Shown here piece after piece: positions 1 through 64,000 of a stretch of DNA of 64,000 nt (position 1 is its first letter; every line of letters starts with the position of its first letter). The translations under genes were made by a program, and so were the position numbers. The notes below the pieces were generated by a model. It was not told the origin of the DNA. It saw only the letters and a list, made by a program, of their open reading frames with translations, and ran no database searches. The stretch comes from Aeromicrobium sp. Its GTDB lineage: Bacteria > Actinomycetota > Actinomycetes > Propionibacteriales > Nocardioidaceae. The stretch covers positions 1 to 64,000 of the forward strand of contig NZ_JAGLCD010000019.1 of assembly GCF_023146395.1 (NCBI RefSeq). The letters run 5' to 3'.

Positions 1-211
1 CAACGTCCCTGGGCATCACAGCTAGGAAGCGGCCGCCGGCTCGAGGGTTCGGCTCCGCCGACGTGCAGGACAAGCGGCCAGGGACGACGAGCGGGGCGGG
101 CGTTCGCCGTGACCCAACCGGCCGAGTTACGGAGTTGACCCGGCAGACGGTGACATGGCACGGCACATGTCCCGTGCGATGTCACCGGCTGCCGTGCTCG
201 GTGTCGCTGGC

Positions 212-2896
212 TCAGCTCTCGTCGGTCAGCAAGACACCACGCTCTGCCCGCCGGCGGCGCTGCTCGACCGGGTCGGGGACGGGCACGGCGGCGATGAGCC
301 GGCGCGTGTAGTCCTTCCCGGGAGAGCGCAGCACGCGCTCGCGCGGACCGACCTCGACGAGCCGGCCGTGCTGGAGGACCGCGACCCGGTTGGCGAGCGA
401 GTCGACGACGGCGAGGTCGTGGCTGATGAACAGGCAGGCGAACTGCAGCCGGTCCTGCAGCTCGCGGAACACCTCGAGCACCCGGGCCTGCACCGAGACG
501 TCGAGCGCGGACGTCGGTTCGTCGGCGATCACCAGCTCAGGGTCGAGCGCCAGCGCTCGCGCGAGTGAGACGCGCTGCCGCTGGCCGCCGGACAGCTCGT
601 GCGGGAACCGCTCGGCGTGCTCGCCGGACAGCTGGACGTCCTCGAGGAGCCGGCGGACCCGACCCCGGACCTCGACAGACGAGAGGTCGGTCTGGGTGCG
701 CAGGGGCTCGGCGACGCAGTCGCCCACCGACAGCCTCGGGTTGAGCGACGCCGCGGGGTCCTGGAAGACCACGCCGAACTTTCGCCGCAGGGGCCGCAGG
801 CGGGCGTCGCTGAGACCCGACACCTGCTGACCCGCCACCGTGATGCTGCCGCTGGTGGGCTGCTGGAGCCCCACGGCGGCCCGCCCGATCGTCGACTTGC
901 CCGATCCGGACTCTCCGACGAGCGCGAGCACCTCGCCCCGGCGCACCTGCAGCGAGACGTCGTCGACCGCCCGGAACGTCGGACGGCCGAAGCCGCCCGC
1001 GAAGTCGACCACGAGGTGCTCGACGTCGAGCACGACGTCACTGGGTGCCGCGTCGCCGGGGCCGGTCTCGTGGCCGAGGTGGGGCACCGCGTCGAGCAGG
1101 GCCCGGGTGTACGGGTGCGCCGGCGCCGCGAACAGCTGGTCGACCGGGGCCTGCTCGACGATCGAGCCGCGGTACATCACGACGACCCGGTCGGCCACGT
1201 CCGCGACGACCCCCATGTTGTGGGTGATCAGGACGATCGCGGTGCCGAGCCGGTCGCGCAGCGAGAGCAACAGCTCCAGGATCGCCGCCTGCACGGTGAC
1301 GTCGAGGGCCGTCGTGGGCTCGTCGGCGATGATCACGTCGGGCTCGCAGGCGATCGCCATCGCGATCACGACCCGCTGCTTCTGCCCGCCCGACAGCTGG
1401 TGCGGGTAGTGGCCGACGCGCTCGGACGGGTCCGGCAGCCCCACGAGGTCCAGCAGCTCGACGGCGCGCTCCTTCGCCTCGGCCACGGACATGTCGCGGT
1501 GGGCCCGCAGGCACTCCACGAGCTGCCAGCCGATCGTGCGCACCGGCGTGAGTGCGGCGGAGGGCTCCTGGAAGACCATCGAGACCTCGTCGCCGCGGAT
1601 CGACCTCATCGCGTCGGCCTTGCGCCCGATCAGCTCGCGGGGCTCGTCGCCGGGGGTGCGGAGCACGGCGGACCCGTCGACCGTGGCCGAGTCGGGCAGG
1701 AGTCCGAGGACTGCGCGCGAGCTGACCGACTTGCCTGATCCGGACTCGCCGACCACCGCGACGACCTCGCCCGCGTGCACGTCGAAACCGATCTCCCGCA
1801 CGGCCTGCAGGGGAGCGCCGTCGGTGCGGAACGAGACCGAGAGGTCGCGCAGCGAGAGCACGGCCAGCTTCTTCTCGCTCGGTTCCGGCCGGCCGGACTG
1901 CGCGGCGGGCGCGTCGTCGAGGGCGGCCGGGGTGGTGGGATCGACCGTCCCGAGGTCGGCGATCTCGTCGGCGTCGTGGCCGCCGGCGCCGCCACGGGTC
2001 CGCAGGAGGGGGTTCCAGATGTCGTTGAGGCTCTCGCCGACGAGCGTGACGCCGAGGACGATCAGCACGATCGCCAGACCCGGGAACGTGCCGGTCCACC
2101 AGATGCCGGATGCCGCGTCGGGCAGGGCCTTGTTGAGGTCGTAGCCCCACTCGGCGGCGGCCGAGGGCTCGATGCCGAAGCCGAGGAACCCCAGTCCGGC
2201 CAAGGTGAGGATCGCCTCGGAGGCGTTGAGGGTCGCGATGACCGGCAGCGACTGCGAGACGTTCGCGAGGACGTGGCGGCGCAGGATCCGTGGCGTGCGC
2301 ACGCCGGCCACCCGCGCGGCGTCGACGTAGGGCTCGGACTTCACCGCCAGTGTCGCGTTGCGAATGACGCGGAAGTACTGCGGCACGAACACGACGGTGA
2401 TCGAGACGGCCGCGGCGAAGATGCCACCGAAGGCGCTGCTCTGCCCGCCGGTCAGGACGATCGAGACGACGATCGCCAGCAGCAGGGAGGGGAAGGAGTA
2501 GAGGGCGTCCATCACGAGCACGAGGCCCCGGTCGAGCCACCCGCCGAGGTAGCCGGACACCAGGCCGAGCGGAACGCCGACGAGGCTCGACAGGACCACG
2601 GCCAGCACGATGACCTCGACCGCGGTGCGGGCGCCGAACACGACCCGGGACAGGACGTCCTGACCGCCCACCGTCGTGCCGAACCAGTGGGCCGCGGACG
2701 GCGTCTGCTGCGTGCCGAACCTGACGCCATCGGCGTCGCGCACGGCGTCGAAGCCGTACGGCGCGATCCACGGTGCGAACACCGCGACCACGACGAACAG
2801 GGCCATGAGGCCGAAGCCCAGCAGCAGCATGACCCGCTGCAGGCCGTGCGACTGGCGCACGACGGTGGGGACGGGCCATCGGGTGCGGCGGGCCAT
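212..2896 (-). CDS. Oligopeptide-type ABC transporter: permease fused to two ATPase domains
   Basis: This 894-residue protein joins three parts of a Dpp/Opp importer. The first ~300 residues are a DppC-type permease with several membrane segments and the EAA-like loop around 'DAARVAGVRTPRIL'. Two complete ABC ATPases follow, DppD-like then DppF-like, each with Walker A (GESGSGKS), signature LSGGQ and Walker B (IADEPT). These parts are normally separate proteins. The ATG at 2896 overlaps the stop of the upstream permease gene by one base (TGATG), which fixes the start; the open frame extends further upstream, but only antisense-like sequence lies there. It is the last gene of a binding protein-permease-fusion operon. 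The substrate could be a peptide, nickel or another small ligand; the sequence does not decide. Confidence 0.9.
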   Translation of the reverse strand: MARRTRWPVPTVVRQSHGLQRVMLLLGFGLMALFVVVAVFAPWIAPYGFDAVRDADGVRFGTQQTPSAAHWFGTTVGGQDVLSRVVFGARTAVEVIVLAVVLSSLVGVPLGLVSGYLGGWLDRGLVLVMDALYSFPSLLLAIVVSIVLTGGQSSAFGGIFAAAVSITVVFVPQYFRVIRNATLAVKSEPYVDAARVAGVRTPRILRRHVLANVSQSLPVIATLNASEAILTLAGLGFLGFGIEPSAAAEWGYDLNKALPDAASGIWWTGTFPGLAIVLIVLGVTLVGESLNDIWNPLLRTRGGAGGHDADEIADLGTVDPTTPAALDDAPAAQSGRPEPSEKKLAVLSLRDLSVSFRTDGAPLQAVREIGFDVHAGEVVAVVGESGSGKSVSSRAVLGLLPDSATVDGSAVLRTPGDEPRELIGRKADAMRSIRGDEVSMVFQEPSAALTPVRTIGWQLVECLRAHRDMSVAEAKERAVELLDLVGLPDPSERVGHYPHQLSGGQKQRVVIAMAIACEPDVIIADEPTTALDVTVQAAILELLLSLRDRLGTAIVLITHNMGVVADVADRVVVMYRGSIVEQAPVDQLFAAPAHPYTRALLDAVPHLGHETGPGDAAPSDVVLDVEHLVVDFAGGFGRPTFRAVDDVSLQVRRGEVLALVGESGSGKSTIGRAAVGLQQPTSGSITVAGQQVSGLSDARLRPLRRKFGVVFQDPAASLNPRLSVGDCVAEPLRTQTDLSSVEVRGRVRRLLEDVQLSGEHAERFPHELSGGQRQRVSLARALALDPELVIADEPTSALDVSVQARVLEVFRELQDRLQFACLFISHDLAVVDSLANRVAVLQHGRLVEVGPRERVLRSPGKDYTRRLIAAVPVPDPVEQRRRRAERGVLLTDES

Positions 2897-3993
2897 CAGA
2901 ACCTCACCCGCGGGTCGACGACGGCGACGATGACGTCGATCAGGAAGCTCGTGACGCCCACGATCAGGGCGATCAGGGTCACGATGCCCTGGACGGCGAG
3001 GAAGTCGCGGGCGATGAGGTACTCCGACAGCTCGTAGCCGATGCCCTTCCACTCGAACGTGGTCTCGGTGAGGATCGCGCCGGCGAGCAGCATCGCGATC
3101 TGCATGCCCATGACCGTCACGACGGGCACCAGGGCCGTGCGGAACGCGTGCTTGCGCACGACCCTGCGCTCGGAGACGCCCCGGGCCCGGGCCGCCGTGA
3201 CGAAGTCCGCCCGGAGCGTCTGCAGCAGATTGAGCCGGACCAGGCGTAGGAACACCCCTCCGGTCAACAGGCCGAGCGCCACGGCCGGCAGCACCGCGTG
3301 CTGGAGGACGTCGAGCACCATGTCCGGGCTGCCCCACAGGATCGCGTCGAGCAGCAGGATGTGGGTCTCGTGGCCGGTCCGGGACAGCGCGAGCTCGGTC
3401 GAGGTGCTCGCGCGGCCCGACGAGGGCCATCCGAAGGGGGTGAACGCGAGCTTGAGCAGGAGGCCGACGAAGAACACCGGCGCGGCGTAGACCAGGATCG
3501 CGCCGAGTCGCAGCACGACGTCCGGGAAGCGGTCGCGGTGCCGGGCCGCGAGGCGCCCGAGCGGCACGCCCACCGCGAACGCCACGATCAGTGCGTAGAC
3601 CGAGAGCTCGAGCGTCGCGGCGCCGTTCTGCACCAGGATCTGCGAGACCTCACGGTTGTCGGTCAGCGTCGTGCCGAAGTCGCCCCGCACGATGCCGCCG
3701 AGGTACTCCAGGTACTGCGTGAGCATCGGCCGGTCGAGGCCGGCCTCGGCCTTGCGCTCGGCGATCTGGTCCGGACTCAGCCGGCCGCCCTGCGCCGCCT
3801 GGATGGGGTCGCCGATGACGCGCATCAGGACGAACACCAGCGTCACGAGGAACCACATCATCGGCACGATGAGGGCGAGCCGGACGAGCAGGTACCGCGC
3901 GAGGGGGTTCAGCCGGGTGTGGCTGCGGGACTCGGCGGTCGGTGGGCCGGACGACGGCAGCTCGGCCGGGCCGAGCACTTCGGCGGAGGACAT
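2896..3993 (-). CDS. Oligopeptide-type ABC transporter permease, DppB-like
   Basis: This is the first membrane subunit of the importer, 365 residues. The N-terminal region 'RYLLVRLALIVPMMWFLVT' is the hallmark DppB/OppB opening, followed by about six membrane segments. The inner-membrane loop 'TAARARGVSERRVVRKHAF' is the EAA motif that contacts the ATPase. The protein should pair with the permease part of the downstream fusion protein to form the channel. The gene lies 86 bp after the binding-protein gene, and a strong hairpin sits in that gap. The ~35-residue hydrophilic N-terminal extension is slightly longer than usual. Confidence 0.92.
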   Translation of the reverse strand: MSSAEVLGPAELPSSGPPTAESRSHTRLNPLARYLLVRLALIVPMMWFLVTLVFVLMRVIGDPIQAAQGGRLSPDQIAERKAEAGLDRPMLTQYLEYLGGIVRGDFGTTLTDNREVSQILVQNGAATLELSVYALIVAFAVGVPLGRLAARHRDRFPDVVLRLGAILVYAAPVFFVGLLLKLAFTPFGWPSSGRASTSTELALSRTGHETHILLLDAILWGSPDMVLDVLQHAVLPAVALGLLTGGVFLRLVRLNLLQTLRADFVTAARARGVSERRVVRKHAFRTALVPVVTVMGMQIAMLLAGAILTETTFEWKGIGYELSEYLIARDFLAVQGIVTLIALIVGVTSFLIDVIVAVVDPRVRF

Positions 3994-4038
3994 GGGTGGG
4001 GCGTCCCTTCGGACGGGAGTCGGACGCGGTCAGGGTGC

Positions 4039-4069
4039 GCGGGGGCGGGTCCGCCGGACCCGCCCCCGC
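4039..4069 (-). terminator. Strong intercistronic hairpin between binding-protein and permease genes
   Basis: A perfect 14-bp G+C stem (4039-4052 with 4056-4069) and a 3-nt loop lie 11 nt after the binding-protein stop. There is no U-tract. By analogy with other binding-protein operons it may act as a partial terminator or RNA-stability element that keeps binding protein in excess over membrane subunits. That role is inferred. Confidence 0.6.
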
Positions 4070-4079
4070 CCAGGGCTGG

Positions 4080-5690
4080 CTACTGCGCCAGCGAGGTGAA
4101 CCGGAACTTGAACGACGGGTCGAGCGTGTCGTCGACGCCGGTCACGCCGTCGACCGCGACCGCGACCGAGGTGCCCGTGAGCAGGGGCAGGTAGGGAACC
4201 TGCTCGGCGAGCCGCGTCTGGATCTGCGCCAGGGTCGCGGCGCGGGTCGTGGGATCGCCGTCGGTGCGCTCGGACTCCAGCAGCGCCGTCATGTCGGGGT
4301 CGGCGTGCGGCGTGCCCTCCTCGTTGTAGTGCGAGTTGGTGAAGTTGCCCGCCTTGTCCGTCGAGTACGGCGCGAGGAACGGCGACAAGTAGTTGTCGGC
4401 GTCCGGGAAGTCGGGGAACCAGCCGAGCTGGAACACGGGGTAGCCGTCGGCCGGGAACTCCTCGGAGTACGTGTTCCACTCCGTCGACTGCAGGTTGACC
4501 GTGAACAGCCCGGTGTCCTCCAGCTGACGCTTGATCGCGCTGTACTCCTGGTCGGAGCTGGAACCGTAGTGGTCGGGGTTGTACTGCAGCTGGATCTCGA
4601 CCGGCGTCGCGACGCCGGCGTCGGACAGGTACTTGCCCGCAGCCTCCAGGTTGGGCTCGGCGCCGTACAGCTCCTTGAACGCCTCGGTCGCCCCGGTCTG
4701 TCCCTCGGGCACCATCGACCACGCGGGCGTGTAGGTGTCCTGGTAGACCTCGGTCGACAGCTCGGCGCGGTCGACCGAGGAGGCCACGGCCTGGCGCACC
4801 GCGAGCTTCTGCGCCGGCGTGCCGCCCGGCATCGTGTCGAGGTTGAAGACCACGTAGCGCAGCTCGCCGCCGGCGCCCTGGTGCACCGTGATGCCGTCGG
4901 CCTTCTCGAGGTCCGCGATGTCGGTCGGCGTCAGGGAGCGGTAGGCCACGTCGATGGCCTGGTTCTGGATGTCGAGCTTGAGGTTCTCGGACTTCGCGTA
5001 GTACTTGAGCGTCACGACGTCCTCGGACGGCGCGTCGTACGTGCCGTCGTAGTCGGGGTTGGCCGTGAACTCCGCGAGCTCGTTCTTGTCGTAGGACGTG
5101 ATCGTGTACGGGCCGGAGAACCCGCCCGCCTCGACCGCGTCGTCGTCGGACAGCACCTCGTCGGCCGGGTACGTCTCCTCGTCGACGATCGGGCCGGCCG
5201 AGGTCACGAGGATCTGCGGGAAGGTCTGGTCGTTCGGCGAGTTGAGCGTGAACGTGACCGTGGTGTCGTCGACGGCCTCGACCGAGGCCATGGTGCCGAG
5301 CAGCGAGGCGGGCCCGTTCGGGTCGTTGATGTCCACGATGCGCTGGAAGGAGAACGCGACGTCGGAGGCGGTGAGGTCGTTGCCGTTCGCGAACGTGAGG
5401 CCTGGCTTGAGCGTGCAGGTGTAGACCGTCGGTTCGGTGAAGTCGCACGACTCGGCGGCGTCGGGAGCCAGCTCGGTGGACCCGGCCGGGAAGTTGAGCA
5501 GGTACTGGTACACCTGCGTCTGGACCGTCATGGATCCGTTGTCGTAGGAGCCGGCCGGATCGATCGAGACGACCTTGTCGGTGGTGCCGACGATGAGCCC
5601 CGTGGACTCGTCGCCCGAACCGCAGGCGACGAGGGTGGCGGCCGAGACGGCCGTGGTCAGCGCGATGGCGGCGCCGCGGCGCAACGACAT
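4080..5690 (-). CDS. Extracellular peptide-type solute-binding lipoprotein (family 5)
   Basis: This 536-residue lipoprotein captures the substrate for the importer encoded downstream. It has a type II signal peptide with lipobox LVAC (Cys at residue ~22) followed by a G/S/D-rich linker. The body resembles DppA/OppA-type SBP_bac_5 proteins, with 'LKPGLTFANGNDLTASDV' near residue 100 and the conserved 'YNPDHYGSSSDQEYSAIK' region near 380. Length is normal for the family. A good ribosome site (AGGAGGAG) stands just upstream of the ATG. It is the first gene of the operon and lies divergent to the DUF5819-like gene at 5837. The ligand is not predictable from sequence. Confidence 0.92.
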   Translation of the reverse strand: MSLRRGAAIALTTAVSAATLVACGSGDESTGLIVGTTDKVVSIDPAGSYDNGSMTVQTQVYQYLLNFPAGSTELAPDAAESCDFTEPTVYTCTLKPGLTFANGNDLTASDVAFSFQRIVDINDPNGPASLLGTMASVEAVDDTTVTFTLNSPNDQTFPQILVTSAGPIVDEETYPADEVLSDDDAVEAGGFSGPYTITSYDKNELAEFTANPDYDGTYDAPSEDVVTLKYYAKSENLKLDIQNQAIDVAYRSLTPTDIADLEKADGITVHQGAGGELRYVVFNLDTMPGGTPAQKLAVRQAVASSVDRAELSTEVYQDTYTPAWSMVPEGQTGATEAFKELYGAEPNLEAAGKYLSDAGVATPVEIQLQYNPDHYGSSSDQEYSAIKRQLEDTGLFTVNLQSTEWNTYSEEFPADGYPVFQLGWFPDFPDADNYLSPFLAPYSTDKAGNFTNSHYNEEGTPHADPDMTALLESERTDGDPTTRAATLAQIQTRLAEQVPYLPLLTGTSVAVAVDGVTGVDDTLDPSFKFRFTSLAQ

Positions 5691-5824
5691 ACGAACTCCT
5701 CCTGAGAGCGAGCCCGCCCGTCGGACCCGAGTCCTCGCAACGTAGTCAGCCGGACCGGCGCCTGGGGAGGCCTGCGAGGTTGCAAATGGGTGACGTCGGC
5801 AACTTCTTGCCGGCCCGCGCGCCC

Positions 5825-5830
5825 TACAGT
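5825..5830 (+). promoter_or_regulatory. -10 box of a leaderless promoter (TACAGT)
   Basis: TACAGT ends 6 nt before the GTG at 5837 and no Shine-Dalgarno sequence is visible. This spacing places the transcription start at or next to the start codon. It supports GTG 5837 over the upstream ATG at 5780. Confidence 0.6.
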
Positions 5831-5836
5831 GGCCCG

Positions 5837-6589
5837 GTGACGAGCGAGCCCGGGACGAGCGAGGTGTCGAGGACCCGTCGCGTCGTCGTGCTCGTGGTGG
5901 CCGCGGTCGTGGCCGTCCAGCTGTTCGGGGTCACGATCATCTCGATCCCGCCGCAGTCGGCACCGCCGGGCACCCGTACGGCAGCCGAGGTCGTGCTCCC
6001 GGCGTACTTCGAGGAGGAGTGGAAGCTCTTCGCGCCGAGCCCCGTCAACGCCGATCGCGACCTGATGGTGCAGGCGGCCTGGCGGGACGGCGGCACGGTC
6101 ACGACGGGGGAGTGGATCAACCTCACGGCGGTCGACGACTCGGTCGTGGCGCACTCGGTGGGGGCGCCGCGGTCGGCGTACCTGACGTCGCGCCTGGCGG
6201 GCGGGCTCGAGGCGGTGTGGTCGAACGCCGACCCTGAGGTCCGCACCGCTGTCGCCGAGGCGTCGTCGCCGGGCGACCCGCTCGACGAGGCCGAGGTGGC
6301 CGAGGCGCTTGGCTCCGAGGACGTCACCGGGCTGGCCCGTGACCTCATCGTGGAGCGTGACGCAGGAGCGACGACCTACCTGACGGACGTGTTCCGCTCG
6401 ATGGAGCCCGGCCGTGAGCTCGTCGCGGTGCGCTACGGCACCCGGCTCTCGACGGCGCCTCCCTGGGAGCGTCGCCACGAGGCCGAGAAGTCCGTCGGGC
6501 GGACCGTGGCGGGGCCGTGGCGGGTGCCGGCCGCCGACGACCCCGAGCGGCGGCGCAGCGTCGGTGGCTACCTGGAGCGCCACTCGTGA
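5837..6589 (+). CDS. DUF5819-like membrane-anchored protein (copy 1), partner of HTTM protein
   Basis: This 250-residue protein has a short basic N-terminus, one membrane segment (~15-37) and an extracytoplasmic domain. The motif 'EWKLFAPSPV' (61-70) resembles the W-x-LFAP-x-P motif I associate with DUF5819, a family of unknown function usually found next to HTTM proteins. The GTG start is favoured because a TACAGT box lies 6 nt upstream. Its stop overlaps the HTTM start by 4 bp (GTGA), so the two are translationally coupled. A second such pair lies at 9506-11417. The arrangement recalls SdpA-SdpB of Bacillus, where both proteins are needed to mature the SdpC toxin; that comparison is inference. 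Confidence 0.75.
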   Translation: MTSEPGTSEVSRTRRVVVLVVAAVVAVQLFGVTIISIPPQSAPPGTRTAAEVVLPAYFEEEWKLFAPSPVNADRDLMVQAAWRDGGTVTTGEWINLTAVDDSVVAHSVGAPRSAYLTSRLAGGLEAVWSNADPEVRTAVAEASSPGDPLDEAEVAEALGSEDVTGLARDLIVERDAGATTYLTDVFRSMEPGRELVAVRYGTRLSTAPPWERRHEAEKSVGRTVAGPWRVPAADDPERRRSVGGYLERHS

Positions 6590-7572
6590 GCGGCGTGGCC
6601 ACGCGATCGGGATCCGTCCTGGACCGTTTCGTCGAGACCGTGACGTCCCACCGGTGGTCGACCTACGGCCTCGCGGCCACGCGTATGACCCTGGCCGTCA
6701 CGATTCTGCTGCAGCTCGTCGTGGGATTCGCCGACCGTCAGTACATCTGGGGTGTCGGGCACCGATGGGCCGAGCCGTTCCACGAGCGCCAGGCCGTCGT
6801 GACGTGGCTGCCGTGGCTGCCGGCCGCGCCGGCGTGGGTGACCGACCTGGCCGTGCTCGCATCGGTGCTCGCGGGCCTGGCGCTGCTCGTGGGCTGGCAC
6901 ACGCGCACCGCCTGCATCGCGACCTTCGTCCTGTGGGCCGTCATGATCGACGCCTCGCCGATCCTGCGTTCGGGGGCGGAGGACGTCGTCCGGCTGGTGC
7001 TGTTCTACCTGTGTTTCAGCGACAGTGGCGCCGCGGCATCGCTCGACGCGCGCCGCCGTCGGGCCCGATCGCGGCCGGCGGGGTCCACCGAGTGGCTCAC
7101 GATCCTGCTGAACAACCTGGCCGTCGTGCTGATCGCGCATCAGATCGTCATGATCTACGTCGGCTCGGCGCTGTGGAAGTTCGACGGTCCCACCTGGCTC
7201 GACGGCACCGCGGTCTACTCCCCGCTGCAGGTCAACCAGTACTCCCCGTGGCTCGACGAGCTCGGCTGGCTCTACACGTGGTCGCCCTTCGTCCACGCGG
7301 CCACCTGGAGTGCCATGGCCATCCAGCTCGCCTTCCCCCTCCTGCTGCTCGACCGGCGCACCCGCATCCTCGGATTCGTCCTGGTGACCGGCACCCACCT
7401 CGGGATCGGGCTCCTGATGGGGCTCATGTACTTCTCGCTGGCGATGATCGCGGCGGACGCCGTGCTGATCAGTGACGCCAGCTGGCGACGAGCTGCTGAT
7501 GCCGTCCGCAGGTGGGGAAGGCGCCTCCGGTCGACCCCCGAGGACACAGGTGCCGGGAGAACCGGGCCGTGA
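6586..7572 (+). CDS. HTTM-domain (vitamin K-dependent carboxylase-like/SdpB-like) membrane protein, copy 1
   Basis: This 328-residue integral membrane protein has about six to eight hydrophobic segments. The N-terminal pattern 'YGLAATRMTLAVTILLQL' and the later 'YVGSALWKFDGPTW' and 'GTHLGIGLLMGLMYFSLAM' are typical of the HTTM (horizontally transferred transmembrane) domain. That domain is shared by vitamin-K gamma-carboxylases and SdpB. The His in the GTHLGIG segment is a position often conserved. The GTG start overlaps the stop of the DUF5819-like gene. Whether it carboxylates a substrate or is a non-enzymatic membrane partner cannot be told. The nearest secreted candidate substrate is the LPSTG protein encoded next. 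Confidence 0.8.
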   Translation: MSGVATRSGSVLDRFVETVTSHRWSTYGLAATRMTLAVTILLQLVVGFADRQYIWGVGHRWAEPFHERQAVVTWLPWLPAAPAWVTDLAVLASVLAGLALLVGWHTRTACIATFVLWAVMIDASPILRSGAEDVVRLVLFYLCFSDSGAAASLDARRRRARSRPAGSTEWLTILLNNLAVVLIAHQIVMIYVGSALWKFDGPTWLDGTAVYSPLQVNQYSPWLDELGWLYTWSPFVHAATWSAMAIQLAFPLLLLDRRTRILGFVLVTGTHLGIGLLMGLMYFSLAMIAADAVLISDASWRRAADAVRRWGRRLRSTPEDTGAGRTGP

Positions 7573-7653
7573 GCATGTGAGCCACGCCACGCCGCCGGGT
7601 TTCGGGCGAATGGTCAGACTTGCTGAGAATGTGGTTAAACTGTCGCTCGGACT

Positions 7654-7675
7654 GACGAGCTCCACGGGGCTCGTC
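7654..7675 (+). promoter_or_regulatory. Short hairpin in the 5' region of the LPSTG protein gene
   Basis: GACGAGC (7654-7660) pairs with GCTCGTC (7669-7675) across an 8-nt loop, about 70 nt before the ATG at 7747. It follows a relatively A/T-rich segment (GTTAAACT, 7634-7641) that may hold the promoter. It could be a 5' UTR stabiliser or a weak terminator of the preceding HTTM gene. Confidence 0.35.
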
Positions 7676-7746
7676 CTGCCTTCCGCCCGGGCGGGGAACA
7701 CACCTGCGCCCCACCCGAACGCTTGGACTACGAGGAGCACTCCCGC

Positions 7747-9399
7747 ATGAAGCACATCGGCAAGAAGGTGATCGGAGCCGGCGTCGCGACGCTGCTCGTC
7801 ACCTCCGTGGCCAGCCTGAACGCAGGCGCCGCCACCGTCACTGACTACAAGTCCTACGCCGAGGCGCAGTACGTCGTCGGTACCGGTGCTCTGGGGAGCC
7901 CGCTGGTCGATCCGCTGGTCGACGTGCTCGCCGAGAACGAGCAGCAGGCCGGCGACGGCGCCACGGGAGTCATCTCGCGCGTCGACACCGCAGCCGGCAC
8001 GGCCGAGACCGCTCCGGGCCCCTACTACGCCGAGGGCGCGCTCAACGCGCTCGAGGCCCTGACCGGACCGCTGGGTGACCTGCTCGGCTCGCTGGGCGTG
8101 GGTGTCATCGGCAGCTACGCCAAGGCCGACAAGAACGTCTCGCTCGCGGCCTCGGGCCTGATCACCAACGAGGGCGCCATCAACGTCGACTCCGCCGCTC
8201 CGGGCGGCCCGTCGAACGCCACGCTCGACCTCACCGGTCCCGGGCAGCCGCTCGAGGCACTCAACCCGGTCGCCAACATCGTGCTCGACCTCGGCGCCGC
8301 CGCCTCGTCGGCCACGCTGACCGGCGCGGGCCTGACCAAGCCGGACGCCGCCGACCAGGCCGTCCTGGACTACGGCATCACCGGTGGCGGGCTCGACATC
8401 GAGCTCGTCGCGCTCCAGACGCTTGATCCGCTGGGCATCGTCGGCACGCTGGACGGCCTCTCGATCGGTGTCCCCGGCGTCGCCACGGTCGAGGTCATCG
8501 GCATCGACTCCGTCACGAACGCCATCGCCAACACCACGCAGAACGGTGTCTCGATCAACCTGACCGGTCCCGACGCCGGTCTCATCTCGGTCGACGTTCC
8601 CACCCTCCTGGCCTCGGCCGGCATCGACATCAACAACCTGCCGCGCGACACCGAGCTCCTGCCGCTGGTCGTCACCGAGCTGACCGAGCAGGTCGATGAC
8701 TTCGTGGCCGCCCTGGTCCAGAACCTCACCGACGCCGTTGCGGATCTCTCGGTCGAGGTCACGGCCCTGGGTGGCATCGTGCCTCCGATCGTGATCCCGC
8801 TGGGTGATCTGGCCGCGAATCTGCTCGCCCCGGTCAACGATGCGGTTCAGGCCGTCATCGCGCAGGTGCTCGACCCGGTTCTCGCTCAGCTCGGCTCGGC
8901 CCTCGCCGACGTGCTCGAGCAGCTCACGGGTGTCGTCAACGTCCGCGTCAACCTGCAGCATGTCGGCACCAACGCCGACGCTGACCCGGACAACTACGTC
9001 GCGCTCGTCTCGAGCGACCGCACGGGCACCGAGGGCGTCTTTGCCATCACGGCCCTGCGCGTCGAGGTCCTGGGCGCTGCCGGCAACGGTGGTCTGTTGA
9101 GCCTCAACCTGGCCAACTCGCTCGTCGGTCCTAACTCGGTCAACACGTTCGACGACAACGCGAACGTCAACGCCAACGCCCCGGCCAACGCGAACGCTCC
9201 GGCGAACGCGAACGCTCCGGCCAATGCGAACGCCAACCTGAACGGCAACGGGGGCCTGGCCGACAAGTCGGTCGACACCCTGCCGAGCACCGGTGCGTCG
9301 AACCTGTGGCCCTTCTGGCTGCTGGGTCTGCTCCTGGTGGCCCTGGGTGCGGCCGCGATGATCAACGAGAAGCGCCGCGAGTCGGCTCTGCTCGCCTGA
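7747..9399 (+). CDS. Choice-of-anchor G-type surface protein with LPSTG sorting signal
   Basis: This 550-residue secreted protein has a Sec signal peptide (1-~29, ending AGA-A). A large domain rich in 'DLGA', 'ITGGGLD' and 'LTGPDAG' strings resembles the choice-of-anchor G family. A low-complexity Asn-Ala-Pro-Ala linker sits near 470-500. The C-terminus is a complete sortase signal: LPSTG, a hydrophobic stretch 'WPFWLLGLLLVALGAAAMI' and a basic tail. It should be covalently attached to peptidoglycan; no sortase gene is in the window. GAGGAG (7732-7737) stands 9 nt before the ATG, favouring this start over the ATG at 7723. It lies between two DUF5819/HTTM pairs and ends at a strong terminator. 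Confidence 0.85.
   Translation: MKHIGKKVIGAGVATLLVTSVASLNAGAATVTDYKSYAEAQYVVGTGALGSPLVDPLVDVLAENEQQAGDGATGVISRVDTAAGTAETAPGPYYAEGALNALEALTGPLGDLLGSLGVGVIGSYAKADKNVSLAASGLITNEGAINVDSAAPGGPSNATLDLTGPGQPLEALNPVANIVLDLGAAASSATLTGAGLTKPDAADQAVLDYGITGGGLDIELVALQTLDPLGIVGTLDGLSIGVPGVATVEVIGIDSVTNAIANTTQNGVSINLTGPDAGLISVDVPTLLASAGIDINNLPRDTELLPLVVTELTEQVDDFVAALVQNLTDAVADLSVEVTALGGIVPPIVIPLGDLAANLLAPVNDAVQAVIAQVLDPVLAQLGSALADVLEQLTGVVNVRVNLQHVGTNADADPDNYVALVSSDRTGTEGVFAITALRVEVLGAAGNGGLLSLNLANSLVGPNSVNTFDDNANVNANAPANANAPANANAPANANANLNGNGGLADKSVDTLPSTGASNLWPFWLLGLLLVALGAAAMINEKRRESALLA
9169..9234 (+). repeat. 18-bp coding tandem repeat (Asn-Ala-Pro-Ala linker)
   Basis: About three and a half copies of an 18-nt unit encode repeated N-A-P-A-N-A in the wall-spanning linker of the LPSTG protein. 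Copies differ mainly at synonymous positions. Such linkers often vary in length between strains. Confidence 0.7.
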
Positions 9400-9429
9400 T
9401 CGAGAGCACTGACGTCACGCAGTGACGAA

Positions 9430-9463
9430 CCGATGCCGGTGACCTTCGGGTCACCGGCATCGG
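9430..9463 (+). terminator. Factor-independent-type terminator after the LPSTG protein gene
   Basis: A perfect 15-bp stem (9430-9444 with 9449-9463) is capped by the very stable UUCG tetraloop. It lies 30 nt after the stop and has no U-tract, as is common for actinobacterial terminators. It separates the LPSTG gene from the second DUF5819/HTTM pair, which has its own promoter. Confidence 0.85.
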
Positions 9464-9492
9464 TCATGTCCGGCTCCCGACTCATCTCGACC

Positions 9493-9498
9493 TAGGAT
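9493..9498 (+). promoter_or_regulatory. -10 box of a leaderless promoter (TAGGAT)
   Basis: TAGGAT ends 7 nt before the ATG at 9506, with no separate ribosome site. The alternative ATG at 9497 lies inside the box, so 9506 is the better start. Confidence 0.55.
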
Positions 9499-9505
9499 GG
9501 AGCTC

Positions 9506-10255
9506 ATGTCCGCCCCTGCTTCCGAGGTTCGCGCGACCCGGTGGCAGAGCGGGATCATGCTCACGGTCGCGGCGGTCGTCATCGTGCACTCGGCGGTCGT
9601 CGGGCTGTGGCTCAGTCCGTCCAGCCCCATCCGCGAGACGGTCGGTGACAACACGCTGGCCTCCTACGTCAACCCGTACTTCCGCCAGTCGCCCACCACG
9701 GTCGACCCCGGGGTCCAGCGGGCCGACGAGGCGCTGCTGGTCAGGTCCAGGGTCCTGACCGCGGACGGTGAGACCGTGGAGACCCCGTGGACCGACGTCA
9801 CGGCCGACCTGGAGGACGGGAGCCTGCTGCGGCCTCGCATCGACCGCGCGGCCCGGTCGCTCGCGACGAACCTCAACGTCGCGATCACCTCGTTCCCCGA
9901 GGACGCCCGCCCGCTGGTCGAGGAGGATCTCCTCGAGGAGGACCGCGCCGTGCGCCAGGTCGAGATCGAGGCCGAGGGCGCCACGCCGTTCCAGGCCCAG
10001 GTCTTCTTCGCGAACTGGGCGATGGCCACCCAGTTCGGCACCCTGTACAGCACAGCCCGGGCCGATGGCACGGTCGAGCAGGTCCAGATCCGGGTCGGCC
10101 TGCGCCGCGTTCCCGCGTACGACGACCGCAACGACGGCACGGTGCGCGACGAGCCGTTCTCGTTCGTGACACTGGGGTGGCGCGACGCGATCGCCGGCAA
10201 CGAAGAGGCCCAGCGGGCCTTCGACGACTACGTAGGGGGTGATGACGGTGCGTGA
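9506..10255 (+). CDS. DUF5819-like membrane-anchored protein (copy 2), partner of HTTM protein
   Basis: This 249-residue protein has the same architecture as the product of 5837-6589: a short N-terminus, one membrane segment (~15-36) and an exported domain. Its 'VNPYFRQSPTTVD' (56-68) stands where copy 1 has 'EWKLFAPSPV', so the two copies are clearly diverged. The region 'FFANWAMATQFGTLYS' and the later 'RVGLRRVPAYDDR' fit a soluble extracytoplasmic domain. Its reading frame overlaps the following HTTM gene. The function is unknown. Context says it acts with the HTTM protein, and the pair is probably an independent transcription unit because a terminator precedes it. Confidence 0.7.
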   Translation: MSAPASEVRATRWQSGIMLTVAAVVIVHSAVVGLWLSPSSPIRETVGDNTLASYVNPYFRQSPTTVDPGVQRADEALLVRSRVLTADGETVETPWTDVTADLEDGSLLRPRIDRAARSLATNLNVAITSFPEDARPLVEEDLLEEDRAVRQVEIEAEGATPFQAQVFFANWAMATQFGTLYSTARADGTVEQVQIRVGLRRVPAYDDRNDGTVRDEPFSFVTLGWRDAIAGNEEAQRAFDDYVGGDDGA

Positions 10256-11417
10256 CACGTGGTGGGTCGTCGTCGACACCGTGATCGGAGCCCGCGAGTC
10301 CGCCGAGCGCTGGCTCTTTGGCGGGCGGCACGCGTTGGTGGCGCTGGGTCTGTGCCGCATCCTGCTCGGCCTCAGCGTCGTGCTGACCCTCGTGGTCAAC
10401 TTCTCCGACCGCACGCTGTGGGTCGGCAATGCCTCGGTGTGGGCCGAGCCGGCCCGGGACGCGGTCGACTTCCCGGAGCTGTGGCTCGTGCGCAATGCCA
10501 CCGACACCGTGGTCACGCTCGTGTACGTCGTGACGACGCTGGCCGCCCTGGCCTTCACGGCTGGCTGGTACACCCGGGCGGCCAACGTCGTGACGTTGAT
10601 CGGGTTCATCGCCGTCGTGGGTCAGAACCCGATGGTCGGCAGCGCGAGCGACAACGCGGTCCGGCTGGCGCTGCTGTGGCTCGTGCTCACGAGCTCCGGT
10701 GACCGCTGCTCGGTCGACGCCCGCCAGCGCGCGCGCCGCGACGCGGACGCCGAGGCCGAGCAGCGCGGATTCGACTCCGACGAGGTCCTCCCGCCGTGGC
10801 TCGGCATCAGCCTGCACAACATCGGCCTGCTCGGTCTGGCGGTGCAGACCGTGCTGCTGTACGTGACCGCCGGGCTCGACAAGATCGCGCGTGAGGCGTG
10901 GCGCTCGGGGGAGGCGCTCTACTACACGACCCAGCTGCCGGAGTTCCGGCCGTTCGGGGTCCTGTCGGACCTGGTGTCGGCCAGCCCGGTCGTCCTGGCC
11001 CTCCTGACCTACCTCGTGCTGCTGACGCAGCTCTTCTTCGCCCCGTTGATGCTGACGCGGCCGTCGCGCATCGCCGCGGTCACGGTGGCCATCGTGGCGA
11101 ACGTGTTCTTCGCCGTGGTGTTCGGGGCCGTCCCGGCGGCGCTGGCGATCATCGCGGTCACGTTGGTGGTGTTTCCCGACGACCTGCTGGAGGAGCGGGT
11201 CGACTGGCTCGCCGAGGTCACCGAGCGACCCCGACAGCAGGTCGAGGACCTCTGGTTCCGCGTCTCGGACCCGTTCGTGGAGGCAGCCGATGCCGTGCGC
11301 CTGCGTCGGCAGGACCGCCTGGAGCAGAAGGTCGCGCGCACCGCGGCCCGGCACGGCGCCGGCCGCTCGGACCGGGCCACCGAACCGCCCTCGCGCGACA
11401 CGGCCGAGACCGACTGA
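10248..11417 (+). CDS. HTTM-domain (vitamin K-dependent carboxylase-like/SdpB-like) membrane protein, copy 2
   Basis: This 389-residue polytopic membrane protein is related to the HTTM protein at 6586. It shares 'LCRILLGLSVVLTLVV' near the start, a 'YVTAGLDKIAREAWRSGEAL' segment matching 'YVGSALWKFDGPTW', and the final hydrophobic hairpin. It carries a ~60-residue hydrophilic, Arg-rich cytoplasmic tail that copy 1 lacks. I chose the GTG at 10248 because AGGGGG (10234-10239) is 8 nt upstream; GTG 10239 and ATG 10242 are in-frame alternatives. It overlaps the DUF5819-like gene by 8 bp. It converges with the MFS gene with only one base between their ends. Confidence 0.78.
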   Translation: MRDTWWVVVDTVIGARESAERWLFGGRHALVALGLCRILLGLSVVLTLVVNFSDRTLWVGNASVWAEPARDAVDFPELWLVRNATDTVVTLVYVVTTLAALAFTAGWYTRAANVVTLIGFIAVVGQNPMVGSASDNAVRLALLWLVLTSSGDRCSVDARQRARRDADAEAEQRGFDSDEVLPPWLGISLHNIGLLGLAVQTVLLYVTAGLDKIAREAWRSGEALYYTTQLPEFRPFGVLSDLVSASPVVLALLTYLVLLTQLFFAPLMLTRPSRIAAVTVAIVANVFFAVVFGAVPAALAIIAVTLVVFPDDLLEERVDWLAEVTERPRQQVEDLWFRVSDPFVEAADAVRLRRQDRLEQKVARTAARHGAGRSDRATEPPSRDTAETD

Positions 11418-11418
11418 G

Positions 11419-12621
11419 TCAGTCGCGGACCACGTCGGCCGCGGCGCGGCTCCCGGAGACGACCAGGCCGATCACCGGAATCGTCAGCACCGCCGCTGCG
11501 GCGTTCAGCGTGCCGAAGTCACGCCAGGCCATGACCAGGCCCGCCAGGAGGCCACCGGTGGCCCCGGCCACGTTCATCGCGAGGTCCGCGATGCCCTGGA
11601 CCGCCGGCCGGACCTCGCCGCTGACGGCCGTGGTGAGCATCGCGGCCGCCGCGATGACCGACATCGACCAGCCGAGGCCGAGAAGCACCAGACCGATCAT
11701 GATCTGCGCCTCGGAGTGGCCGGCCGTGCCGGACACGAGTGTCGAGAGCACGAGCACCGCCTGACCCGCGAGGACCACCACAGCGGGGCCGATGCGGTCG
11801 CTCAGCCAGCCGAACACGGGCGACAGGGCGAACATGCCGGCGATATGGAGGCTGATCGTCAGTCCGATGACCTCCAGGTCGGCTCCGTGGTCCTCCAGGT
11901 GCACGGGCGTCAGGGACATGACCGAGACCATGACGGCGTGCGACGCGGCGATCGTGACGACGGCCGTCAGGGCGCGACCTCGCAGGTGCGGCCACGGCGA
12001 GACCCGAGCTCGCCGCGGCGCATCGACCGCCCGCGCGAGCGGGTCCGGCCGGACGAGGAGAAAGGTCAGGAGGCCGGCCACTGTGAAGGCGACGACCGAG
12101 AACACGAGCGGCCCGGCGAGCTCGGGCACGCCGAGCACCTCGGCGAGCCGGGCTCCGGGTCTGGTGAGGTTCGGCCCGGCCACCGCACCGATCGTGGTGG
12201 CCCACACGACGACCGAGAGCGAGCGGGCGACCCTGCGGGGCTCGGCCTGGTCGGTCGCGGCGAAGCGGGACTGGAGGTTGGACGCGGTGCTCGCACCGAA
12301 CAGCACCAGCCCGAGGAGCACGATCGGCAGCGATCCGCGGTCCGCGCCCACGATCGACACGAGTGCGCCCGCCGCCCCGATCAACCACCCGGTCGTGAGG
12401 GCGGGGCGCCGCCCCGAGCGCATGGCCCAGCGAGCGAGCGGGACCGTGGCCAGTGCGGCACCGATCGTGAGCATCGCGGTGGCGGTGCCGGCCCAGCCCG
12501 AGGACCCGCTGACGTCCTTGACCAGGAGCGCGCCGATGGCCAGCCCGGCGCCGTTGCCGACACCACCCACCACCTGGATCGCCGCGAGGGACCCGACGAG
12601 GCGTCCCTGCGGATAGGTCAC
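11419..12621 (-). CDS. MFS transporter
   Basis: This 400-residue protein has about 12 membrane segments of the major facilitator superfamily. The loop 'ARWAMRSGRRPALTTGWLIG' after helix 2 is the MFS motif A region, and a matching 'FGWLSDRIGPAVVVLAGQ' follows in the second half. The GTG start at 12621 overlaps the stop of the M13 peptidase gene by 4 bp (GTGA). The open frame continues far upstream, but only as an antisense shadow of the peptidase. Coupling to a peptidase might suggest peptide or drug export, but the substrate is not indicated. Confidence 0.88.
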   Translation of the reverse strand: MTYPQGRLVGSLAAIQVVGGVGNGAGLAIGALLVKDVSGSSGWAGTATAMLTIGAALATVPLARWAMRSGRRPALTTGWLIGAAGALVSIVGADRGSLPIVLLGLVLFGASTASNLQSRFAATDQAEPRRVARSLSVVVWATTIGAVAGPNLTRPGARLAEVLGVPELAGPLVFSVVAFTVAGLLTFLLVRPDPLARAVDAPRRARVSPWPHLRGRALTAVVTIAASHAVMVSVMSLTPVHLEDHGADLEVIGLTISLHIAGMFALSPVFGWLSDRIGPAVVVLAGQAVLVLSTLVSGTAGHSEAQIMIGLVLLGLGWSMSVIAAAAMLTTAVSGEVRPAVQGIADLAMNVAGATGGLLAGLVMAWRDFGTLNAAAAVLTIPVIGLVVSGSRAAADVVRD

Positions 12622-14588
12622 GAGGACCAGACCGTCACCCGGTCGATGGGGTCGAGCCAGAGCGCGTCGCCGACGGCCACGTCGAACGCCGCGTAGAACG
12701 CCTCGATGTTGCGCACGACCTGGTTGCAGCGGAACTCCGGCGGTGAGTGGGGATCGACCGTGAGGCGCCGCACCGTCTCGGCGGGCCGCACCTTCGACTG
12801 CCAGGCCTGGGCCCACGAGATGAAGAAGCGCTGGTCGGGCGTGAGGCCGTCGATCGGCTCGTCGCCCGGATCGGTCAGCCGGAACGCGCGGTACGCGATG
12901 CTGAGCCCACCGAGGTCGCCGATGTTCTCGCCGATCGTGAGCGCTCCGTTGACCTTCTGTCCGTCCGCGCCCTCGGGCGAGAGCTCGTCGTACTGGGCGA
13001 CGAGAGCGGCCGTGAGCTTCTCGAACGCGGCCCGGTCGTCGTCGGTCCACCAGTTGCGCAGGGCGCCGGTGCCGTCGTACTGCGAGCCCTGGTCGTCGAA
13101 CCCGTGGCCGATCTCGTGGCCGATCACCGCACCGATGGCCCCGTAGTTGACGGCGTCGTCGGCGTCTGCGTGGAAGAACGGTGGCTGCAGGATCGCCGCG
13201 GGGAAGACGATCTCGTTCATCGTGGGGTTGTAGTACGCATTGACCGTCTGCGGCGTCATGTACCACTCGTCGCGGTCGATCGGCGCGCCGATCTTCGCCA
13301 GCTCGCGCGCGGTCTCGACGGCCATCGAGCGGCGCGCGTTGCCGAGCAGGTCGGTGGGTTCGGTCTCGAGGGCCGAGTAGTCCTTGAACTGTTCGGGGTG
13401 ACCGATCTTGGGCGTGAAGGCCGCGAGCTTCTCGTGCGCCCGGGCCTTGGTCGCGTCGCTCATCCACGGCAGCTCGGTGATCGACAACCGGTACGCCTCG
13501 ATCAGGTGCGCGATCAGCTCGTCCATCCGGGCCCGCGCCGTGTCGGGGTACTCGGTGCGCACGTAGAGGCGGCCGACCGCCTCGCCCATGGCGCCCTCGA
13601 CGAAGGAGACGCCGCGCTTCCAGCGGGGGCGCAGCTCGTCGGTGCCCGACAGGGTGCGGCCGTAGAACGCGAAATTCTCCTCGACCAGCTCGCTCGACAG
13701 GTAGGCCGCCGCCGCGTGGACGACGTTCCAGCGCAGCCAGTCGCGCCACGCGGGCAGGAGGTCGGGGGTCAAGAGCGTCTCGAGGCCCTCGAGGAACGAG
13801 GGCTGAGCCATGACGACCTCGGCCAGGACCTGCTCCGGGATCTGACCGGCCGCCGACCAGGTCGCCAGGTCGAATGACGGCACGAGGGCCTGGAGCTGGT
13901 CGAAGGGCAGCAGGTTGTAGGTCTTCTGCGCATCCCGGCACGCGACGCGGTCCCAGTGGTGGGCAGCGAGGCGCGTCTCGAGGTCGAGCACCCGCTCGGC
14001 GCGTGCGGTGGCGGCGTCCGGCCCGGCCCCGTCCAGGCCGGCGAGCGTCAGCATGCGGGCGACGTGGGCGACGTAGGCGGTGCGGATCTCGGCGAAGTCG
14101 TCCTCGCGGTAGTAGGACTCGTCGGGCAGCCCGGTACCGCCCTGGAACCCGTGGGTCACGTAGCGGTCGGGCTGGCCGCGGTCAGGACCGATGTAGATGC
14201 CGATCAGGCCGTGCGTGCCCGTGCGCTCCAGGTCGCCCAGGAGGCGGGCGAAACCGGTGTAGTCGTCGACCTCGTCGATGCGGGCGAGATCGGGCTGCAA
14301 CGGCGTGACGCCGAGGGCCTCGATCCGGTCGGTGTCCATGAACGACGCGAACAGGTCGCCGATCTTGCGCTCGTCGGAGCCGGCCGGGGCGTCGGCGGCC
14401 GCCGCGGTCTCGATGATCTGACGGACCTTGGCCTCGGCCTCGTCGACGAGGGTCACGAACGAGCCGGCGGTCGCGCGGTCGGGCGCGATGGGCGCTTCGC
14501 GCAGCCAGCGTCCGTTGACGTGGCGGAAGAGGTCGTCCTGGACGCGGATCTCGTGGTCCAGCTGCGTGATGTCGATGCCCTGAGTCAC
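12618..14588 (-). CDS. M13 family zinc metallopeptidase (neprilysin/PepO-like)
   Basis: This 656-residue protein has the length and motifs of M13 endopeptidases. The zinc motif HEIGH begins at residue ~491 within 'VIGHEIGHGFDDQG', and the third ligand Glu (~554) is in 'TIGENIGDLGGL'. The preceding 'VNAYYNPTMNEIVFPAAIL' is the conserved substrate-binding stretch. There is no signal peptide or membrane anchor, so it is probably a cytoplasmic oligopeptidase, as for bacterial PepO. The C-terminus ends 'DRVTVWSS' instead of the usual CxxW-type end. It is the first gene of a two-gene unit with the MFS transporter and is divergent from the gene at 14606. Confidence 0.93.
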   Translation of the reverse strand: MTQGIDITQLDHEIRVQDDLFRHVNGRWLREAPIAPDRATAGSFVTLVDEAEAKVRQIIETAAAADAPAGSDERKIGDLFASFMDTDRIEALGVTPLQPDLARIDEVDDYTGFARLLGDLERTGTHGLIGIYIGPDRGQPDRYVTHGFQGGTGLPDESYYREDDFAEIRTAYVAHVARMLTLAGLDGAGPDAATARAERVLDLETRLAAHHWDRVACRDAQKTYNLLPFDQLQALVPSFDLATWSAAGQIPEQVLAEVVMAQPSFLEGLETLLTPDLLPAWRDWLRWNVVHAAAAYLSSELVEENFAFYGRTLSGTDELRPRWKRGVSFVEGAMGEAVGRLYVRTEYPDTARARMDELIAHLIEAYRLSITELPWMSDATKARAHEKLAAFTPKIGHPEQFKDYSALETEPTDLLGNARRSMAVETARELAKIGAPIDRDEWYMTPQTVNAYYNPTMNEIVFPAAILQPPFFHADADDAVNYGAIGAVIGHEIGHGFDDQGSQYDGTGALRNWWTDDDRAAFEKLTAALVAQYDELSPEGADGQKVNGALTIGENIGDLGGLSIAYRAFRLTDPGDEPIDGLTPDQRFFISWAQAWQSKVRPAETVRRLTVDPHSPPEFRCNQVVRNIEAFYAAFDVAVGDALWLDPIDRVTVWSS

Positions 14589-14593
14589 CTCGT

Positions 14594-14599
14594 TAGGCT
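14594..14599 (+). promoter_or_regulatory. -10 box of a leaderless promoter (TAGGCT)
   Basis: TAGGCT lies 6 nt before the GTG at 14606, inside the 17-bp gap between divergent genes. No ribosome site is present. Confidence 0.6.
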
Positions 14600-14605
14600 A
14601 CAGGC

Positions 14606-15454
14606 GTGGCGAGCACCTACCTGACCCGTCTGACGGTCCTGCGGGTCGAGGACGTCGGCCCCGCGATGCGACGCGTCGTGCTGGGCGGACCCGAGCTGGC
14701 CGACGTGGTCGCCCGGTGGTCGGGGCACACCGATGCCTACGTCAAGATCGCCTTCCTCGCCCCTGGGGTCGACTACCCCGAGCGGCTCGATCTCGAGCAG
14801 GTCCGCGCGTCGATGCCGCCGGAGCACTGGCCCGTGCTGCGCACTTACACGATCCGCCGGCTCGACCCCGCCGCCGGCGAGATGTGGATCGACGTCGTCG
14901 TGCACGGCGACGCCGGCCTGGCCGGCCCGTGGGCGGCCCGCGCCCAGGCGGGCGAGACCGTGCACCTGCGCGGTCCCGGCGGTGCCTACCGGCCCGACCC
15001 GGCCGCTGACCACCAGCTGCTCGTGGGCGACGAGTCGGCGCTGCCGGCCGTCCTGGCGAGCCTGGAGGCCCTCGAGCCGGGCCAGCGCGCCACCGCCTTC
15101 CTCGAGGTCGACGGACCGGCCGACGAGCAGCCCGTCGTCACCGCCGGCGACGCCGAGGTGTTCTGGTTGCACCGGTCTCCGGCCGATGCCGGCACCACCA
15201 GTCTCCTGGACGACGCCGTTCGAGCCTGGTCCTGGCCCGCGGGCCGGGTCCAGGTCTTCGTGCACGGTGAGTCCGGGCTCCTCAAGACCGTGCGCCCGTA
15301 CCTCGTGAAGGACCGCGGCGTCGAGCGGCGCGACGTGTCGATCTCGGCCTACTGGCGTCGTGGTGAGTCCGAGGAGGGCTTCCGAGCCTGGAAGGCCTCC
15401 GAGCGCGCCCGCGGCGAGGAGCCGATGATCCGGCCCGAGTCCGCGCCGTCATGA
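14606..15454 (+). CDS. Siderophore-interacting FAD-binding protein (ferric-siderophore reductase type)
   Basis: This 282-residue flavoprotein matches the SIP family, which reduces ferric siderophores in the cytoplasm to release iron. The FAD-binding motif appears as 'LRTYTIRRLD' near residue 78. A Gly/Pro-rich loop follows ('HLRGPGGAYR', ~115). The NAD(P)H-side motif is 'LLVGDESALPAV' near 138, and 'VFVHGESGLLKTVRPYL' near 220 is the usual C-terminal landmark. The GTG start is supported by the TAGGCT box 6 nt upstream. Its stop overlaps the ispD-like start (ATGA), so the two genes are co-transcribed. No siderophore transporter is adjacent; an efe iron operon lies 46 kb away. Confidence 0.88.
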   Translation: MASTYLTRLTVLRVEDVGPAMRRVVLGGPELADVVARWSGHTDAYVKIAFLAPGVDYPERLDLEQVRASMPPEHWPVLRTYTIRRLDPAAGEMWIDVVVHGDAGLAGPWAARAQAGETVHLRGPGGAYRPDPAADHQLLVGDESALPAVLASLEALEPGQRATAFLEVDGPADEQPVVTAGDAEVFWLHRSPADAGTTSLLDDAVRAWSWPAGRVQVFVHGESGLLKTVRPYLVKDRGVERRDVSISAYWRRGESEEGFRAWKASERARGEEPMIRPESAPS

Positions 15455-16140
15455 CGGTCCACGCTCTGGTGCTGGCGGGGGGCACCGGCACCCGGTTCGG
15501 CGCGGCGACCCCGAAGCAGCTGCTCGACCTCGACGGCAGGAGCGTCCTCGCACACGCCGTCAGTCGTCTCGCGGGGCACCCCGACGTCGACTGGATCGTC
15601 CTGGTGACCCACGCCGAGTCGGCGCGGGAGGCGCACCGGGTGGCGGTGGCCGAGCCGAAGGTCGTCACGGTCGTGTCCGGAGGTGCCACCCGCGCCGACA
15701 GCACGCGGCTCGGACTGGCCGCGATCCCGGAGCTCGCCGACGACGATCTCGTGCTCGTGCACGACGCGGCCCGCCCGTTGGTGACGGGCGAGATCGTCGA
15801 CGCGTGCCTGGCCGCGCTGGCCGACCACGACGCCGTGACCCCGGCGGTCGAGTCGGTCGACACGCTCGTCGAGGTCGACAGTGCCGGTCTGGTCGTGCGG
15901 AACGTCGACCGCTCGGTGGTTCGCCGCGTGCAGACCCCCCAGGGATTCCGGGCGGGGGTGCTGCGGCGCGCGCACGCCGCAGCCGCACTCGAACCCGGGG
16001 AGCCCACCGACGACTGTGGGGTCGTCCTGGCGCACGTCCCCGGTGCGCGGGTCACCGTGGTCCCCGGCGACGAGCGCAACCTCAAGATCACGCGGCCGGC
16101 CGATCTCGACCTCGCGCGACGCTGGCTCCACGAGGGCTAG
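15451..16140 (+). CDS. ispD: 2-C-methyl-D-erythritol 4-phosphate cytidylyltransferase-like protein
   Basis: This 229-residue protein has the IspD/TarI nucleotidyltransferase fold. The glycine-rich CTP-binding motif is 'LAGGTGTRFG' (8-17), followed by PKQLL. 'GGATRADSTRLGL' (~78) and 'VHDAARPLV' (~104) are the second and third signature blocks. IspD makes 4-CDP-2-C-methyl-D-erythritol in the non-mevalonate isoprenoid pathway. A ribitol-5-phosphate cytidylyltransferase (TarI) is the main alternative, since the fold is shared, no ispF is adjacent and a glycosyltransferase gene converges from the other strand. It overlaps the flavoprotein gene by 4 bp. Confidence 0.8.
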   Translation: MTVHALVLAGGTGTRFGAATPKQLLDLDGRSVLAHAVSRLAGHPDVDWIVLVTHAESAREAHRVAVAEPKVVTVVSGGATRADSTRLGLAAIPELADDDLVLVHDAARPLVTGEIVDACLAALADHDAVTPAVESVDTLVEVDSAGLVVRNVDRSVVRRVQTPQGFRAGVLRRAHAAAALEPGEPTDDCGVVLAHVPGARVTVVPGDERNLKITRPADLDLARRWLHEG

Positions 16141-16152
16141 AGGCATCCGTCC

Positions 16153-17124
16153 TCAGCGGGGCAGGGCCGGAGGCACCTCGGCCGGATCCATGGGGCGCCA
16201 CGTGTCGTCGCCCCACAGGCGCCGGTTCTCGCGGAATCCGCGGACCAGGTCGCCCAGCCCGCGCAGCGTGCGCTGCACGACGATGAGCCGGAAGATCTCC
16301 TTGGCGAAGGTCAGTGCCGTGCCGAGACCGAAGCCGAAGCGATGGAGCTTGCCGTGCAGGGCGAAGTACTTGCCGACGTAGGCACGGTTGCGCATGACGT
16401 GGAACCGGAACAGCGGGCTCCCGTCGTTGAGGTGGCGCAGGCCCAGGTTGACCTGGCGCTGCTCGCGCTTGCGTCGCAGGACGTACGCGTCGACGTAGAC
16501 CACCTGCGTGTGCTGGGCGGCCAGCCAGGCGTACGCGGCGTCGTCCCACGTGATGAAGAAGCGCGGGTCCGGCAGGCCGATCGTGCGCACGACGTCGGCG
16601 TGGACCAGCATCCCCTCGAACGTGCCCGAGTTGGTGATCGCGTAGCCCTCGTCGTTGAAGGTGCGCGAGACCCCGTAGGGCAGCGGCACGCCGAGGAACT
16701 CGTTGAATTTCGCCTGCCAGTAGAACGGTGACCCGTCGAAGTCGTACCGGCGGCCGTGGATGACGCGAAACCGCTCCATCCACGGGGCGAAGCGGTCGAG
16801 CGCCTCGGGCAGGATCTCGACGTCGTCGTCCATCAGCCAGACCCAGTCGGCGCCGAGCTCGAGGGCGAGCCGCGTGCCCTCGCAGAAGCCGCCCGCGCCA
16901 CCGGTGTTGGTGGGGAGGCGCCGGGTCACCAGCACGCCGGGCTCGAACCAGGCGGCGGCCTCCGACAGGACCTCGCTCGTCGCCTCGTCGCTGGCGTTGT
17001 CGATCACCACGACGCGCCACGGGGGGCTCGTCAGCCGGGTCGCGCTCCGGAGCAGCTCGGCGAGAAACTCCGGGCGGTTGTACGTGACGACGGCGATCGC
17101 GACACGGGGGGACTGGTCGGGCAC
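16153..17124 (-). CDS. Family 2 glycosyltransferase, GlfT/rhamnosyltransferase-like
   Basis: This 323-residue GT-A fold enzyme opens with 'VAIAVVTYNRPEFLAELL', the usual GT2 N-terminus. The sugar-nucleotide/metal motif DDD is at 99-101 in 'WLMDDDVEIL', preceded by 'TNTGGAGGF'. 'ITWDDAAYAWL' near residue 190 corresponds to the acceptor/catalytic region of actinobacterial galactofuranosyl and rhamnosyl transferases. It likely adds a sugar to a cell-wall glycan or glycolipid on the cytoplasmic face. The GTG at 17124 is chosen because TAGGGT lies 7 nt upstream; a GTG at 17133 is possible. Donor and acceptor are not predictable. Confidence 0.83.
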   Translation of the reverse strand: MPDQSPRVAIAVVTYNRPEFLAELLRSATRLTSPPWRVVVIDNASDEATSEVLSEAAAWFEPGVLVTRRLPTNTGGAGGFCEGTRLALELGADWVWLMDDDVEILPEALDRFAPWMERFRVIHGRRYDFDGSPFYWQAKFNEFLGVPLPYGVSRTFNDEGYAITNSGTFEGMLVHADVVRTIGLPDPRFFITWDDAAYAWLAAQHTQVVYVDAYVLRRKREQRQVNLGLRHLNDGSPLFRFHVMRNRAYVGKYFALHGKLHRFGFGLGTALTFAKEIFRLIVVQRTLRGLGDLVRGFRENRRLWGDDTWRPMDPAEVPPALPR

Positions 17125-17131
17125 GCCCGCC

Positions 17132-17137
17132 ACCCTA
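17132..17137 (-). promoter_or_regulatory. -10 box of a leaderless promoter (TAGGGT) for the GT2 gene
   Basis: Read on the minus strand, TAGGGT precedes GTG 17124 by 7 nt. It lies in the 94-bp divergent region shared with ktrB. Confidence 0.55.
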
Positions 17138-17206
17138 ACGACTCGTGGCTGCGGGAGGATGCCGCAGCGCCGTGGCCGAAGTTCCGCCGCGACCCCGAGC
17201 GCGGTG

Positions 17207-17212
17207 TAGCGT
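17207..17212 (+). promoter_or_regulatory. -10 box of a leaderless promoter (TAGCGT) for ktrB
   Basis: TAGCGT ends 6 nt before the GTG at 17219 and there is no ribosome site, so translation probably begins at the 5' end of the mRNA. Confidence 0.55.
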
Positions 17213-17218
17213 CGCGGT

Positions 17219-18565
17219 GTGCCCCGACCGAGGATCCCGGCCGCCATCGCTCATCCGGTGCGACTCCTGCCGCTGACGTTCCTCACGCTGATCCTGGCCG
17301 GCACCCTCATGCTGATGCTCCCGTTCGCCCGCACGGGGGAGTACTCGCCGGAGTTCATGCCGGCCTTCTTCACGTCGACGTCGGCCGTCACGGTCACGGG
17401 TCTGGCCACGGTCGACACCGCGAGCTACTGGTCGCCGGCGGGTCAGGTGATCATCCTGATCCTCGTCGAGATCGGCGGCCTCGGCATCGTCGCCCTCGCC
17501 ACGGTGCTGGGGCTGTTCATCGGAGGTCGCCTGGGGCTGCGCACGCGCCTCGTGGCCCAGACCGACATGCACGTCGTCAGCCTGGGGGAGGTCAGGCCGC
17601 TGTTCCGTCGCGTCGCGGTCGTGATGCTGAGCTTCCAGCTCGTCATCGCGGTCGTGCTGTCCGTGCGGTACCGCGGGTCCTACTTCGACTCGTGGGGCAC
17701 CTCGCTGTGGCACGGGGTCTTCGACGCGGTCATGGCGTTCAACAACGCCGGGTTCTCGCTCAACTCCGACAGCATCACCCGCTACGCCGGCGACTGGCTG
17801 ATCATCGTGCCGATCTGCCTCGGGGTGTTCTTCGGCGCCGTGGGCTTCCCGGTGCTCGCCGAGCTGTTCAGCGGCTGGCGCAACCCCAGCAAGTGGACGA
17901 TCCACACCCGCTTGACGGTGTGGGGCTCGGTCTTCCTGCTGGTCGTCGGGGCCGTGGTGTTCCTGGCCCTGGAGTGGTCCAATCCCGCGACCCTCGGCAC
18001 GCTGCCGTGGGACCACCGCCTCGTGTCCGGCCTGGAAGGTGGCGTCATGCCCCGGTCCGGCGGGCTCAACAGCTTCGACTGGGGCTCGGTGCGCCCGGAG
18101 ACCCTGAGCTTCGGCACCGTCCTGATGTTCATCGGCGGTGGCAGCGCGAGCACCGCCGGCGGCATCAAGGTCACGACCTTCCTGCTGCTGGCCTACGTCG
18201 TCCTCGCCGAGCTGCGGGGCGACCCGCAGGTCACGATCGGCGCCCGGGCCATCAGCTCGGCGGTCGTGCGCACGGCCCTCACGATCGCGTTGATCTCGGT
18301 CATGCTCGTGACCGGGTCGACGTGGCTCCTGATGCTCTTGTCCGACGCGACCTTCGAGAACGCCCTGTTCGAGGTGACCTCGGCCTTCGCGACGGCCGGA
18401 CTCAGCACGGGACTCACGCCCGACCTCAACAACGCCTCGCAGGTCCTGATCATCGTCTTGATGTTCATCGGCCGAGTCGGCACCATTACGGCTGCCTCGG
18501 CCTTCGTGCTGCGTCGTCGGGCACCGCGGTACACCGTGCCCGAGGAACAACCCATCATCGGATAG
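17219..18565 (+). CDS. ktrB: Potassium uptake channel subunit, TrkH/KtrB family
   Basis: This 448-residue membrane protein is the ion-translocating subunit of a Ktr/Trk potassium system. Four pore-loop repeats are visible, each with the selectivity-filter glycine: 'AVTVTGLATVD', 'NNAGFSLNSD', 'MPRSGGLNSFD' and 'ATAGLSTGLT'. The third repeat is followed by 'GGGSASTAGGIKVTTF', the flexible gating region of this family. Length matches KtrB better than TrkH. The gene for the regulatory NAD/ATP-binding subunit follows after 8 bp, so the pair forms a complete transporter. Expression seems to come from the leaderless promoter just upstream. Confidence 0.93.
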   Translation: MPRPRIPAAIAHPVRLLPLTFLTLILAGTLMLMLPFARTGEYSPEFMPAFFTSTSAVTVTGLATVDTASYWSPAGQVIILILVEIGGLGIVALATVLGLFIGGRLGLRTRLVAQTDMHVVSLGEVRPLFRRVAVVMLSFQLVIAVVLSVRYRGSYFDSWGTSLWHGVFDAVMAFNNAGFSLNSDSITRYAGDWLIIVPICLGVFFGAVGFPVLAELFSGWRNPSKWTIHTRLTVWGSVFLLVVGAVVFLALEWSNPATLGTLPWDHRLVSGLEGGVMPRSGGLNSFDWGSVRPETLSFGTVLMFIGGGSASTAGGIKVTTFLLLAYVVLAELRGDPQVTIGARAISSAVVRTALTIALISVMLVTGSTWLLMLLSDATFENALFEVTSAFATAGLSTGLTPDLNNASQVLIIVLMFIGRVGTITAASAFVLRRRAPRYTVPEEQPIIG

Positions 18566-18573
18566 GAGCCAGC

Positions 18574-19248
18574 ATGGCCAGGAGCAAGGAAACCTCGCCG
18601 ACCGCGCCGGTCATCGTGCTGGGACTCGGCCGGTTCGGACTCGCCGTCGCGCGTTCGCTCATCCACCTGGGGCACGACGTGCTCGCGGTCGACGAGCGCG
18701 CCGAGATCGTCCAGAAGCACGCGAGCGACTTCACGCACGTCGTCGCCGCCGACACGACCGACACCGAGGCCCTGCGCCAGATCGGTGCCGAGCAGTTCGA
18801 GATCGCCGTCGTGGGCATCGGCACCGACATCGAGGCCAGCGTCCTGACCGTGCTGGGGCTGCTCGACCTCGGCGTCAGCGAGGTGTGGGCCAAGGCCATC
18901 AGCGGCAAGCACGCCGCGATCCTCGAGCGGGTCGGGGCGACGCACGTGATCCGGCCCGAGTCGCAGATGGGCAAGCGCGTCGCGCACCTCGTGACCGGGA
19001 CCATGACCGACTTCATCGAGTTCGACGACGGCTTCGCGATCGCGCGGACCCGGGCCCCGCAGTGTTCCGAGGCCAAGACGCTCTCCGAGGCCAATCTGCG
19101 TCAGCGCTACGGCGTCACGATCGTCGGGGTCAAGACGCGGGGCGAGGACTTCACGTACGCACGGCCCGAGACCTACGTGACCCAGGGCGACGAGCTCATC
19201 GTCTCGGGACCGACCCCGAAGGTCGAGACGTTCTGCGCGTTGACGTAA
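18574..19248 (+). CDS. ktrA: Potassium uptake regulatory subunit, TrkA/KtrA family
   Basis: This 224-residue cytoplasmic protein gates the KtrB channel. The RCK_N Rossmann domain starts with 'VIVLGLGRFGLAVARSL' (residues ~13-29), and an acidic residue follows in 'VLAVDERAE'. 'AAILERVGATHVIRPESQMG' (~110-130) is the conserved end of that domain. The C-terminal ~80 residues are an RCK_C (TrkA_C) ligand-binding domain. AGGAG (18564-18568) stands 5 nt before the ATG. It is co-transcribed with ktrB. Confidence 0.92.
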   Translation: MARSKETSPTAPVIVLGLGRFGLAVARSLIHLGHDVLAVDERAEIVQKHASDFTHVVAADTTDTEALRQIGAEQFEIAVVGIGTDIEASVLTVLGLLDLGVSEVWAKAISGKHAAILERVGATHVIRPESQMGKRVAHLVTGTMTDFIEFDDGFAIARTRAPQCSEAKTLSEANLRQRYGVTIVGVKTRGEDFTYARPETYVTQGDELIVSGPTPKVETFCALT

Positions 19249-19380
19249 GTCACGGTCCGCCTGGGTCACTCCGTCACTCGCGGGCCCGGCAGCGAGGCGC
19301 CCGCGCACCAGGCTGCTTGGTCCACGGCCGCGTGTCCTCGACCCGCGACGGTGGTCACCTGGTGCGCCGGTCCGGAGGGA

Positions 19381-19386
19381 TACGCT
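19381..19386 (+). promoter_or_regulatory. -10 box of a leaderless promoter (TACGCT)
   Basis: TACGCT lies 6 nt before the ATG at 19393. The intervening GGGGGC could also serve weakly as a ribosome site. Between ktrA and this box (19249-19380) I see nothing else. Confidence 0.5.
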
Positions 19387-19392
19387 GGGGGC

Positions 19393-19560
19393 ATGTTCCT
19401 CGACCCGGGCCTGTTGGAGATCCTCGTGTGCCCCCAGTGCCGGGACCGGCTCTTCGTCGACGAGGAGGCCTCCGAGCTCGTGTGCCAGGCCTGCCAGCTG
19501 GCGTACCCGGTCACCGACGGGATTCCCACGATGCTCGTGCACGAGGCCCGCGCCGTCTGA
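19393..19560 (+). CDS. Trm112-family (UPF0434) small zinc-ribbon-like protein
   Basis: This 55-residue protein begins '[15 protein letters not shown]' and has a second pair 'CQAC', giving a CxxC...CxxC zinc-ribbon signature, then '[11 protein letters not shown]'. This is the typical Trm112/UPF0434 sequence. Eukaryotic Trm112 is an activator of methyltransferases. The bacterial role is unclear, so no specific function is assigned. It lies just upstream of ahcY, whose product removes the methyltransferase by-product S-adenosylhomocysteine; that association is suggestive only. Confidence 0.87.
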
Positions 19561-19619
19561 GCGGTCCAGGTCACGTCAGGATTCGGCCAACTCCGTGACC
19601 GGCGGTCGTGACTCGCGGT

Positions 19620-19625
19620 TACGAT
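19620..19625 (+). promoter_or_regulatory. -10 box of the ahcY promoter (TACGAT)
   Basis: TACGAT ends 7 nt before the ATG at 19633. A partial -35 (TGACCG, 19596-19601) stands 18 nt further upstream. The layout suggests a leaderless mRNA and favours ATG 19633 over the start at 19624. Confidence 0.6.
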
Positions 19626-19632
19626 GTGTCCC

Positions 19633-21060
<1,428 letters not shown>

Positions 21061-21076
21061 GCCGGAGTCCTGACCC

Positions 21077-21091
21077 ACCGCCGTCGGCGGT
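21077..21091 (+). terminator. Weak hairpin between ahcY and mtrA
   Basis: ACCGCC and GGCGGT form a 6-bp stem with a 3-nt loop, 16 nt after the ahcY stop. It is short and lacks a U-tract, so read-through into mtrA is likely. Confidence 0.3.
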
Positions 21092-21103
21092 CCCCCACCC
21101 CTC

Positions 21104-21799
21104 ATGAGCCAGCGCCGCACGCACCACGATCGCGTCCTCGTCGTCGACGACGACGCGTCGTTGGCCGAGATGCTGTCGATCGTGCTCGAGGGGGAGGGAC
21201 TGACGACGGCGGTGTGTCGTTCGGGCGACAAGGTCCCGGCCGCCCTGGCCGCGTTCCGTCCCGACGTCGTGCTGCTCGACCTGATGCTGCCGGGCGTCGA
21301 CGGCATGGAGGTGTGCCGCCGGATCCGCGAGAGCTCGAACGTGCCGATCGTCATGCTCACGGCGCGGTCCGACACCGACGACGTCGTGGCGGGGCTGGCG
21401 GCCGGTGCCGACGACTACATCGTCAAGCCGTTCAAGAACTCCGAGCTCGTCGCCCGCATCCGGGCCCGGCTGCGTCGCACCGACCAGATCCTCGAACCGC
21501 TCGTGTTCGGCGACATCGTGCTCGACCCGGCTGGACACACCGTCGAGCGGGCCGGTCAGCCACTGGATCTCACGCCCTTGGAGTTCGACCTCCTCGCCTG
21601 CCTGCTCGGCACGCCCGAGCAGGTCTTCACGCGGGAGGTGCTGCTCCAGAAGGTGTGGGGCTACCACCACCCGGGCGACACCAAGCTCGTCAACGTCCAC
21701 ATGACCCGACTCCGGTCCAAGATCGAGGACGACGCCGAGAACCCGAGCATCATCCGCACCGTCAGGGGCGTGGGGTACCAGGCGATCGCGCCCGAATGA
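21104..21799 (+). CDS. mtrA: Two-component response regulator MtrA
   Basis: This 231-residue OmpR/PhoB-type regulator controls cell-wall, division and osmotic genes in actinobacteria. The receiver has the acidic pair in 'VLVVDDDAS', phospho-acceptor Asp at residue 59 ('LLDLMLPG'), the conserved Thr in 'MLTARSD' and Lys in 'YIVKPF'. The C-terminal winged helix ends with 'IIRTVRGVGYQAIAPE'. The neighbourhood mtrA-mtrB-lpqB identifies it as MtrA. Its stop overlaps the mtrB start (ATGA). Confidence 0.97.
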   Translation: MSQRRTHHDRVLVVDDDASLAEMLSIVLEGEGLTTAVCRSGDKVPAALAAFRPDVVLLDLMLPGVDGMEVCRRIRESSNVPIVMLTARSDTDDVVAGLAAGADDYIVKPFKNSELVARIRARLRRTDQILEPLVFGDIVLDPAGHTVERAGQPLDLTPLEFDLLACLLGTPEQVFTREVLLQKVWGYHHPGDTKLVNVHMTRLRSKIEDDAENPSIIRTVRGVGYQAIAPE

Positions 21800-23367
21800 C
21801 GCGGCTCGGTCGTGCACTTCGCGCGGGTCTGCGCCGGGCGCTGCAGCAGTGGCGGCGTTCGATCCGGCTGCGCGTCGTGGGCAGCACGGTGGCCCTGACG
21901 AGTCTGGCGATCGGGCTCACGGGCTGGGCCCTGCTGGCCCAGGTCGCCGACGGCCTGGCCGAGGCGCGCAGCACCACGGCGGTCGACGAGGCGCGCGCCG
22001 GCCTCGAGCGCGTGCGCGCCCAGCTCGAGACGACCTCGGTGACCGACGCGACCGCGGCGAGCGAGGCCGTGGCGCAGATCGTCGACTCCTTGACCCAGAG
22101 CGGCCAGGGGCAGGGCCGCTACGACGTCGTCGTGGAGGGTCCGCTGGGGCGTGGGGGCGAGACCGTGCCGGTGCGATCGTCCGGTGAGGTCTCGGCCGAC
22201 CTGATCCCGGCTGACCTGGTCCGCACCGTGTCGTCCTCCGACGGGCTCTACTTCCGCTTCGCCGAGGTCCCGGTGCCCGAGGGCGGGGCCCGGCCGGTCG
22301 TGGTCGTGGGCAGCCGGCTCGACGTGCCGGCGACCGGCGACGACTACGGGCTCTACTACGTCTTCAGCATGGCCGACCAGCAGGCCACGCTCGATCTGGT
22401 GCGCAACGCCACGGCGCTGGCCGGTTTGGCGATGATCGTCATGGTGGGCGGGGTGGCCTACGTGATGTCGCGCCAGGTGCTCGAGCCCGTCCGTCGCGCG
22501 CGCCGCACGGCGGAGCGGTTCGCTGCGGGACATCTCGAGCAACGCATGCACGTGCGGGGCGAGGACGACATCGCGCGGCTGTCGGAGTCCTTCAACCAGA
22601 TGGCGGCGAGCCTGCAGTCGCAGATCGCCCGGCTGGAGAATCTCTCGAAGCTGCAGCAGCGCTTCGTCTCGGACGTGTCGCACGAGCTGCGCACGCCGCT
22701 GACGACGCTCGCGATGGCCGGCGACGTGCTGCACGAGGCCCGCTCGGGCTGGGATCCGCCGACCGCGCGGGCCGCCGAGCTGCTGCGCCGTGAGCTCACC
22801 CGGTTCGAGGAGCTTCTGGCCGACCTGATGGACCTGTCGCGCTTCGACGCGGAGGCGGCTCGGCTCGAGCTGGAGACGATCGACCTGTCGGACGTGGCCC
22901 GCGAGCTGGCGGACGAACCGGTCCTGACGCGCAAGGGCATCGAGGTCCGGGTCGTGGGTGCTGACGCCCCGGTCGTCACCGAGGCGGACCGACGGCGCGT
23001 CGATCGCGTGCTGCGCAACCTCGTCGCGAACGCCGCGGCGTACAGCCGGTCCGACGACGTCGTCGTGACGGTGGCCGAGAACGAGACGTGTGTCTCGCTG
23101 TCGGTGCGCGACCACGGCGTGGGCCTGACGGCGGAGGAGTCGCGGCGCGTGTTCGATCGTTTCTGGCGCGCCGACCCGGCACGGGCGGCCGCCGGCACGG
23201 GCCTCGGTCTCGCGATCGCGCGCAGCGATGCGCGTCTGCACGGCGGTGAGCTCCAGGTGGGCAGCAGGCCCGGGCGCGGCACGGACTTCGTGCTGACGCT
23301 GCCCAAGCCGGGTGGCGACGTGAGCCGTCCGGCGTTGGAGCCGCTGCGCGAGGCGGGCGACGCATGA
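21796..23367 (+). CDS. mtrB: Sensor histidine kinase MtrB
   Basis: This 523-residue membrane kinase phosphorylates MtrA. Two membrane segments (~35-55 and ~210-230) enclose an extracellular sensor region. They are followed by a HAMP domain ('RQVLEPVRRARRTAERFA'), the H-box with His296 in 'VSHELRTPL', an N-box ('RVLRNLVANAAAYS') and G boxes ('DHGVGL', 'GTGLGLAIA'). The ATG at 21796 overlaps mtrA by 4 bp; the open frame further upstream is a shadow of mtrA. Its own stop overlaps lpqB by 4 bp. Confidence 0.97.
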   Translation: MTRLGRALRAGLRRALQQWRRSIRLRVVGSTVALTSLAIGLTGWALLAQVADGLAEARSTTAVDEARAGLERVRAQLETTSVTDATAASEAVAQIVDSLTQSGQGQGRYDVVVEGPLGRGGETVPVRSSGEVSADLIPADLVRTVSSSDGLYFRFAEVPVPEGGARPVVVVGSRLDVPATGDDYGLYYVFSMADQQATLDLVRNATALAGLAMIVMVGGVAYVMSRQVLEPVRRARRTAERFAAGHLEQRMHVRGEDDIARLSESFNQMAASLQSQIARLENLSKLQQRFVSDVSHELRTPLTTLAMAGDVLHEARSGWDPPTARAAELLRRELTRFEELLADLMDLSRFDAEAARLELETIDLSDVARELADEPVLTRKGIEVRVVGADAPVVTEADRRRVDRVLRNLVANAAAYSRSDDVVVTVAENETCVSLSVRDHGVGLTAEESRRVFDRFWRADPARAAAGTGLGLAIARSDARLHGGELQVGSRPGRGTDFVLTLPKPGGDVSRPALEPLREAGDA

Positions 23368-25037
23368 GGCGGGTCGCGATGGTGCTCGTCGCGGCGCTGG
23401 TGCTGCCGGGGTGCGCGAGCCTGCCCACCGCCACCGACGTCGAGCGGGCCAGCGACGTCGAGGTGGGGAGCGACCTGATCACGTACCAGCCCGCGCCCCC
23501 GGCGCCCGGGGCGGAGCCGCAGGAGATCGTGGCGGGGTTCCTCGACGCGATGCTGGCCTATCCGGTCTCGAGCGGCACGGCGAGCGCCTACCTCTCGAGC
23601 GACGCCGCAGCGGAGTGGGCGGCGGGCGACGGGGTCCGGATCTATCGGTCTCCCGTGATCCAGGTCCGGGAGACCGGCGAGACGACGACCCTCGTCGACC
23701 TCGACCTCCAGGAGTCCGGTCGGCTCGACCGGAACGGGCACTTCATCGCGGCGCAGGGGTCGGCCAGCTTCGCGCTCGAGCTGGTCCTCGATGACGGTGA
23801 TTGGCGGATCGCGAACCCGCCGGCCGGACTGGCCGTCACGCAGGGCTACTTCGAGACGTACTACGAGGCACTCGACGTCTTCCTGTTCGACGTCCGGGGC
23901 GAGCAGCTCGTCGCCGACCCGGTGCACCTGCAGGTCGGGGAGCGGCTCGCGACGTCGCTGACCGCGGCGTTGGTGGCCGGTGGTCCACCGCGGGTCGCGG
24001 GAGAGACGCGCACCTACGTCCCGGACCCGAGTGACTGGAACCCGGCCGTGACGGTGGCTCAGGGGCGCGCGACGGTCGAGTTCAGCACGTCTCTCACGAC
24101 GCTGGACCTCGAGGTGCGCCGCCGCCTCTCGGCCCAGGTCGTGCGCACGCTCTCCCAGGTGCCGGGCGTCTCGGTCGTGCGCATCGTCGGAAGTGACGGC
24201 CCGCTCGTCGCGGGGGGCACGGCCGATCAACCCGTGTCGGCGTGGGCCCGGTTCGACCCGCCGCCCGCGACCGGCCGGGCGGGGGCGGTCGTCGACGACG
24301 TCGTCTCGACGCTGGACGGGCAGGTCGCGAGTCCGGTCGCGGGCGTCCCCGACGACCTGGCCGCCACGGCGAGCCTCGTGGCCGCACGACCTGGTGCATG
24401 GGCCACGGTGAGCGACCAGGGTGTCCTGCGTGTCGTGCGAGCCGAGGGAGAACGCGTCGACCAGACCGTCGACGTCGTGTCGATCTCGTGGGACGTGCAG
24501 GGACGCCTCTGGGTCGCCGATCGTCCCCAGGGACTCCTGCGGGTGCGCCTGATGACCGAGGACGGGGTCACACCGGTGCCGGTCGCGAGCGCGCTGGACG
24601 GTGTGACGTCCTTCGCCCTCGAACCCGGCGGCACACGGTACGCCGTGACGCGCCAGAGCGGCGACGTTCTCGCGGGCGCCGTGACCAGCGCGGATCCAGG
24701 ATCGGTGCCACAGCTCGCGGTGCCGGCCCAGATCGCGCGGGACGTCGTCAACCCGGCTGCCGTCGTCTGGCTCGCCGCGACGGTGATCGCGGTGGTCGGC
24801 GACGGCGAGACCGGACGCCAGGTGTACCGGGCGTCGATCGACGGCTCACCCTCCGACGCGACGGCCGGCACGGCTCCGCGGCTGCCCAACGTCGCGATCA
24901 CGGCGCTGGCTGCGGGGTCCGGTGACGACCCGGACCTCTACGTCACCGACGATCGCGCGCGGCTCTGGTACCTGCCCGCCGGCGGTTCGTGGCGGTTGCT
25001 CGGGGTCACGGCCCGGGGGCTCACGAGCGGGCGCTGA
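23364..25037 (+). CDS. lpqB: Lipoprotein LpqB with GerMN domain
   Basis: This 557-residue lipoprotein is thought to modulate MtrB from outside the membrane. The type II signal ends in lipobox LPGC (Cys ~17). 'PQEIVAGFLDAMLAYP' (~55-70) is the LpqB N-terminal domain. The GerMN domain lies around 200-300 ('ATVEFSTSLTTLDLEVRR'), and a beta-propeller-like C-terminal region follows. Position directly after mtrB, with an ATGA overlap, is the conserved actinobacterial arrangement. Confidence 0.96.
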   Translation: MRRVAMVLVAALVLPGCASLPTATDVERASDVEVGSDLITYQPAPPAPGAEPQEIVAGFLDAMLAYPVSSGTASAYLSSDAAAEWAAGDGVRIYRSPVIQVRETGETTTLVDLDLQESGRLDRNGHFIAAQGSASFALELVLDDGDWRIANPPAGLAVTQGYFETYYEALDVFLFDVRGEQLVADPVHLQVGERLATSLTAALVAGGPPRVAGETRTYVPDPSDWNPAVTVAQGRATVEFSTSLTTLDLEVRRRLSAQVVRTLSQVPGVSVVRIVGSDGPLVAGGTADQPVSAWARFDPPPATGRAGAVVDDVVSTLDGQVASPVAGVPDDLAATASLVAARPGAWATVSDQGVLRVVRAEGERVDQTVDVVSISWDVQGRLWVADRPQGLLRVRLMTEDGVTPVPVASALDGVTSFALEPGGTRYAVTRQSGDVLAGAVTSADPGSVPQLAVPAQIARDVVNPAAVVWLAATVIAVVGDGETGRQVYRASIDGSPSDATAGTAPRLPNVAITALAAGSGDDPDLYVTDDRARLWYLPAGGSWRLLGVTARGLTSGR

Positions 25038-25114
25038 CCGTCCACAGGCAGGACCGGTCCACGGGCCCGGGACGAAGCGGTGCCGTGCCTCGCGGTCGAG
25101 GAGAAGATCGCCGC

Positions 25115-25807
25115 GTGGGCATCGGCGAGGCGTGGCAGTCGGCCGCCGCCGATCTCGTCGTCGGGGCGGACTGCGCCGGGTGCGGCAGCCCGGGTCTCGA
25201 CTGGTGCCACGCCTGCGCCGCCGCATGCCGGCCCGCTCCGCGGCTGGTGCCCGGTGCCGCCGACGTCCCGGTGCTGGCGGTCGTGGACAACGTCGGACCG
25301 GCGGCGCGGGTCGTCGTGGCCTGGAAGGACCGGGGGCGCCTGCGCCTCACGCGCCCCCTGGGGCACCTGCTCGCGGTCGGCTGCGCGACCGCGCCGTTCG
25401 AGGGTCGCACCGGGCTCGTCCCGGTGCCGACCGCCCGCGCCCAGGTGCGCCGGCGCGGGGCCGACCCGGTCCGACTCCTCGCCGAGCGGGCGGCCCGCGA
25501 CCTCGTGGCCGTCGGTCTCGACGCCACCGCACTGCCGGCGCTGCGCCGCGTACGCTCGACGCGCGACCAGGCGGGCCTCGGTGCCCTGGAACGGCGGACC
25601 AACGTCGCGGGCGCCTTCGCCGCAGACCCCGCAGTGGTCGCGCGCTGCGTCCGCGCCGGCATCGAGGAGGTGATCGTGGTCGACGACGTGCTCACGACCG
25701 GCGCGTCGGTCCGGGAGGCCGTACGGGCACTCGCGGCGGCGGGAGTGCGGACCTCGGCCGTCGTCGTGGTCGCCCACACGCCGCGACCGGGCCCGGGGCC
25801 TGGCTGA
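25115..25807 (+). CDS. ComF-family phosphoribosyltransferase-like protein
   Basis: This 230-residue protein has an N-terminal zinc-finger-like cluster (CAGC...CHAC, residues ~23-37) and a C-terminal PRTase fold. The PRPP motif is 'VIVVDDVLTTGAS' near residue 190. ComF is linked to DNA uptake in naturally competent bacteria; most actinobacterial homologues have no proven role. I chose GTG 25115 with GAGGAG 11 nt upstream; the open frame upstream (24989) overlaps lpqB and looks non-coding. The gene occupies the position of Rv3242c between lpqB and hpf. Confidence 0.88.
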   Translation: MGIGEAWQSAAADLVVGADCAGCGSPGLDWCHACAAACRPAPRLVPGAADVPVLAVVDNVGPAARVVVAWKDRGRLRLTRPLGHLLAVGCATAPFEGRTGLVPVPTARAQVRRRGADPVRLLAERAARDLVAVGLDATALPALRRVRSTRDQAGLGALERRTNVAGAFAADPAVVARCVRAGIEEVIVVDDVLTTGASVREAVRALAAAGVRTSAVVVVAHTPRPGPGPG

Positions 25808-25858
25808 GAAGTGCGAGAACTTCACACCGTCCCCCTTTCGCCCCGGGGCCGCTCGGTC

Positions 25859-25864
25859 TACGGT
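25859..25864 (+). promoter_or_regulatory. Candidate -10 box (TACGGT) upstream of hpf
   Basis: TACGGT lies 45 nt before the hpf ATG, which would give a short leader carrying the GGGAGG ribosome site. The -35 region is not clear. Confidence 0.35.
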
Positions 25865-25909
25865 CAAGGACATGGCATGACCGTTCGTCCACCGACCTGG
25901 GAGGCACTC

Positions 25910-26533
25910 ATGGAAATCGTCGTCACCGGCCGCAACAGCGAGATCTCGGAGAGGTTCCGTGAACGGGTCCACGAGAAGCTGCAGCGCATCGAGAAGTTCG
26001 ACAGCCGTCAGCGCATCAGCCGGGTCGACGTCGAGGTGACGCACGAGAAGAACCCCCGCCAGCACGATCGCGCGGCCCGGGTCGAGCTCACGCTCCGGTC
26101 GCGCGGTCCCGTCGTGCGGGCCGAGGCCTGCGCGACCGACCAGGCCTCCGCGCTCGACGCCGCGGTCGACAAGCTGCACTCGCGACTGCGACGTGCGGCC
26201 GACCGCCAACGGATCCACCACGGGCAGCATGCGCCGGTCTCGCTGGCCGAGGCCACGTCCGCGGTGCCCGACGGCCTGCTCGCCGACGATGCGGCTCCCG
26301 CGGTCGACGAACCGGCGCCGCCGGTCGCGATCGACGGCGACGGGCCGATGGTCGTCCGCGAGAAGACCCACCGCGCCCCGGCGATCACGCTCGACCAGGC
26401 GCTGTACGAGATGGAGCTCGTCGGCCACGACTTCTACCTGTTCGTCGAGAAGGACTCCATGCAGCCCAGCGTCGTCTACCGACGTCGCGGGTACGACTAC
26501 GGCGTGATCCACCTGGACCCCACGCAGGACTGA
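25910..26533 (+). CDS. hpf: Long-form ribosome hibernation promoting factor
   Basis: This 207-residue protein dimerises inactive 70S ribosomes into 100S particles when growth stops. The N-terminal HPF/RaiA domain starts 'EIVVTGRNSEISERFRERV', followed by a variable linker (~115-150). The C-terminal dimerisation domain reads 'LYEMELVGHDFYLF' and 'VYRRRGYDYGVIHL'. GGGAGG stands 6 nt before the ATG at 25910, so the upstream in-frame start at 25811 is unlikely. The position between comF and secA matches Rv3241c. Confidence 0.96.
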   Translation: MEIVVTGRNSEISERFRERVHEKLQRIEKFDSRQRISRVDVEVTHEKNPRQHDRAARVELTLRSRGPVVRAEACATDQASALDAAVDKLHSRLRRAADRQRIHHGQHAPVSLAEATSAVPDGLLADDAAPAVDEPAPPVAIDGDGPMVVREKTHRAPAITLDQALYEMELVGHDFYLFVEKDSMQPSVVYRRRGYDYGVIHLDPTQD

Positions 26534-26552
26534 GCGGGCCCGAGACACGGAC

Positions 26553-26582
26553 GGGGCGCGGGTGGGCGACCACCCGCGCCCC
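26553..26582 (+). terminator. Terminator hairpin after hpf
   Basis: A perfect 13-bp G+C stem (26553-26565 with 26570-26582) and a GCGA loop lie about 20 nt after the hpf stop. A few more pairs are possible beyond a bulge. There is no U-tract. Confidence 0.75.
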
Positions 26583-26681
26583 GCCCGTCTGTGCGGCCGC
26601 GTCCGGGTGCCATGGCGTCGCGGGAGGGTGCTCCGCCCCGCTTCGCGTGCAGAACTCCGCTTGCGTGGCATGATTCACTCC

Positions 26682-27341
26682 GTGGCCGACGACAGACAAC
26701 GCATCCGCGTCCTCCTCGTCGATGACCAAGAGCTGTTCCGCCGCGGCGTCAGCATGGTGCTCAGCGCCGATCCTGACCTGGACCTGATCGAGGTCGACGG
26801 CGGTGACGAGGCCTTGACGCAGGTCGCCGAGAACCCACCCGACGTCGTCCTGCTCGACGTGCGGATGCCGGGTCGCAGCGGGGTCGAGATCTGTGGCGCG
26901 ATCAAGGCCACGTCCCCCACGACGGGCATCATCATGCTCACGGCCAGTGATGAAGAGTCTGATCTCTACGAGTCCATCAAGAGCGGGGCGTCCGGCTATC
27001 TGCTCAAGGACGGCTCCACGTACGACCAGGTGGCCGAGGCCGTACGCCTCGTCGCCTCCGGGCAGTCGCTCATCAGTCCCACCATGGCGACCAAGCTGCT
27101 CGAGGAGTTCGTCCAGATCTCCAAGGGCCCGGCACCGTCGGCGAGTCTCACCGCCCGCGAGCTTCAGGTCCTGCGACTCGTGGCCCGCGGCCTGTCGAAC
27201 CGGGAGATCGCCGGCGAGCTGTTCATCAGCGAGAACACGGTCAAGAACCACATCCGCAACATCCTCGAGAAGCTGCAGATGAAGTCGCGCATGGAAGCGG
27301 CGATGTACGCCGTGCGCAGCAAGCTCGTCGACGACCTCTGA
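26682..27341 (+). CDS. NarL/FixJ-family response regulator
   Basis: This 219-residue regulator has a receiver domain with Asp59 in 'LLDVRMPGRSG', Thr in 'MLTASDEE' and Lys in 'YLLKDGS'. A LuxR-type HTH follows ('LTARELQVLRLVARGLSNREIAGELF', ~150-175). No histidine kinase is adjacent, so it is an orphan here. CATGAT lies 7 nt before the GTG at 26682, suggesting a leaderless start; the ATG at 26670 would add four residues. The cognate signal is unknown. Confidence 0.92.
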   Translation: MADDRQRIRVLLVDDQELFRRGVSMVLSADPDLDLIEVDGGDEALTQVAENPPDVVLLDVRMPGRSGVEICGAIKATSPTTGIIMLTASDEESDLYESIKSGASGYLLKDGSTYDQVAEAVRLVASGQSLISPTMATKLLEEFVQISKGPAPSASLTARELQVLRLVARGLSNREIAGELFISENTVKNHIRNILEKLQMKSRMEAAMYAVRSKLVDDL

Positions 27342-27351
27342 GCGCCGCCAC

Positions 27352-28596
27352 ATGACCACGGTGTCGGAGCGTTACACGGTCCTGCAGGCGCGACGCCTCG
27401 CCCTCGGGGCCCTGGGTTTCGCCCGGGGACGACCCGAGGGCACGATCTCCGCCCGCCACCTGCGCGCCACGATCGACCGCCTGGGGCTGTTCCAGATCGA
27501 CTCGGTCAACGTGCTGCAGCGCGCGCACTACCTGCCACTTTACTCGCGCCTCGGTCCGTACGACGTCGAGATGCTGCACCGGGCGTCCTCGCGTCCGCCG
27601 CGTCGGCTCGTGGAGTACTGGGCGCACGAGGCCGCGTTGCTCGACGTCCGCCTCTGGCCGGCCTTCGGGTTTCGCCGCCAGGACGACAGCCGCATGTGGG
27701 GCGGCCCGAGGGCCGTGGCTCGCGACAAGCCCGAGTTCGTCGCCTGGGTGCTCGAGGAGGTCCGGCGCCGGGGTCCGTTGACCGCGCGGCAGATCCAGGA
27801 GGACCTGCCGCGGGACCGCTCGCACTGGGGCTGGAACTGGTCGGAGGGCAAGCAGGCGCTCGAGTACCTGTTCTACGTGGGCGAGGTCATGGCCGCCGGA
27901 CGCACGGCCCAGTTCGAGCGGCTGTACGACCTGCCCGGACGCGTCCTGCCGTCCGACGTCGCCGGTCAGCCCGACCTGTCTCCGGAGGCCTCGCACCGGC
28001 TGCTCGTCGAGCACGCGGCACGGGCGCTCGGGATCGGCACGGCGCAGTGTCTGCGCGACTACTTCCGGCTGGCTCCGGGGCCCGCGAGCGTGGCGATCGA
28101 GGAGCTGACCGCCGACGGGGTGCTCGTGCCCGCCACGATCGACGGGTGGGCGCGCCCGGCCTGGCGCCACCGTGACGCGGTCGTGCCCCGCCGGGTCCGC
28201 GCCCGCGCCCTGGTGAGTCCGTTCGATCCGTTGGTGTTCGAACGAACCCGCCTCGCGCAGCTGTTCGGCTTCGATTACCGCATTGAGATCTACGTCCCGG
28301 CCGAGAAGCGTGTGCACGGCTACTACGTGCTCCCCTTCCTGCTGGGGGACCGGCTCGTGGGCCGGGTGGACCTCAAGCACGACCGGGCGACCGGACGTGT
28401 CCTGGTGCTCGCGGCCCACGCGGAGGCCCATGCGCCCCCGCACACCGCGGTCGAGCTGGCGGCCGAGCTCGAGCTGCTCGCGGGGTGGCTGGGGGCGAGC
28501 GGTGTCACGGTCGGCGATCGCGGGGATCTCGCCGCTGCGCTGTCGGATGCCGTCGACGCCCGTGCCCGGGCCCGGGAGTCAGGCGACACCGCCTAG
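27352..28596 (+). CDS. YcaQ-type interstrand-crosslink DNA glycosylase (winged helix, AlkX/AlkZ superfamily)
   Basis: This 414-residue protein belongs to the HTH_42 (DUF1006) superfamily that unhooks DNA interstrand crosslinks and removes bulky N7-alkyl adducts. The putative catalytic Q-x-D motif is 'FQIDSVNVL' at residues ~46-54, which matches the YcaQ subgroup rather than the Q-x-Q AlkZ subgroup. Other landmarks are 'VEYWAHEAALLD' (~85) and 'SPFDPLVFERTRLAQLFGFDYRIEIYVP' (split here by the usual FDPL core), then 'GYYVLPFLLGDRLVGRVDLK' (~325). It starts 10 bp after the response-regulator gene and may be co-transcribed. Confidence 0.88.
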   Translation: MTTVSERYTVLQARRLALGALGFARGRPEGTISARHLRATIDRLGLFQIDSVNVLQRAHYLPLYSRLGPYDVEMLHRASSRPPRRLVEYWAHEAALLDVRLWPAFGFRRQDDSRMWGGPRAVARDKPEFVAWVLEEVRRRGPLTARQIQEDLPRDRSHWGWNWSEGKQALEYLFYVGEVMAAGRTAQFERLYDLPGRVLPSDVAGQPDLSPEASHRLLVEHAARALGIGTAQCLRDYFRLAPGPASVAIEELTADGVLVPATIDGWARPAWRHRDAVVPRRVRARALVSPFDPLVFERTRLAQLFGFDYRIEIYVPAEKRVHGYYVLPFLLGDRLVGRVDLKHDRATGRVLVLAAHAEAHAPPHTAVELAAELELLAGWLGASGVTVGDRGDLAAALSDAVDARARARESGDTA

Positions 28597-28650
28597 ACTC
28601 GACCTGTTCAGGCCATCTGCTCCGGCCCATCTGCGAGGAAGTGCATCCGC

Positions 28651-31380
<2,730 letters not shown>

Positions 31381-31386
31381 AGCCGC

Positions 31387-31857
31387 TCAGCCCCACTCCA
31401 GAGCGGTGCAGCGCCACGCGGGCTGGTCGCGGTGGTCGGGGAGCAGCTCGAGCCGCAGGGCCACGGCCCGGGACCGACGGTGGTGGACGAACCGGCCCGC
31501 GACCTCGGCGACGGTCGGGGAGATCATCGCGACGTGGACCGAGACGACCCGGGCGTTGCCGCGGCGACCGGCGGCGCGGCGCGCACCGAGCGTCACGCGG
31601 CGCTCCAGGGCCCGGTAGACGTCGGGAGCGAGCCAGCCCGCGAGCTGGCGGGCCGGGCGGTCACCCACCAGGACCTCGACCAGAGCCTGCAGGAACCGGG
31701 AGGTCCGCTCGCGCAGCGGCGCCTCGGGGCGGGGGCCGCGCTCGACCGGGACCGGCAGCACGGGCTTGACGCCGGGGATCGGCAGCGGGATCTGCGGCTC
31801 GGCGTCGGGATCGATGCCGAACGGCACGACGACGGCCAGGGCCGTGGCCGACCTCAC
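31387..31857 (-). CDS. Rv3235-family protein
   Basis: This 156-residue actinobacterial protein is of unknown function. 'RFLQALVEVLVGDRPARQLAGWLAPDVYRAL' (key residues near 55-85) and 'RRSRAVALRLELL...WRCTALEWG' at the end are typical of the Rv3235 family, which lies near secA in Mycobacterium too. There is no signal peptide or membrane segment. The GTG start overlaps the stop of the LysM gene by 4 bp, so the two are coupled. It converges with secA, with a 6-bp gap. Confidence 0.82.
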   Translation of the reverse strand: MRSATALAVVVPFGIDPDAEPQIPLPIPGVKPVLPVPVERGPRPEAPLRERTSRFLQALVEVLVGDRPARQLAGWLAPDVYRALERRVTLGARRAAGRRGNARVVSVHVAMISPTVAEVAGRFVHHRRSRAVALRLELLPDHRDQPAWRCTALEWG

Positions 31858-32465
31858 GACGCCACCGGTCCGTTGTTCGGGACCCGCAGGACCTGACCCG
31901 GGTGCAGCACGTCGGGATCGGGACCGATGACCTCACGGTTCGTGGCGTGCCACGTGCTCGTCAACCGCGCGATGTCGCGATCTGTCGCGGTGTCCTGCGT
32001 GTGCTCGCGGGCCAGGGTCCAGAGGCAGTCGCCGGCCTGCACGACCACGGTGGCGACCGACGTCGAGGGGCCGGGTGACGGAACGGGGCTCTCCGGTGCC
32101 GTGGCGGCGGCCGGTGCCCGGTCGGGGAGCGGCAGGCCGTCGAGATCGGCAGGGTTCGCGTGGGCGTTGGACGCGAGCAGCAGGGCGCTGGTCGAGAGAG
32201 TCGCGGCCAACCACGGCGGCGCCAGACGCCGGGCCAGCCCGGCCGCCGTGGCGGTGCGCCGCGCGAGGGCGACGAGGGCGCTGGCGACCAGGAGCCAGAG
32301 CGACAGGGCCGCCAGGACGATGTCGGCGACGCCCGCGAGTGCCGGTGCGAGCTCGGGGCCGACGACCTCCGAGGCGCTGGACGGGAGGTGGGGGAGGGTC
32401 AGGGAGAGGCCGAGGACGGATCCCGCCGCCGTGGCGAGGACTGGGCGACGACTGGTGTTCTGCAT
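31854..32465 (-). CDS. LysM-domain membrane protein
   Basis: This 203-residue protein has two hydrophobic segments (~15-30 and ~48-70), a third near 95 and a Pro/Ser/Ala-rich linker. A C-terminal LysM peptidoglycan-binding domain follows ('VVQAGDCLWTLAREH', 'VIGPDPDVLHPGQVLRVP', ~140-200). It is probably membrane-bound with the LysM domain facing the wall. GGGGGA stands 4 nt before the ATG at 32465, so this start is preferred to the longer frame beginning at 32534. A phased repeat array lies just upstream and may regulate it. Confidence 0.85.
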   Translation of the reverse strand: MQNTSRRPVLATAAGSVLGLSLTLPHLPSSASEVVGPELAPALAGVADIVLAALSLWLLVASALVALARRTATAAGLARRLAPPWLAATLSTSALLLASNAHANPADLDGLPLPDRAPAAATAPESPVPSPGPSTSVATVVVQAGDCLWTLAREHTQDTATDRDIARLTSTWHATNREVIGPDPDVLHPGQVLRVPNNGPVAS

Positions 32466-32474
32466 GAAATCCCC

Positions 32475-32522
32475 CGTTTGATGACGTTTGATGACGTATG
32501 TGAACACCAAAGATCGTTTGAT
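32475..32522 (-). promoter_or_regulatory. Helically phased direct-repeat array (CGTTTGAT) upstream of the LysM gene
   Basis: CGTTTGATGA occurs at 32475-32484 and 32485-32494, a degenerate copy (CGTATGTGAA) follows at 32495, and CGTTTGAT recurs at 32515-32522. All starts are multiples of 10 bp apart, so the copies face the same side of the helix. It lies in an A/T-richer 104-bp gap between divergent genes. It is a likely binding array for a regulator that binds head to tail; the regulator is unknown. Confidence 0.55.
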
Positions 32523-32557
32523 CGCACCTGTCAACGACCCGGTGCACAGGAGGCGCC

Positions 32558-32563
32558 TACCGT
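32558..32563 (+). promoter_or_regulatory. -10 box of a leaderless promoter (TACCGT)
   Basis: TACCGT ends 6 nt before the ATG at 32570. The phased repeats end 35 nt upstream of this box, so they could also affect this promoter. Confidence 0.5.
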
Positions 32564-32569
32564 GGGGCG

Positions 32570-33082
32570 ATGCGGTGGGACCGGTTGCTGGCCGAGATCG
32601 AGGCCTCCGCGCTCGACGAGGCGGCGCTCGAGCGCGACGCCCTCGCGGTCGAGCTGACCGACGAGGAGTGGTCGGGCGCCCGAATTCGTGACCTGGTCTG
32701 GGGCGACGTGGCGCTGGACGTGCGCGGCGTCGGCTGGGTCGAGGGGCGCGTGCTCCGCTCGACCGAGGAGTTCATGGTGCTGGCGGAGGCGGCGCGGGAG
32801 ATCGTCGTCGCTCGCGCCGCGTTGCTGGGCTGGCGCGGCGGCAGCGGTCGCGCCCCCGAGCCTCGCGGAGTCGAGGCGAGGCTCGGCTGGGCTCAGCTCC
32901 TGCGGGCGCTCAGGGACGAGGGTGAGCCCGTGTGCGTCGTGCGGACCGACGGTGTCGCGGTGACGGGAGTCGTGGGCGCGGTGACCCGCGAGGCCGTTCG
33001 TCTCGAGGGCTCAGGCGAGGAGAACCCGGGCTCGCCGGTGTGGGTCGTCCTGACGGCAGTCGCGACGCTCCACGTGCTGTGA
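32570..33082 (+). CDS. Conserved actinobacterial-type protein of unknown function
   Basis: This 170-residue protein has no signal peptide or membrane segment. It is acidic at the N-terminus ('LLAEIEASALDEAALERDALAVEL') and contains several short beta-rich stretches ('WGDVALDVRGVGWVEGRVL', 'VCVVRTDGVAVTGVVGAV'). The second half resembles a small beta-barrel of the kind seen in Sm-like or translation-barrel folds, but I do not recognise a family. It starts at a leaderless-type promoter and converges with the HTH gene at 33094. Confidence 0.72.
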   Translation: MRWDRLLAEIEASALDEAALERDALAVELTDEEWSGARIRDLVWGDVALDVRGVGWVEGRVLRSTEEFMVLAEAAREIVVARAALLGWRGGSGRAPEPRGVEARLGWAQLLRALRDEGEPVCVVRTDGVAVTGVVGAVTREAVRLEGSGEENPGSPVWVVLTAVATLHVL

Positions 33083-33093
33083 GACCGACCGCC

Positions 33094-33360
33094 TCAGTCG
33101 GAGCTGCGGCTCGAGCTGAGATCCTGGCCGTCCAGCTCGGACGCGAAGTCCGGGTCGAGCAGGTGGGACTCGACGCGCGCGTACTGCCGCTGGATGTAGT
33201 CCTCCAGCTCGACGTGCTCGACCCGCCACTGCCCACGGCCGCCGATCTGGATGCCCCGCAGATCCCCTGAGCGCACGAGCGCATAGACCTGCCGGACGGT
33301 GACGTTGAGGACCTCGGCGACATCAGCGAGAGTGAGGAATCGCGGCGTCTCCGAACCCAT
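33094..33360 (-). CDS. BldC/excisionase-type helix-turn-helix protein
   Basis: This 88-residue protein is a single MerR-like HTH_17 domain: 'FLTLADVAEVLNVTVRQVYALVRSGDLRGIQIGGRGQWRVE', split here over residues 8-48, with a short acidic Ser/Asp tail. Such proteins (BldC, excisionases) often bind tandem repeats side by side. It may control its own promoter, where TGACAC-N6-GTGTCA occurs 11 nt upstream of the ATG, or the phased array at 32475. Both targets are inference. It is transcribed away from the SAF-domain gene. Confidence 0.85.
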   Translation of the reverse strand: MGSETPRFLTLADVAEVLNVTVRQVYALVRSGDLRGIQIGGRGQWRVEHVELEDYIQRQYARVESHLLDPDFASELDGQDLSSSRSSD

Positions 33361-33370
33361 GTGCCCAGTG

Positions 33371-33388
33371 TGACACGGGTGAGTGTCA
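33371..33388. promoter_or_regulatory. Inverted repeat TGACAC-N6-GTGTCA (possible operator)
   Basis: Perfect 6-bp half-sites separated by 6 bp lie 11 nt upstream of the HTH start codon, in the divergent region before the SAF gene. The position suits a repressor of the HTH gene. Confidence 0.4.
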
Positions 33389-33513
33389 GCGCTCAGGTCA
33401 TCTCCGGAGCCGGTGTGGACGACGGTGGACGGGTGGTGGACGAGTCACGGGTCCGTGCACTAGACATCCGGGTCAGGTGCGCAACTGCGTGCCCGATCAG
33501 GGTCGGGGGGACC

Positions 33514-34158
33514 ATGGGACGACGCGACACGACCACGCGACCGGCACGGCGGGTCGTCGTGCGTCGATGGCGCGACCCGCGGCTGCTCGCGGGCGTCGTG
33601 CTGGTCGTGGGTGCCACGGCGCTCGGGGCCCGCATCGTCGTCGGCGCCGACGACACCGTCGAGTACTGGGCCGTCTCGGACGAGGTCCGAGCGGGCGACA
33701 CCGTGGGCCCGGACGACCTCATGGCGACCAGGGCCAGGCTCGACGGCGCGAGCGGCGAGGCCTACGTGCGGGTCGAGGAGGAGCTCCCCGAGCGGCTCGA
33801 CGCACTGCGCTGGACCGTCGACCTCGCGCCGGGTGCGCTCGTCGGGCGCGACTCCTGGGCGGCCGGCGACGCGTCCCGGGGTCATCTCCCGGTCAGCGTC
33901 CAGACGGGGTTCCTTCCCCCCGATCTCGGCGCGGGCGACCTCGTCGACGTCTGGGTGGGTCCGGGCCCGGGGGAGGCGACCGATCTCCCGGCCGTGCGGC
34001 AGGCGTCCGGGCTCCGGGTCCTGGACGCCGGCACCTCGGAGACGCTCGGAGCCAGCGTGACGCGGACCGTCGTGCTGGACCTCGGGTCGCAGACGCTCGG
34101 GGGCGAGCAGATCGCGGCGATCGCCTCCGGTCACGTGACGCTGGTCCGGGTGCCGTGA
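33514..34158 (+). CDS. SAF-domain protein, RcpC/CpaB-like
   Basis: This 214-residue protein has one N-terminal membrane segment (~25-45) followed by a SAF domain ('AVSDEVRAGDTVGPDDLMATRARL', ~55-80) and a C-terminal region with 'GDLVDVWVGPGPG' (~140). The layout resembles CpaB/RcpC, the periplasmic component of Flp (tight-adherence) pilus systems, but no secretin or TadA gene is present. The GGGGGG before ATG 33514 suggests this start. Its stop overlaps the CpaE-like gene (GTGA), so the two act together. Confidence 0.78.
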   Translation: MGRRDTTTRPARRVVVRRWRDPRLLAGVVLVVGATALGARIVVGADDTVEYWAVSDEVRAGDTVGPDDLMATRARLDGASGEAYVRVEEELPERLDALRWTVDLAPGALVGRDSWAAGDASRGHLPVSVQTGFLPPDLGAGDLVDVWVGPGPGEATDLPAVRQASGLRVLDAGTSETLGASVTRTVVLDLGSQTLGGEQIAAIASGHVTLVRVP

Positions 34159-35300
34159 CCGACGTCGCGATCGCCGCTGCCGGTGCGGCGTGGGAGCCTC
34201 AGGCCCTGGCGGCGGTCGACCAGGCCCCGCACCTGCGGCTCGCGCGCCGCTGCGTCGACGTCAGCGAGCTGCTCGCGGTGGTGCGGACCGGGGCGGCCTC
34301 CGTCGCCCTGGTCGACCCGGCGCTCCCGGGCCTCGACATCGACGTCGTGCGCGAGCTCACGTCGGCCGGGGCCGCCGTGGCCGCGTGCGGGGACACCGCG
34401 GCGGCGGCCGCCCTCGGCATCGCCTGGCGTCCTGATCCCACCCAGCTCGGGCAGGTCGACTGGGCCGAGCCGGTGCCGGTCCCGGGTCCACCACCACCAC
34501 CGTCGACCGGCGCGGACGACCGGAGCGCCGGGCGAGTGCTCGTCGTGTGGGGTCCGGCCGGTGCTCCGGGGCGTTCGACGCTCGCGCTCGCGCTGGCCTC
34601 GGCGCTGGCCGGCCTCGGGCAGCGCACGGCGCTCGTCGACGCCGACGTGGCTGGCGGGACGCTGGCCCAGCAGCTCGGCGTGCTCGACGACCTCAGCGGG
34701 ATCTTGGCCTCTTGTCGAGCCGCTGGCAACGGGCGCGGCCACGAGGTCGACGGCCATCTCGTGGAGGTGGAGCCGGGGCTCGACCTGCTCACGGGCATTC
34801 CGCGCGCCGACCTCTGGCCGCACCTGCGGGTCGGCGCGCTCGGCACGGTGCTGGACCGGCTCCGCAGCGACCATGCGCACGTCGTCGTCGACGTCGGGTC
34901 CGGTCTCGACCTCGACGGCACGGTCGGGCGGTCACGGCACGCGCTGACCCGGAACCTCGTCGAGGAGGCTGACGACCTGGTCGTGGTCGGTCGCGCGGAC
35001 CCCGTGGGGCTGTCCCGGCTGGTGCGGGGACTCGCCGAGCTGCGCGAGGTCGTGCCGGGCCCGCCGAGCGCGGTCGTGGTCAACCTCGCGGGGACGGGTC
35101 CGGGCTGGAGCGAGCGCGAGGTCGCCGAGACGGTGCGCCGGCTCGCCGGCCGCGCTCCCGACCTGTTCCTGCCCGCCGATCCCGCGACGCTCCACGCGGC
35201 GATGATGCACGGCCGGTCGCCCGGTGCGGCGGCTCCCGCCTCGCCCTTCGTGGGTCGGGTCCGCGAGCTCGTGGCCACACTTCGGCTGGACGACCGGTGA
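34155..35300 (+). CDS. CpaE/TadZ-like P-loop ATPase with atypical Walker A
   Basis: This 381-residue protein has a degenerate receiver-like N-terminal half and a ParA/MinD-type ATPase half. The Walker A region reads 'GPAGAPGRSTLALALASAL' (~135-153): the signature Lys and the final GKS/T Lys are both replaced. 'ALVDADVAGGTLAQQLG' (~160) is the switch region and 'HVVVDVGSGLD' (~242) is Walker B. This matches CpaE/TadZ-like proteins that localise pilus or secretion machinery. The GTG start is fixed by the 4-bp overlap with the SAF gene. Without Lys, nucleotide binding may be weak or different. Confidence 0.78.
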   Translation: MTDVAIAAAGAAWEPQALAAVDQAPHLRLARRCVDVSELLAVVRTGAASVALVDPALPGLDIDVVRELTSAGAAVAACGDTAAAAALGIAWRPDPTQLGQVDWAEPVPVPGPPPPPSTGADDRSAGRVLVVWGPAGAPGRSTLALALASALAGLGQRTALVDADVAGGTLAQQLGVLDDLSGILASCRAAGNGRGHEVDGHLVEVEPGLDLLTGIPRADLWPHLRVGALGTVLDRLRSDHAHVVVDVGSGLDLDGTVGRSRHALTRNLVEEADDLVVVGRADPVGLSRLVRGLAELREVVPGPPSAVVVNLAGTGPGWSEREVAETVRRLAGRAPDLFLPADPATLHAAMMHGRSPGAAAPASPFVGRVRELVATLRLDDR

Positions 35301-35331
35301 TAACCTCACCCCGACCGGAGTGAGGAGTGCC

Positions 35332-36738
35332 ATGCAGCGTCTGAGCCCGTTGGACGCGCTCTTCCTGCAGAGCGACAGCCCCACGGTTCCCCGTCAGATC
35401 GCGACGTTGGCGATCCTCGAGGCGGGTGAGACCTCGCTCGACCACGACCGCCTCCTGCGCATCATCGACGAGCGCATCGACCTGGTCCCGCGGTACCGCC
35501 AGGTCCCTCGCCACGTGCCGGGCCGGATCGGCCCCCCGGTGTGGGTCGACGACGAGAACTTCGACATCACGCTGCACGTCCGGCGCTCGGCGCTGCCCTC
35601 GCCCGGATCGCGTGACGCCCTGCACGAGCTCGTGGGCCGGCTCGTCGCCCGCCGCCTCGACCTCGACCGACCGCTCTGGGAGCTCTACCTCGTCGAGGGC
35701 CTCGAGGACGGCGCCACCGCGTTGCTGTTCAAGGCGCACCAGGCGCTCGTCGACGGGTCCGAGACGGTCGACCTCGCGCAGGTCCTGCTCGAGGAGGTCG
35801 CCCACGCCCGCGACATCCCGCACGAGGAGTGGACCCCGCGTCCCGATCCCGGCGCGCTGGCCCTGGCCGCCTCCACGGTCAACCGCACCGTGACGCACCC
35901 GGGCGAGGCCCTCCGCACCGTCGAGCGCGTCGCGGGCCGGTTCGTCCGTCACCTCCCGGTGGTCGGCACCCCCACGACCCCGTCGCACGGAGTCCTGCAG
36001 ACGACGCTCTCGCGGCACCGGCGCTTCGCGACCATCGCGGTCTCGTTCGGTGAGCTGCGGCGGGTCCGAGAGTTCCACGGCGGCACGGTCAACGACGCGA
36101 TCCTCGCCTCGATCGCCGGCGGCCTGCGTGGCTGGATGCTGACCCGGGCGGAGCCGGTCACCCCGAAGACGAGCTTCCGGGCGCTCGTGCCGATGTCGGT
36201 CGTGTCCGAGGGCCTGCCGACCTCGTTGGGCTCGCGGGTCACGGGGCACCTGCTGTCCCTCCCGGTCGGCGAGTCCAATCCCGTGGTCCGCCTGCACCAG
36301 GTCTCCTACGCGCTGAAGGACCACCGCGAGACCGGCCTGGCGGTCGCGGCCAACGAGCTCGCCAACCTCCCGGGCTTCGCGACCTCCACGTTCCACGCGG
36401 TGGGTGCGCGGGTCGCGATGGCCGAGGCGCGACGCGATCACCACATCACCATCACGAACGTGCCGGGCTCGTTCGATCCGGTGTACCTGGCGGGGCAGAA
36501 GGTCCAGGAGGTCTACTCGGCGATCCCGCTGCGTGGCCACCGTGCGGTCTCGATCGCGGTCACGTCGTACAACGGCCAGGTGTTCTTCGGTCTGGTCGGC
36601 GACCGTGAGGCGGTGCCCGATCTCGACGTGCTCGCCCAGTGCATCCGCGAGTCGGTCGACGAGCTCGTCGAGACGGCGACCTCGGCGACCCGGCGCGCCC
36701 CGCGCGGTCGCCAGCGCCCGCAGCGGGGCACCTCATGA
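35332..36738 (+). CDS. Wax ester synthase/diacylglycerol acyltransferase (WS/DGAT) family protein with altered active-site motif
   Basis: This 468-residue protein has the WS/DGAT architecture of actinobacterial triacylglycerol synthases. It has 'LSPLDALFL' at the start, 'DRPLWELYLVEGL' (~115), 'GTVNDAILASIAGGLRGWM' (~245) and 'NVPGSF' (~380). The catalytic HHxxxDG motif is present as HQALVDG (136-142), so the second His, normally the general base, is Gln137. Activity may be lost or altered. AGGAG (35323-35327) stands just upstream of ATG 35332. A DUF6912-like gene overlaps its 3' end. WS/DGAT genes (Rv3234c, Rv3233c) occur in the matching region of Mycobacterium. Confidence 0.9.
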   Translation: MQRLSPLDALFLQSDSPTVPRQIATLAILEAGETSLDHDRLLRIIDERIDLVPRYRQVPRHVPGRIGPPVWVDDENFDITLHVRRSALPSPGSRDALHELVGRLVARRLDLDRPLWELYLVEGLEDGATALLFKAHQALVDGSETVDLAQVLLEEVAHARDIPHEEWTPRPDPGALALAASTVNRTVTHPGEALRTVERVAGRFVRHLPVVGTPTTPSHGVLQTTLSRHRRFATIAVSFGELRRVREFHGGTVNDAILASIAGGLRGWMLTRAEPVTPKTSFRALVPMSVVSEGLPTSLGSRVTGHLLSLPVGESNPVVRLHQVSYALKDHRETGLAVAANELANLPGFATSTFHAVGARVAMAEARRDHHITITNVPGSFDPVYLAGQKVQEVYSAIPLRGHRAVSIAVTSYNGQVFFGLVGDREAVPDLDVLAQCIRESVDELVETATSATRRAPRGRQRPQRGTS

Positions 36739-37025
36739 GGGTCTACCTGGCGGCCGACGCCGACGACCTGCGCCGACTGGCCGCCGGCGAGACGCTCGAC
36801 CAGGAGCAGCTGCTGGCCGCCTCGGAGGACGAGGAGGACGAGCTGGCCGCCCTCGAGGAGGCCGTGGAGTCCGGTCCCGTCGCGGTGGCGGCCGAGGTCG
36901 ACGTCGAGGACGCCCCCGTCGCGCTCGCGCACGTGCAGGCGTTTCACCTCGTGCTCGACGACAGCGGTCACCTGCAGTGGTTCGGCCCCGATGAGCTCGA
37001 CGCGGTGCTCGACCTCCTGACCTGA
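36735..37025 (+). CDS. Small DUF6912-like protein
   Basis: This 96-residue acidic protein begins 'RVYLAADADDLRRLAAGE' and ends 'HVQAFHLVLDDSGHLQWFGPDELDAVLDLL'. I associate this pattern with the actinobacterial DUF6912 family, of unknown function. It has no signal peptide or membrane segment. The ATG overlaps the WS/DGAT stop (ATGA), so it is co-translated with that gene. Confidence 0.72.
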   Translation: MRVYLAADADDLRRLAAGETLDQEQLLAASEDEEDELAALEEAVESGPVAVAAEVDVEDAPVALAHVQAFHLVLDDSGHLQWFGPDELDAVLDLLT

Positions 37026-37056
37026 GCCGGCGCCGGCCCCCCGGGCCTCCGGCGCG

Positions 37057-37098
37057 CACGAGGGCCCCGCACCCAGAACCGGGTGCGGGGCCCTCGTG
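37057..37098. terminator. Bidirectional terminator between convergent genes
   Basis: A perfect 18-bp stem (37057-37074 with 37081-37098) and a 6-nt loop lie between the DUF6912-like and DUF2505 genes. It can serve both strands. Confidence 0.88.
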
Positions 37099-37126
37099 GT
37101 CCGGTCCGGGTCGGCCCGGACCAGGA

Positions 37127-37597
37127 TCAGATCTTGGTCTTGCCGAGGTCGACCTCGGCGTTGAGCGATCGCACGATCTGCTTGTGGATCTCCGGCTCGA
37201 TCTTGCGGCCGAGCAGCGGGATCGAGACCTTGACGTCGCCCTTGACCGTGAAGACGGTGCCTCCGCTGCCGTCGTCCTCGAGCGCGGCGGTGCCGAGCAT
37301 CTCGGCCGGCTGGCCCACGATCGAGACCTTGACGTCGGCCACACGCGAGCCGTCGCTCTTCTGGCTCCACTTCTCGGTCTGCTTGACCTTGACCGTGGGG
37401 CCGGTGAGCTTCTTGACGAAGTCGGGGAGCTCGGCGGGCATCGAACGCACGATCGTGACGGTGCCGTCATCGACGGAGACGTCGTACTCGATCGCTCCCT
37501 GGTCCTCGCACGTCTCGGTGCGGAACTCCTCGGACGTGATGAGGCCGTACACCTCGTCGACCGTGGCGCTGTAGGTGAATGTCTCGGAGAGCTTCAT
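37127..37597 (-). CDS. DUF2505-family (SRPBCC-like) protein
   Basis: This 156-residue protein begins 'KLSETFTYSATVDEVYGLITSEEF' and carries 'MPAELPDFVKKLTG' (~52-65), which I recognise as DUF2505, a helix-grip (START/SRPBCC-like) family of unknown ligand in actinobacteria. It has no export signal. ATG 37597 follows a CAGGAT box by 6 nt, so a leaderless start is likely; the in-frame GTG at 37603 would add two residues. It is a monocistronic unit after pspA. Confidence 0.82.
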   Translation of the reverse strand: MKLSETFTYSATVDEVYGLITSEEFRTETCEDQGAIEYDVSVDDGTVTIVRSMPAELPDFVKKLTGPTVKVKQTEKWSQKSDGSRVADVKVSIVGQPAEMLGTAALEDDGSGGTVFTVKGDVKVSIPLLGRKIEPEIHKQIVRSLNAEVDLGKTKI

Positions 37598-37652
37598 GCG
37601 CACATCCTGTCAGGGGTTCCCGGGCTTGTCAGCGGGTCGCGGACGACGCGCG

Positions 37653-38411
37653 TCAGCGCGCGCTGCCCTCGCCCTCGACGGCCTGCTGGGTTCCCGTCTG
37701 CAGGGCCTTGAGCTCGGCCAGCCGGGCCTCGACCTCGAGCTGGTCGGAGTCGATCTCGAGCTCGGCGAACTGGGAGTCGAGGCTCGACGACGCCAGCTCG
37801 GCCTTGCCGGCCACGAGGGCCTCGTCGCGGCGCACCTTCTCCTCGAAGCGGGACAGCTCGCTGGTCGGGTCGAGGACGTCGATCGACTTCACGGCGTCGG
37901 CCACCTTGGCCTGCGCCTCGGCGGTCTTGGCGCGGGCCACGAGCTGGTCGCGCTTGACCTTGAGCTCGTCGAGCTTGACGCGCATCTGGACCAGACCGAC
38001 CTTGAGCTTCTCGACCGTCTCGCCCTGCGAGGCGATCATCGGCGCGGCCTGCTTGGCCTCGTTCTCGAAGGAGATCTGCTTGGTCAGGGCGAGCTTGGCG
38101 AGCTGGTCGAAACGGTCGGCCTCACCGGCCTGCCCGGAGCTGCGCAGGGTGTCGGCCCGCTGGGAGGCAGCCAGCGCCTTGCCGCCCCACTCCTTGGCGG
38201 CGGCGACGTCCTCGGCGTGATCGGCCTCGGCGAGGCGCAGGTTGCCGATCGTCTGGGCGACGGCGTCCTCGGCCTCGGCGATCGAGCTCGTGTAGTCGCG
38301 CACGAGCTGGTCGAGCATCTTCTGCGGGTCCTCGGCCTTGTCGAGCAGCGAGTTGATGTTCGCGCGCGTGAGCTGGCTGATCCGACCGAGGATGGACTGC
38401 TTCTGGGCCAT
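37653..38411 (-). CDS. PspA/IM30-family membrane-stress protein
   Basis: This 252-residue protein is almost wholly alpha-helical coiled coil, as in PspA/Vipp1 (ESCRT-III-like) proteins. The N-terminal amphipathic helix region is 'SILGRISQLTRANINSLLDKAEDPQKMLDQLVRDY' (key residues 5-40), the standard PspA opening. It should bind the inner face of the membrane and stabilise it under stress. The ATG at 38411 gives the family-typical start; the longer frame to 38480 is not homologous. No pspB/C or rv2743-type partner is adjacent. Confidence 0.9.
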   Translation of the reverse strand: MAQKQSILGRISQLTRANINSLLDKAEDPQKMLDQLVRDYTSSIAEAEDAVAQTIGNLRLAEADHAEDVAAAKEWGGKALAASQRADTLRSSGQAGEADRFDQLAKLALTKQISFENEAKQAAPMIASQGETVEKLKVGLVQMRVKLDELKVKRDQLVARAKTAEAQAKVADAVKSIDVLDPTSELSRFEEKVRRDEALVAGKAELASSSLDSQFAELEIDSDQLEVEARLAELKALQTGTQQAVEGEGSAR

Positions 38412-38462
38412 GGTGGGTCCTCTTCGTCCGAGCGTGGGGAGTGGTGCCTCGATCCAAGCGCA

Positions 38463-38507
38463 CCGCGGGCCCGCACTCAACCGGTGAGGTCGAGCACGGG
38501 CCCGCGG
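38463..38507. terminator. Inverted repeat between the RTX-like gene and pspA
   Basis: CCGCGGGCCCG (38463-38473) pairs with CGGGCCCGCGG (38497-38507) over a 23-nt loop. It lies 13 nt after the stop of the LPSTG/RTX-like gene and may end its transcript. Each arm is partly self-complementary, so other folds are possible. Confidence 0.4.
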
Positions 38508-38519
38508 CGAACCGCTGGG

Positions 38520-39770
38520 TCAGGCCATCTGGCGACGCGCGGTGCGGGCGCCCAGGAGGACGACACCGCCCAGCAGCGTCACGAGCACGCCTCCGATCAA
38601 CATCGTGGCCGAGGCCTCGAGGCCGGTCGACGGGAGCACCGCCGCCTGGGTGGGAGCTGCGGCTCGAGGCGCCACGGCGGGGACGACCGGAGCCGCCGGA
38701 GCCGCCGGGGCGACCGGGCCGACCGGAGGGACCGGGGCCGCCGCGACCGTCACGACGACCTCGGTGGAGTCGCCCGAGATGACACAGCTCGTGGCATCGC
38801 CGGGGATCGAGCACAAGGCGAGGTAGTACCAGAGGCTGCCCGATGCCGCCGCCGTGAAGGTGAGCTCACCGGTTGCGCTGTTGAACGACACGTTGGTGAA
38901 GTTCGCCGGGTCGGTCAGCGCGGTGTCGACGAAGTACTGGCGCAGCGAGCCGGGGGTTCCCAGACCCTCGGCGTCCTCCTCGTCGTCGAGCTGCTCGTCG
39001 TTCGCGGCGACGTTCAGCGTGATCGGGACGCCGGAGACGCCCGAGGCCAGATCGGTCACGGTGCAGGCGATGTCCAGGCCGTCGCCACCGAACAGCTGGT
39101 TGGTGCCGCCCTCGCCGCAGAGCTGGTCGTTGCCGCCGTTGCCGTACAGGATGTCGTCGCCGTCACCGCCGAAGATGACGTCGTCGCCGCCGATGTTGAC
39201 GACGGGACCGTCGCCGTAGATCGTGTCGGCTCCGTTGCCGCCGAAGATGACGTCGTTGCCGCCGATGTTGACGACGGCGCCGTCGCCGTAGATCGTGTCG
39301 GCTCCGTTGCCACCGGAGATGACGTCGTTGCCGCCGATGTCGACGACGAAGCCGTCGCCGTACACCGTGTCGGCGCCGCCGCCGCCGTCGATCGTGTCGT
39401 CGCCGCCCGCGACGGTGGCCTCGCCGTCACCGTAGATCGTGTCCGGTCCGCCGCCGCCGTTGATCGTGTCGTCACCACCGTTGTTGGTGGCGGCGCCGTC
39501 GCCGCGAATCGTGTCGGCCCCGCCGCCGCCGTTGATCGTGTCGTCGCCGCCGTTGTTGGTGACGATGGCGCCGTCGCCGGAGAGGGTGTCGTCCCCGGCG
39601 CGGCCGTTGATCGTGTCGTCGTTGCCGGTGCCGAGCTCGATGTTGCCGTCGCCGCTCAGGACGTCCGGCCCGGGAGTCCCGTCGATGTCGGCCGCCAGGG
39701 CGGACGTCGGGACCAGGGCGATCGTCGCGACTGCTGCGGCGACCCCCAGACGGAGTGTTGTTCTCTTCAT
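38520..39770 (-). CDS. Cell-wall-anchored protein with RTX-like calcium-binding repeats (LPSTG)
   Basis: This 416-residue exported protein has a Sec signal peptide (1-26, ending ALA). Residues ~27-215 are Gly/Asp-rich RTX-like repeats ('GGDDTINGGGGADTI' type) that should fold as a calcium-loaded beta-roll. A non-repetitive domain (~220-330) follows, then a Pro/Ala-rich linker. The C-terminal sortase signal is LPSTG, a hydrophobic segment and 'RTARRQMA'. RTX repeats usually occur in type I-secreted proteins; here they are on a Sec/sortase substrate. Two Cys pairs lie in the post-repeat domain. It is the second LPSTG protein of the window. Confidence 0.88.
   Translation of the reverse strand: MKRTTLRLGVAAAVATIALVPTSALAADIDGTPGPDVLSGDGNIELGTGNDDTINGRAGDDTLSGDGAIVTNNGGDDTINGGGGADTIRGDGAATNNGGDDTINGGGGPDTIYGDGEATVAGGDDTIDGGGGADTVYGDGFVVDIGGNDVISGGNGADTIYGDGAVVNIGGNDVIFGGNGADTIYGDGPVVNIGGDDVIFGGDGDDILYGNGGNDQLCGEGGTNQLFGGDGLDIACTVTDLASGVSGVPITLNVAANDEQLDDEEDAEGLGTPGSLRQYFVDTALTDPANFTNVSFNSATGELTFTAAASGSLWYYLALCSIPGDATSCVISGDSTEVVVTVAAAPVPPVGPVAPAAPAAPVVPAVAPRAAAPTQAAVLPSTGLEASATMLIGGVLVTLLGGVVLLGARTARRQMA
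39192..39551 (-). repeat. Five tandem 72-bp coding repeats (24-residue RTX-like units)
   Basis: Residues 74-193 of the LPSTG/RTX-like protein are five units of exactly 24 residues, each starting GG(D/N)D and containing GADT(I/V)-x-GDG. The two neighbouring units covering 39192-39335 are almost identical at DNA level, which suggests recent duplication. Confidence 0.85.
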
Positions 39771-39943
39771 GATGTGACCTCGTGAGGGAGGAGGATCCAG
39801 CCGTGATCGGCCGGAGGGAGTGCTCGTATATCAACACGGCGACGGCCGGCGTGTGAGCCAAATCATCACGTTGCTGGCTGCAGGGTCGACGGCATGCCCC
39901 AATCGCCGGCGCACCTGGTTCCGATGGGGGACGTCCGCATGGT

Positions 39944-41374
39944 TCACATGGGCAGATAGAGCGTGAACGCGGTCTCGCCCGGCACGCTGTGCACCGTGAC
40001 GCGGCCGTCGTGCGCCTCGACGACCGCCTTGACGATCGAGGCGCCCAGCCCGACCCCGCCCGAGGCTCGCGTGCGGGAGGAGTCGCCGCGTGCGAACCGG
40101 TCGAACACGTGCGGCAGCAGGACGGGGTCGATGCCGGGCCCGTCGTCACGGACTGTGAGAGCGACTCCGGCGTGGCTGCGGCGCAGCGAGGTCGTGATGG
40201 TCGTTCCGGGCGGGGTGTGGCGTGAGGCGTTGGTCAGGAGATTCGTCACGGCTTGGTGAAGACGCCGTGCGTCGCCGGTGACCTGGACGGCGTCGTCGGG
40301 GAGCTCCAGACCCCAGCGCCACTGCGGGTCGACGACCTGCCGGTCGGCCACGGCCTCCAGCGCGATGTGGGTCAGGTCCACGTCAGTACGGTCCAGGGGA
40401 CGCCCGGCGTCGAGCTGCGCGAGCAGGAGCAGGTCGTTGACGAGGGAGGACATGCGGGTCGACTCGGTCTCGACCTTCGCCAGGGCCTGGCGGACGATGT
40501 CGGGGTCCTCGCCGGTCCGGTGCACGAGCTCGGTGTAGCCCGCGATCGTCGCGAGCGGGGTGCGGAGCTCGTGCGAGGCGTCGGCGACGAACTGGCGGAC
40601 CTGCTGCTCGCTCTGGTGACGGGCCTCGAGCGAGCTCTCGACATGGTCGAGCAGGACGTTGAGCGCATCGCCGACCCGGCCGACCTCGGTCGCGGGATCG
40701 GTGAGGTCGGCCGGCACCCGGGGCGTGCTCAGGACCGATCCGCTCGAGAGTGGCATGAGCGAGACCTCGTGAGCGGTCGCGGCGACGTCGCGGAGCGGAC
40801 GCAGCTGACGGCGCACGAGCACCCGGGCGGCCGCCGCGGCGGCGAGGGTGCCCCCCACGGTCAGCAGGCCCTCCCACACGATCAGGCTCGTCAGCGTCTC
40901 GTCGAGGTCGGCCGTGGGAAGGCCACCCACGACGACCGCGCCGTCGTCGTTGCGCACGGCCAGCACGCGATAGGTCCCGAGCCGGGACAGGTCGACGGTG
41001 CGGGTCCGGCCGTCGGCCGGGAGGTCGGCCAGCACGTCGAGCACGGCGGCGGGCAGCCGCTCCTGCCGGCCGTCGCCCACGAGATCGCCACGACGTACGG
41101 CGTCGTGGAACACCGCTGTGACGGTGCCCTCGCCCTGACCCACCGCGGCAGGCAGAGGCTCGGACGCCGGAGGGCGCGAGCCGCCCGGGAGCCGGTCGAG
41201 CTCCCGGTCGAACCGGTCGAGGCTGTCGTGCAGCTGGGAGTCGAGGCGGTCGGTCAGGTACGACCGCATCGTCAGCGTCGCGAAGGCCGAGACCCCCACG
41301 CCCACGACCGCGACGAGCGCCACGGCGGTGACGATGAGGCGTCCGGTGAGGGTCGCCGGCAGCAGGCGCGGCAC
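39944..41374 (-). CDS. Sensor histidine kinase, TcrY/TrcS-like
   Basis: This 476-residue kinase has two membrane segments (~12-32 and ~158-180) around an extracellular sensor domain. They are followed by HAMP, the H-box 'VADASHELRTPLATI' (~265), the N-box 'QAVTNLLTNASRHTPPG' and G boxes 'DDGPGID' and 'GGVGLGASIV'. It should phosphorylate the regulator encoded 7 bp upstream. It resembles the OmpR-type kinases TcrY/TrcS of Mycobacterium. The signal is unknown. The gap between its stop and the RTX-like gene (39771-39943) holds only a modest A/T-rich stretch, the likely promoter of that gene. Confidence 0.92.
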   Translation of the reverse strand: MPRLLPATLTGRLIVTAVALVAVVGVGVSAFATLTMRSYLTDRLDSQLHDSLDRFDRELDRLPGGSRPPASEPLPAAVGQGEGTVTAVFHDAVRRGDLVGDGRQERLPAAVLDVLADLPADGRTRTVDLSRLGTYRVLAVRNDDGAVVVGGLPTADLDETLTSLIVWEGLLTVGGTLAAAAAARVLVRRQLRPLRDVAATAHEVSLMPLSSGSVLSTPRVPADLTDPATEVGRVGDALNVLLDHVESSLEARHQSEQQVRQFVADASHELRTPLATIAGYTELVHRTGEDPDIVRQALAKVETESTRMSSLVNDLLLLAQLDAGRPLDRTDVDLTHIALEAVADRQVVDPQWRWGLELPDDAVQVTGDARRLHQAVTNLLTNASRHTPPGTTITTSLRRSHAGVALTVRDDGPGIDPVLLPHVFDRFARGDSSRTRASGGVGLGASIVKAVVEAHDGRVTVHSVPGETAFTLYLPM

Positions 41375-41381
41375 GGCGAGG

Positions 41382-42098
41382 TCAGGACGTGGGCTTGAGC
41401 ACGTAGCCCGCGCCGCGCTTGGTGTGGATCATCGGTTGGCGACCGGCATCGATCTTCTTGCGCAGATAGGAGATGTAGAGCTCGACCACGTTGGCCTGGC
41501 CCCCGAAGTCGTAGTTCCACACCCGGTCGAGGATCTGAGCCTTGCTCAGCACTCGCTGGGGATTGCGCATGAGATAGCGCAGGAGCTCGAACTCCGTGGC
41601 GGTCAGGGAGATCTCGTCGTCCCCGCGGAACACGTCGTGGCTGTCCTCGTCGAGCGTGAGGTCGCCGACGGTCAGCACGTGGCTCTCGCGCTGCTCGAGT
41701 GCTCCGGAGCGCCGCAGCAGTCCGCGCAGACGCGCCACGACCTCCTCGATGCTGAACGGCTTGGTCACGTAGTCGTCGCCGCCGGCGGTGAGGCCCTGGA
41801 TCCGGTCCTCGACGGCGTCGCGCGCGGTGAGGAAGACGACCGGCACGTGCGGGGCGAACGCGCGAATGCGGCGCAGCACCTCGAGGCCGTCGAAGTCGGG
41901 CAGCATCATGTCCAGCACGATCGCGTCGGGAAGCGTGTCGCGCGCGGCCTGCACGGCCGAGCGACCGGTGGCAGCCGTGGCGACGTCCCAGCCCTCGAAC
42001 CGCAGCGCCATCTGGAGCAGCTCGGCGATGTTGGCCTCGTCGTCGACCACGAGCACGCGGACCGGTGAACCGTCGGCACGGGACAGGGCAGGGGTCAT
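41382..42098 (-). CDS. OmpR/PhoB-family response regulator, TcrX/TrcR-like
   Basis: This 238-residue regulator has a receiver domain with Asp63 in 'VLDMMLPDFDG', Thr in 'FLTARDA' and Lys in 'YVTKPF', and a winged-helix C-terminus ending 'MIHTKRGAGYVLKP'. It pairs with the kinase gene 7 bp downstream. CACACT lies 6 nt before the ATG at 42098, consistent with a leaderless mRNA. The divergent small membrane protein gene at 42244 is a possible target, since both share a 145-bp regulatory region. Confidence 0.92.
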   Translation of the reverse strand: MTPALSRADGSPVRVLVVDDEANIAELLQMALRFEGWDVATAATGRSAVQAARDTLPDAIVLDMMLPDFDGLEVLRRIRAFAPHVPVVFLTARDAVEDRIQGLTAGGDDYVTKPFSIEEVVARLRGLLRRSGALEQRESHVLTVGDLTLDEDSHDVFRGDDEISLTATEFELLRYLMRNPQRVLSKAQILDRVWNYDFGGQANVVELYISYLRKKIDAGRQPMIHTKRGAGYVLKPTS

Positions 42099-42243
42099 CC
42101 CTCCAGTGTGGCGCGAGAAGCTGCGCACGGGGTGGCAACCACCTGTGCCTGACCTGTGAATCTACGCTGCCGGTCGGTGGTCTCGCAGAAGATGCCTGCG
42201 TCGTGCACAGGTCGGCGACAGGGGGGTCTCCGAGCCTGGAGCC

Positions 42244-42609
42244 ATGAATGACACCACCCTTGAGTCCGACGTCCCACCCCCTCCACCGACCCCGTCCGTC
42301 GACCCTCCTCCGGAGCGGAGGCCACGGCGCAGCACCTCGGTGCTGGTCGCGGCGATCGTCGCCGCCGTCACCCTGCTGGTCGGGCTCGGCGCCGGGACCG
42401 GGATCGGCTTCGCGCTCGACTCCGGCGGGGCTCCCGGCGACCGGCCCGGGGACCGACCCGGCATCGGAGCCGACGGCCCTGCGCAGGACGGCTCGGGCCA
42501 CCGGCCGGGTCGGCCGGGCCCGCGTCCGGGCGCGGGCGCGGGCGCGGGCGCGGGGCAGCTCCCCGACGGTCCGCCAGACGGCGGGCCCGGGCCTGACGCC
42601 GGCTCCTGA
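42244..42609 (+). CDS. Small Pro/Gly-rich single-pass membrane protein
   Basis: This 121-residue protein has a Pro-rich cytoplasmic N-terminus (~1-30), one membrane segment (~32-58) and a low-complexity Gly/Pro/Asp tail predicted outside. I do not recognise a family. The placement next to a two-component system suggests it could be a stress-responsive envelope protein or a sensor accessory, but nothing in the sequence proves it. High G+C low-complexity coding makes the 3' half uncertain. Confidence 0.6.
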   Translation: MNDTTLESDVPPPPPTPSVDPPPERRPRRSTSVLVAAIVAAVTLLVGLGAGTGIGFALDSGGAPGDRPGDRPGIGADGPAQDGSGHRPGRPGPRPGAGAGAGAGQLPDGPPDGGPGPDAGS

Positions 42610-42640
42610 GACCGACGCGGCCGCCAGCCACGATCGGAGT

Positions 42641-43102
42641 TCAGACGGCGCCGGGGAACCCGTGCTGGCGCCACGCCTCGTAGACCGCGATCGAGGCGCA
42701 GTTGGCGAGGTTCATCGAGCGACGTGACTCCAGCATCGGGATGCGGAGACGGTCGTGGACCCGCGGGTCGTGCTGGACCTCCTCGGGCAGGCCCGTCGGC
42801 TCGGACCCGAACATCAGCACGTCGCCCGGCTCGTACGCGACGTCGGTGTGCCGTCGGGACGCCGACGTCGTGTACGCGAGCACGCGGCCCCCGTCGAAGG
42901 CCGCGTACGCGGCGTCGAGCGTCTCGTGCACCGTGACGACCGCGAGGTCGTGATAGTCGAGCCCCGCACGGCGCAGCTTGCTGTCCTCGAGGTCGAACAG
43001 CGGATCGACCAGGTGGAGGTGCGCGCCGGTCGCTGCCGCGAGGCGGATCGCGCTTCCGGTGTTGCCGGCGATCCGCGGCTCGACGAAGCAGATCTGGAAC
43101 AC
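42641..43102 (-). CDS. trmL: tRNA (cytidine/uridine-2'-O)-methyltransferase TrmL-like
   Basis: This 153-residue SPOUT-fold enzyme methylates the wobble ribose (position 34) of tRNA-Leu in bacteria where it has been studied. Typical blocks are 'FVEPRIAGNTGSAIRLAAATG' (split over ~6-26), 'FGSEPTGLP' (~98) and 'IPMLESRRSMNLANCASIAVYEAW' (knot region, ~120-143). Length is normal. A tRNA-Leu gene lies 485 bp away, perhaps by chance. Confidence 0.93.
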   Translation of the reverse strand: MFQICFVEPRIAGNTGSAIRLAAATGAHLHLVDPLFDLEDSKLRRAGLDYHDLAVVTVHETLDAAYAAFDGGRVLAYTTSASRRHTDVAYEPGDVLMFGSEPTGLPEEVQHDPRVHDRLRIPMLESRRSMNLANCASIAVYEAWRQHGFPGAV

Positions 43103-43127
43103 GGCTCGCAGACTACTCGTCGCCCCC

Positions 43128-43133
43128 TACACT
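43128..43133 (+). promoter_or_regulatory. -10 box (TACACT) before the SRPBCC gene
   Basis: TACACT ends 8 nt before the ATG at 43142, in the 39-bp gap between divergent genes. The transcript would be leaderless or nearly so. Confidence 0.5.
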
Positions 43134-43141
43134 CAACGCTC

Positions 43142-43567
43142 ATGGCCGCCCCCACGCGTGTGCACCTCACCCATGTCTTCACCTCCAGCCCCGACGTCGT
43201 GTTCGACGCGCTCGCCGAGCACGAGAACCTCGGGCCCGTCTTCGGCGCGAAGATCACCCGCGTCAAGGACGGCGACACCACGCGCAACGGGGTCGGGTCG
43301 ACACGCTCGCTCAAGATCGGGCCGCTCCCGGCGTTCCAGGAGACCACCACGGTGGCCGACCGACCCACGCTGATCGAGTACAAGATCACGAAGGGGTCGC
43401 CGCTCAAGGGCCACTGGGGCCGCCAGGCGCTCACGCCGACCGCTGACGGCGGCACTCGGCTGGACTACTCGATCGGCTTCGACGCCGTGGTGCCCGGCCT
43501 CGCCCCGGTCGTGGCCAAGATCTTGACGCTCGCGATCGGCAAGGGACTCGGCACGCTCGTCCCGTGA
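43142..43567 (+). CDS. SRPBCC-family protein
   Basis: This 141-residue protein has the helix-grip pattern of SRPBCC (polyketide cyclase/START-like) proteins: 'VHLTHVFTSSPDVVFDALAEHENL' at the start, 'GSTRSLKIG' (~58) and a C-terminal amphipathic helix 'LAPVVAKILTLAIGKGLGTL'. The ligand is unknown. ATG 43142 fits the TACACT box; the open frame upstream is a shadow of trmL. A tRNA gene begins 20 nt after its stop. Confidence 0.82.
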   Translation: MAAPTRVHLTHVFTSSPDVVFDALAEHENLGPVFGAKITRVKDGDTTRNGVGSTRSLKIGPLPAFQETTTVADRPTLIEYKITKGSPLKGHWGRQALTPTADGGTRLDYSIGFDAVVPGLAPVVAKILTLAIGKGLGTLVP

Positions 43568-43587
43568 TCTAGCCTGGGACCGCACCT

Positions 43588-43675
43588 GCCGGTGTGGTGG
43601 AACTGGGTAGTCACGCCAGGTTTAGGTCCTGGTGCTCTTCGGGGCGTGCAGGTTCGAGTCCTGTCACCGGCACCA
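43588..43675 (+). tRNA. tRNA-Leu (anticodon UAG)
   Basis: The 7-bp acceptor stem GCCGGTG/CACCGGC, anticodon stem CCAGG/CCTGG with loop TTTAGGT (43621-43627, anticodon TAG at 43623-43625), a long class II variable arm and a T-arm (CAGG-TTCGAGT-CCTG) are all present. The 3' CCA is encoded (43673-43675). It reads CUA and, by wobble, other CUN codons. A TAGCCT box at 43570-43575 may be its -10 element. Confidence 0.95.
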
Positions 43676-43680
43676 GGTCC

Positions 43681-43743
43681 CCAGATGTGGACACCTCCGC
43701 ACGCGAATCGAGACGATCCGTGTGCGGAGGTGTCCACATCTGG
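43681..43743. terminator. Large palindrome after tRNA-Leu (bidirectional terminator or palindromic repeat)
   Basis: A perfect 22-bp inverted repeat (43681-43702 with 43722-43743) starts 5 nt after the tRNA CCA end. The inner 19 nt can pair further with two mismatches, leaving a tiny loop. It sits between the tRNA and the convergent bcp gene and can end both transcripts. Its length exceeds that of ordinary terminators, so it may be a mobile palindromic unit. Confidence 0.8.
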
Positions 43744-43766
43744 TCGGACTCAGTTCGGGCCGACGT

Positions 43767-44237
43767 TCAGTCGAGGCCCAGGTCGCGGCGGAGCTTCGCG
43801 ACGTGTCCGGTCGCCTTGACGTTGTAGGCAGCGTGGGAGATCTTGCCCTCCGGGTCGACCACGAACGTCGAGCGGATGACCCCGTGCACGACCTTGCCGT
43901 AGAGCTTCTTCTCCCCGAAGGCGCCCCAGGCCGTCAGGGCCTCCTTCTCGGGGTCCGAGAGCAACGTGATCGTCAGCCCGTCCTTCTCGCGGAACTTCGC
44001 GAGCTTGGCCGGGGCGTCGGGGGAGATCCCGAGGACTTCGTACCCCTCCGCGCGGAGCCGGTCGATCGAGTCGCTGAAGTCGCAGGCCTGCTTCGTGCAG
44101 CCGGGCGTCATCGCGGCGGGGTAGAAGTACACGATGACCGAGGACCCCCGGAGGTCCGAGAGCGTCACGGTCTCGCCGGTGTCGGAGGTCAGGGTGAAGT
44201 CGGGGGCCGGGTCACCGGGCTGCAGTCGGGTCGTCAT
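43767..44237 (-). CDS. bcp: Peroxiredoxin, BCP/PrxQ type
   Basis: This 156-residue thiol peroxidase reduces hydrogen peroxide and organic peroxides. The peroxidatic Cys47 and resolving Cys52 are both present in 'TPGCTKQACDF', typical of the two-Cys helix alpha-2 BCP subgroup. 'APDFTLTSDTGETVTLSDLRG' at the start and 'STFVVDPEGKI' near 125 complete the fold. It is a single gene that ends at the large palindrome. Confidence 0.96.
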   Translation of the reverse strand: MTTRLQPGDPAPDFTLTSDTGETVTLSDLRGSSVIVYFYPAAMTPGCTKQACDFSDSIDRLRAEGYEVLGISPDAPAKLAKFREKDGLTITLLSDPEKEALTAWGAFGEKKLYGKVVHGVIRSTFVVDPEGKISHAAYNVKATGHVAKLRRDLGLD

Positions 44238-44296
44238 GCCCCCTATCCTGACTCAGACGGGCAGCCCGCCCCGACCGAGGTGGACAGGAGCAAGAC

Positions 44297-44542
44297 GTGG
44301 CGCGTGAGACCGACCAGCTGGTGGCCGAGATCGACGAGGTGCGCGATCACCTGGCCACCACGATCGACACGTTGATCGACCGGACGAGTCCGAAGTCGAT
44401 CGCCCGCCGCACCGTGGCGTCGGTCAAGGCCAAGTTCGTCGACGAGAACGGATCACCCCGCTTCGAGACGATCGCGCCGATCGTGGCCGGTGCTGCCGGC
44501 ATCGTGGCGGCAGCGATCGTGGTGCGCCGCCTGAGCCGGTGA
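44297..44542 (+). CDS. DUF3618-family small membrane protein
   Basis: This 81-residue protein has a conserved hydrophilic N-terminus ('LVAEIDEVRDHLATTIDTLIDRTSP', residues ~8-32) and one membrane segment (~60-78) followed by 'RRLSR'. This is the DUF3618 pattern, often found near membrane-stress or phage-shock genes in actinobacteria. The GTG start has AGGAG about 7 nt upstream. The FUSC-type gene follows after 21 bp. Function is unknown. Confidence 0.83.
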   Translation: MARETDQLVAEIDEVRDHLATTIDTLIDRTSPKSIARRTVASVKAKFVDENGSPRFETIAPIVAGAAGIVAAAIVVRRLSR

Positions 44543-44551
44543 CGACCCCGT

Positions 44552-44557
44552 CATGAT
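44552..44557 (+). promoter_or_regulatory. -10-like box (CATGAT) before the FUSC-type gene
   Basis: CATGAT ends 6 nt before the ATG at 44564. It could give a leaderless transcript independent of the DUF3618 gene. Confidence 0.4.
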
Positions 44558-44563
44558 GGGGCC

Positions 44564-45676
44564 ATGAGGCCGCACCCGCTCCTCGCGCTGCGCCGGATGC
44601 CGTCGCCCCGGGAGTCCCTCGCCGACCGCTGGGCCACGCTGCGCCGACGGTGGCGGCTCATCCTGCGGCTCAGCGTCTCGACCGCCGCGGCGTTCGCGAT
44701 CGCCACCCATCTGCTGGGTCACCAGCAGGCGTTCTTCGCGCCGATCGCCGCCGTCATCGTCATCATCGCCGGCGCCGGACAACGGGGCCGCACCACGGTC
44801 GAGCTCGTCGTCGGGGTCGCGATCGGCGTGTTCGTCGGCGAGCTGCTGATCATGTCGATCGGGCGCGGTGCCTGGCAGATCGCGCTGGTCGTCGCCCTCA
44901 CCGTCGCGGTCGCGACCCTGGTCGGCATCAAGGGCCTCGCCCTGACCCAGGCCGCGAACTCCGCCGTGCTGCTGGCGGCCGTCCTGCCCGCGTCGGGCGC
45001 AGCCGACCCTGCCGTGACGAGATTCCTCGACGCGCTCGTGGGCGGGGCGTGCGGCCTGGCGATGGTGCTGCTGCTGCCGCGCAACCCGGTGCGCGACATG
45101 AACCTCCAGGTGCAACGACTCCTGGAGGACATCGCCGAGGTGCTCGACCGGGTGGCGCAGTCGATGCGCACGGGTGACGCTGCACTCGCCGACATCGCGC
45201 TCGGCCAGGCGCGATCGGCCCAGACGCTGATGGACTCGGTGTCGTCGACGGGCGTCAACGTGGCCGAGATCGCGCGGATGTCGCCGGTCCGGTGGCGCCA
45301 GCGCGACGAGCTGCAACGCTTCGTGGGCTCGGTGCGCGACCTCGACAACGCGCTGCGCGACGTGCGAGTCCTGGCGCGTCGCGTGGCGGCGATGCTCCGC
45401 CACGGTGAGACCGCGCCGGACGACATGCAGCGGGCCATCGAACGCATGGGTTCGGCGGTGCGGATTTACGCCGACGACCTCGCGACCCACGACACCTTCG
45501 CCGAGGCGCGCGACGAGCTGATCGACGCGGCCCGGCTGGCGATCACCTGTCTGCAGGGGGAGATCACGATCAACACCGCCGCGATCGGCGCTCAGGTGCG
45601 GTCGCTCGCCGCCGACCTGCTCTCGGCCAGTGGCGTGACCCGCGACGAGCTCGGCGAGCTGCTCGCGTTCGACTGA
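44564..45676 (+). CDS. FUSC-family (aromatic acid exporter-like) membrane protein
   Basis: This 370-residue protein has about six membrane segments in the first 180 residues ('AAAFAIATHLLGHQQAFFAPIAAVIVI' and 'GVAIGVFVGELLIMSIG' are typical of FUSC/ArAE proteins). A long cytoplasmic alpha-helical domain rich in Arg/Asp follows. Such proteins export aromatic acids or act at the membrane in complexes whose role is unclear. It is half the length of the duplicated YccS type, so a dimer is expected. The substrate is not predictable. Confidence 0.85.
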   Translation: MRPHPLLALRRMPSPRESLADRWATLRRRWRLILRLSVSTAAAFAIATHLLGHQQAFFAPIAAVIVIIAGAGQRGRTTVELVVGVAIGVFVGELLIMSIGRGAWQIALVVALTVAVATLVGIKGLALTQAANSAVLLAAVLPASGAADPAVTRFLDALVGGACGLAMVLLLPRNPVRDMNLQVQRLLEDIAEVLDRVAQSMRTGDAALADIALGQARSAQTLMDSVSSTGVNVAEIARMSPVRWRQRDELQRFVGSVRDLDNALRDVRVLARRVAAMLRHGETAPDDMQRAIERMGSAVRIYADDLATHDTFAEARDELIDAARLAITCLQGEITINTAAIGAQVRSLAADLLSASGVTRDELGELLAFD

Positions 45677-45702
45677 CGCTCGATCCCGCGGGCGTGTCCG
45701 TC

Positions 45703-45732
45703 TCGACACGGAGCTTGTCGGCGCGCTAGCCT
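45703..45732 (+). promoter_or_regulatory. Sigma-70-type promoter before the leader ORF
   Basis: TCGACA (45703-45708, five of six -35 matches) and TAGCCT (45727-45732) are spaced by 18 bp. Transcription would start near 45739, giving a short leader with the strong ribosome site at 45751. Confidence 0.6.
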
Positions 45733-45750
45733 GCCTTCACCAGCACGACG

Positions 45751-45760
45751 AAGGAGGTGA
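45751..45760 (+). promoter_or_regulatory. Near-perfect Shine-Dalgarno AAGGAGGTGA
   Basis: The site can pair over its whole 10-nt length with the 16S rRNA 3' end. It lies 5 nt before GTG 45766. Such complete sites are unusual among the genes of this window. Confidence 0.75.
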
Positions 45761-45765
45761 ACCCT

Positions 45766-45876
45766 GTGACGAATCCCATCACGACGACCAACGCGTACCG
45801 CGCGTCGTCGAGCCCCGCGTTCGACGCCGTCCGATTCCTCGCCGGTTCACCCTCCGGAGTCATGCACCTGCCGTAG
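45766..45876 (+). CDS. 36-codon small ORF, possible leader peptide
   Basis: A GTG-started ORF of 36 codons begins 'VTNPITTTNAYR' and ends 'GVMHLP'. It has a promoter, a near-perfect ribosome site and, 21 nt after its stop, an intrinsic terminator followed by another ORF. The peptide is rich in Thr, Ser and Ala and has no run of a rare or single amino acid, so a classical amino-acid attenuator is not obvious. It could be a leader that senses ribosome stalling, or an independent small protein with its own terminator. No homologue is recognised. Confidence 0.55.
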   Translation: MTNPITTTNAYRASSSPAFDAVRFLAGSPSGVMHLP

Positions 45877-45897
45877 CCTCAGCACGGCACGTCCATC

Positions 45898-45930
45898 ACC
45901 GCTCCGGATCCATGATCCGGGGCGGTTTTT
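45898..45930 (+). terminator. Intrinsic terminator/attenuator with U-tract
   Basis: A 13-bp stem with one G-U pair (45898-45910 with 45914-45926), a CAT loop and TTTTT (45926-45930) make this the only canonical rho-independent terminator I found in the window. It lies between the leader ORF and the next ORF, 32 nt before the ATG at 45962. Confidence 0.85.
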
Positions 45931-45961
45931 CGTATTCACTCACCGAGAAAGGAGGCGCGCC

Positions 45962-46234
45962 ATGACCATCACCCCCACCCCACGCACCGACGAGACCATG
46001 CCCGCACACCCCCATCCGACCACCCGTTCCGGCCCCACAGCCGGCCGAGCCACCCGGAAGGAGGTGTCGGACATGACCCGTCTCGGTCGCCAGGCCCGCG
46101 TCAAGCGCGCCTGGGACGAGCTGTCGGAGGCGGACCGCCAGGTCCTGCTGAACCAGGCGCGCGAGCGGCGCGTCCAGCAGGCGGAGCGCGATGCGCGCAT
46201 CGCCGAGGTGTACAACGCGCGCCTCAACCGATAG
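45962..46234 (+). CDS. Small hypothetical protein with two possible starts
   Basis: The frame encodes 90 residues from ATG 45962, which has GAAAGGAGG upstream. A second, stronger site AAGGAGGTG (46058-46066) lies 6 nt before an in-frame ATG at 46073, which would give a 53-residue Arg/Glu-rich helical protein ('RQARVKRAWDELSEADRQVLL...'). The region before the internal ATG is Thr/Pro/His-rich and less protein-like. The short product looks like a basic helical protein that may bind nucleic acid, but no family is recognised. It follows the attenuator-like terminator and precedes the antiporter gene by 61 bp. Confidence 0.6.
   Translation: MTITPTPRTDETMPAHPHPTTRSGPTAGRATRKEVSDMTRLGRQARVKRAWDELSEADRQVLLNQARERRVQQAERDARIAEVYNARLNR
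46058..46066 (+). promoter_or_regulatory. Internal strong Shine-Dalgarno AAGGAGGTG
   Basis: It lies 6 nt before the in-frame ATG at 46073 inside the 45962-46234 ORF. It suggests that translation of a 53-residue product starts here. Confidence 0.6.
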
Positions 46235-46295
46235 TCGCGCCCGTCCCTCACGCCACGGCCTCGTCGGTCTTCGCCGGTGGTGCCACCATCGAGGC

Positions 46296-47990
46296 ATGCA
46301 ACCGATGGAGCTCGCCGTGCTCGGAGTCCTCGTGGTCGTGGCGGTCTGCGTGGTCTCGCCGCGGCTCGGCGTGGCCGCGCCGCTGTCCCTGGTCGCGGTG
46401 GGCGTCGGCCTGTCGTTCGTCCCGGGCGTGCCCGACGCCCAGATCGATCCCGAGATCGTGCTCGCCGGCGTCCTGCCACCGCTGCTGTACGCCTCGTCGG
46501 TGACGATGCCGATCACCGACTTCCGCCGCGACCTCAAGGCGATCGGCGGCCTGTCGGTGATTCTCGTGATCGTCACCTCGACCGTGCTCGGCCTGCTGCT
46601 GCCGCTCGTCGTGCCGGGCATCGGGTTCGCCGAGGCCTTCGCCCTGGGCGCCATCGTGAGCCCGACCGATGCCGTCGCGACGTCGATCGCCCGCCGGACC
46701 GGGGCCCCGCCGCGCCTGCTGACGGTCCTCGACGGCGAGAGCATGCTCAACGACGCGACGGCCCTGGTGCTGCTGCGGAGCGCCGTGGCGGCCACGGGGA
46801 TCAGCATCTCGGTGCTCGACGTCGGGGTCGATCTGCTGCTCGCCGTGGCCGTCGCATGCCTCGTGGGCGTCGTCGTCGCGGCGGCCAGCCTGCTGGCCCG
46901 GTCCTTGGTCAAGGACGCGACCGTCGCCACGGCGATCTCGTTCGTGGTGCCCTTCGTGGCCTACGCGCCGGCCGAGCACCTGGGCGCGTCGGGCCTCGTG
47001 GCCGTCGTGGTGGCCGGGCTAGCGATCGGCTCCCGCGGCTACGTCGAGCTGCGTCCCGAGGACCGCGTGGCCGAGCGGATCAACTGGCGCACGATCGCCT
47101 TCCTGCTCGAGGGCGCGGTCTTCCTGGTCATGGGTCTGCAGCTGCGCCCGCTGTGGGACGACTTCTCCGGCACCGGGCAGTCGGTGGGTCTGATGGCCGG
47201 AGTCGCGGCGCTCGTGCTGGCGGTCGTGCTCGTGGCGCGGGTGCTGTTCACGGGGGTCCTGCTCCTGAGCCTGCGCGGCGACCGGCGCCAGCACGAGGCC
47301 TCTCGCCCGCGGATGGCCGCTCTGCGCGACTACCTGACCTCGCCGGAGGCCCAGCGCCACTCGGCGGCCCGTCGGCAACGGGCCCTGAAGGCGATCCAGC
47401 GGCGCGAGCACGACATCACCTTCTACGGCGAGCAGTCGATGAGCGCGCGCGACGGACTGGTGCTGACCTGGGCCGGCATGCGCGGCTGCATCACGGTGGT
47501 CGCGGCCCAGACGCTGCCGCACGACCTCGCGCAACGTGACCTGCTGGTGCTCGTGGCCTTCGGCGTGGCCGGTGCTTCGCTGCTCGTCCAGGGCGGCACG
47601 CTCGCGTTCGTGGTGCGCCGCCTGGGGGTGCTGGACGACCGGGAGGCGGCCCGTCGGGACCAGCTCGGCTCCCTCGTCGCCGCGCTCGCCGACGTGTCGC
47701 AGTCCCGGTGCGACGAGGCGGAGGTCGAGGGCCTGGACGGCCGGCCGATCGACCCCGCGGTCGTGCAGCACGTCCGGCGCCGCTCGACCCCGGCGGCCGA
47801 GTGGGCGTGGGCGGGGGTCGAGGGAGCCGAGCGCGACCGCCTCCTGCAGGACTTCCGGACGCTGCAGGCGCTGGTGATAGAGGACCAGCGCGAGGCGCTG
47901 CTCGACCTCCGCTCCGAGGGACGGTACGACTCCGTCGTGATCGGCGAGCTCCTCGATCGTCTCGATGCCGTGCAGTCGTGGGTCCGGTGA
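46296..47990 (+). CDS. Na+/H+ antiporter, CPA1 (NhaP-like) family
   Basis: This 564-residue protein has about 12 membrane segments in the first 420 residues and a hydrophilic C-terminal tail of ~140. Landmarks are 'GAIVSPTDAVATSIARRTGAP' (ion-site Asp in SPTDAV, ~127) and 'LDGESMLNDATALVLL' (Asn-Asp pair, ~150), both conserved in CPA1 exchangers. 'TWAGMRGCITVVAAQTLP' (~390) is the conserved late helix. It should exchange cytoplasmic Na+ or K+ for protons. ATG 46296 is preferred; the frame upstream of it is non-homologous. A second ATG at 46305 is possible. Confidence 0.92.
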   Translation: MQPMELAVLGVLVVVAVCVVSPRLGVAAPLSLVAVGVGLSFVPGVPDAQIDPEIVLAGVLPPLLYASSVTMPITDFRRDLKAIGGLSVILVIVTSTVLGLLLPLVVPGIGFAEAFALGAIVSPTDAVATSIARRTGAPPRLLTVLDGESMLNDATALVLLRSAVAATGISISVLDVGVDLLLAVAVACLVGVVVAAASLLARSLVKDATVATAISFVVPFVAYAPAEHLGASGLVAVVVAGLAIGSRGYVELRPEDRVAERINWRTIAFLLEGAVFLVMGLQLRPLWDDFSGTGQSVGLMAGVAALVLAVVLVARVLFTGVLLLSLRGDRRQHEASRPRMAALRDYLTSPEAQRHSAARRQRALKAIQRREHDITFYGEQSMSARDGLVLTWAGMRGCITVVAAQTLPHDLAQRDLLVLVAFGVAGASLLVQGGTLAFVVRRLGVLDDREAARRDQLGSLVAALADVSQSRCDEAEVEGLDGRPIDPAVVQHVRRRSTPAAEWAWAGVEGAERDRLLQDFRTLQALVIEDQREALLDLRSEGRYDSVVIGELLDRLDAVQSWVR

Positions 47991-48010
47991 TCCGGAGAGA
48001 CTCTGCGTAA

Positions 48011-49318
48011 TCACCGCTGCGGTAGACCGAGTATCAAGGCGCGGTAGAACGAGACTCCGTCGGCCAGCGACGCGATCGCGACGTGCTCGTCGATCCCGTG
48101 GATCGAATCGCGCTGACGCCGGGACATCCGGAGCGGTGCGAAACGGTGCACGGCGTCGGCGAAATCGGCGAAGTACCGGCTGTCTGTGCTGCCGGACTGC
48201 AGGTACGGCACGACCTGGAGGTGGGGATCGATCGCTGCGACGGCGCGCTGCAGAAGATCCCATTGCGGTCCGTGACTCGGCGACGAAGGCGATGGTGGGT
48301 CGCCGCGCACTTCGTGGACGTCGACGCCGAGATCGTCCAGAAGGTCGTTCAATCGAGCCACGAGCGTGTCGACATCGTCGCCGGGTGCGAGGCGGACATT
48401 GACCGAGGCCGTGGCGCGGTCGGCAATGACGTTGTCGGCGTGGCCGGCGCTCAACCTGGTGACTGCCATCGTCGTCGCGGTGAGTGCAGCCATTTCCGGT
48501 CCCATCGACCGCAGCCGATCGGCCACGTCCGCGTCCGAGAGATGGGAGAGGTCGGGGAGGTTGTCCAACGACTGCACCATCGAGCGGACCGTGCGATCGA
48601 GACGCACAGCCGGGTCGTGGCGGCAGACCCGGGACACGGCGTCGGCTAGGCGCTCGATTGCCGATCCGGTCACGGGCACCGAGGAGTGCCCGCCGCGGCC
48701 GGTCGCTAGCAGGGTGAGGTCGACTGTGCCCTTCTCAGCAACGGCCACCATGGCCTGAGCGCCGCGTGCACCAGGAATCATGTCCTCGACGATCGCGCCA
48801 CCCTCGTCACTCACGAGCCAGGGTCGAACTCCGTGAGACTGCAACCACCCCGCGGCGAGACGGGCACCGGTGCCGTGGGTCTCCTCGTCGGCTCCGCTGA
48901 ACAGGTAGATGTCCTGGGCCGGCACGTGGCCCGCCTCGATCAGGTCCTCGACGCTGTCGAAGAGGCACGCCAGGGCGCCCTTGTCGTCCAACGTCCCGCG
49001 CCCGTGCACCATGCCCTCGCCGAGCACGCCGGCGAACGGCTCGTGGTGCCAGGTGCTGGGTGGAGCGGGGACGACGTCGTGGTGAGCCATCAGCACGACC
49101 GGATGGCGATCGCTGCGGCCCGGCCAGTGGAACAGAAGCGAGTCGTTCTCGGGCAAGGGCACGAGTCGTGTGCTCGAGTGGATGTGCGGATACAGGCGAC
49201 GCAACGTGCGACGAAACGCGGCAAACTCCTGCTCGTCGCGCTCCAGCTCGTCCGAGACAGTGCGGTGGCGAACCAGAGCGGCCAGTCGGTCGGCGGTCCG
49301 TGACGACGACGTGGTCAT
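48011..49318 (-). CDS. M20-family metallohydrolase (deacylase/peptidase)
   Basis: This 435-residue di-zinc enzyme removes acyl groups or splits dipeptides. Ligand motifs are 'MAHHDVVPAP' (His/Asp), 'GRGTLDDKGAL' (bridging Asp), 'GADEETHGTGA' (catalytic Glu) and 'VSDEGGA'. A dimerisation domain lies in the middle, and the last ligand His is in 'SIHGIDEHV'. It is the last gene of the eight-gene amino-acid operon and overlaps the alpha/beta-hydrolase gene by 4 bp. In this context it may release free L-amino acids from N-acyl-L-amino acids, as in the NSAR pathways; succinyl-diaminopimelate desuccinylase-like or carboxypeptidase activity is an alternative. Confidence 0.9.
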   Translation of the reverse strand: MTTSSSRTADRLAALVRHRTVSDELERDEQEFAAFRRTLRRLYPHIHSSTRLVPLPENDSLLFHWPGRSDRHPVVLMAHHDVVPAPPSTWHHEPFAGVLGEGMVHGRGTLDDKGALACLFDSVEDLIEAGHVPAQDIYLFSGADEETHGTGARLAAGWLQSHGVRPWLVSDEGGAIVEDMIPGARGAQAMVAVAEKGTVDLTLLATGRGGHSSVPVTGSAIERLADAVSRVCRHDPAVRLDRTVRSMVQSLDNLPDLSHLSDADVADRLRSMGPEMAALTATTMAVTRLSAGHADNVIADRATASVNVRLAPGDDVDTLVARLNDLLDDLGVDVHEVRGDPPSPSSPSHGPQWDLLQRAVAAIDPHLQVVPYLQSGSTDSRYFADFADAVHRFAPLRMSRRQRDSIHGIDEHVAIASLADGVSFYRALILGLPQR

Positions 49319-50253
49319 GGCGTGCCGTCCAGGTGTCTCGTCAGGAACTCCACCACGCACTGCTGCGCCTGCTGGGCCTCTGGAAGGCGCGGTTCGCTCG
49401 TGAAGGTGTGCCACATGCCCTCCCAGAGGCGCAGGTGCACATCGCTCTCGGCCGCGCGGAGGTGCCAGTACAGCCGCACGCAGTCGCTCAGGAGGAGGTC
49501 GCGGGTGCCGCTGACCAGCAAGGTTGGCGCCACGGGACCGGCCGCAGGACCCAGCACTGGTGAGAGTCGCGGATCGGTCAGGTCGTGCCCCTTGGCATAG
49601 AGCCGTCGCGTCATGCGCAGCTGGCTGCGCGAGGCGAGCACGGGGTCCCGTCGACGATTGCCCCGATGAGAGTCGCCAACCAGGCGTGCGTCGACCAGGG
49701 GGGAGTACAGCACGGCGGCCGCGGGCTGGGTCCGGCCCTCGGCGGCACGGCGAAGCATGGCCCCGAGCAGGAGGTTGCCCCCTGCCGAGACCCCCGAGAC
49801 CACGATCGGCACGTCGCCGTCGAGCATCTCGTCGAGCACGTCGTCGACGGCCTTCAGCGGTTCGGGGAAGGGGTGCTCGGGGGCCAACGGGTAGTCCACG
49901 CTGAACGTCCGCAAGCCAGTGAGGTGGCACAACATCGCTGAGGTGGTGTCCTGGGCCGAGCCGAAGGCGAAGGCGCCCCCATGGAGGTGGAGCAGCAGTC
50001 CCTGCCGCTGCGGCCCCCCGGCGGGGTTCAGCTCGACCACGGGGACCCCGGCGACCGCGTCGTGAGCGGGCGGTTCCAGCCAGCGTGCGGCGAGTCCCTC
50101 GGCCTCCGTCCGGCTGCTCGACATGAGGCGTTCACGGACCAGAGGCACCCAGCGCGCGGCTCCCGGAAGGAATCCTGGAACCGCGCCGAATGGGCGCTCG
50201 CGCGACAGACGATCCGCCTCTCGCGACACGGTGGCGACGCCCCGGCTTCTCAC
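49315..50253 (-). CDS. Alpha/beta hydrolase, hormone-sensitive-lipase family
   Basis: This 312-residue esterase-type hydrolase has the oxyanion motif '[11 protein letters not shown]' (~85), nucleophile Ser in '[11 protein letters not shown]' (~150), and catalytic Asp and His in 'GTRDLLLSD' (~248) and 'WEGMWHTF' (~280). The GTG start overlaps the ABC ATPase stop (GTGA). It lies between transport and deacylation genes, so it may remove an ester or amide group from an imported amino-acid derivative. The exact substrate is unknown. Confidence 0.88.
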
Positions 50254-51020
50254 GAGACCCTCGTCAGGAACTCGCGCGTTCGGGGACTCTGCGGATCGAT
50301 GATGACGTCGCGGGCCGGGCCGTGCTCGACGATCTGGCCCTCGTCCATGAAGACCACCGTGTCCGCGACTTCTCGGGCGAAGGAGACCTCGTGCGTGACG
50401 ACCATCATCGTCATGCCCTCCGCCGCGAGGGCTTTCATGACAGTCAGGACCTCGCCGACGAGCTCGGGGTCCAGGGCACTCGTCGGTTCGTCGAACAGCA
50501 TGGCCCGCGGCCGCATCGCCAGGGCACGGGCGATGGCGACGCGTTGCTGTTGTCCGCCGGACAGGTGCCGCGGATAGGCGTTGGCCTTCTCGGCGAGTCC
50601 AACGCGCTCGAGGAGCCACCGGGCGTGCTCCTCAGCCTCGGCTCGAGGGCGACGACTGACGCCGATCGGCCCCTCCACGACATTCTCGAGAGCCGTCATG
50701 TGAGGGAACAGGTTGAACCGCTGGAAGACCATGCCGATCTGCGCGCGGCGACGCTGCACCTCGCGGTCTGGCAGCTCTTGCAGGTGGTCCCCATGGTCGG
50801 CATAGCCGACCATCTGCCCATCGACCCAGATCCGCCCCGCTTGAATCTTCTCCAAGTGGTTGACGCAGCGCAGCAGGGTGGACTTGCCGGATCCGGAGGG
50901 TCCGATGATGCAGCACACTTCCCCTGGCGCGACCGCGAGGTCGATGCCGCGCAGCACCTCGGTACGGCCGAATCGCTTGTAGACCCCTTCGGCGAGGATC
51001 AGCGGGGTGTGAACGTTCAT
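50250..51020 (-). CDS. Polar amino-acid ABC transporter ATPase (GlnQ/HisP-like)
   Basis: This 256-residue ATPase has Walker A 'GPSGSGKST' (~38), the Q-loop '[19 protein letters not shown]' (~95), signature '[15 protein letters not shown]' (~150) and Walker B '[12 protein letters not shown]' (~172). 'FNLFPHMT' marks the amino-acid (PAAT) subfamily. The ATG at 51020 overlaps the permease stop (ATGA). It powers the permease and binding protein encoded just upstream. Confidence 0.95.
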
Positions 51021-51946
51021 GACAGCCTCCTGGGGACGGGAGCGTGAAATCGCGCCAGCGAAATTCGGACACGGTGGGTCCACGGCGTCGTGTCGACCTC
51101 ATGGGCCCCCCGTGAGTACCGCTTCTCGAGCCTGGCCTGTCCGATGGAGAGGATCGTGGTCAGTGTGATGTACCAGATGCTGGCCGCGATCAGTAGCGGG
51201 ATGGTCTGGAAGGTCTGGGAGTAGATCGTCTGAGTGACGTACAGCAGGTCGGCGACCGCGACCACTGACACCAGAGCCGTGGTCTTGAGCATCCCGATCG
51301 TCTCGTTGCCGGTCGGGGGAATGATCACTCGCATCGCCTGAGGCAGCACGATGCGACGCATGATGCGTGCGCGTGACATCCCGAGTGACTGGGCAGCCTC
51401 GCGCTGACCGTCGTCGACCGACAACAGGCCCGCTCGCACGATCTCCGACATGTAGGCCGCCTCGTTGAGTCCGAGAGCCAGAAGGGCCGCCGCCATCGGG
51501 GTGATGATCGTGTTGGCGTCGAGCGTGACCCAGGGCTCGAGGCCGGGAACGCCGACCGCGATCACGGGGTACAGTGCGGCGAGGTTGAACCAGAAGATGA
51601 TCTGGACCAGCACTGGAGTCCCGCGGAAGAACCAGACGTAGAGGTCTGCGGCGCGTCGCACAAGCCACAGGTCGGACTGGCGCATGATCGCCAGCGTGAT
51701 GCCCAGCGCGACCCCGATCACCATGCAGATCACGGTGAGCTGCAAGGTCATGAGGGCCCCTTCGGCCAGTTGGCGCGAGAAGACGTAGTCCCAGGCCACG
51801 CTCCACTCAAAGCGCGGGTTGGTCGCAATGGAGCGCGCCAGCAACGCTGCGACGACGATGATGACTGCGCCGGCCCCCCAGCGCCACGGCCGTCGCAGGG
51901 GACGAACGGGCACCGGGGTGGTCGGTGATGCGGTGACGAGGTCCAC
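51017..51946 (-). CDS. Polar amino-acid ABC transporter permease (HisM/GlnP-like)
   Basis: This 309-residue membrane protein has a ~20-residue hydrophilic N-terminus and about five or six membrane segments. '[20 protein letters not shown]' is the conserved HisMQ start, '[18 protein letters not shown]' and the EAA loop '[24 protein letters not shown]' (~195) are family signatures. Only one permease gene is present, so it should form a homodimer. It starts at a GTG 3 nt after the binding-protein stop. Confidence 0.95.
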
Positions 51947-51949
51947 GTG

Positions 51950-52840
51950 TCAGACGCTTCCGGCGTCGATCGTGGCTTCGGTCAACACGTTGTCGCCGAG
52001 CCCGTAGGAATCAAGGATCTCCGCGTAGGTGCCGTCGTCCATGAGGTGCTGCAGCGCCGCTTGAAAGGCAGCGGCGAGCTGGGCGTCCTCGCGCGGGAAG
52101 GCGATGCCGACCAGGCCGACGTCAAGACTCATCGACACGTCGAACTCATCGCCAGTCGTTTCCACCAGGTATCCGGCCGAGGGCGACGGGATCACGGCGA
52201 CGTCGACCCGTCCGCTGCGCAGCGCGTTGACCAGGTCGTCCTGGCCGGTGAACTGCGAGAGGTCCAGTTGGGCGGCAGCAGGGCAACCGGGGGCAACCTG
52301 GGTCTGGAGGAACTCCACGATGTAGGTGCCGGACTGGGCGCCGACGCTGAGTCCGCAGAGGTCCTCCAGAGCGGCCGGCTGCTCCTCGGAGTCGCCGGTG
52401 ATCAGGAATGATCCACCCGTGGTCAGGTAGTCGACGAATGTCAGCTGCTTCTGGCGGTCGGGGGTGTCGGACATGCCGGTGAACGCCAGATCGTACTTGC
52501 CAGAGGCGAGCGACGGGATCATCGTGTCGTACGTGACGGCGTTGAATCGAAGCTCGAGGCCCAACAGGTCGCCGATGGCCTTGCCGAGATCCGGGTCGAG
52601 GCCGACCACGGTCTTGCCGTCAGTGTCGTAGAACTCGAATGGCGGGTACGGGACGTCGGAGGCGACCTCCAGAATGCCCGATTCGCGCACGTCGTCGGGC
52701 AGCATGGCCTGCAGTTCGGGGTCGATCCTGCTCGAGTCGATGTTCGGGGCGTCTGCGGTGTCGCTGCCGCAGGCGGACAGCACGCAGACTGCGAGTGCGC
52801 TGCCGAGGCCGACGGAGAGCCGGCGGAGGGTGGTGGACAT
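51950..52840 (-). CDS. Amino-acid-type periplasmic binding lipoprotein (family 3)
   Basis: This 296-residue lipoprotein has lipobox LSAC (Cys ~24) and an SBP_bac_3 fold. 'VASDVPYPPFEFYDTDGKTVVGLDPDLGKAIG' (~62-92) is the opening of that fold, 'MIPSLASGKYDLAFTGMSDTPDRQKQLTFVDY' the hinge/ligand region, and 'LQHLMDDGTYAEILDSYGL' the family's end. AAAGGA lies about 9 nt before ATG 52840. It probably binds an amino acid or N-acyl amino acid, as the neighbours suggest. The ligand is not proven. Confidence 0.93.
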   Translation of the reverse strand: MSTTLRRLSVGLGSALAVCVLSACGSDTADAPNIDSSRIDPELQAMLPDDVRESGILEVASDVPYPPFEFYDTDGKTVVGLDPDLGKAIGDLLGLELRFNAVTYDTMIPSLASGKYDLAFTGMSDTPDRQKQLTFVDYLTTGGSFLITGDSEEQPAALEDLCGLSVGAQSGTYIVEFLQTQVAPGCPAAAQLDLSQFTGQDDLVNALRSGRVDVAVIPSPSAGYLVETTGDEFDVSMSLDVGLVGIAFPREDAQLAAAFQAALQHLMDDGTYAEILDSYGLGDNVLTEATIDAGSV

Positions 52841-52868
52841 GGGGTTCCTTTCGGGGGAGGGGTGACCT

Positions 52869-54446
52869 TCACGGTTGTGGGCGCAGAAGTTGCCCACGAC
52901 GGCGGCCCAGCCAGCGCCCGGAGTCGACGCTGGTCCTGCCGCACTGCATGACCCAGGCAATCCCGCTCGGCGGTCTTGTCGGGTGGTCATAGGTTGCTCG
53001 GTCGGCGACCGTGGTGGGATCGAACGCCACCAGGTCGGCGACACTGCCCGGGCTGATGGTGCCCCGGTCGTGCAGTCCGAACGTCTCGGCAGGCAGCCCG
53101 GTGACTCGGTGAACCGCAGTCTCGAGATCAAGCACGCCGCGTTCGCGGACGTACCGTGACAGCAAGCGGGCGAACGTCCCGTGCAGGCGCGGATGCGGAT
53201 GATCGCCCGCCGTGATCGGCAAACCGTCGGACGCAACGATGGTCTCGGGATGCTGCAGCACGGTCTCGACGTCGGCCTCGAGCATCGAGTGCTCCACCAT
53301 GCTGGCTCGAGCTTGTTCCCGTCGGAGCACCATCACCAGGCCGTCGAACGGCGAGCACTGCTCACGAGCGGCGATGTCCGACAGGCTGAGTCCGACGTCC
53401 TGACCTGACGCGGTGCCGGCGAGGACGAGGCCGTCCCACCCTGCGTTCGCAGCCGGGTTCTCCCAGGCGTGCGGGGGCGGCGACTCGACCTCCCGCCTCA
53501 ACCGTTCGACCTGGGTCATGTCGTCAAGCCGAGCCAGGAGCGCGATCGGTCCTCCGGCCAGGGCCCAGGGCGGAAGACATGCCGTCAGTGCGGTCGAGGC
53601 CGCGGTGTAGGGGTACACGTCCTGGCGCACTCGCTGCCCGTCGGCTCGAGCACGGTCTAGCCGGCGCAAGGCCTCCTGCACTCGACCATGATTGCGCCGA
53701 CCGGTTGCCTTGAGGTGCGAAATCTGTAGGCGCGCTCGCGAGGTCGCCGCCGTGTCAAGGGCTTCGTCGACGGACGCCAGGAGGGCGTCGGCCTCGTTGC
53801 GCAGGTGCGTGGCGTACACGTGCTCGTGGTCGAGCGCGGCGAGCAGCCCCTGCAGCTCGTCGCGACCCGCATAGGCCCCCGGTGCGTAGACCAGGCCCGA
53901 CGAGAACCCGAGGGCGCCGGCTTCGAGGCCGCGCGCGAGAGCCGCACGCATGCGGGCGAGGTGGTGGCCCTCCACCGGAACGTCGGCAGCGCCGACGACG
54001 AGCTCGCGCAGGTTGCCGTGGCCCACGAGCATGCCCACGTGCGTGACGTTGCGGTCGCGGACCGCGTCGAACCACTCGTCGACCGACTGCCACTGCGGGC
54101 GCGCAGCACCACCGAGGAGGCGTTGCGCCGTGGGATGGAAAGCAGGGCTGATGGGCGCCAACGAGGCGCCGCAGTTCCCGACGATCTCGGTCGTGACGCC
54201 TTGGAGGATCTTGGAGGTGTCGTCCTCGAGGAGGAACGAGCCATCGGCGTGGGAGTGGATGTCGATGAACCCCGGGGACACGACCAAGCCGGTGCCGTCG
54301 ACACGTCGAGCGTCGGCTCGGTCGAGGTGTCCCGGCGGCTCGACCGCACGGATCTTCTCGTCAGTGATCAGCACGTCGGCGTCTCGACGGGGACCGCCTG
54401 TGCCGTCGACGATCGTGGCACCCACGATGACGGTGCGTTGTGTCAC
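52869..54446 (-). CDS. N-acyl-D-amino-acid deacylase (amidohydrolase superfamily)
   Basis: This 525-residue zinc amidohydrolase releases D-amino acids from N-acyl-D-amino acids. Metal and catalytic motifs are 'IDIHSHADGS' (~64), 'EIVGNCGASLAP' (the Cys ligand of D-aminoacylases, ~95), 'THLRNEAD' (His, ~220), 'QISHLKATG' (~248) and 'IVASDGLPI' (catalytic Asp, ~400). The GTG start overlaps the racemase stop by 4 bp. With the racemase and the M20 enzyme it would allow both enantiomers of an N-acyl amino acid to be used. Confidence 0.92.
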   Translation of the reverse strand: MTQRTVIVGATIVDGTGGPRRDADVLITDEKIRAVEPPGHLDRADARRVDGTGLVVSPGFIDIHSHADGSFLLEDDTSKILQGVTTEIVGNCGASLAPISPAFHPTAQRLLGGAARPQWQSVDEWFDAVRDRNVTHVGMLVGHGNLRELVVGAADVPVEGHHLARMRAALARGLEAGALGFSSGLVYAPGAYAGRDELQGLLAALDHEHVYATHLRNEADALLASVDEALDTAATSRARLQISHLKATGRRNHGRVQEALRRLDRARADGQRVRQDVYPYTAASTALTACLPPWALAGGPIALLARLDDMTQVERLRREVESPPPHAWENPAANAGWDGLVLAGTASGQDVGLSLSDIAAREQCSPFDGLVMVLRREQARASMVEHSMLEADVETVLQHPETIVASDGLPITAGDHPHPRLHGTFARLLSRYVRERGVLDLETAVHRVTGLPAETFGLHDRGTISPGSVADLVAFDPTTVADRATYDHPTRPPSGIAWVMQCGRTSVDSGRWLGRRRGQLLRPQP

Positions 54447-55555
54447 AGATCCGCCCCGACGAGCTCGATGACGCGCTCCGTGGCGTCCGCGAGTGCTGCC
54501 TCGTCGACCTCGACCCCGCTGCCCGGGCCGTCCGGAACTGCGAGGTGACCGTCGACCAGCACGAACTCGGGCGTGAGGTCCTGTTGGTAGTAGCGTCCGC
54601 TCGCAGAGACGTCGCCGACGAGGGTAAAGCCGGGTAGTGCAGCCAGGGCCAGGTTCGCCGCGCGTCCGATCCCGGTCTCGAGCATGCCGCCGCACCAGAC
54701 GGGCAAGGCATGTCGGCGGGCGACGTCGTGGATGCGGACAGCTTCCAGGTACCCGCCGACGCGAGCGGGCTTGATGTTGACGACATCGCAGGCGCTCAGC
54801 GCCAGGGCCGTCTGGAGGTCGTGGACCGAGGCGATGGACTCGTCGAGACACACCGGCGTGGTCCAGAGCGCTGCGGCTGCGGCGTGGGTGAGCAGGTCGT
54901 GTTCGGCGAACGGTTGCTCCACGAGCAGCAGGTCGAAGTCGTCGAGGCGTCGCAGGTGGTCCAGGTCGCCGCGGTCGTAGGCCGCGTTGGCGTCGACCTG
55001 GAGGGGGATCGCTCCGAAGGTGTCCCGCACGGCCTCGACCGGAGTGAGATCCCAGCCGGGCTCGATCTTGAGCTTGATGCGTCGGTAGCCCGCGTCGAGG
55101 TACGACTCGACCTCGGCCAGCAGCGACCCCACGTCGGGGGTGATTCCGACCGACACGCCCGCGGGGACGTGAGTGACCGTGGCGCCGAGCCGAGACGCGA
55201 ACGAGCGGGCCTGCGCTCGCAGCTCGGCGTCGAGCACGGCCGTCTCAAGCACATGCTTCGCCATGGGATGGCCGGCGACGCCTTCCAGCAGGCCGGCGAC
55301 GGAGTCCGCGGTCACGTCTCCCGCCGCGGTCAGGCGTGGCACGAGATGGTCACGGAGGACGAGCACCGCCGCAGCGAGAAACTCCGAGCTGTACAGCGGA
55401 TCCGGGTCGGCGGCACACTCGGCCCACCCGATGCCCAGGTCGGTCTCGAGACGTAGTACCAGCAGCTCGCGGTGCGTCGCGGTCCCGAACGAGGTCCGAA
55501 AGGGGCGTACCAGCGCCAGGCGCGCGTGGTGCAGGCGGGCGGAACGGATCTTCAT
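54443..55555 (-). CDS. Enolase-superfamily enzyme: N-acyl/N-succinyl-amino-acid racemase or o-succinylbenzoate synthase
   Basis: This 370-residue protein belongs to the muconate-lactonising subgroup. Catalytic Lys are in 'IKLKIEPG' (~171) and 'VVNIKPARVGG' (~246). Metal ligands are in 'LQVDANAAY' (Asp), 'LLVEQPF' (Glu) and 'VCLDESI' (Asp). The fold is shared by MenC (o-succinylbenzoate synthase, menaquinone pathway) and NSAR, and many members do both. Context decides: no men genes are near, and it lies between a GNAT gene and acylase genes, so racemisation of N-acyl amino acids is favoured. ATG 55555 overlaps the GNAT stop. Confidence 0.88.
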   Translation of the reverse strand: MKIRSARLHHARLALVRPFRTSFGTATHRELLVLRLETDLGIGWAECAADPDPLYSSEFLAAAVLVLRDHLVPRLTAAGDVTADSVAGLLEGVAGHPMAKHVLETAVLDAELRAQARSFASRLGATVTHVPAGVSVGITPDVGSLLAEVESYLDAGYRRIKLKIEPGWDLTPVEAVRDTFGAIPLQVDANAAYDRGDLDHLRRLDDFDLLLVEQPFAEHDLLTHAAAAALWTTPVCLDESIASVHDLQTALALSACDVVNIKPARVGGYLEAVRIHDVARRHALPVWCGGMLETGIGRAANLALAALPGFTLVGDVSASGRYYQQDLTPEFVLVDGHLAVPDGPGSGVEVDEAALADATERVIELVGADL

Positions 55556-56298
55556 GGCGTCCCTCGCAGCACGAACCAGCCGTCCGGCGTGAAACCGCAC
55601 ACGTCCCCACGCGAGGCCGCGGGAGAAAGGTACCGGCGGCCAATCTGGGTCCACTCCACGGCCTGGTCCACGTCCGTGGTGCGCAGGGCAACGATGTCGG
55701 CGGGGACCCGGATCCACGTCCGAGCGCTGTCGGTCACCACGGCCGGCGCGCCGTCGGGCCCGGTCTCGACGACCACGGCGCCCCGGGCGTCATCCTGTGC
55801 GGCCGGGGTCGCGGGGTCCACGGGCCAGTCGACGACTACTCGGTCGGTCGGCGCGCCAGCACTGAAGGCGTCGTGCACCTGGCCGAAGAAGTCAGCGCGA
55901 TAGTCGACGACGCGGGCTCCAAGGGCGAGCAGGTTGAAATGTGCGTTGGTTCGGATCCACGGGTCAAAGGTCCAGCGAATACGCTCGTAGTGGTGCTCGC
56001 GCGCCACGTCACGCTGGTGCTGCTTGAGGCGCAGGCCAATCTTCCGACCCGTGAACGGAGCGATCACGCCGGTGGCCAGTGAGTACAGCACTCGCGGTTC
56101 GGCCGAGGGGACGGCGACCGACGCTGCCACGAAGCTGTCGTCGACCACGGCGGCGCAGACCAGGCCGCCCAGGTGCGTGAAAGCCCGCAGCAGGTCGAGG
56201 GTCACCGGTGGGTGCCCGCCCGGAGCGTCCCAGACCGTGTGGAGCACCTTCTCTGCTCTGCGGAGGTCGTCGAGCGAGTCGACGGTGATGATCTGCAC
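55552..56298 (-). CDS. GNAT-family acyltransferase of the COG3375 type
   Basis: This 248-residue protein has the GNAT fold. The acyl-CoA region is 'FTGRKIGLRLKQHQRDVA', and the strong family signature is 'IRWTFDPWIRTNAHFNLLALGARVVDYRADFFG' (key residues W-F-D-P, N-A-H-F-N-L, ~120-152) followed by 'GAPTDRVVVDW'. COG3375 proteins sit beside NSAR/OSBS genes in several bacteria, where one was shown to N-succinylate D-amino acids. That role fits here. The GTG at 56298 is chosen as the homologous start; there is no clear ribosome site and the longer frame reaches 56442. It is the first gene of the operon. Confidence 0.83.
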   Translation of the reverse strand: MQIITVDSLDDLRRAEKVLHTVWDAPGGHPPVTLDLLRAFTHLGGLVCAAVVDDSFVAASVAVPSAEPRVLYSLATGVIAPFTGRKIGLRLKQHQRDVAREHHYERIRWTFDPWIRTNAHFNLLALGARVVDYRADFFGQVHDAFSAGAPTDRVVVDWPVDPATPAAQDDARGAVVVETGPDGAPAVVTDSARTWIRVPADIVALRTTDVDQAVEWTQIGRRYLSPAASRGDVCGFTPDGWFVLRGTP

Positions 56299-56388
56299 CT
56301 GGCCATCGTCGATCGAGTGAGCCCTGCAGGTCTTGGTGCAGTGCGACAATGTTTGCAAGGTCCGATGATGCGTGTGCACTACTGTCCC

Positions 56389-56394
56389 TAAGAT
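56389..56394 (+). promoter_or_regulatory. -10 box of a leaderless promoter (TAAGAT) for the PucR-type gene
   Basis: TAAGAT ends 6 nt before the ATG at 56401. The 102-bp region between the divergent genes (56299-56400) is A/T-richer than its surroundings and should also hold the operon promoter, for which I see no clear box. Confidence 0.55.
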
Positions 56395-56400
56395 GATGGC

Positions 56401-58011
56401 ATGTTCGTGCGAGAGGACGTCACTGCGGGCGAGCTGGCGCATCGTCTCGAAGCTGCTGGCCTGGAGCTGCTGGCCGGCCCGGCCGGAGCCGTGGTGCGGT
56501 CGGCGTCATGCACGGTGAACGAACCGTTGGCGGCGTTGCCGAAGAATGCCGCGGGCGTGTTGCTCGGGGTCGGCGTCGCCGACGTCAACGCAGCGCAGCT
56601 CGTGCGCGACGCGCGGTCGTGCGGGTTTGATGCCGTCGTCCTGCATCGGACCGGTGTGACGGCGGAGGTGATCGACACGGCCGACGAGGTCGGACTGGCG
56701 GTGCTGGGGGCGGAGCCAGCCATGGCGTGGTTGCAGGTCGAGCGGGTCGTGTCGTCGGTCCTGACAGGCTCGGCGAGATCGACTGACGGAGGGCCCGGCA
56801 GCGACCTGTTTGACTTCGCGAACTCGGTGGCTTCCGTCGTGGGCGGAGCGGTCAGCATCGAGGACCTCAGCCAGCGTGTGCTCGCGTACTCGACGCTCGA
56901 CGGCCAACCCATCGACGACGACCGGCGCGACTCGATCCTCGGGCGGCAGGTTCCCGACCTTCCGGAGAACGACGCTCAGTATGCCGCTGTGCTCGGTGCG
57001 GGAGGCCCCGTGCACATCAGCGGAGTGGGGGCAGCCCTGGACCGGTGGGCCGTCGCCATCCGTCTGGGCGCAGAGACGCTGGGCACGCTCTGGGTCGTCG
57101 ACACGGGACAGAGCGTCCCCGACGACGGACCCGCGATGCTGCAGCGAGCAGCCGAGCTCGCGGCCGTGCTGATGCTGCAGGCGCGGACCGCGGCCGCCTT
57201 CGAGTCCGAACGGCGATCGGCCCTGGTCCGCACGATCCTGGTCGGTGGCGCCGAGGCGCGGTTCGCCGCAGAGCGCCTCGGTCTGGACTTGACGGGTCCC
57301 TTCGTCGCGATGACCTTCGTCGGCGAGGCTCATCCGGACGAGGATGGCGAGGGGCCGGGTCCGGAGGTTGTGCGCCTGCGGTGGCAACGCTTCCTGACGA
57401 TGGTGCGCGGCTACACAGCGGGCTGGATCCCGGCTGTCGGTCTCCACGCAGAAGCTGGTGCGATCGATCTGCTCCTGCACGGCGACGAGTCCCGGGACAG
57501 CTCTCGCGTCGTGGCCAACGCCGAGGTGCTGATCGAGCGGGCGCTGGCCTGGGGGCTGCGGGTACGCGCGGGAATCGGGTCGGTGGTCGAGGCGCCCGAG
57601 CGGGTGCGGGAGTCGCGCATGGAGGCCGAGGCTCTCACCCAGATCGACGACGGGCGGCGAGGGGGGCGGGTGCTGCACGCCGAGCGTGATCACGGCGTGC
57701 TGGCCCTGTGGTGGCTTCGGCAAACCGTGAGGGATCGTCCCGGGATCGCATCTCCGCACGTGCGGCGGCTTCTCGAGCACGATGCGCGTCACGGCTCCGA
57801 CTTCGTGAAGACCTGGGTCACATGGTTTGACCACGCGATGGACACGGCGAGCTCCGCAGCGGCACTGTCGGTGCACCCGAACACCCTGCGATATCGGCTG
57901 CGGCGCGCGACGGAGATCAGCGGTCTGACGGGCGACCCGGACGATCTGCTGGTCGCCTGGCTCACGGCGCGCTTGTTGGTGCTCGACGGTGAACGCCGCC
58001 TCCTGGCGTGA
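56401..58011 (+). CDS. PucR/CdaR-family transcriptional regulator
   Basis: This 536-residue regulator has an N-terminal PucR-like ligand domain, a GAF-like middle part (~140-290), a degenerate GGDEF-like CdaR domain and a C-terminal PucR HTH ('AMDTASSAAALSVHPNTLRYRLRRATEISGL', ~480-512). Members control purine, D-glucarate and amino-acid catabolism, usually as activators of a neighbouring operon. It is divergent from the GNAT gene and is the obvious regulator of the eight-gene operon. Confidence 0.92.
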   Translation: MFVREDVTAGELAHRLEAAGLELLAGPAGAVVRSASCTVNEPLAALPKNAAGVLLGVGVADVNAAQLVRDARSCGFDAVVLHRTGVTAEVIDTADEVGLAVLGAEPAMAWLQVERVVSSVLTGSARSTDGGPGSDLFDFANSVASVVGGAVSIEDLSQRVLAYSTLDGQPIDDDRRDSILGRQVPDLPENDAQYAAVLGAGGPVHISGVGAALDRWAVAIRLGAETLGTLWVVDTGQSVPDDGPAMLQRAAELAAVLMLQARTAAAFESERRSALVRTILVGGAEARFAAERLGLDLTGPFVAMTFVGEAHPDEDGEGPGPEVVRLRWQRFLTMVRGYTAGWIPAVGLHAEAGAIDLLLHGDESRDSSRVVANAEVLIERALAWGLRVRAGIGSVVEAPERVRESRMEAEALTQIDDGRRGGRVLHAERDHGVLALWWLRQTVRDRPGIASPHVRRLLEHDARHGSDFVKTWVTWFDHAMDTASSAAALSVHPNTLRYRLRRATEISGLTGDPDDLLVAWLTARLLVLDGERRLLA

Positions 58012-58058
58012 GCGTCCCTCGTCGGTGAGTGTCCCTTGTAGCTCGTGCGGCCGGGACC

Positions 58059-58478
58059 TCAGCGACCGGGGCGCTTGACGATCTTGACGATCTGCCCCGT
58101 GGCGACGACCTCACCGGCGCACTCGACCCGGCCGGAGAGGAAGGCGTGGCCGCCGCCGAGGCGGTCGATCTGGGCGTTGGTCGTGACGGTGCCGCCGAGG
58201 CGTGCGGCCGAGACGATCGAGATCGAGGAGCTGATGGTCGCGGCGTAGGAGCCACGCGGGAGCTCGGTGGCCAGGAGCAGTGCGGAGGTCACGTCGATCA
58301 GGAGGCCGTGCAGTCCGCCGTGCAGGACCTCGGCGGGTGTCGCGGTGTCGGTGCTGACGTCGAGCTCCAGCCCGGCCGTGGGGTCGCCCGGCACCCGCGG
58401 CCGCATCCCGATGGATCGGTGGAGCGGAGTGGTCAGCACGGACTCGAGGATCTCGTCGATCCACCGGGGTTCGGTCAT
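58059..58478 (-). CDS. PaaI-type hotdog-fold thioesterase
   Basis: This 139-residue protein has the hotdog fold of acyl-CoA thioesterases. 'PAEVLHGGLHGLLIDVTSALLLA' (~48-70) carries the HGG motif and the following catalytic Asp. 'GGTVTTNAQIDRLGGGHAFLSGRVEC' is the central strand region. It hydrolyses an acyl- or aryl-CoA, but the substrate is unknown. GAGGAT lies 6 nt before ATG 58478, pointing to a leaderless start. Confidence 0.88.
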   Translation of the reverse strand: MTEPRWIDEILESVLTTPLHRSIGMRPRVPGDPTAGLELDVSTDTATPAEVLHGGLHGLLIDVTSALLLATELPRGSYAATISSSISIVSAARLGGTVTTNAQIDRLGGGHAFLSGRVECAGEVVATGQIVKIVKRPGR

Positions 58479-58537
58479 GGCGTCATCCTCGCAGTGCCTC
58501 GAATGACCGGCGGTCAGGGGAGCAGTCGGGGGAGCCG

Positions 58538-59503
58538 TCAGGGCAGCAGCAGGAGCTTGCCGGTCGTGGCCCGACCCTCGAGGTCGACGTGCGCCGTCGC
58601 AGCCTCGGCCAGCGGGTAGGTGCCGCCGATGCGTACGTCGAGGTCGCCGTCGGCGACGGCGGCGAACACGTCGGCGGCACGCCACTCGAGCTCCGCACGG
58701 TCGGCGATGAAGTGGGCGAGCGACGGACGGGTCAGCACCAGCGAGCCCTTGGTGTTCAGGTCGCGGGGATCGACAGGAGGCACCGGACCGCTCGCGGCGC
58801 CGAACAGCACGAACGTGCCGCGCGGCTGCAGGGCGTCGAGGCCCTCGGAGAACGTCGTGGCCCCCACGCCGTCGAACACGGCCCGGACGCCGCGTCCGTC
58901 GGTCAGGTCGCGCACCGCGCGGCCGAAACCGTCGTAGTCGAGGACCTCCGCGGCGCCGGCACCGCGGGACAGCGCGGCCTTCTCGGGCGTCCCGGCGGTG
59001 GTCAGCACGCGGACGCCCTCCCGCACGAGCAGCTGCGTGAGCAGCAGTCCCACGCCCCCGGCGCCGGCGTGGACCAGCACGGTGTCGCCCTCGCCGAGCG
59101 GGAGGATCGAGTGCACCAAGTAGTGCGAGGTCATGCCCTGGAGCATGAGCGCGGCTGCGATCGTCGGATCGATGCCCGCGGGGACCGGCACCGCCTGCTG
59201 CGCCGACACGATCGCGTGCTCGGCGTAGGAGCCATCGCTGTGCCCCCAGGCGACGGTGTCGCCCTCGGCGAGCTCCGTCACGCCTTCGCCGACGCCGATG
59301 ACGCGGCCGGCGGCCTCCTGGCCGAGGGTGAACGGCAGGGGCGTCGAGTAGGTGCCGGAACGGTGGTACGTGTCGATGTAGTTGACGCCAGCGGCGGCCA
59401 CCTCGACGAGCAGCTCACCGGGGCCGGGATCCGGCACCGCGATCTCCTCCAGACGCATCTCGTCGGGTCCACCGTGGGCGCGGATCACGATCGCACGTGT
59501 CAT
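58538..59503 (-). CDS. NADPH:quinone oxidoreductase, zinc-independent MDR family
   Basis: This 321-residue enzyme belongs to the Zta-crystallin/QOR subgroup of medium-chain reductases. 'AAAGVNYIDTYHRSG' (~37) and 'LGQEAAGRVIGVGEGV' (~60) are the substrate-side signatures. The Rossmann motif is 'VLVHAGAGGVGLLLTQL' (~141-157). Zinc-binding Cys residues are absent. It reduces quinones or enones using NADPH. A TAGGCT box 6 nt before the ATG supports the start. Confidence 0.93.
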   Translation of the reverse strand: MTRAIVIRAHGGPDEMRLEEIAVPDPGPGELLVEVAAAGVNYIDTYHRSGTYSTPLPFTLGQEAAGRVIGVGEGVTELAEGDTVAWGHSDGSYAEHAIVSAQQAVPVPAGIDPTIAAALMLQGMTSHYLVHSILPLGEGDTVLVHAGAGGVGLLLTQLLVREGVRVLTTAGTPEKAALSRGAGAAEVLDYDGFGRAVRDLTDGRGVRAVFDGVGATTFSEGLDALQPRGTFVLFGAASGPVPPVDPRDLNTKGSLVLTRPSLAHFIADRAELEWRAADVFAAVADGDLDVRIGGTYPLAEAATAHVDLEGRATTGKLLLLP

Positions 59504-59509
59504 GCCGGC

Positions 59510-59515
59510 AGCCTA
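59510..59515 (-). promoter_or_regulatory. -10 box of a leaderless promoter (TAGGCT) for the quinone oxidoreductase gene
   Basis: Read on the minus strand, TAGGCT precedes ATG 59503 by 6 nt without a ribosome site. Confidence 0.6.
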
Positions 59516-59639
59516 CGCAGCGCATGAACCGGCGCCAGCGGGGTGTCGACCGGGTCGGATGCCCGCGAGCGCGGCAGAATGGGGCGAGAGCGGCACGGGT
59601 GCCGGGCCCTGGGCGGCGGGATGGGTACGGAGGTGGGGC

Positions 59640-60368
59640 ATGACGCTGTACCGCGACGCGGCCGTCGTGCTCCGGACCCACAAGCTGGGCGAGGCCGACC
59701 GCATCATCACGATGCTGAGTCGTGAGCACGGGCAGGTACGCGCGGTCGCCAAGGGCGTGCGCAAGACCACGAGCCGCCTGGGTGGTCGGCTGGAGCCGTT
59801 CATGCACGTCGACCTGCAGTTCGCGGTCGGCCGCACGCTCGACATCGTGACCCAGGTGCAGACGCTCGACCCGTTCTCGTTGTCGCTCGGCGGCGACTAC
59901 GGCGCGTACACCGCGGGCACCGTGATGCTCGAGACCGCCGAGCGCGTGGTGCCGGAGGACTCCGAGGCGTCGCTGCCGCAGTACCAGCTCCTGGTCGGGG
60001 CCCTCCGGGCGCTCAGCGAACGCCGTCAGCCCGCCGGGCAGCTGCTGGACTCCTACCAGCTGCGGGCCCTGTCGATCGCGGGCTACGCCCCCAGCTTCGA
60101 CCGCTGCGCCCGGTGTGCGGCCGAGGGGCCGCACCGCAACTTCCACGCCGCCTCGGGTGGCATCCTGTGCGACCGGTGTCGCGTCCCCGGCTCGGCCGCC
60201 CCGGGCGCAGCCACCGTCGCGCTGCTCGGTGCCCTGCTCGCCGGCCGCTGGGAGTCCGTCGCGGCGTCCGACGACCGGGCGCGACGCGAGGCCACCGGCA
60301 TCGTCAACGCCTACGTGGCCTGGCACCTGGAGCGCTCCCTGCGCTCCCTCGCCCACGTCGATCGGTAG
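59640..60368 (+). CDS. recO: DNA repair protein RecO
   Basis: This 242-residue protein promotes RecA loading and strand annealing in the RecFOR pathway. The OB-fold N-terminus reads '[23 protein letters not shown]', with the continuation '[12 protein letters not shown]' (~30). A four-Cys zinc module (CARC...CDRC, ~155-180) lies in the C-terminal half. GGAGGTG stands 4-5 nt before ATG 59640; the upstream frame is not homologous. uppS follows after 10 bp, as in Mycobacterium. Confidence 0.96.
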
Positions 60369-60371
60369 GTT
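60366..60371 (+). promoter_or_regulatory. -10-like box (TAGGTT) before uppS
   Basis: TAGGTT, overlapping the recO stop codon, ends 7 nt before ATG 60379. It may give a leaderless uppS transcript in addition to read-through from recO. Confidence 0.4.
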
Positions 60372-60378
60372 CGACGCG

Positions 60379-61146
60379 ATGTCCACGCGATCCGTGCGCC
60401 CGCCGCGCCCCCACCCGTCAGGGGTGCGCGCTCCCGACCTGTCCCGGGAGCAGGTGCCGCGTCACGTCGGCATCGTCATGGACGGCAACGGCCGTTGGGC
60501 GAAGCAGCGTGGTCTGCCGCGCACGGCGGGCCACGAGCGCGGCGAGGCGGCGCTGTTCGACGTCGTCGAGGGCGCTGTCGAGCTCGGCATCGAGGCCGTC
60601 TCCGCGTACGCGTTCTCGACCGAGAACTGGAAGCGCTCGCCCGACGAGGTGCGCTTCCTGATGGGGTTCAACCGCGACGTGATCCGGCGACGCCGCGACG
60701 AGATGCACGAGATGGGTGTGCGCGTGCGATGGGCCGGGCGCCGCCCGCGCCTGTGGCGCTCGGTCATCAAGGAGCTCGAGGCAGCCGAGGAGCTCACCCG
60801 GCGCAACACCGTCTGCACGCTGACGATGTGCGTCAACTACGGCGGACGGGCCGAGATCGTCGACGCCGCCGCAGCGCTCGCGCGCGACGTCGCGGCCGGC
60901 AAGGTCAATCCCGATCGCATCGACGAGCGCACGTTCGCGCGCTACCTCGACGAGCCGTGGATGCCGGACGTCGACCTGTTCTGGCGCACCTCGGGTGAGC
61001 AGCGCACGAGCAACTTCCTGCTGTGGCAGTCCGCCTACGCCGAGATGGTGTTCAGCGACATCGCCTGGCCCGACGTCGACCGTCGTGCGCTGTTCGCCGC
61101 CGTCGAGGAGTACGCCCGCCGCAACCGGCGCTACGGCTCGGCCTGA
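60379..61146 (+). CDS. uppS: Isoprenyl diphosphate synthase (UPP/decaprenyl-PP synthase family)
   Basis: This 255-residue cis-prenyltransferase makes the long polyprenyl diphosphate used as lipid carrier for cell-wall glycans. The Asp of the P-loop is in '[17 protein letters not shown]' (~30-46). '[12 protein letters not shown]' (~77), '[10 protein letters not shown]' (~152) and '[24 protein letters not shown]' (~195-218) are the other signature regions. The gene order recO-uppS matches Rv2362c-Rv2361c, which points to the decaprenyl enzyme. Confidence 0.95.
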
Positions 61147-61152
61147 CGTACC

Positions 61153-62418
61153 TCAGCTCTCGAACAGGGCCTGGGCGATGTGCTCGCCCCGGCGCGCCCC
61201 GGGCGGCACGGCGTACAGGGCCGAGCCCACGTGGCGGATGTACTCGTTGAGCGCATCGGTCTTCAACGCGGTCTGGATCTGCACGAACTGGGCCGGATCG
61301 CGCTGGAACGACAGGAAGAACAGACCGGCCGTGATCTGCCCGAGGTCGTTGTTGCCGTCGACATAGTTGTACCCGCGGCGCAGCAGGCGCACGCCGTCGT
61401 TGAGGTCGGGGTGCGCCAGACGCACGTGCGAGGTCGACGGCACCGCGAAGTCGCCCGTCGAGGACCGCATCGCGAAGTCGGGCTCGGTCATCTCGGTGCC
61501 CCCGGAGAGCGGTGCCCCCTCACCCTTGGTGCGCCCGATGACGAGCTCCTGCTCCTGCAGCCGCGTGCGGTCCCAGCTCTCGATCGTCATCTGGATCGTG
61601 CGGGCCACGAGATAGCTGCCGCCCGCCATCCACCCGTCCGACGCCCAGACCCAGCGGTCGAGCGCCTCGGCATCGTCGGACAGGATGTTGGCGGTGCCGT
61701 CCTTGAAGCCGAACAGGTTGCGCGGCGTCTGCTGGCCCGCGTCCGTGCGCGAGGTCCGGCCGTAGCCGAGCCGGGTCCACCGCACCTGCGCGCGGCCGAA
61801 GGCGATCCGGCTGAGGTTGCGGATCGCGTGCACCACGACCTGCGGGTCGTCGGCGCACGCTTGGATGCACAGGTCGCCGTCGCTGATCGCGTCCTCGAGC
61901 AGGTCGAAGGCGAACGAGGGGAGCGGCGTCAGGGCCTCGGGCCGCCGGGCCGCGATGCCGAACGGATCGCCCTCACGGTCGAAGAGGGACGCACCGAGAC
62001 CGAACGTCAGGGTCAGGTTGTGCGGACCGAGACCGAGGGCCTCTCCGGTGTCGTCCGGGGGAGCCAGGGGTGAGCCGTCGGTGGCGCCGGACTCGCCGAC
62101 CTCCTGGCCGGCGGTGAGCTGCGCGGCCGCCGCGGTCCAGTCCTGCAGCAGCGACACCAGGTCCTCACGGCTGGCACCGGCCGTCATGTCGAGGCTCGCG
62201 AAGTACAGGTGCTGCTGCACCGGTGTCGTGATGCCGGCCTGGTGATCGCCGTGGAACGCGTGCGAGCCGCGACGGGGATCGTCGGCGCCGGACGACGTCG
62301 CGCGGCCCGTGCCGAAGCCGACGGCGGTGCCCGCCGCGGCCACGGCGGCGAGACCGAGGACGCCGCGGCGGGACACGCCGCGCGACGGCTGGCCGTCCGG
62401 GGGAGTGGGATCGGTCAC
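61153..62418 (-). CDS. efeB: Deferrochelatase/DyP-type heme peroxidase EfeB
   Basis: This 421-residue protein has a twin-arginine signal ('VSRRGVLGLAAVAAAGTAVG', ~14-33), so it is exported folded with its heme. The DyP catalytic GxxDG motif is 'LFGFKDGTANIL' (~232). It works with EfeO and EfeU, either oxidising ferrous iron or recovering iron from heme. It converges with uppS (6-bp gap) and follows efeO by 4 bp. Length and motif order are normal. Confidence 0.95.
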   Translation of the reverse strand: MTDPTPPDGQPSRGVSRRGVLGLAAVAAAGTAVGFGTGRATSSGADDPRRGSHAFHGDHQAGITTPVQQHLYFASLDMTAGASREDLVSLLQDWTAAAAQLTAGQEVGESGATDGSPLAPPDDTGEALGLGPHNLTLTFGLGASLFDREGDPFGIAARRPEALTPLPSFAFDLLEDAISDGDLCIQACADDPQVVVHAIRNLSRIAFGRAQVRWTRLGYGRTSRTDAGQQTPRNLFGFKDGTANILSDDAEALDRWVWASDGWMAGGSYLVARTIQMTIESWDRTRLQEQELVIGRTKGEGAPLSGGTEMTEPDFAMRSSTGDFAVPSTSHVRLAHPDLNDGVRLLRRGYNYVDGNNDLGQITAGLFFLSFQRDPAQFVQIQTALKTDALNEYIRHVGSALYAVPPGARRGEHIAQALFES

Positions 62419-62422
62419 GGGC

Positions 62423-63637
62423 TCACTCGCCGGGGTCGACGCCCAGGACCGTGAAGGTCAGCTTCGACAGCGGTTCGCTCAGGGCGTTGAGCTGGGCGCC
62501 GAGCGCGTTGCGCGCACTCTGGTCGACCGTCTCGTAGGACACGAAGCCGACGTCATAGCTGCCGTAGGTCGCGAGCAGCGCCTCCATCGCGGCGAACTGC
62601 TCGTCGAGCTCGGCGACGAGCTCCTCGCCGTCCGCACCGTTCGCGGCGGCGATGTCGCGCACGCTCTCGTAGGCGACCTGCGCCCCCTCGACGTTGGCGA
62701 GGAAGTCGTACAGATCGGTGTGGGCGAACTCGTTCTCCTCACCGGGCAGCTTGCCGTCCGGTGCGGCGACCTCGTCGAGCAGACCGATCGCGCCGTTGGT
62801 GATGTCGTCGATCGTCAGCTCGAAGTCGTCGGCGTGGACCTCGTCGTACAGGGACTGGATGTCGGCATCGAGCTGGTCGGCCAGCGCCGCGCGGCCCGCG
62901 GCGTCGAGCGGCTGGAGGTCCTCGTCGGGGTAGTTGCCCCGGGCCTCGTCGATCCAGAGGTCCATCTCGATGCGGTGGAAGCCGGTGAAGGGCAGGCCCT
63001 CGGCCTCGGCGCCGGGCTTGCGATAGTCGATCTTGGGATCGAGGTCGCCGAAGTTGCCGGCCGTCGGCTCGACGCGCTCGTAGTTCACCCGCGCCAGCGG
63101 GAACAGGCGGCGGGCCTCGTCGTCGTTGCCGGCACGGTAGGCCTCGGTGAACGCCCGGGTGCCGGTGACGAGCTCGGCGACCTGCGACTTGGTGTAGGCG
63201 GTGTAGCTCGCGACGGCCTCGTCGATCGCCTCCTGGTCACCGGCGGACACCTGGACCTCGTCGCCGGTCACGCTGAACTCCGCCTGCCCGACGCCCTCGC
63301 CGACCATGCCGGGCTTGCAGACCGTGAAGTAGCTGCCCGGCTGGAGCTGCACCGTGAGGTCACGGCTCGCGCCGGCGGCGATGTTCTCGACCTCGCCCAC
63401 GATGCGCAGGCCGTCGTCGGCGAGCACGTAGAACTCGGTGACGTCGTCGCCGGAGTTCTCGACCTCGAACCGCACGGGGCCGCTCGTGGCGGTGGCGGAC
63501 TCCACCTCGCAGTCGTCGGCCGTGCTCGTGACGGCGATCGAGGTCGAGGCGGACGCGTTGTTCTCGACGCACCCGCTCAGGACCAGGGCGCCCACGAGGG
63601 CCAGCGGTGCGGCCGAGCGGAGAGACAGGTGCTTCAT
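62423..63637 (-). CDS. efeO: Iron-uptake lipoprotein EfeO (cupredoxin plus M75 domain)
   Basis: This 404-residue lipoprotein has lipobox LSGC (Cys ~23). An N-terminal cupredoxin-like domain (~30-130) is followed by an imelysin-like M75 domain with the HxxE motif in 'FHRIEMDLW' (~225). It binds and delivers iron to EfeU. The ATG at 63637 overlaps the efeU stop by one base (TGATG). The longer open frame upstream is a shadow of efeU. Confidence 0.94.
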   Translation of the reverse strand: MKHLSLRSAAPLALVGALVLSGCVENNASASTSIAVTSTADDCEVESATATSGPVRFEVENSGDDVTEFYVLADDGLRIVGEVENIAAGASRDLTVQLQPGSYFTVCKPGMVGEGVGQAEFSVTGDEVQVSAGDQEAIDEAVASYTAYTKSQVAELVTGTRAFTEAYRAGNDDEARRLFPLARVNYERVEPTAGNFGDLDPKIDYRKPGAEAEGLPFTGFHRIEMDLWIDEARGNYPDEDLQPLDAAGRAALADQLDADIQSLYDEVHADDFELTIDDITNGAIGLLDEVAAPDGKLPGEENEFAHTDLYDFLANVEGAQVAYESVRDIAAANGADGEELVAELDEQFAAMEALLATYGSYDVGFVSYETVDQSARNALGAQLNALSEPLSKLTFTVLGVDPGE

Positions 63638-64000
63638 CAGGCGGAGACTCCTTCGGGGAAGGGGGAGGCCGCGGGGGTGCGGCGGCGGGTCGTGCGGACG
63701 AAGAGCGTCATGACGACGACGAGATAGACGGCCCAGACGAGGACCTCCAGGACCGTCATCTCGGGGCTGAAGCCGATCGTGCCCTTGAGGAGCGCCGCGG
63801 GCAGGCCGGACGGGTCGATCACGTCGGGGATCCGGAAGAGCCAGGCGGAGTCGCCGTACAGGCTGGAGGCGAACGATCCCGCGCCCGCGGGCGCCGGTTC
63901 GAAGGGGCCCGGCAGGAAGCGCGCCTCCTGGAGATCGTGCACGGCGTAGGCGAGCACGCCCGCCGCCACGACGACGAGCAGGCCGCCCGTCCACTGGAAG
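63637..64000 (-). CDS. efeU: Iron permease EfeU/FTR1, C-terminal part (cut by window edge)
   Basis: Only the last ~120 residues are in the window, and the start lies beyond 64000. The visible part has '[20 protein letters not shown]' (membrane helix and linker) and a final membrane segment '[15 protein letters not shown]' with a basic tail. This matches the end of OFeT/FTR1-family EfeU. The Rex-x-E iron motifs are in the missing part. It is the first gene of the efeU-efeO-efeB operon visible here. Confidence 0.88.

Follow-up and report, generated by a model that had tools for sequence, protein, structure and literature searches.

What might two copies of a membrane-protein gene pair do on either side of a gene for a wall-anchored surface protein? 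The question arises from a 64,000-nucleotide stretch of an Aeromicrobium sp. contig (the window), in which five plus-strand genes lie in one row at the positions given in the original prediction, as confirmed by sequence and by profile scores. DUFa (5837..6589) scores 67.3 bits against DUF5819 (PF19136; curated cut-off 27.1) and has an N-terminal hydrophobic stretch followed by a domain that is predicted to lie outside and carries the motif WKLFAPSP. HTTMa (6586..7572) is polytopic and scores 43.7 bits against HTTM (PF05090; curated cut-off 27.7). The second DUF5819 protein, DUFb (9506..10255), and the second HTTM protein, HTTMb (10239..11417), reach 88.0 and 53.0 bits against the same models, and their AF2 models have mean pLDDT values of 90.3 and 90.8, respectively. 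Both pairs overlap translationally, as predicted: HTTMa begins with a GTG at 6586 inside the DUFa stop codon, and HTTMb begins at 10239 or 10242, ahead of the DUFb stop (10253-10255). Other recognized neighbors of the locus are DppB, SBP, MFS, M13, SIP and IspD.

Between the pairs lies the surface protein gene (7747..9399, plus strand), a choice-of-anchor G member (NF033766, NCBIfam choice_anch_G; 55.6 bits, cut-off 45) that encodes a signal peptide (recognized by eye), a stalk and a C-terminal sorting signal. In the stalk, alanine occupies alternate positions (NANAPANAN...; 9160..9237), with a longest strict run of 11 Ala. The sorting motif LPSTG (9280..9294), read from the sequence, is followed by a hydrophobic stretch and a basic tail. 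The anchor call rests on these three elements because the Gram_pos_anchor Pfam model scored 16.0 bits, under its cut-off of 20. Three sortase-family genes are present in the same genome, as expected for a sortase substrate.

Co-occurrence of the pair with a sorting-signal gene, a check proposed in the original prediction, was found in two families. Such a gene adjoins 66 of the 69 Aeromicrobium pairs and 29 of 37 pairs in a second family (33/37 after inspection); five pairs scored as misses adjoin a cut surface-type gene. The unit is thus a conserved neighborhood, contrary to the outcome that would have weighed against the original prediction, its absence from other genomes. Counting upstream genes only, a sorting signal precedes 69/106 pairs vs 1/373 background genes (Aeromicrobium, 41/69 vs 1/311; second family, 28/37 vs 0/62), and 64 of the 79 sorting-signal frames in 1.47 Mb adjoin a pair. 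The two partners are also inherited jointly. An HTTM gene lies no more than about 1 kb from each of the 131 DUF5819-type genes in the sampled loci, downstream in 126 and upstream in 5 (linaridin-like loci), and DUF5819 and HTTM distances are correlated (r = 0.935; none of 2000 permutations as high). Across the genus, DUF5819 and HTTM each occur in 36/49 genomes, DUF5819 being absent from 13. None of 15 Streptomyces-like pairs and two of five other distant pairs have a sorting-signal neighbor, which implies that the pair has other roles as well.

Three better-known systems share parts with this unit. The kinship of HTTM to vitamin-K carboxylases, proposed in the original prediction, was recovered by sequence and by fold, which HTTM shares with the membrane-embedded core of human gamma-glutamyl carboxylase (GGCX). 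A lysine aligned with the catalytic K218 of GGCX is present in 45/46 HTTM sequences (alignment A1) and in 118/119 pairs; in the window, sequence alignment places it at 7177-7179 in HTTMa and at 10881-10883 in HTTMb. The GGCX quinone-pocket residues W223 and F299 align with conserved residues in canonical HTTM members. H160, which is also named as part of that pocket, has no match in HTTM, where the G/S preceding D138 takes its place in the alignment (residues numbered by hand), and a D-x-G-D(N)-type loop stands in for the Glu-site residues N159 and H160. In addition, the luminal, propeptide-binding C-terminal part of GGCX is without a counterpart in the 392-aa HTTM protein, whereas DUF5819, for which the PDB offered no match in fold, is a separate partner that GGCX lacks. 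With N159 and H160 replaced and the luminal part absent, the pair was rejected as a GGCX.

Linaridin clusters (cypemycin, grisemycin, corynaridin) likewise combine an HTTM-type membrane protein with LinL. DUF5819 and LinL could be aligned over 84 columns (hhalign, 93.5%, E 2e-7; only five LinL-like sequences) and have W-x-x-F-A-P-x-P in common, and LinH-like N-termini (4 sequences) carry DG-x-D, K and W-x-x-G as in HTTM. Judged by sequence, DUF5819 is related to LinL, yet belongs to a separate branch. In linaridin clusters, the HTTM part comes with an attached alpha/beta hydrolase that is absent from this cassette, and short precursor peptides adjoin it where a wall protein does so here; methyltransferase and transporter genes accompany 3 of 4 plasmid loci. 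Among the recognized window neighbors, which exclude small ORFs, there is no precursor peptide, hydrolase or methyltransferase, and membership in a linaridin cluster was rejected on that basis. In the published work, peptide dehydration or epimerization is a suspected function of LinL and of the HTTM proteins in linaridin clusters, and the HTTM, hydrolase and LinL genes are suspected of dehydration in particular (PMC9927463). By contrast, a section of one review credits cypemycin dehydration to kinases and lyases (PMC10880069).

The original prediction also related HTTM to SdpB, and the two are indeed homologous. SdpA/SdpB resembles the present pair in joining a single-pass protein to an HTTM protein with a DGG loop, K and W-x-x-G, and in having a secreted neighbor, which is sortase-anchored here. 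HTTMa and HTTMb score 51.7 and 33.3 bits against the SdpB model (TIGR04033), far under its cut-off of 178.4, and SdpB family membership was rejected. The match of DUF5819 to SdpA is weak and confined to a single motif (score 25.7, against at most 19.0 in 200 column shuffles), and DUF5819 is closer to LinL. No SdpC or SdpI was recognized. Membership in SdpABC was rejected because the window's own genome, which is 83% complete, has no match to SdpA (PF17418).

The paired surface proteins are diverse, ranging in relatives from about 440 to over 2000 residues. Of the 55 scanned (among 68), 29 match choice-of-anchor G (NF033766) and 26 do not. Proteins of this type also occur without a pair (two each in genomes G022 and G036) or clearly unpaired (one each in G008 and G031). 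About half of the paired proteins carry (X-Ala)n stalks with alanine at each second residue, an arrangement that is newly described here and nearly absent elsewhere in the sampled DNA; significant alternation is lacking in 35/68.

A wall-anchored protein encoded beside a membrane pair related to GGCX and to peptide-antibiotic enzymes, as seen in some actinobacteria, suggests chemical remodeling of whole surface proteins. We give an even chance to the hypothesis that the pair forms a membrane enzyme of two subunits, which modifies the adjoining surface protein by C-H proton abstraction. The surface protein would cross the membrane and then be modified by the pair encoded beside it. HTTM would be the catalytic subunit, with a membrane-buried, probably quinone-binding pocket, and its conserved lysine would assist in removing a proton from a C-H bond in the chain, while DUF5819, on the outer face, would present the substrate. 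Residues would probably be epimerized (L to D) or dehydrated, the reactions suspected in the linaridin relatives, and the product would then be fixed to the wall by sortase. Counting against this reading are the pairs that lack a sorting-signal neighbor, the choice-of-anchor G proteins that lack a pair, the paired proteins without significant alternation, the genus genomes without DUF5819, the credit given to kinases and lyases for cypemycin, the hydrolase missing from the cassette, the Phe lost from b-type HTTM, the absence of H160 and the failure of DUF5819 to match a known fold. The original prediction of a surface-protein maturation system is partly borne out, by the conserved neighborhood and homology. 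A bolder version, which we regard as quite unlikely, is that the pair is a protein epimerase that converts the alanine at each second residue of the (X-Ala)n stalks from the L to the D form. Were this so, the wall stalk would be D,L-alternating, protease-proof and possibly coiled as gramicidin-like helices, and ribosomal D-amino-acid chemistry would extend to full-size sortase-anchored proteins through a vitamin-K-carboxylase-like membrane enzyme.

Among other explanations, an SdpA/SdpB-like role in processing or export is unlikely; here the pair would assist in cutting the surface protein or freeing part of it, with no residue chemistry. It fits the SdpB homology, the one-motif match to SdpA and the similar operon shape in plasmid records listing both genes. 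Against it, no protease domain was recognized in the profile scans, HTTM keeps the carboxylase-type lysine, DUF5819 lies nearer to LinL, and the paired proteins keep their sorting signal, which suggests retention in the wall. The same lysine and the GGCX fold, together with the many Asp-rich stalks, would suit a bacterial gamma- or beta-carboxylase adding CO2 to Glu/Asp of acidic stalks (Gla-like, for metal binding). We consider this very unlikely, given the loop in place of N159 and H160, the missing luminal part and the stalks of the window and of locus L044, which are Asn/Ala and Gln/Ala with little Asp.

Still less probable is a toxin system in which the surface protein would act by contact and the pairs would serve for its maturation and for immunity. 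SdpABC and YitPOM offer a precedent, as outlined in PMC6818787, and the surface proteins diverge fast (29-89% identity among partial matches). On the other hand, the SdpA-family gene is missing as described, no toxin domain was recognized among the families listed for paired surface proteins, 15 to 19 of the 55 instead match adhesin models of the SdrC or Clf type, and pairs are retained although differing surface proteins stand next door. A thiol-disulfide or quinone redox module making disulfides in the surface protein has a very slim chance of being correct: a DUF393-annotated protein adjoins SdpA in one plasmid and 34/56 uncut paired proteins have at least two Cys after residue 60, but 14/56 have none there, and no Cys falls in an invariant or nearly invariant column of alignments A1 or A2. 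Chance or passive synteny, with the genes being neighbors merely because the region is conserved, is scarcely credible. Most Aeromicrobium cassettes do share one site, beside M13, SIP and IspD genes; yet single pairs at other Aeromicrobium sites have sorting-signal neighbors too, the association exceeds background in both families, and the second family shares only DUF5819, HTTM and the surface protein among the recognized neighbors listed.

The proposed surface-protein-modifying enzyme ties three poorly understood pairs (LinL and its HTTM partner, SdpA/SdpB, and DUF5819-HTTM) to one HTTM core, which human vitamin-K carboxylase has as well, and makes bacterial surface proteins candidate natural substrates. 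The word DUF5819 was not found in the open-licence literature searched. HTTM action on peptides could be probed by mass spectrometry and chiral methods on a large, wall-fixed substrate that can be purified.

The two pairs of the window are not equivalent. The original prediction regarded them as diverged copies; the divergence is real, but pair b has lost motifs and is not simply a second copy of pair a. The W and F of the WKLFAPSP-type motif are kept in 26/26 a-type DUF5819 genes, whereas DUFb has lost the conserved W-x-x-F-A-P motif. HTTMb keeps the K218-matching lysine and has lost the Phe of the F-S-L-A-M motif, and the Phe matching GGCX F299 is lost in 25/25 b-type HTTM proteins. This matched loss of motifs in both partners of the second Aeromicrobium pair is a new observation, and the second pair is a derived partner, perhaps serving as a scaffold or as an enzyme of altered chemistry.

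All five genes of the cassette were found in a row on the + strand: the DUF5819 (PF19136) gene DUFa (5837-6589), the HTTM (PF05090) gene HTTMa (6586-7572), the gene (7747-9399) of a choice-of-anchor G surface protein whose LPSTG lies at 9280-9294, DUFb (9506-10255) and HTTMb (ending at 11417, with its start at 10239 or 10242). Each HTTM start overlaps the stop of the preceding DUF5819 gene, as in the original prediction of two overlapping pairs flanking an LPSTG protein. The right flank of the cassette (11420-17247) has an M13 peptidase gene, which lies beside most five-gene Aeromicrobium cassettes where the contig extends far enough; siderophore-interacting and IspD genes mostly follow it, and the left neighbor varies between clades.

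DUF5819 was present in 36/49 genomes of the genus versus 1/69 others (118 genomes searched), and HTTM in 36/49 genomes of the genus. Phylum-wide, 20 of 396 genomes carried DUF5819 (17 above cut-off), as did 35/249 genomes (34 above cut-off) and 22/85 genera of a second family, f11, all counts entering related species as separate. We infer that f11 is Microbacteriaceae and that the Streptomyces-like genus, g36, is Streptomyces. An HTTM gene lay within about 1 kb of 131/131 DUF5819-type genes in the fetched loci, downstream in 126 and upstream in 5, the latter in linaridin-like loci.

In 1.47 Mb of fetched loci, stop-to-stop frames of 80 residues or longer were each scored for a C-terminal sorting signal. 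It occurred in 79/9038 frames, 64 of which adjoin a pair; since loci were selected around pairs, the fair control is other genes within the same loci. Co-occurrence in other genomes, which the original prediction had raised, holds strongly in two families, and a third lineage lacks it. With a looser sorting motif, broadened after LPxAG and LAxSG misses had been noticed, a sorting-signal gene touches 66/69 Aeromicrobium pairs (54/69 strict) and 29/37 f11 pairs (27/37 strict), versus 0/15 Streptomyces-like pairs (background 0/82). In a background test that covered the upstream side, such a gene preceded 41/69 Aeromicrobium pairs versus 1/311 background genes, and 28/37 f11 pairs versus 0/62. Two of the three Aeromicrobium misses (L048 and L066) are at contig ends, with a cut surface-protein homologue beside L066, leaving L064 as the sole true miss among the 69. 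Three f11 misses (L166, L171, L180) have a choice-of-anchor G gene downstream and a fourth (L159) adjoins a secreted repeat protein recognized by eye; all four are truncated and thus show no sorting signal, and counting them brings f11 to 33/37. The remaining four of the 37 f11 pairs (L154, L160, L170, L183) had no surface-type neighbor. Among five more pairs, of which four branch deeply and the fifth comes from a different genus in the family of Aeromicrobium, the count was 2/5, and one of these two (L118) is possibly a spurious frame.

The neighbor itself is variable. The choice-of-anchor G domain was found in 29/55 scanned paired surface proteins (68 collected), and proteins of this family also occur without a pair. 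Several single or substitute Aeromicrobium pairs (L039, L051, L054-L056, L060, L063, L068) are preceded by sorting-signal proteins unlike the profile of the window protein. In Streptomyces-like loci L103-L111, where no sorting-signal gene was found beside the core pair, the pair is followed in 7/9 loci, among the genes listed, by a TrmH-type RNA methyltransferase-like gene, identified by eye. A second Streptomyces-like pair (L113) has an upstream secreted-looking protein with DHGQD-type repeats and no sorting signal.

DUF5819 and HTTM protein distances were correlated over 119 pairs (r 0.935; 0/2000 permutations as high). In both trees, one clade of 28 members (support 0.98 and 1.0) takes in all 25 second-position (b) pairs; the a pairs form no clade of their own. 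The three extra members are the same in both trees; they are labelled single, with one pair visible in the locus, and all lie near a contig end. The canonical motifs are W-x-x-F-A-P in DUF5819 and F-S-L-A-M in HTTM. Both Phe residues are retained in 26/26 a pairs and 37/37 f11 pairs, in 14/14 (DUF5819) and 13/14 (HTTM) of the Streptomyces-like set, and in 14/17 single Aeromicrobium pairs for each partner. Among Aeromicrobium b pairs, the Phe is absent from both partners in 25/25, the DUF5819 W is retained in 10/25 and the catalytic-type Lys in 24/25. The joint loss of Phe suggests contact or joint action between the two motifs; it also suggests that pair b has become a derived partner, not an extra copy serving another substrate.

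The expected kinship of HTTM with SdpB, a SDP toxin maturation protein, was recovered by alignment comparison (hhalign E 1.4e-25, after dropping one sequence common to both alignments). DUF5819 matched SdpA weakly (score 25.7; 200 column shuffles reached 19.0 at best), within the motif only. Its match to a LinL-like group from linaridin-like loci was at 93.5% (hhalign E 2e-7, five LinL-like sequences only), with W-x-x-F-A-P-x-P common to both, so that by sequence its kinship appears stronger to LinL than to SdpA. By gene letter, grmL is presumably LinL. Five weak DUF5819 matches proved to be LinL-like proteins, each adjoining an HTTM gene with a hydrolase (L071 in Aeromicrobium G015, L119, L187, L188, L189). 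LinL-like proteins score 16.3 to 28.8 with Pfam DUF5819, versus a cut-off of 27.1. LinH-like N-termini retain DG-x-D, K and W-x-x-G, and Pfam HTTM reaches them weakly, in 1/4 (16.4 bits). Plasmid loci with such a gene carry methyltransferase and transporter genes in 3/4, the Tsukamurella locus having neither. L189, alone among the five loci, adjoins a linaridin-type precursor-like peptide ending in C-L-I-C, and its HTTM gene looks split. P-x-x-x-T-P, named as a linaridin cleavage motif in PMC9927463, occurs in 4/5 translated short genes of the plasmid loci. We read the plasmid and LinL-like loci as linaridin-like; they are not annotated as linaridin clusters.

Gamma-glutamyl carboxylase (GGCX), whose K218 the catalytic-type Lys matches, deprotonates a carbon of Glu; the proton lost in dehydration or epimerization comes from C-alpha. 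Chemistries known or suspected for relatives share this one step, C-H proton removal. In the proposed mechanism, HTTM would form a carbanion in the surface protein after export while DUF5819 holds its chain, and sortase would then anchor the modified product; the genome has three sortase genes. The chances that the pair modifies the surface protein are about even, and any single named reaction is much less likely than modification as such. In PMC9927463, HTTM, hydrolase and LinL genes are suspected of a part in dehydration; against this, PMC10880069 credits cypemycin dehydration to kinases and lyases, which slightly lowers the odds of the proposed mechanism.

In the stalk ahead of the sorting signal, many paired surface proteins alternate Ala with Asp, Asn, Gln, Thr, Ser or Pro. 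Runs of at least 7 occur in 29/68 paired proteins and of at least 5 in 42/68, versus 0/440 and 6/440 background frames; none of six unpaired sorting-signal proteins, a small control, had a run of at least 7 (longest 3). Such a run is carried by 70 of 7706 frames: listed paired surface genes account for 62 (overlap on either strand), surface genes next to unlisted pairs for 6 (within the gene or antisense to it), and 2 are elsewhere. Ala pairs at lag 2 numbered 909, against an expectation of 595, with 443 at lag 1 and 459 at lag 3. When each paired protein's tail was compared with its own shuffles, 30/68 were significant at p<0.01 and 35/68 non-significant at 0.05. Slippage of a six-base repeat could also generate these runs, which antisense frames likewise show. 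Because slippage is possible and the unpaired controls were only six, D,L-alternating stalks stay a bold reading, not a result.

Another LPSTG protein of the window (38520-39830, - strand, 436 aa) has no adjoining HTTM pair and no alternating stalk. At six loci (L037, L041, L042, L043, L045, L077), the paired protein has LPDAG or LPAAG as its sorting motif, not LPxTG, and classical sortases should not cut such motifs. One locus (L073) carries a row of three pairs and two sorting-signal proteins.
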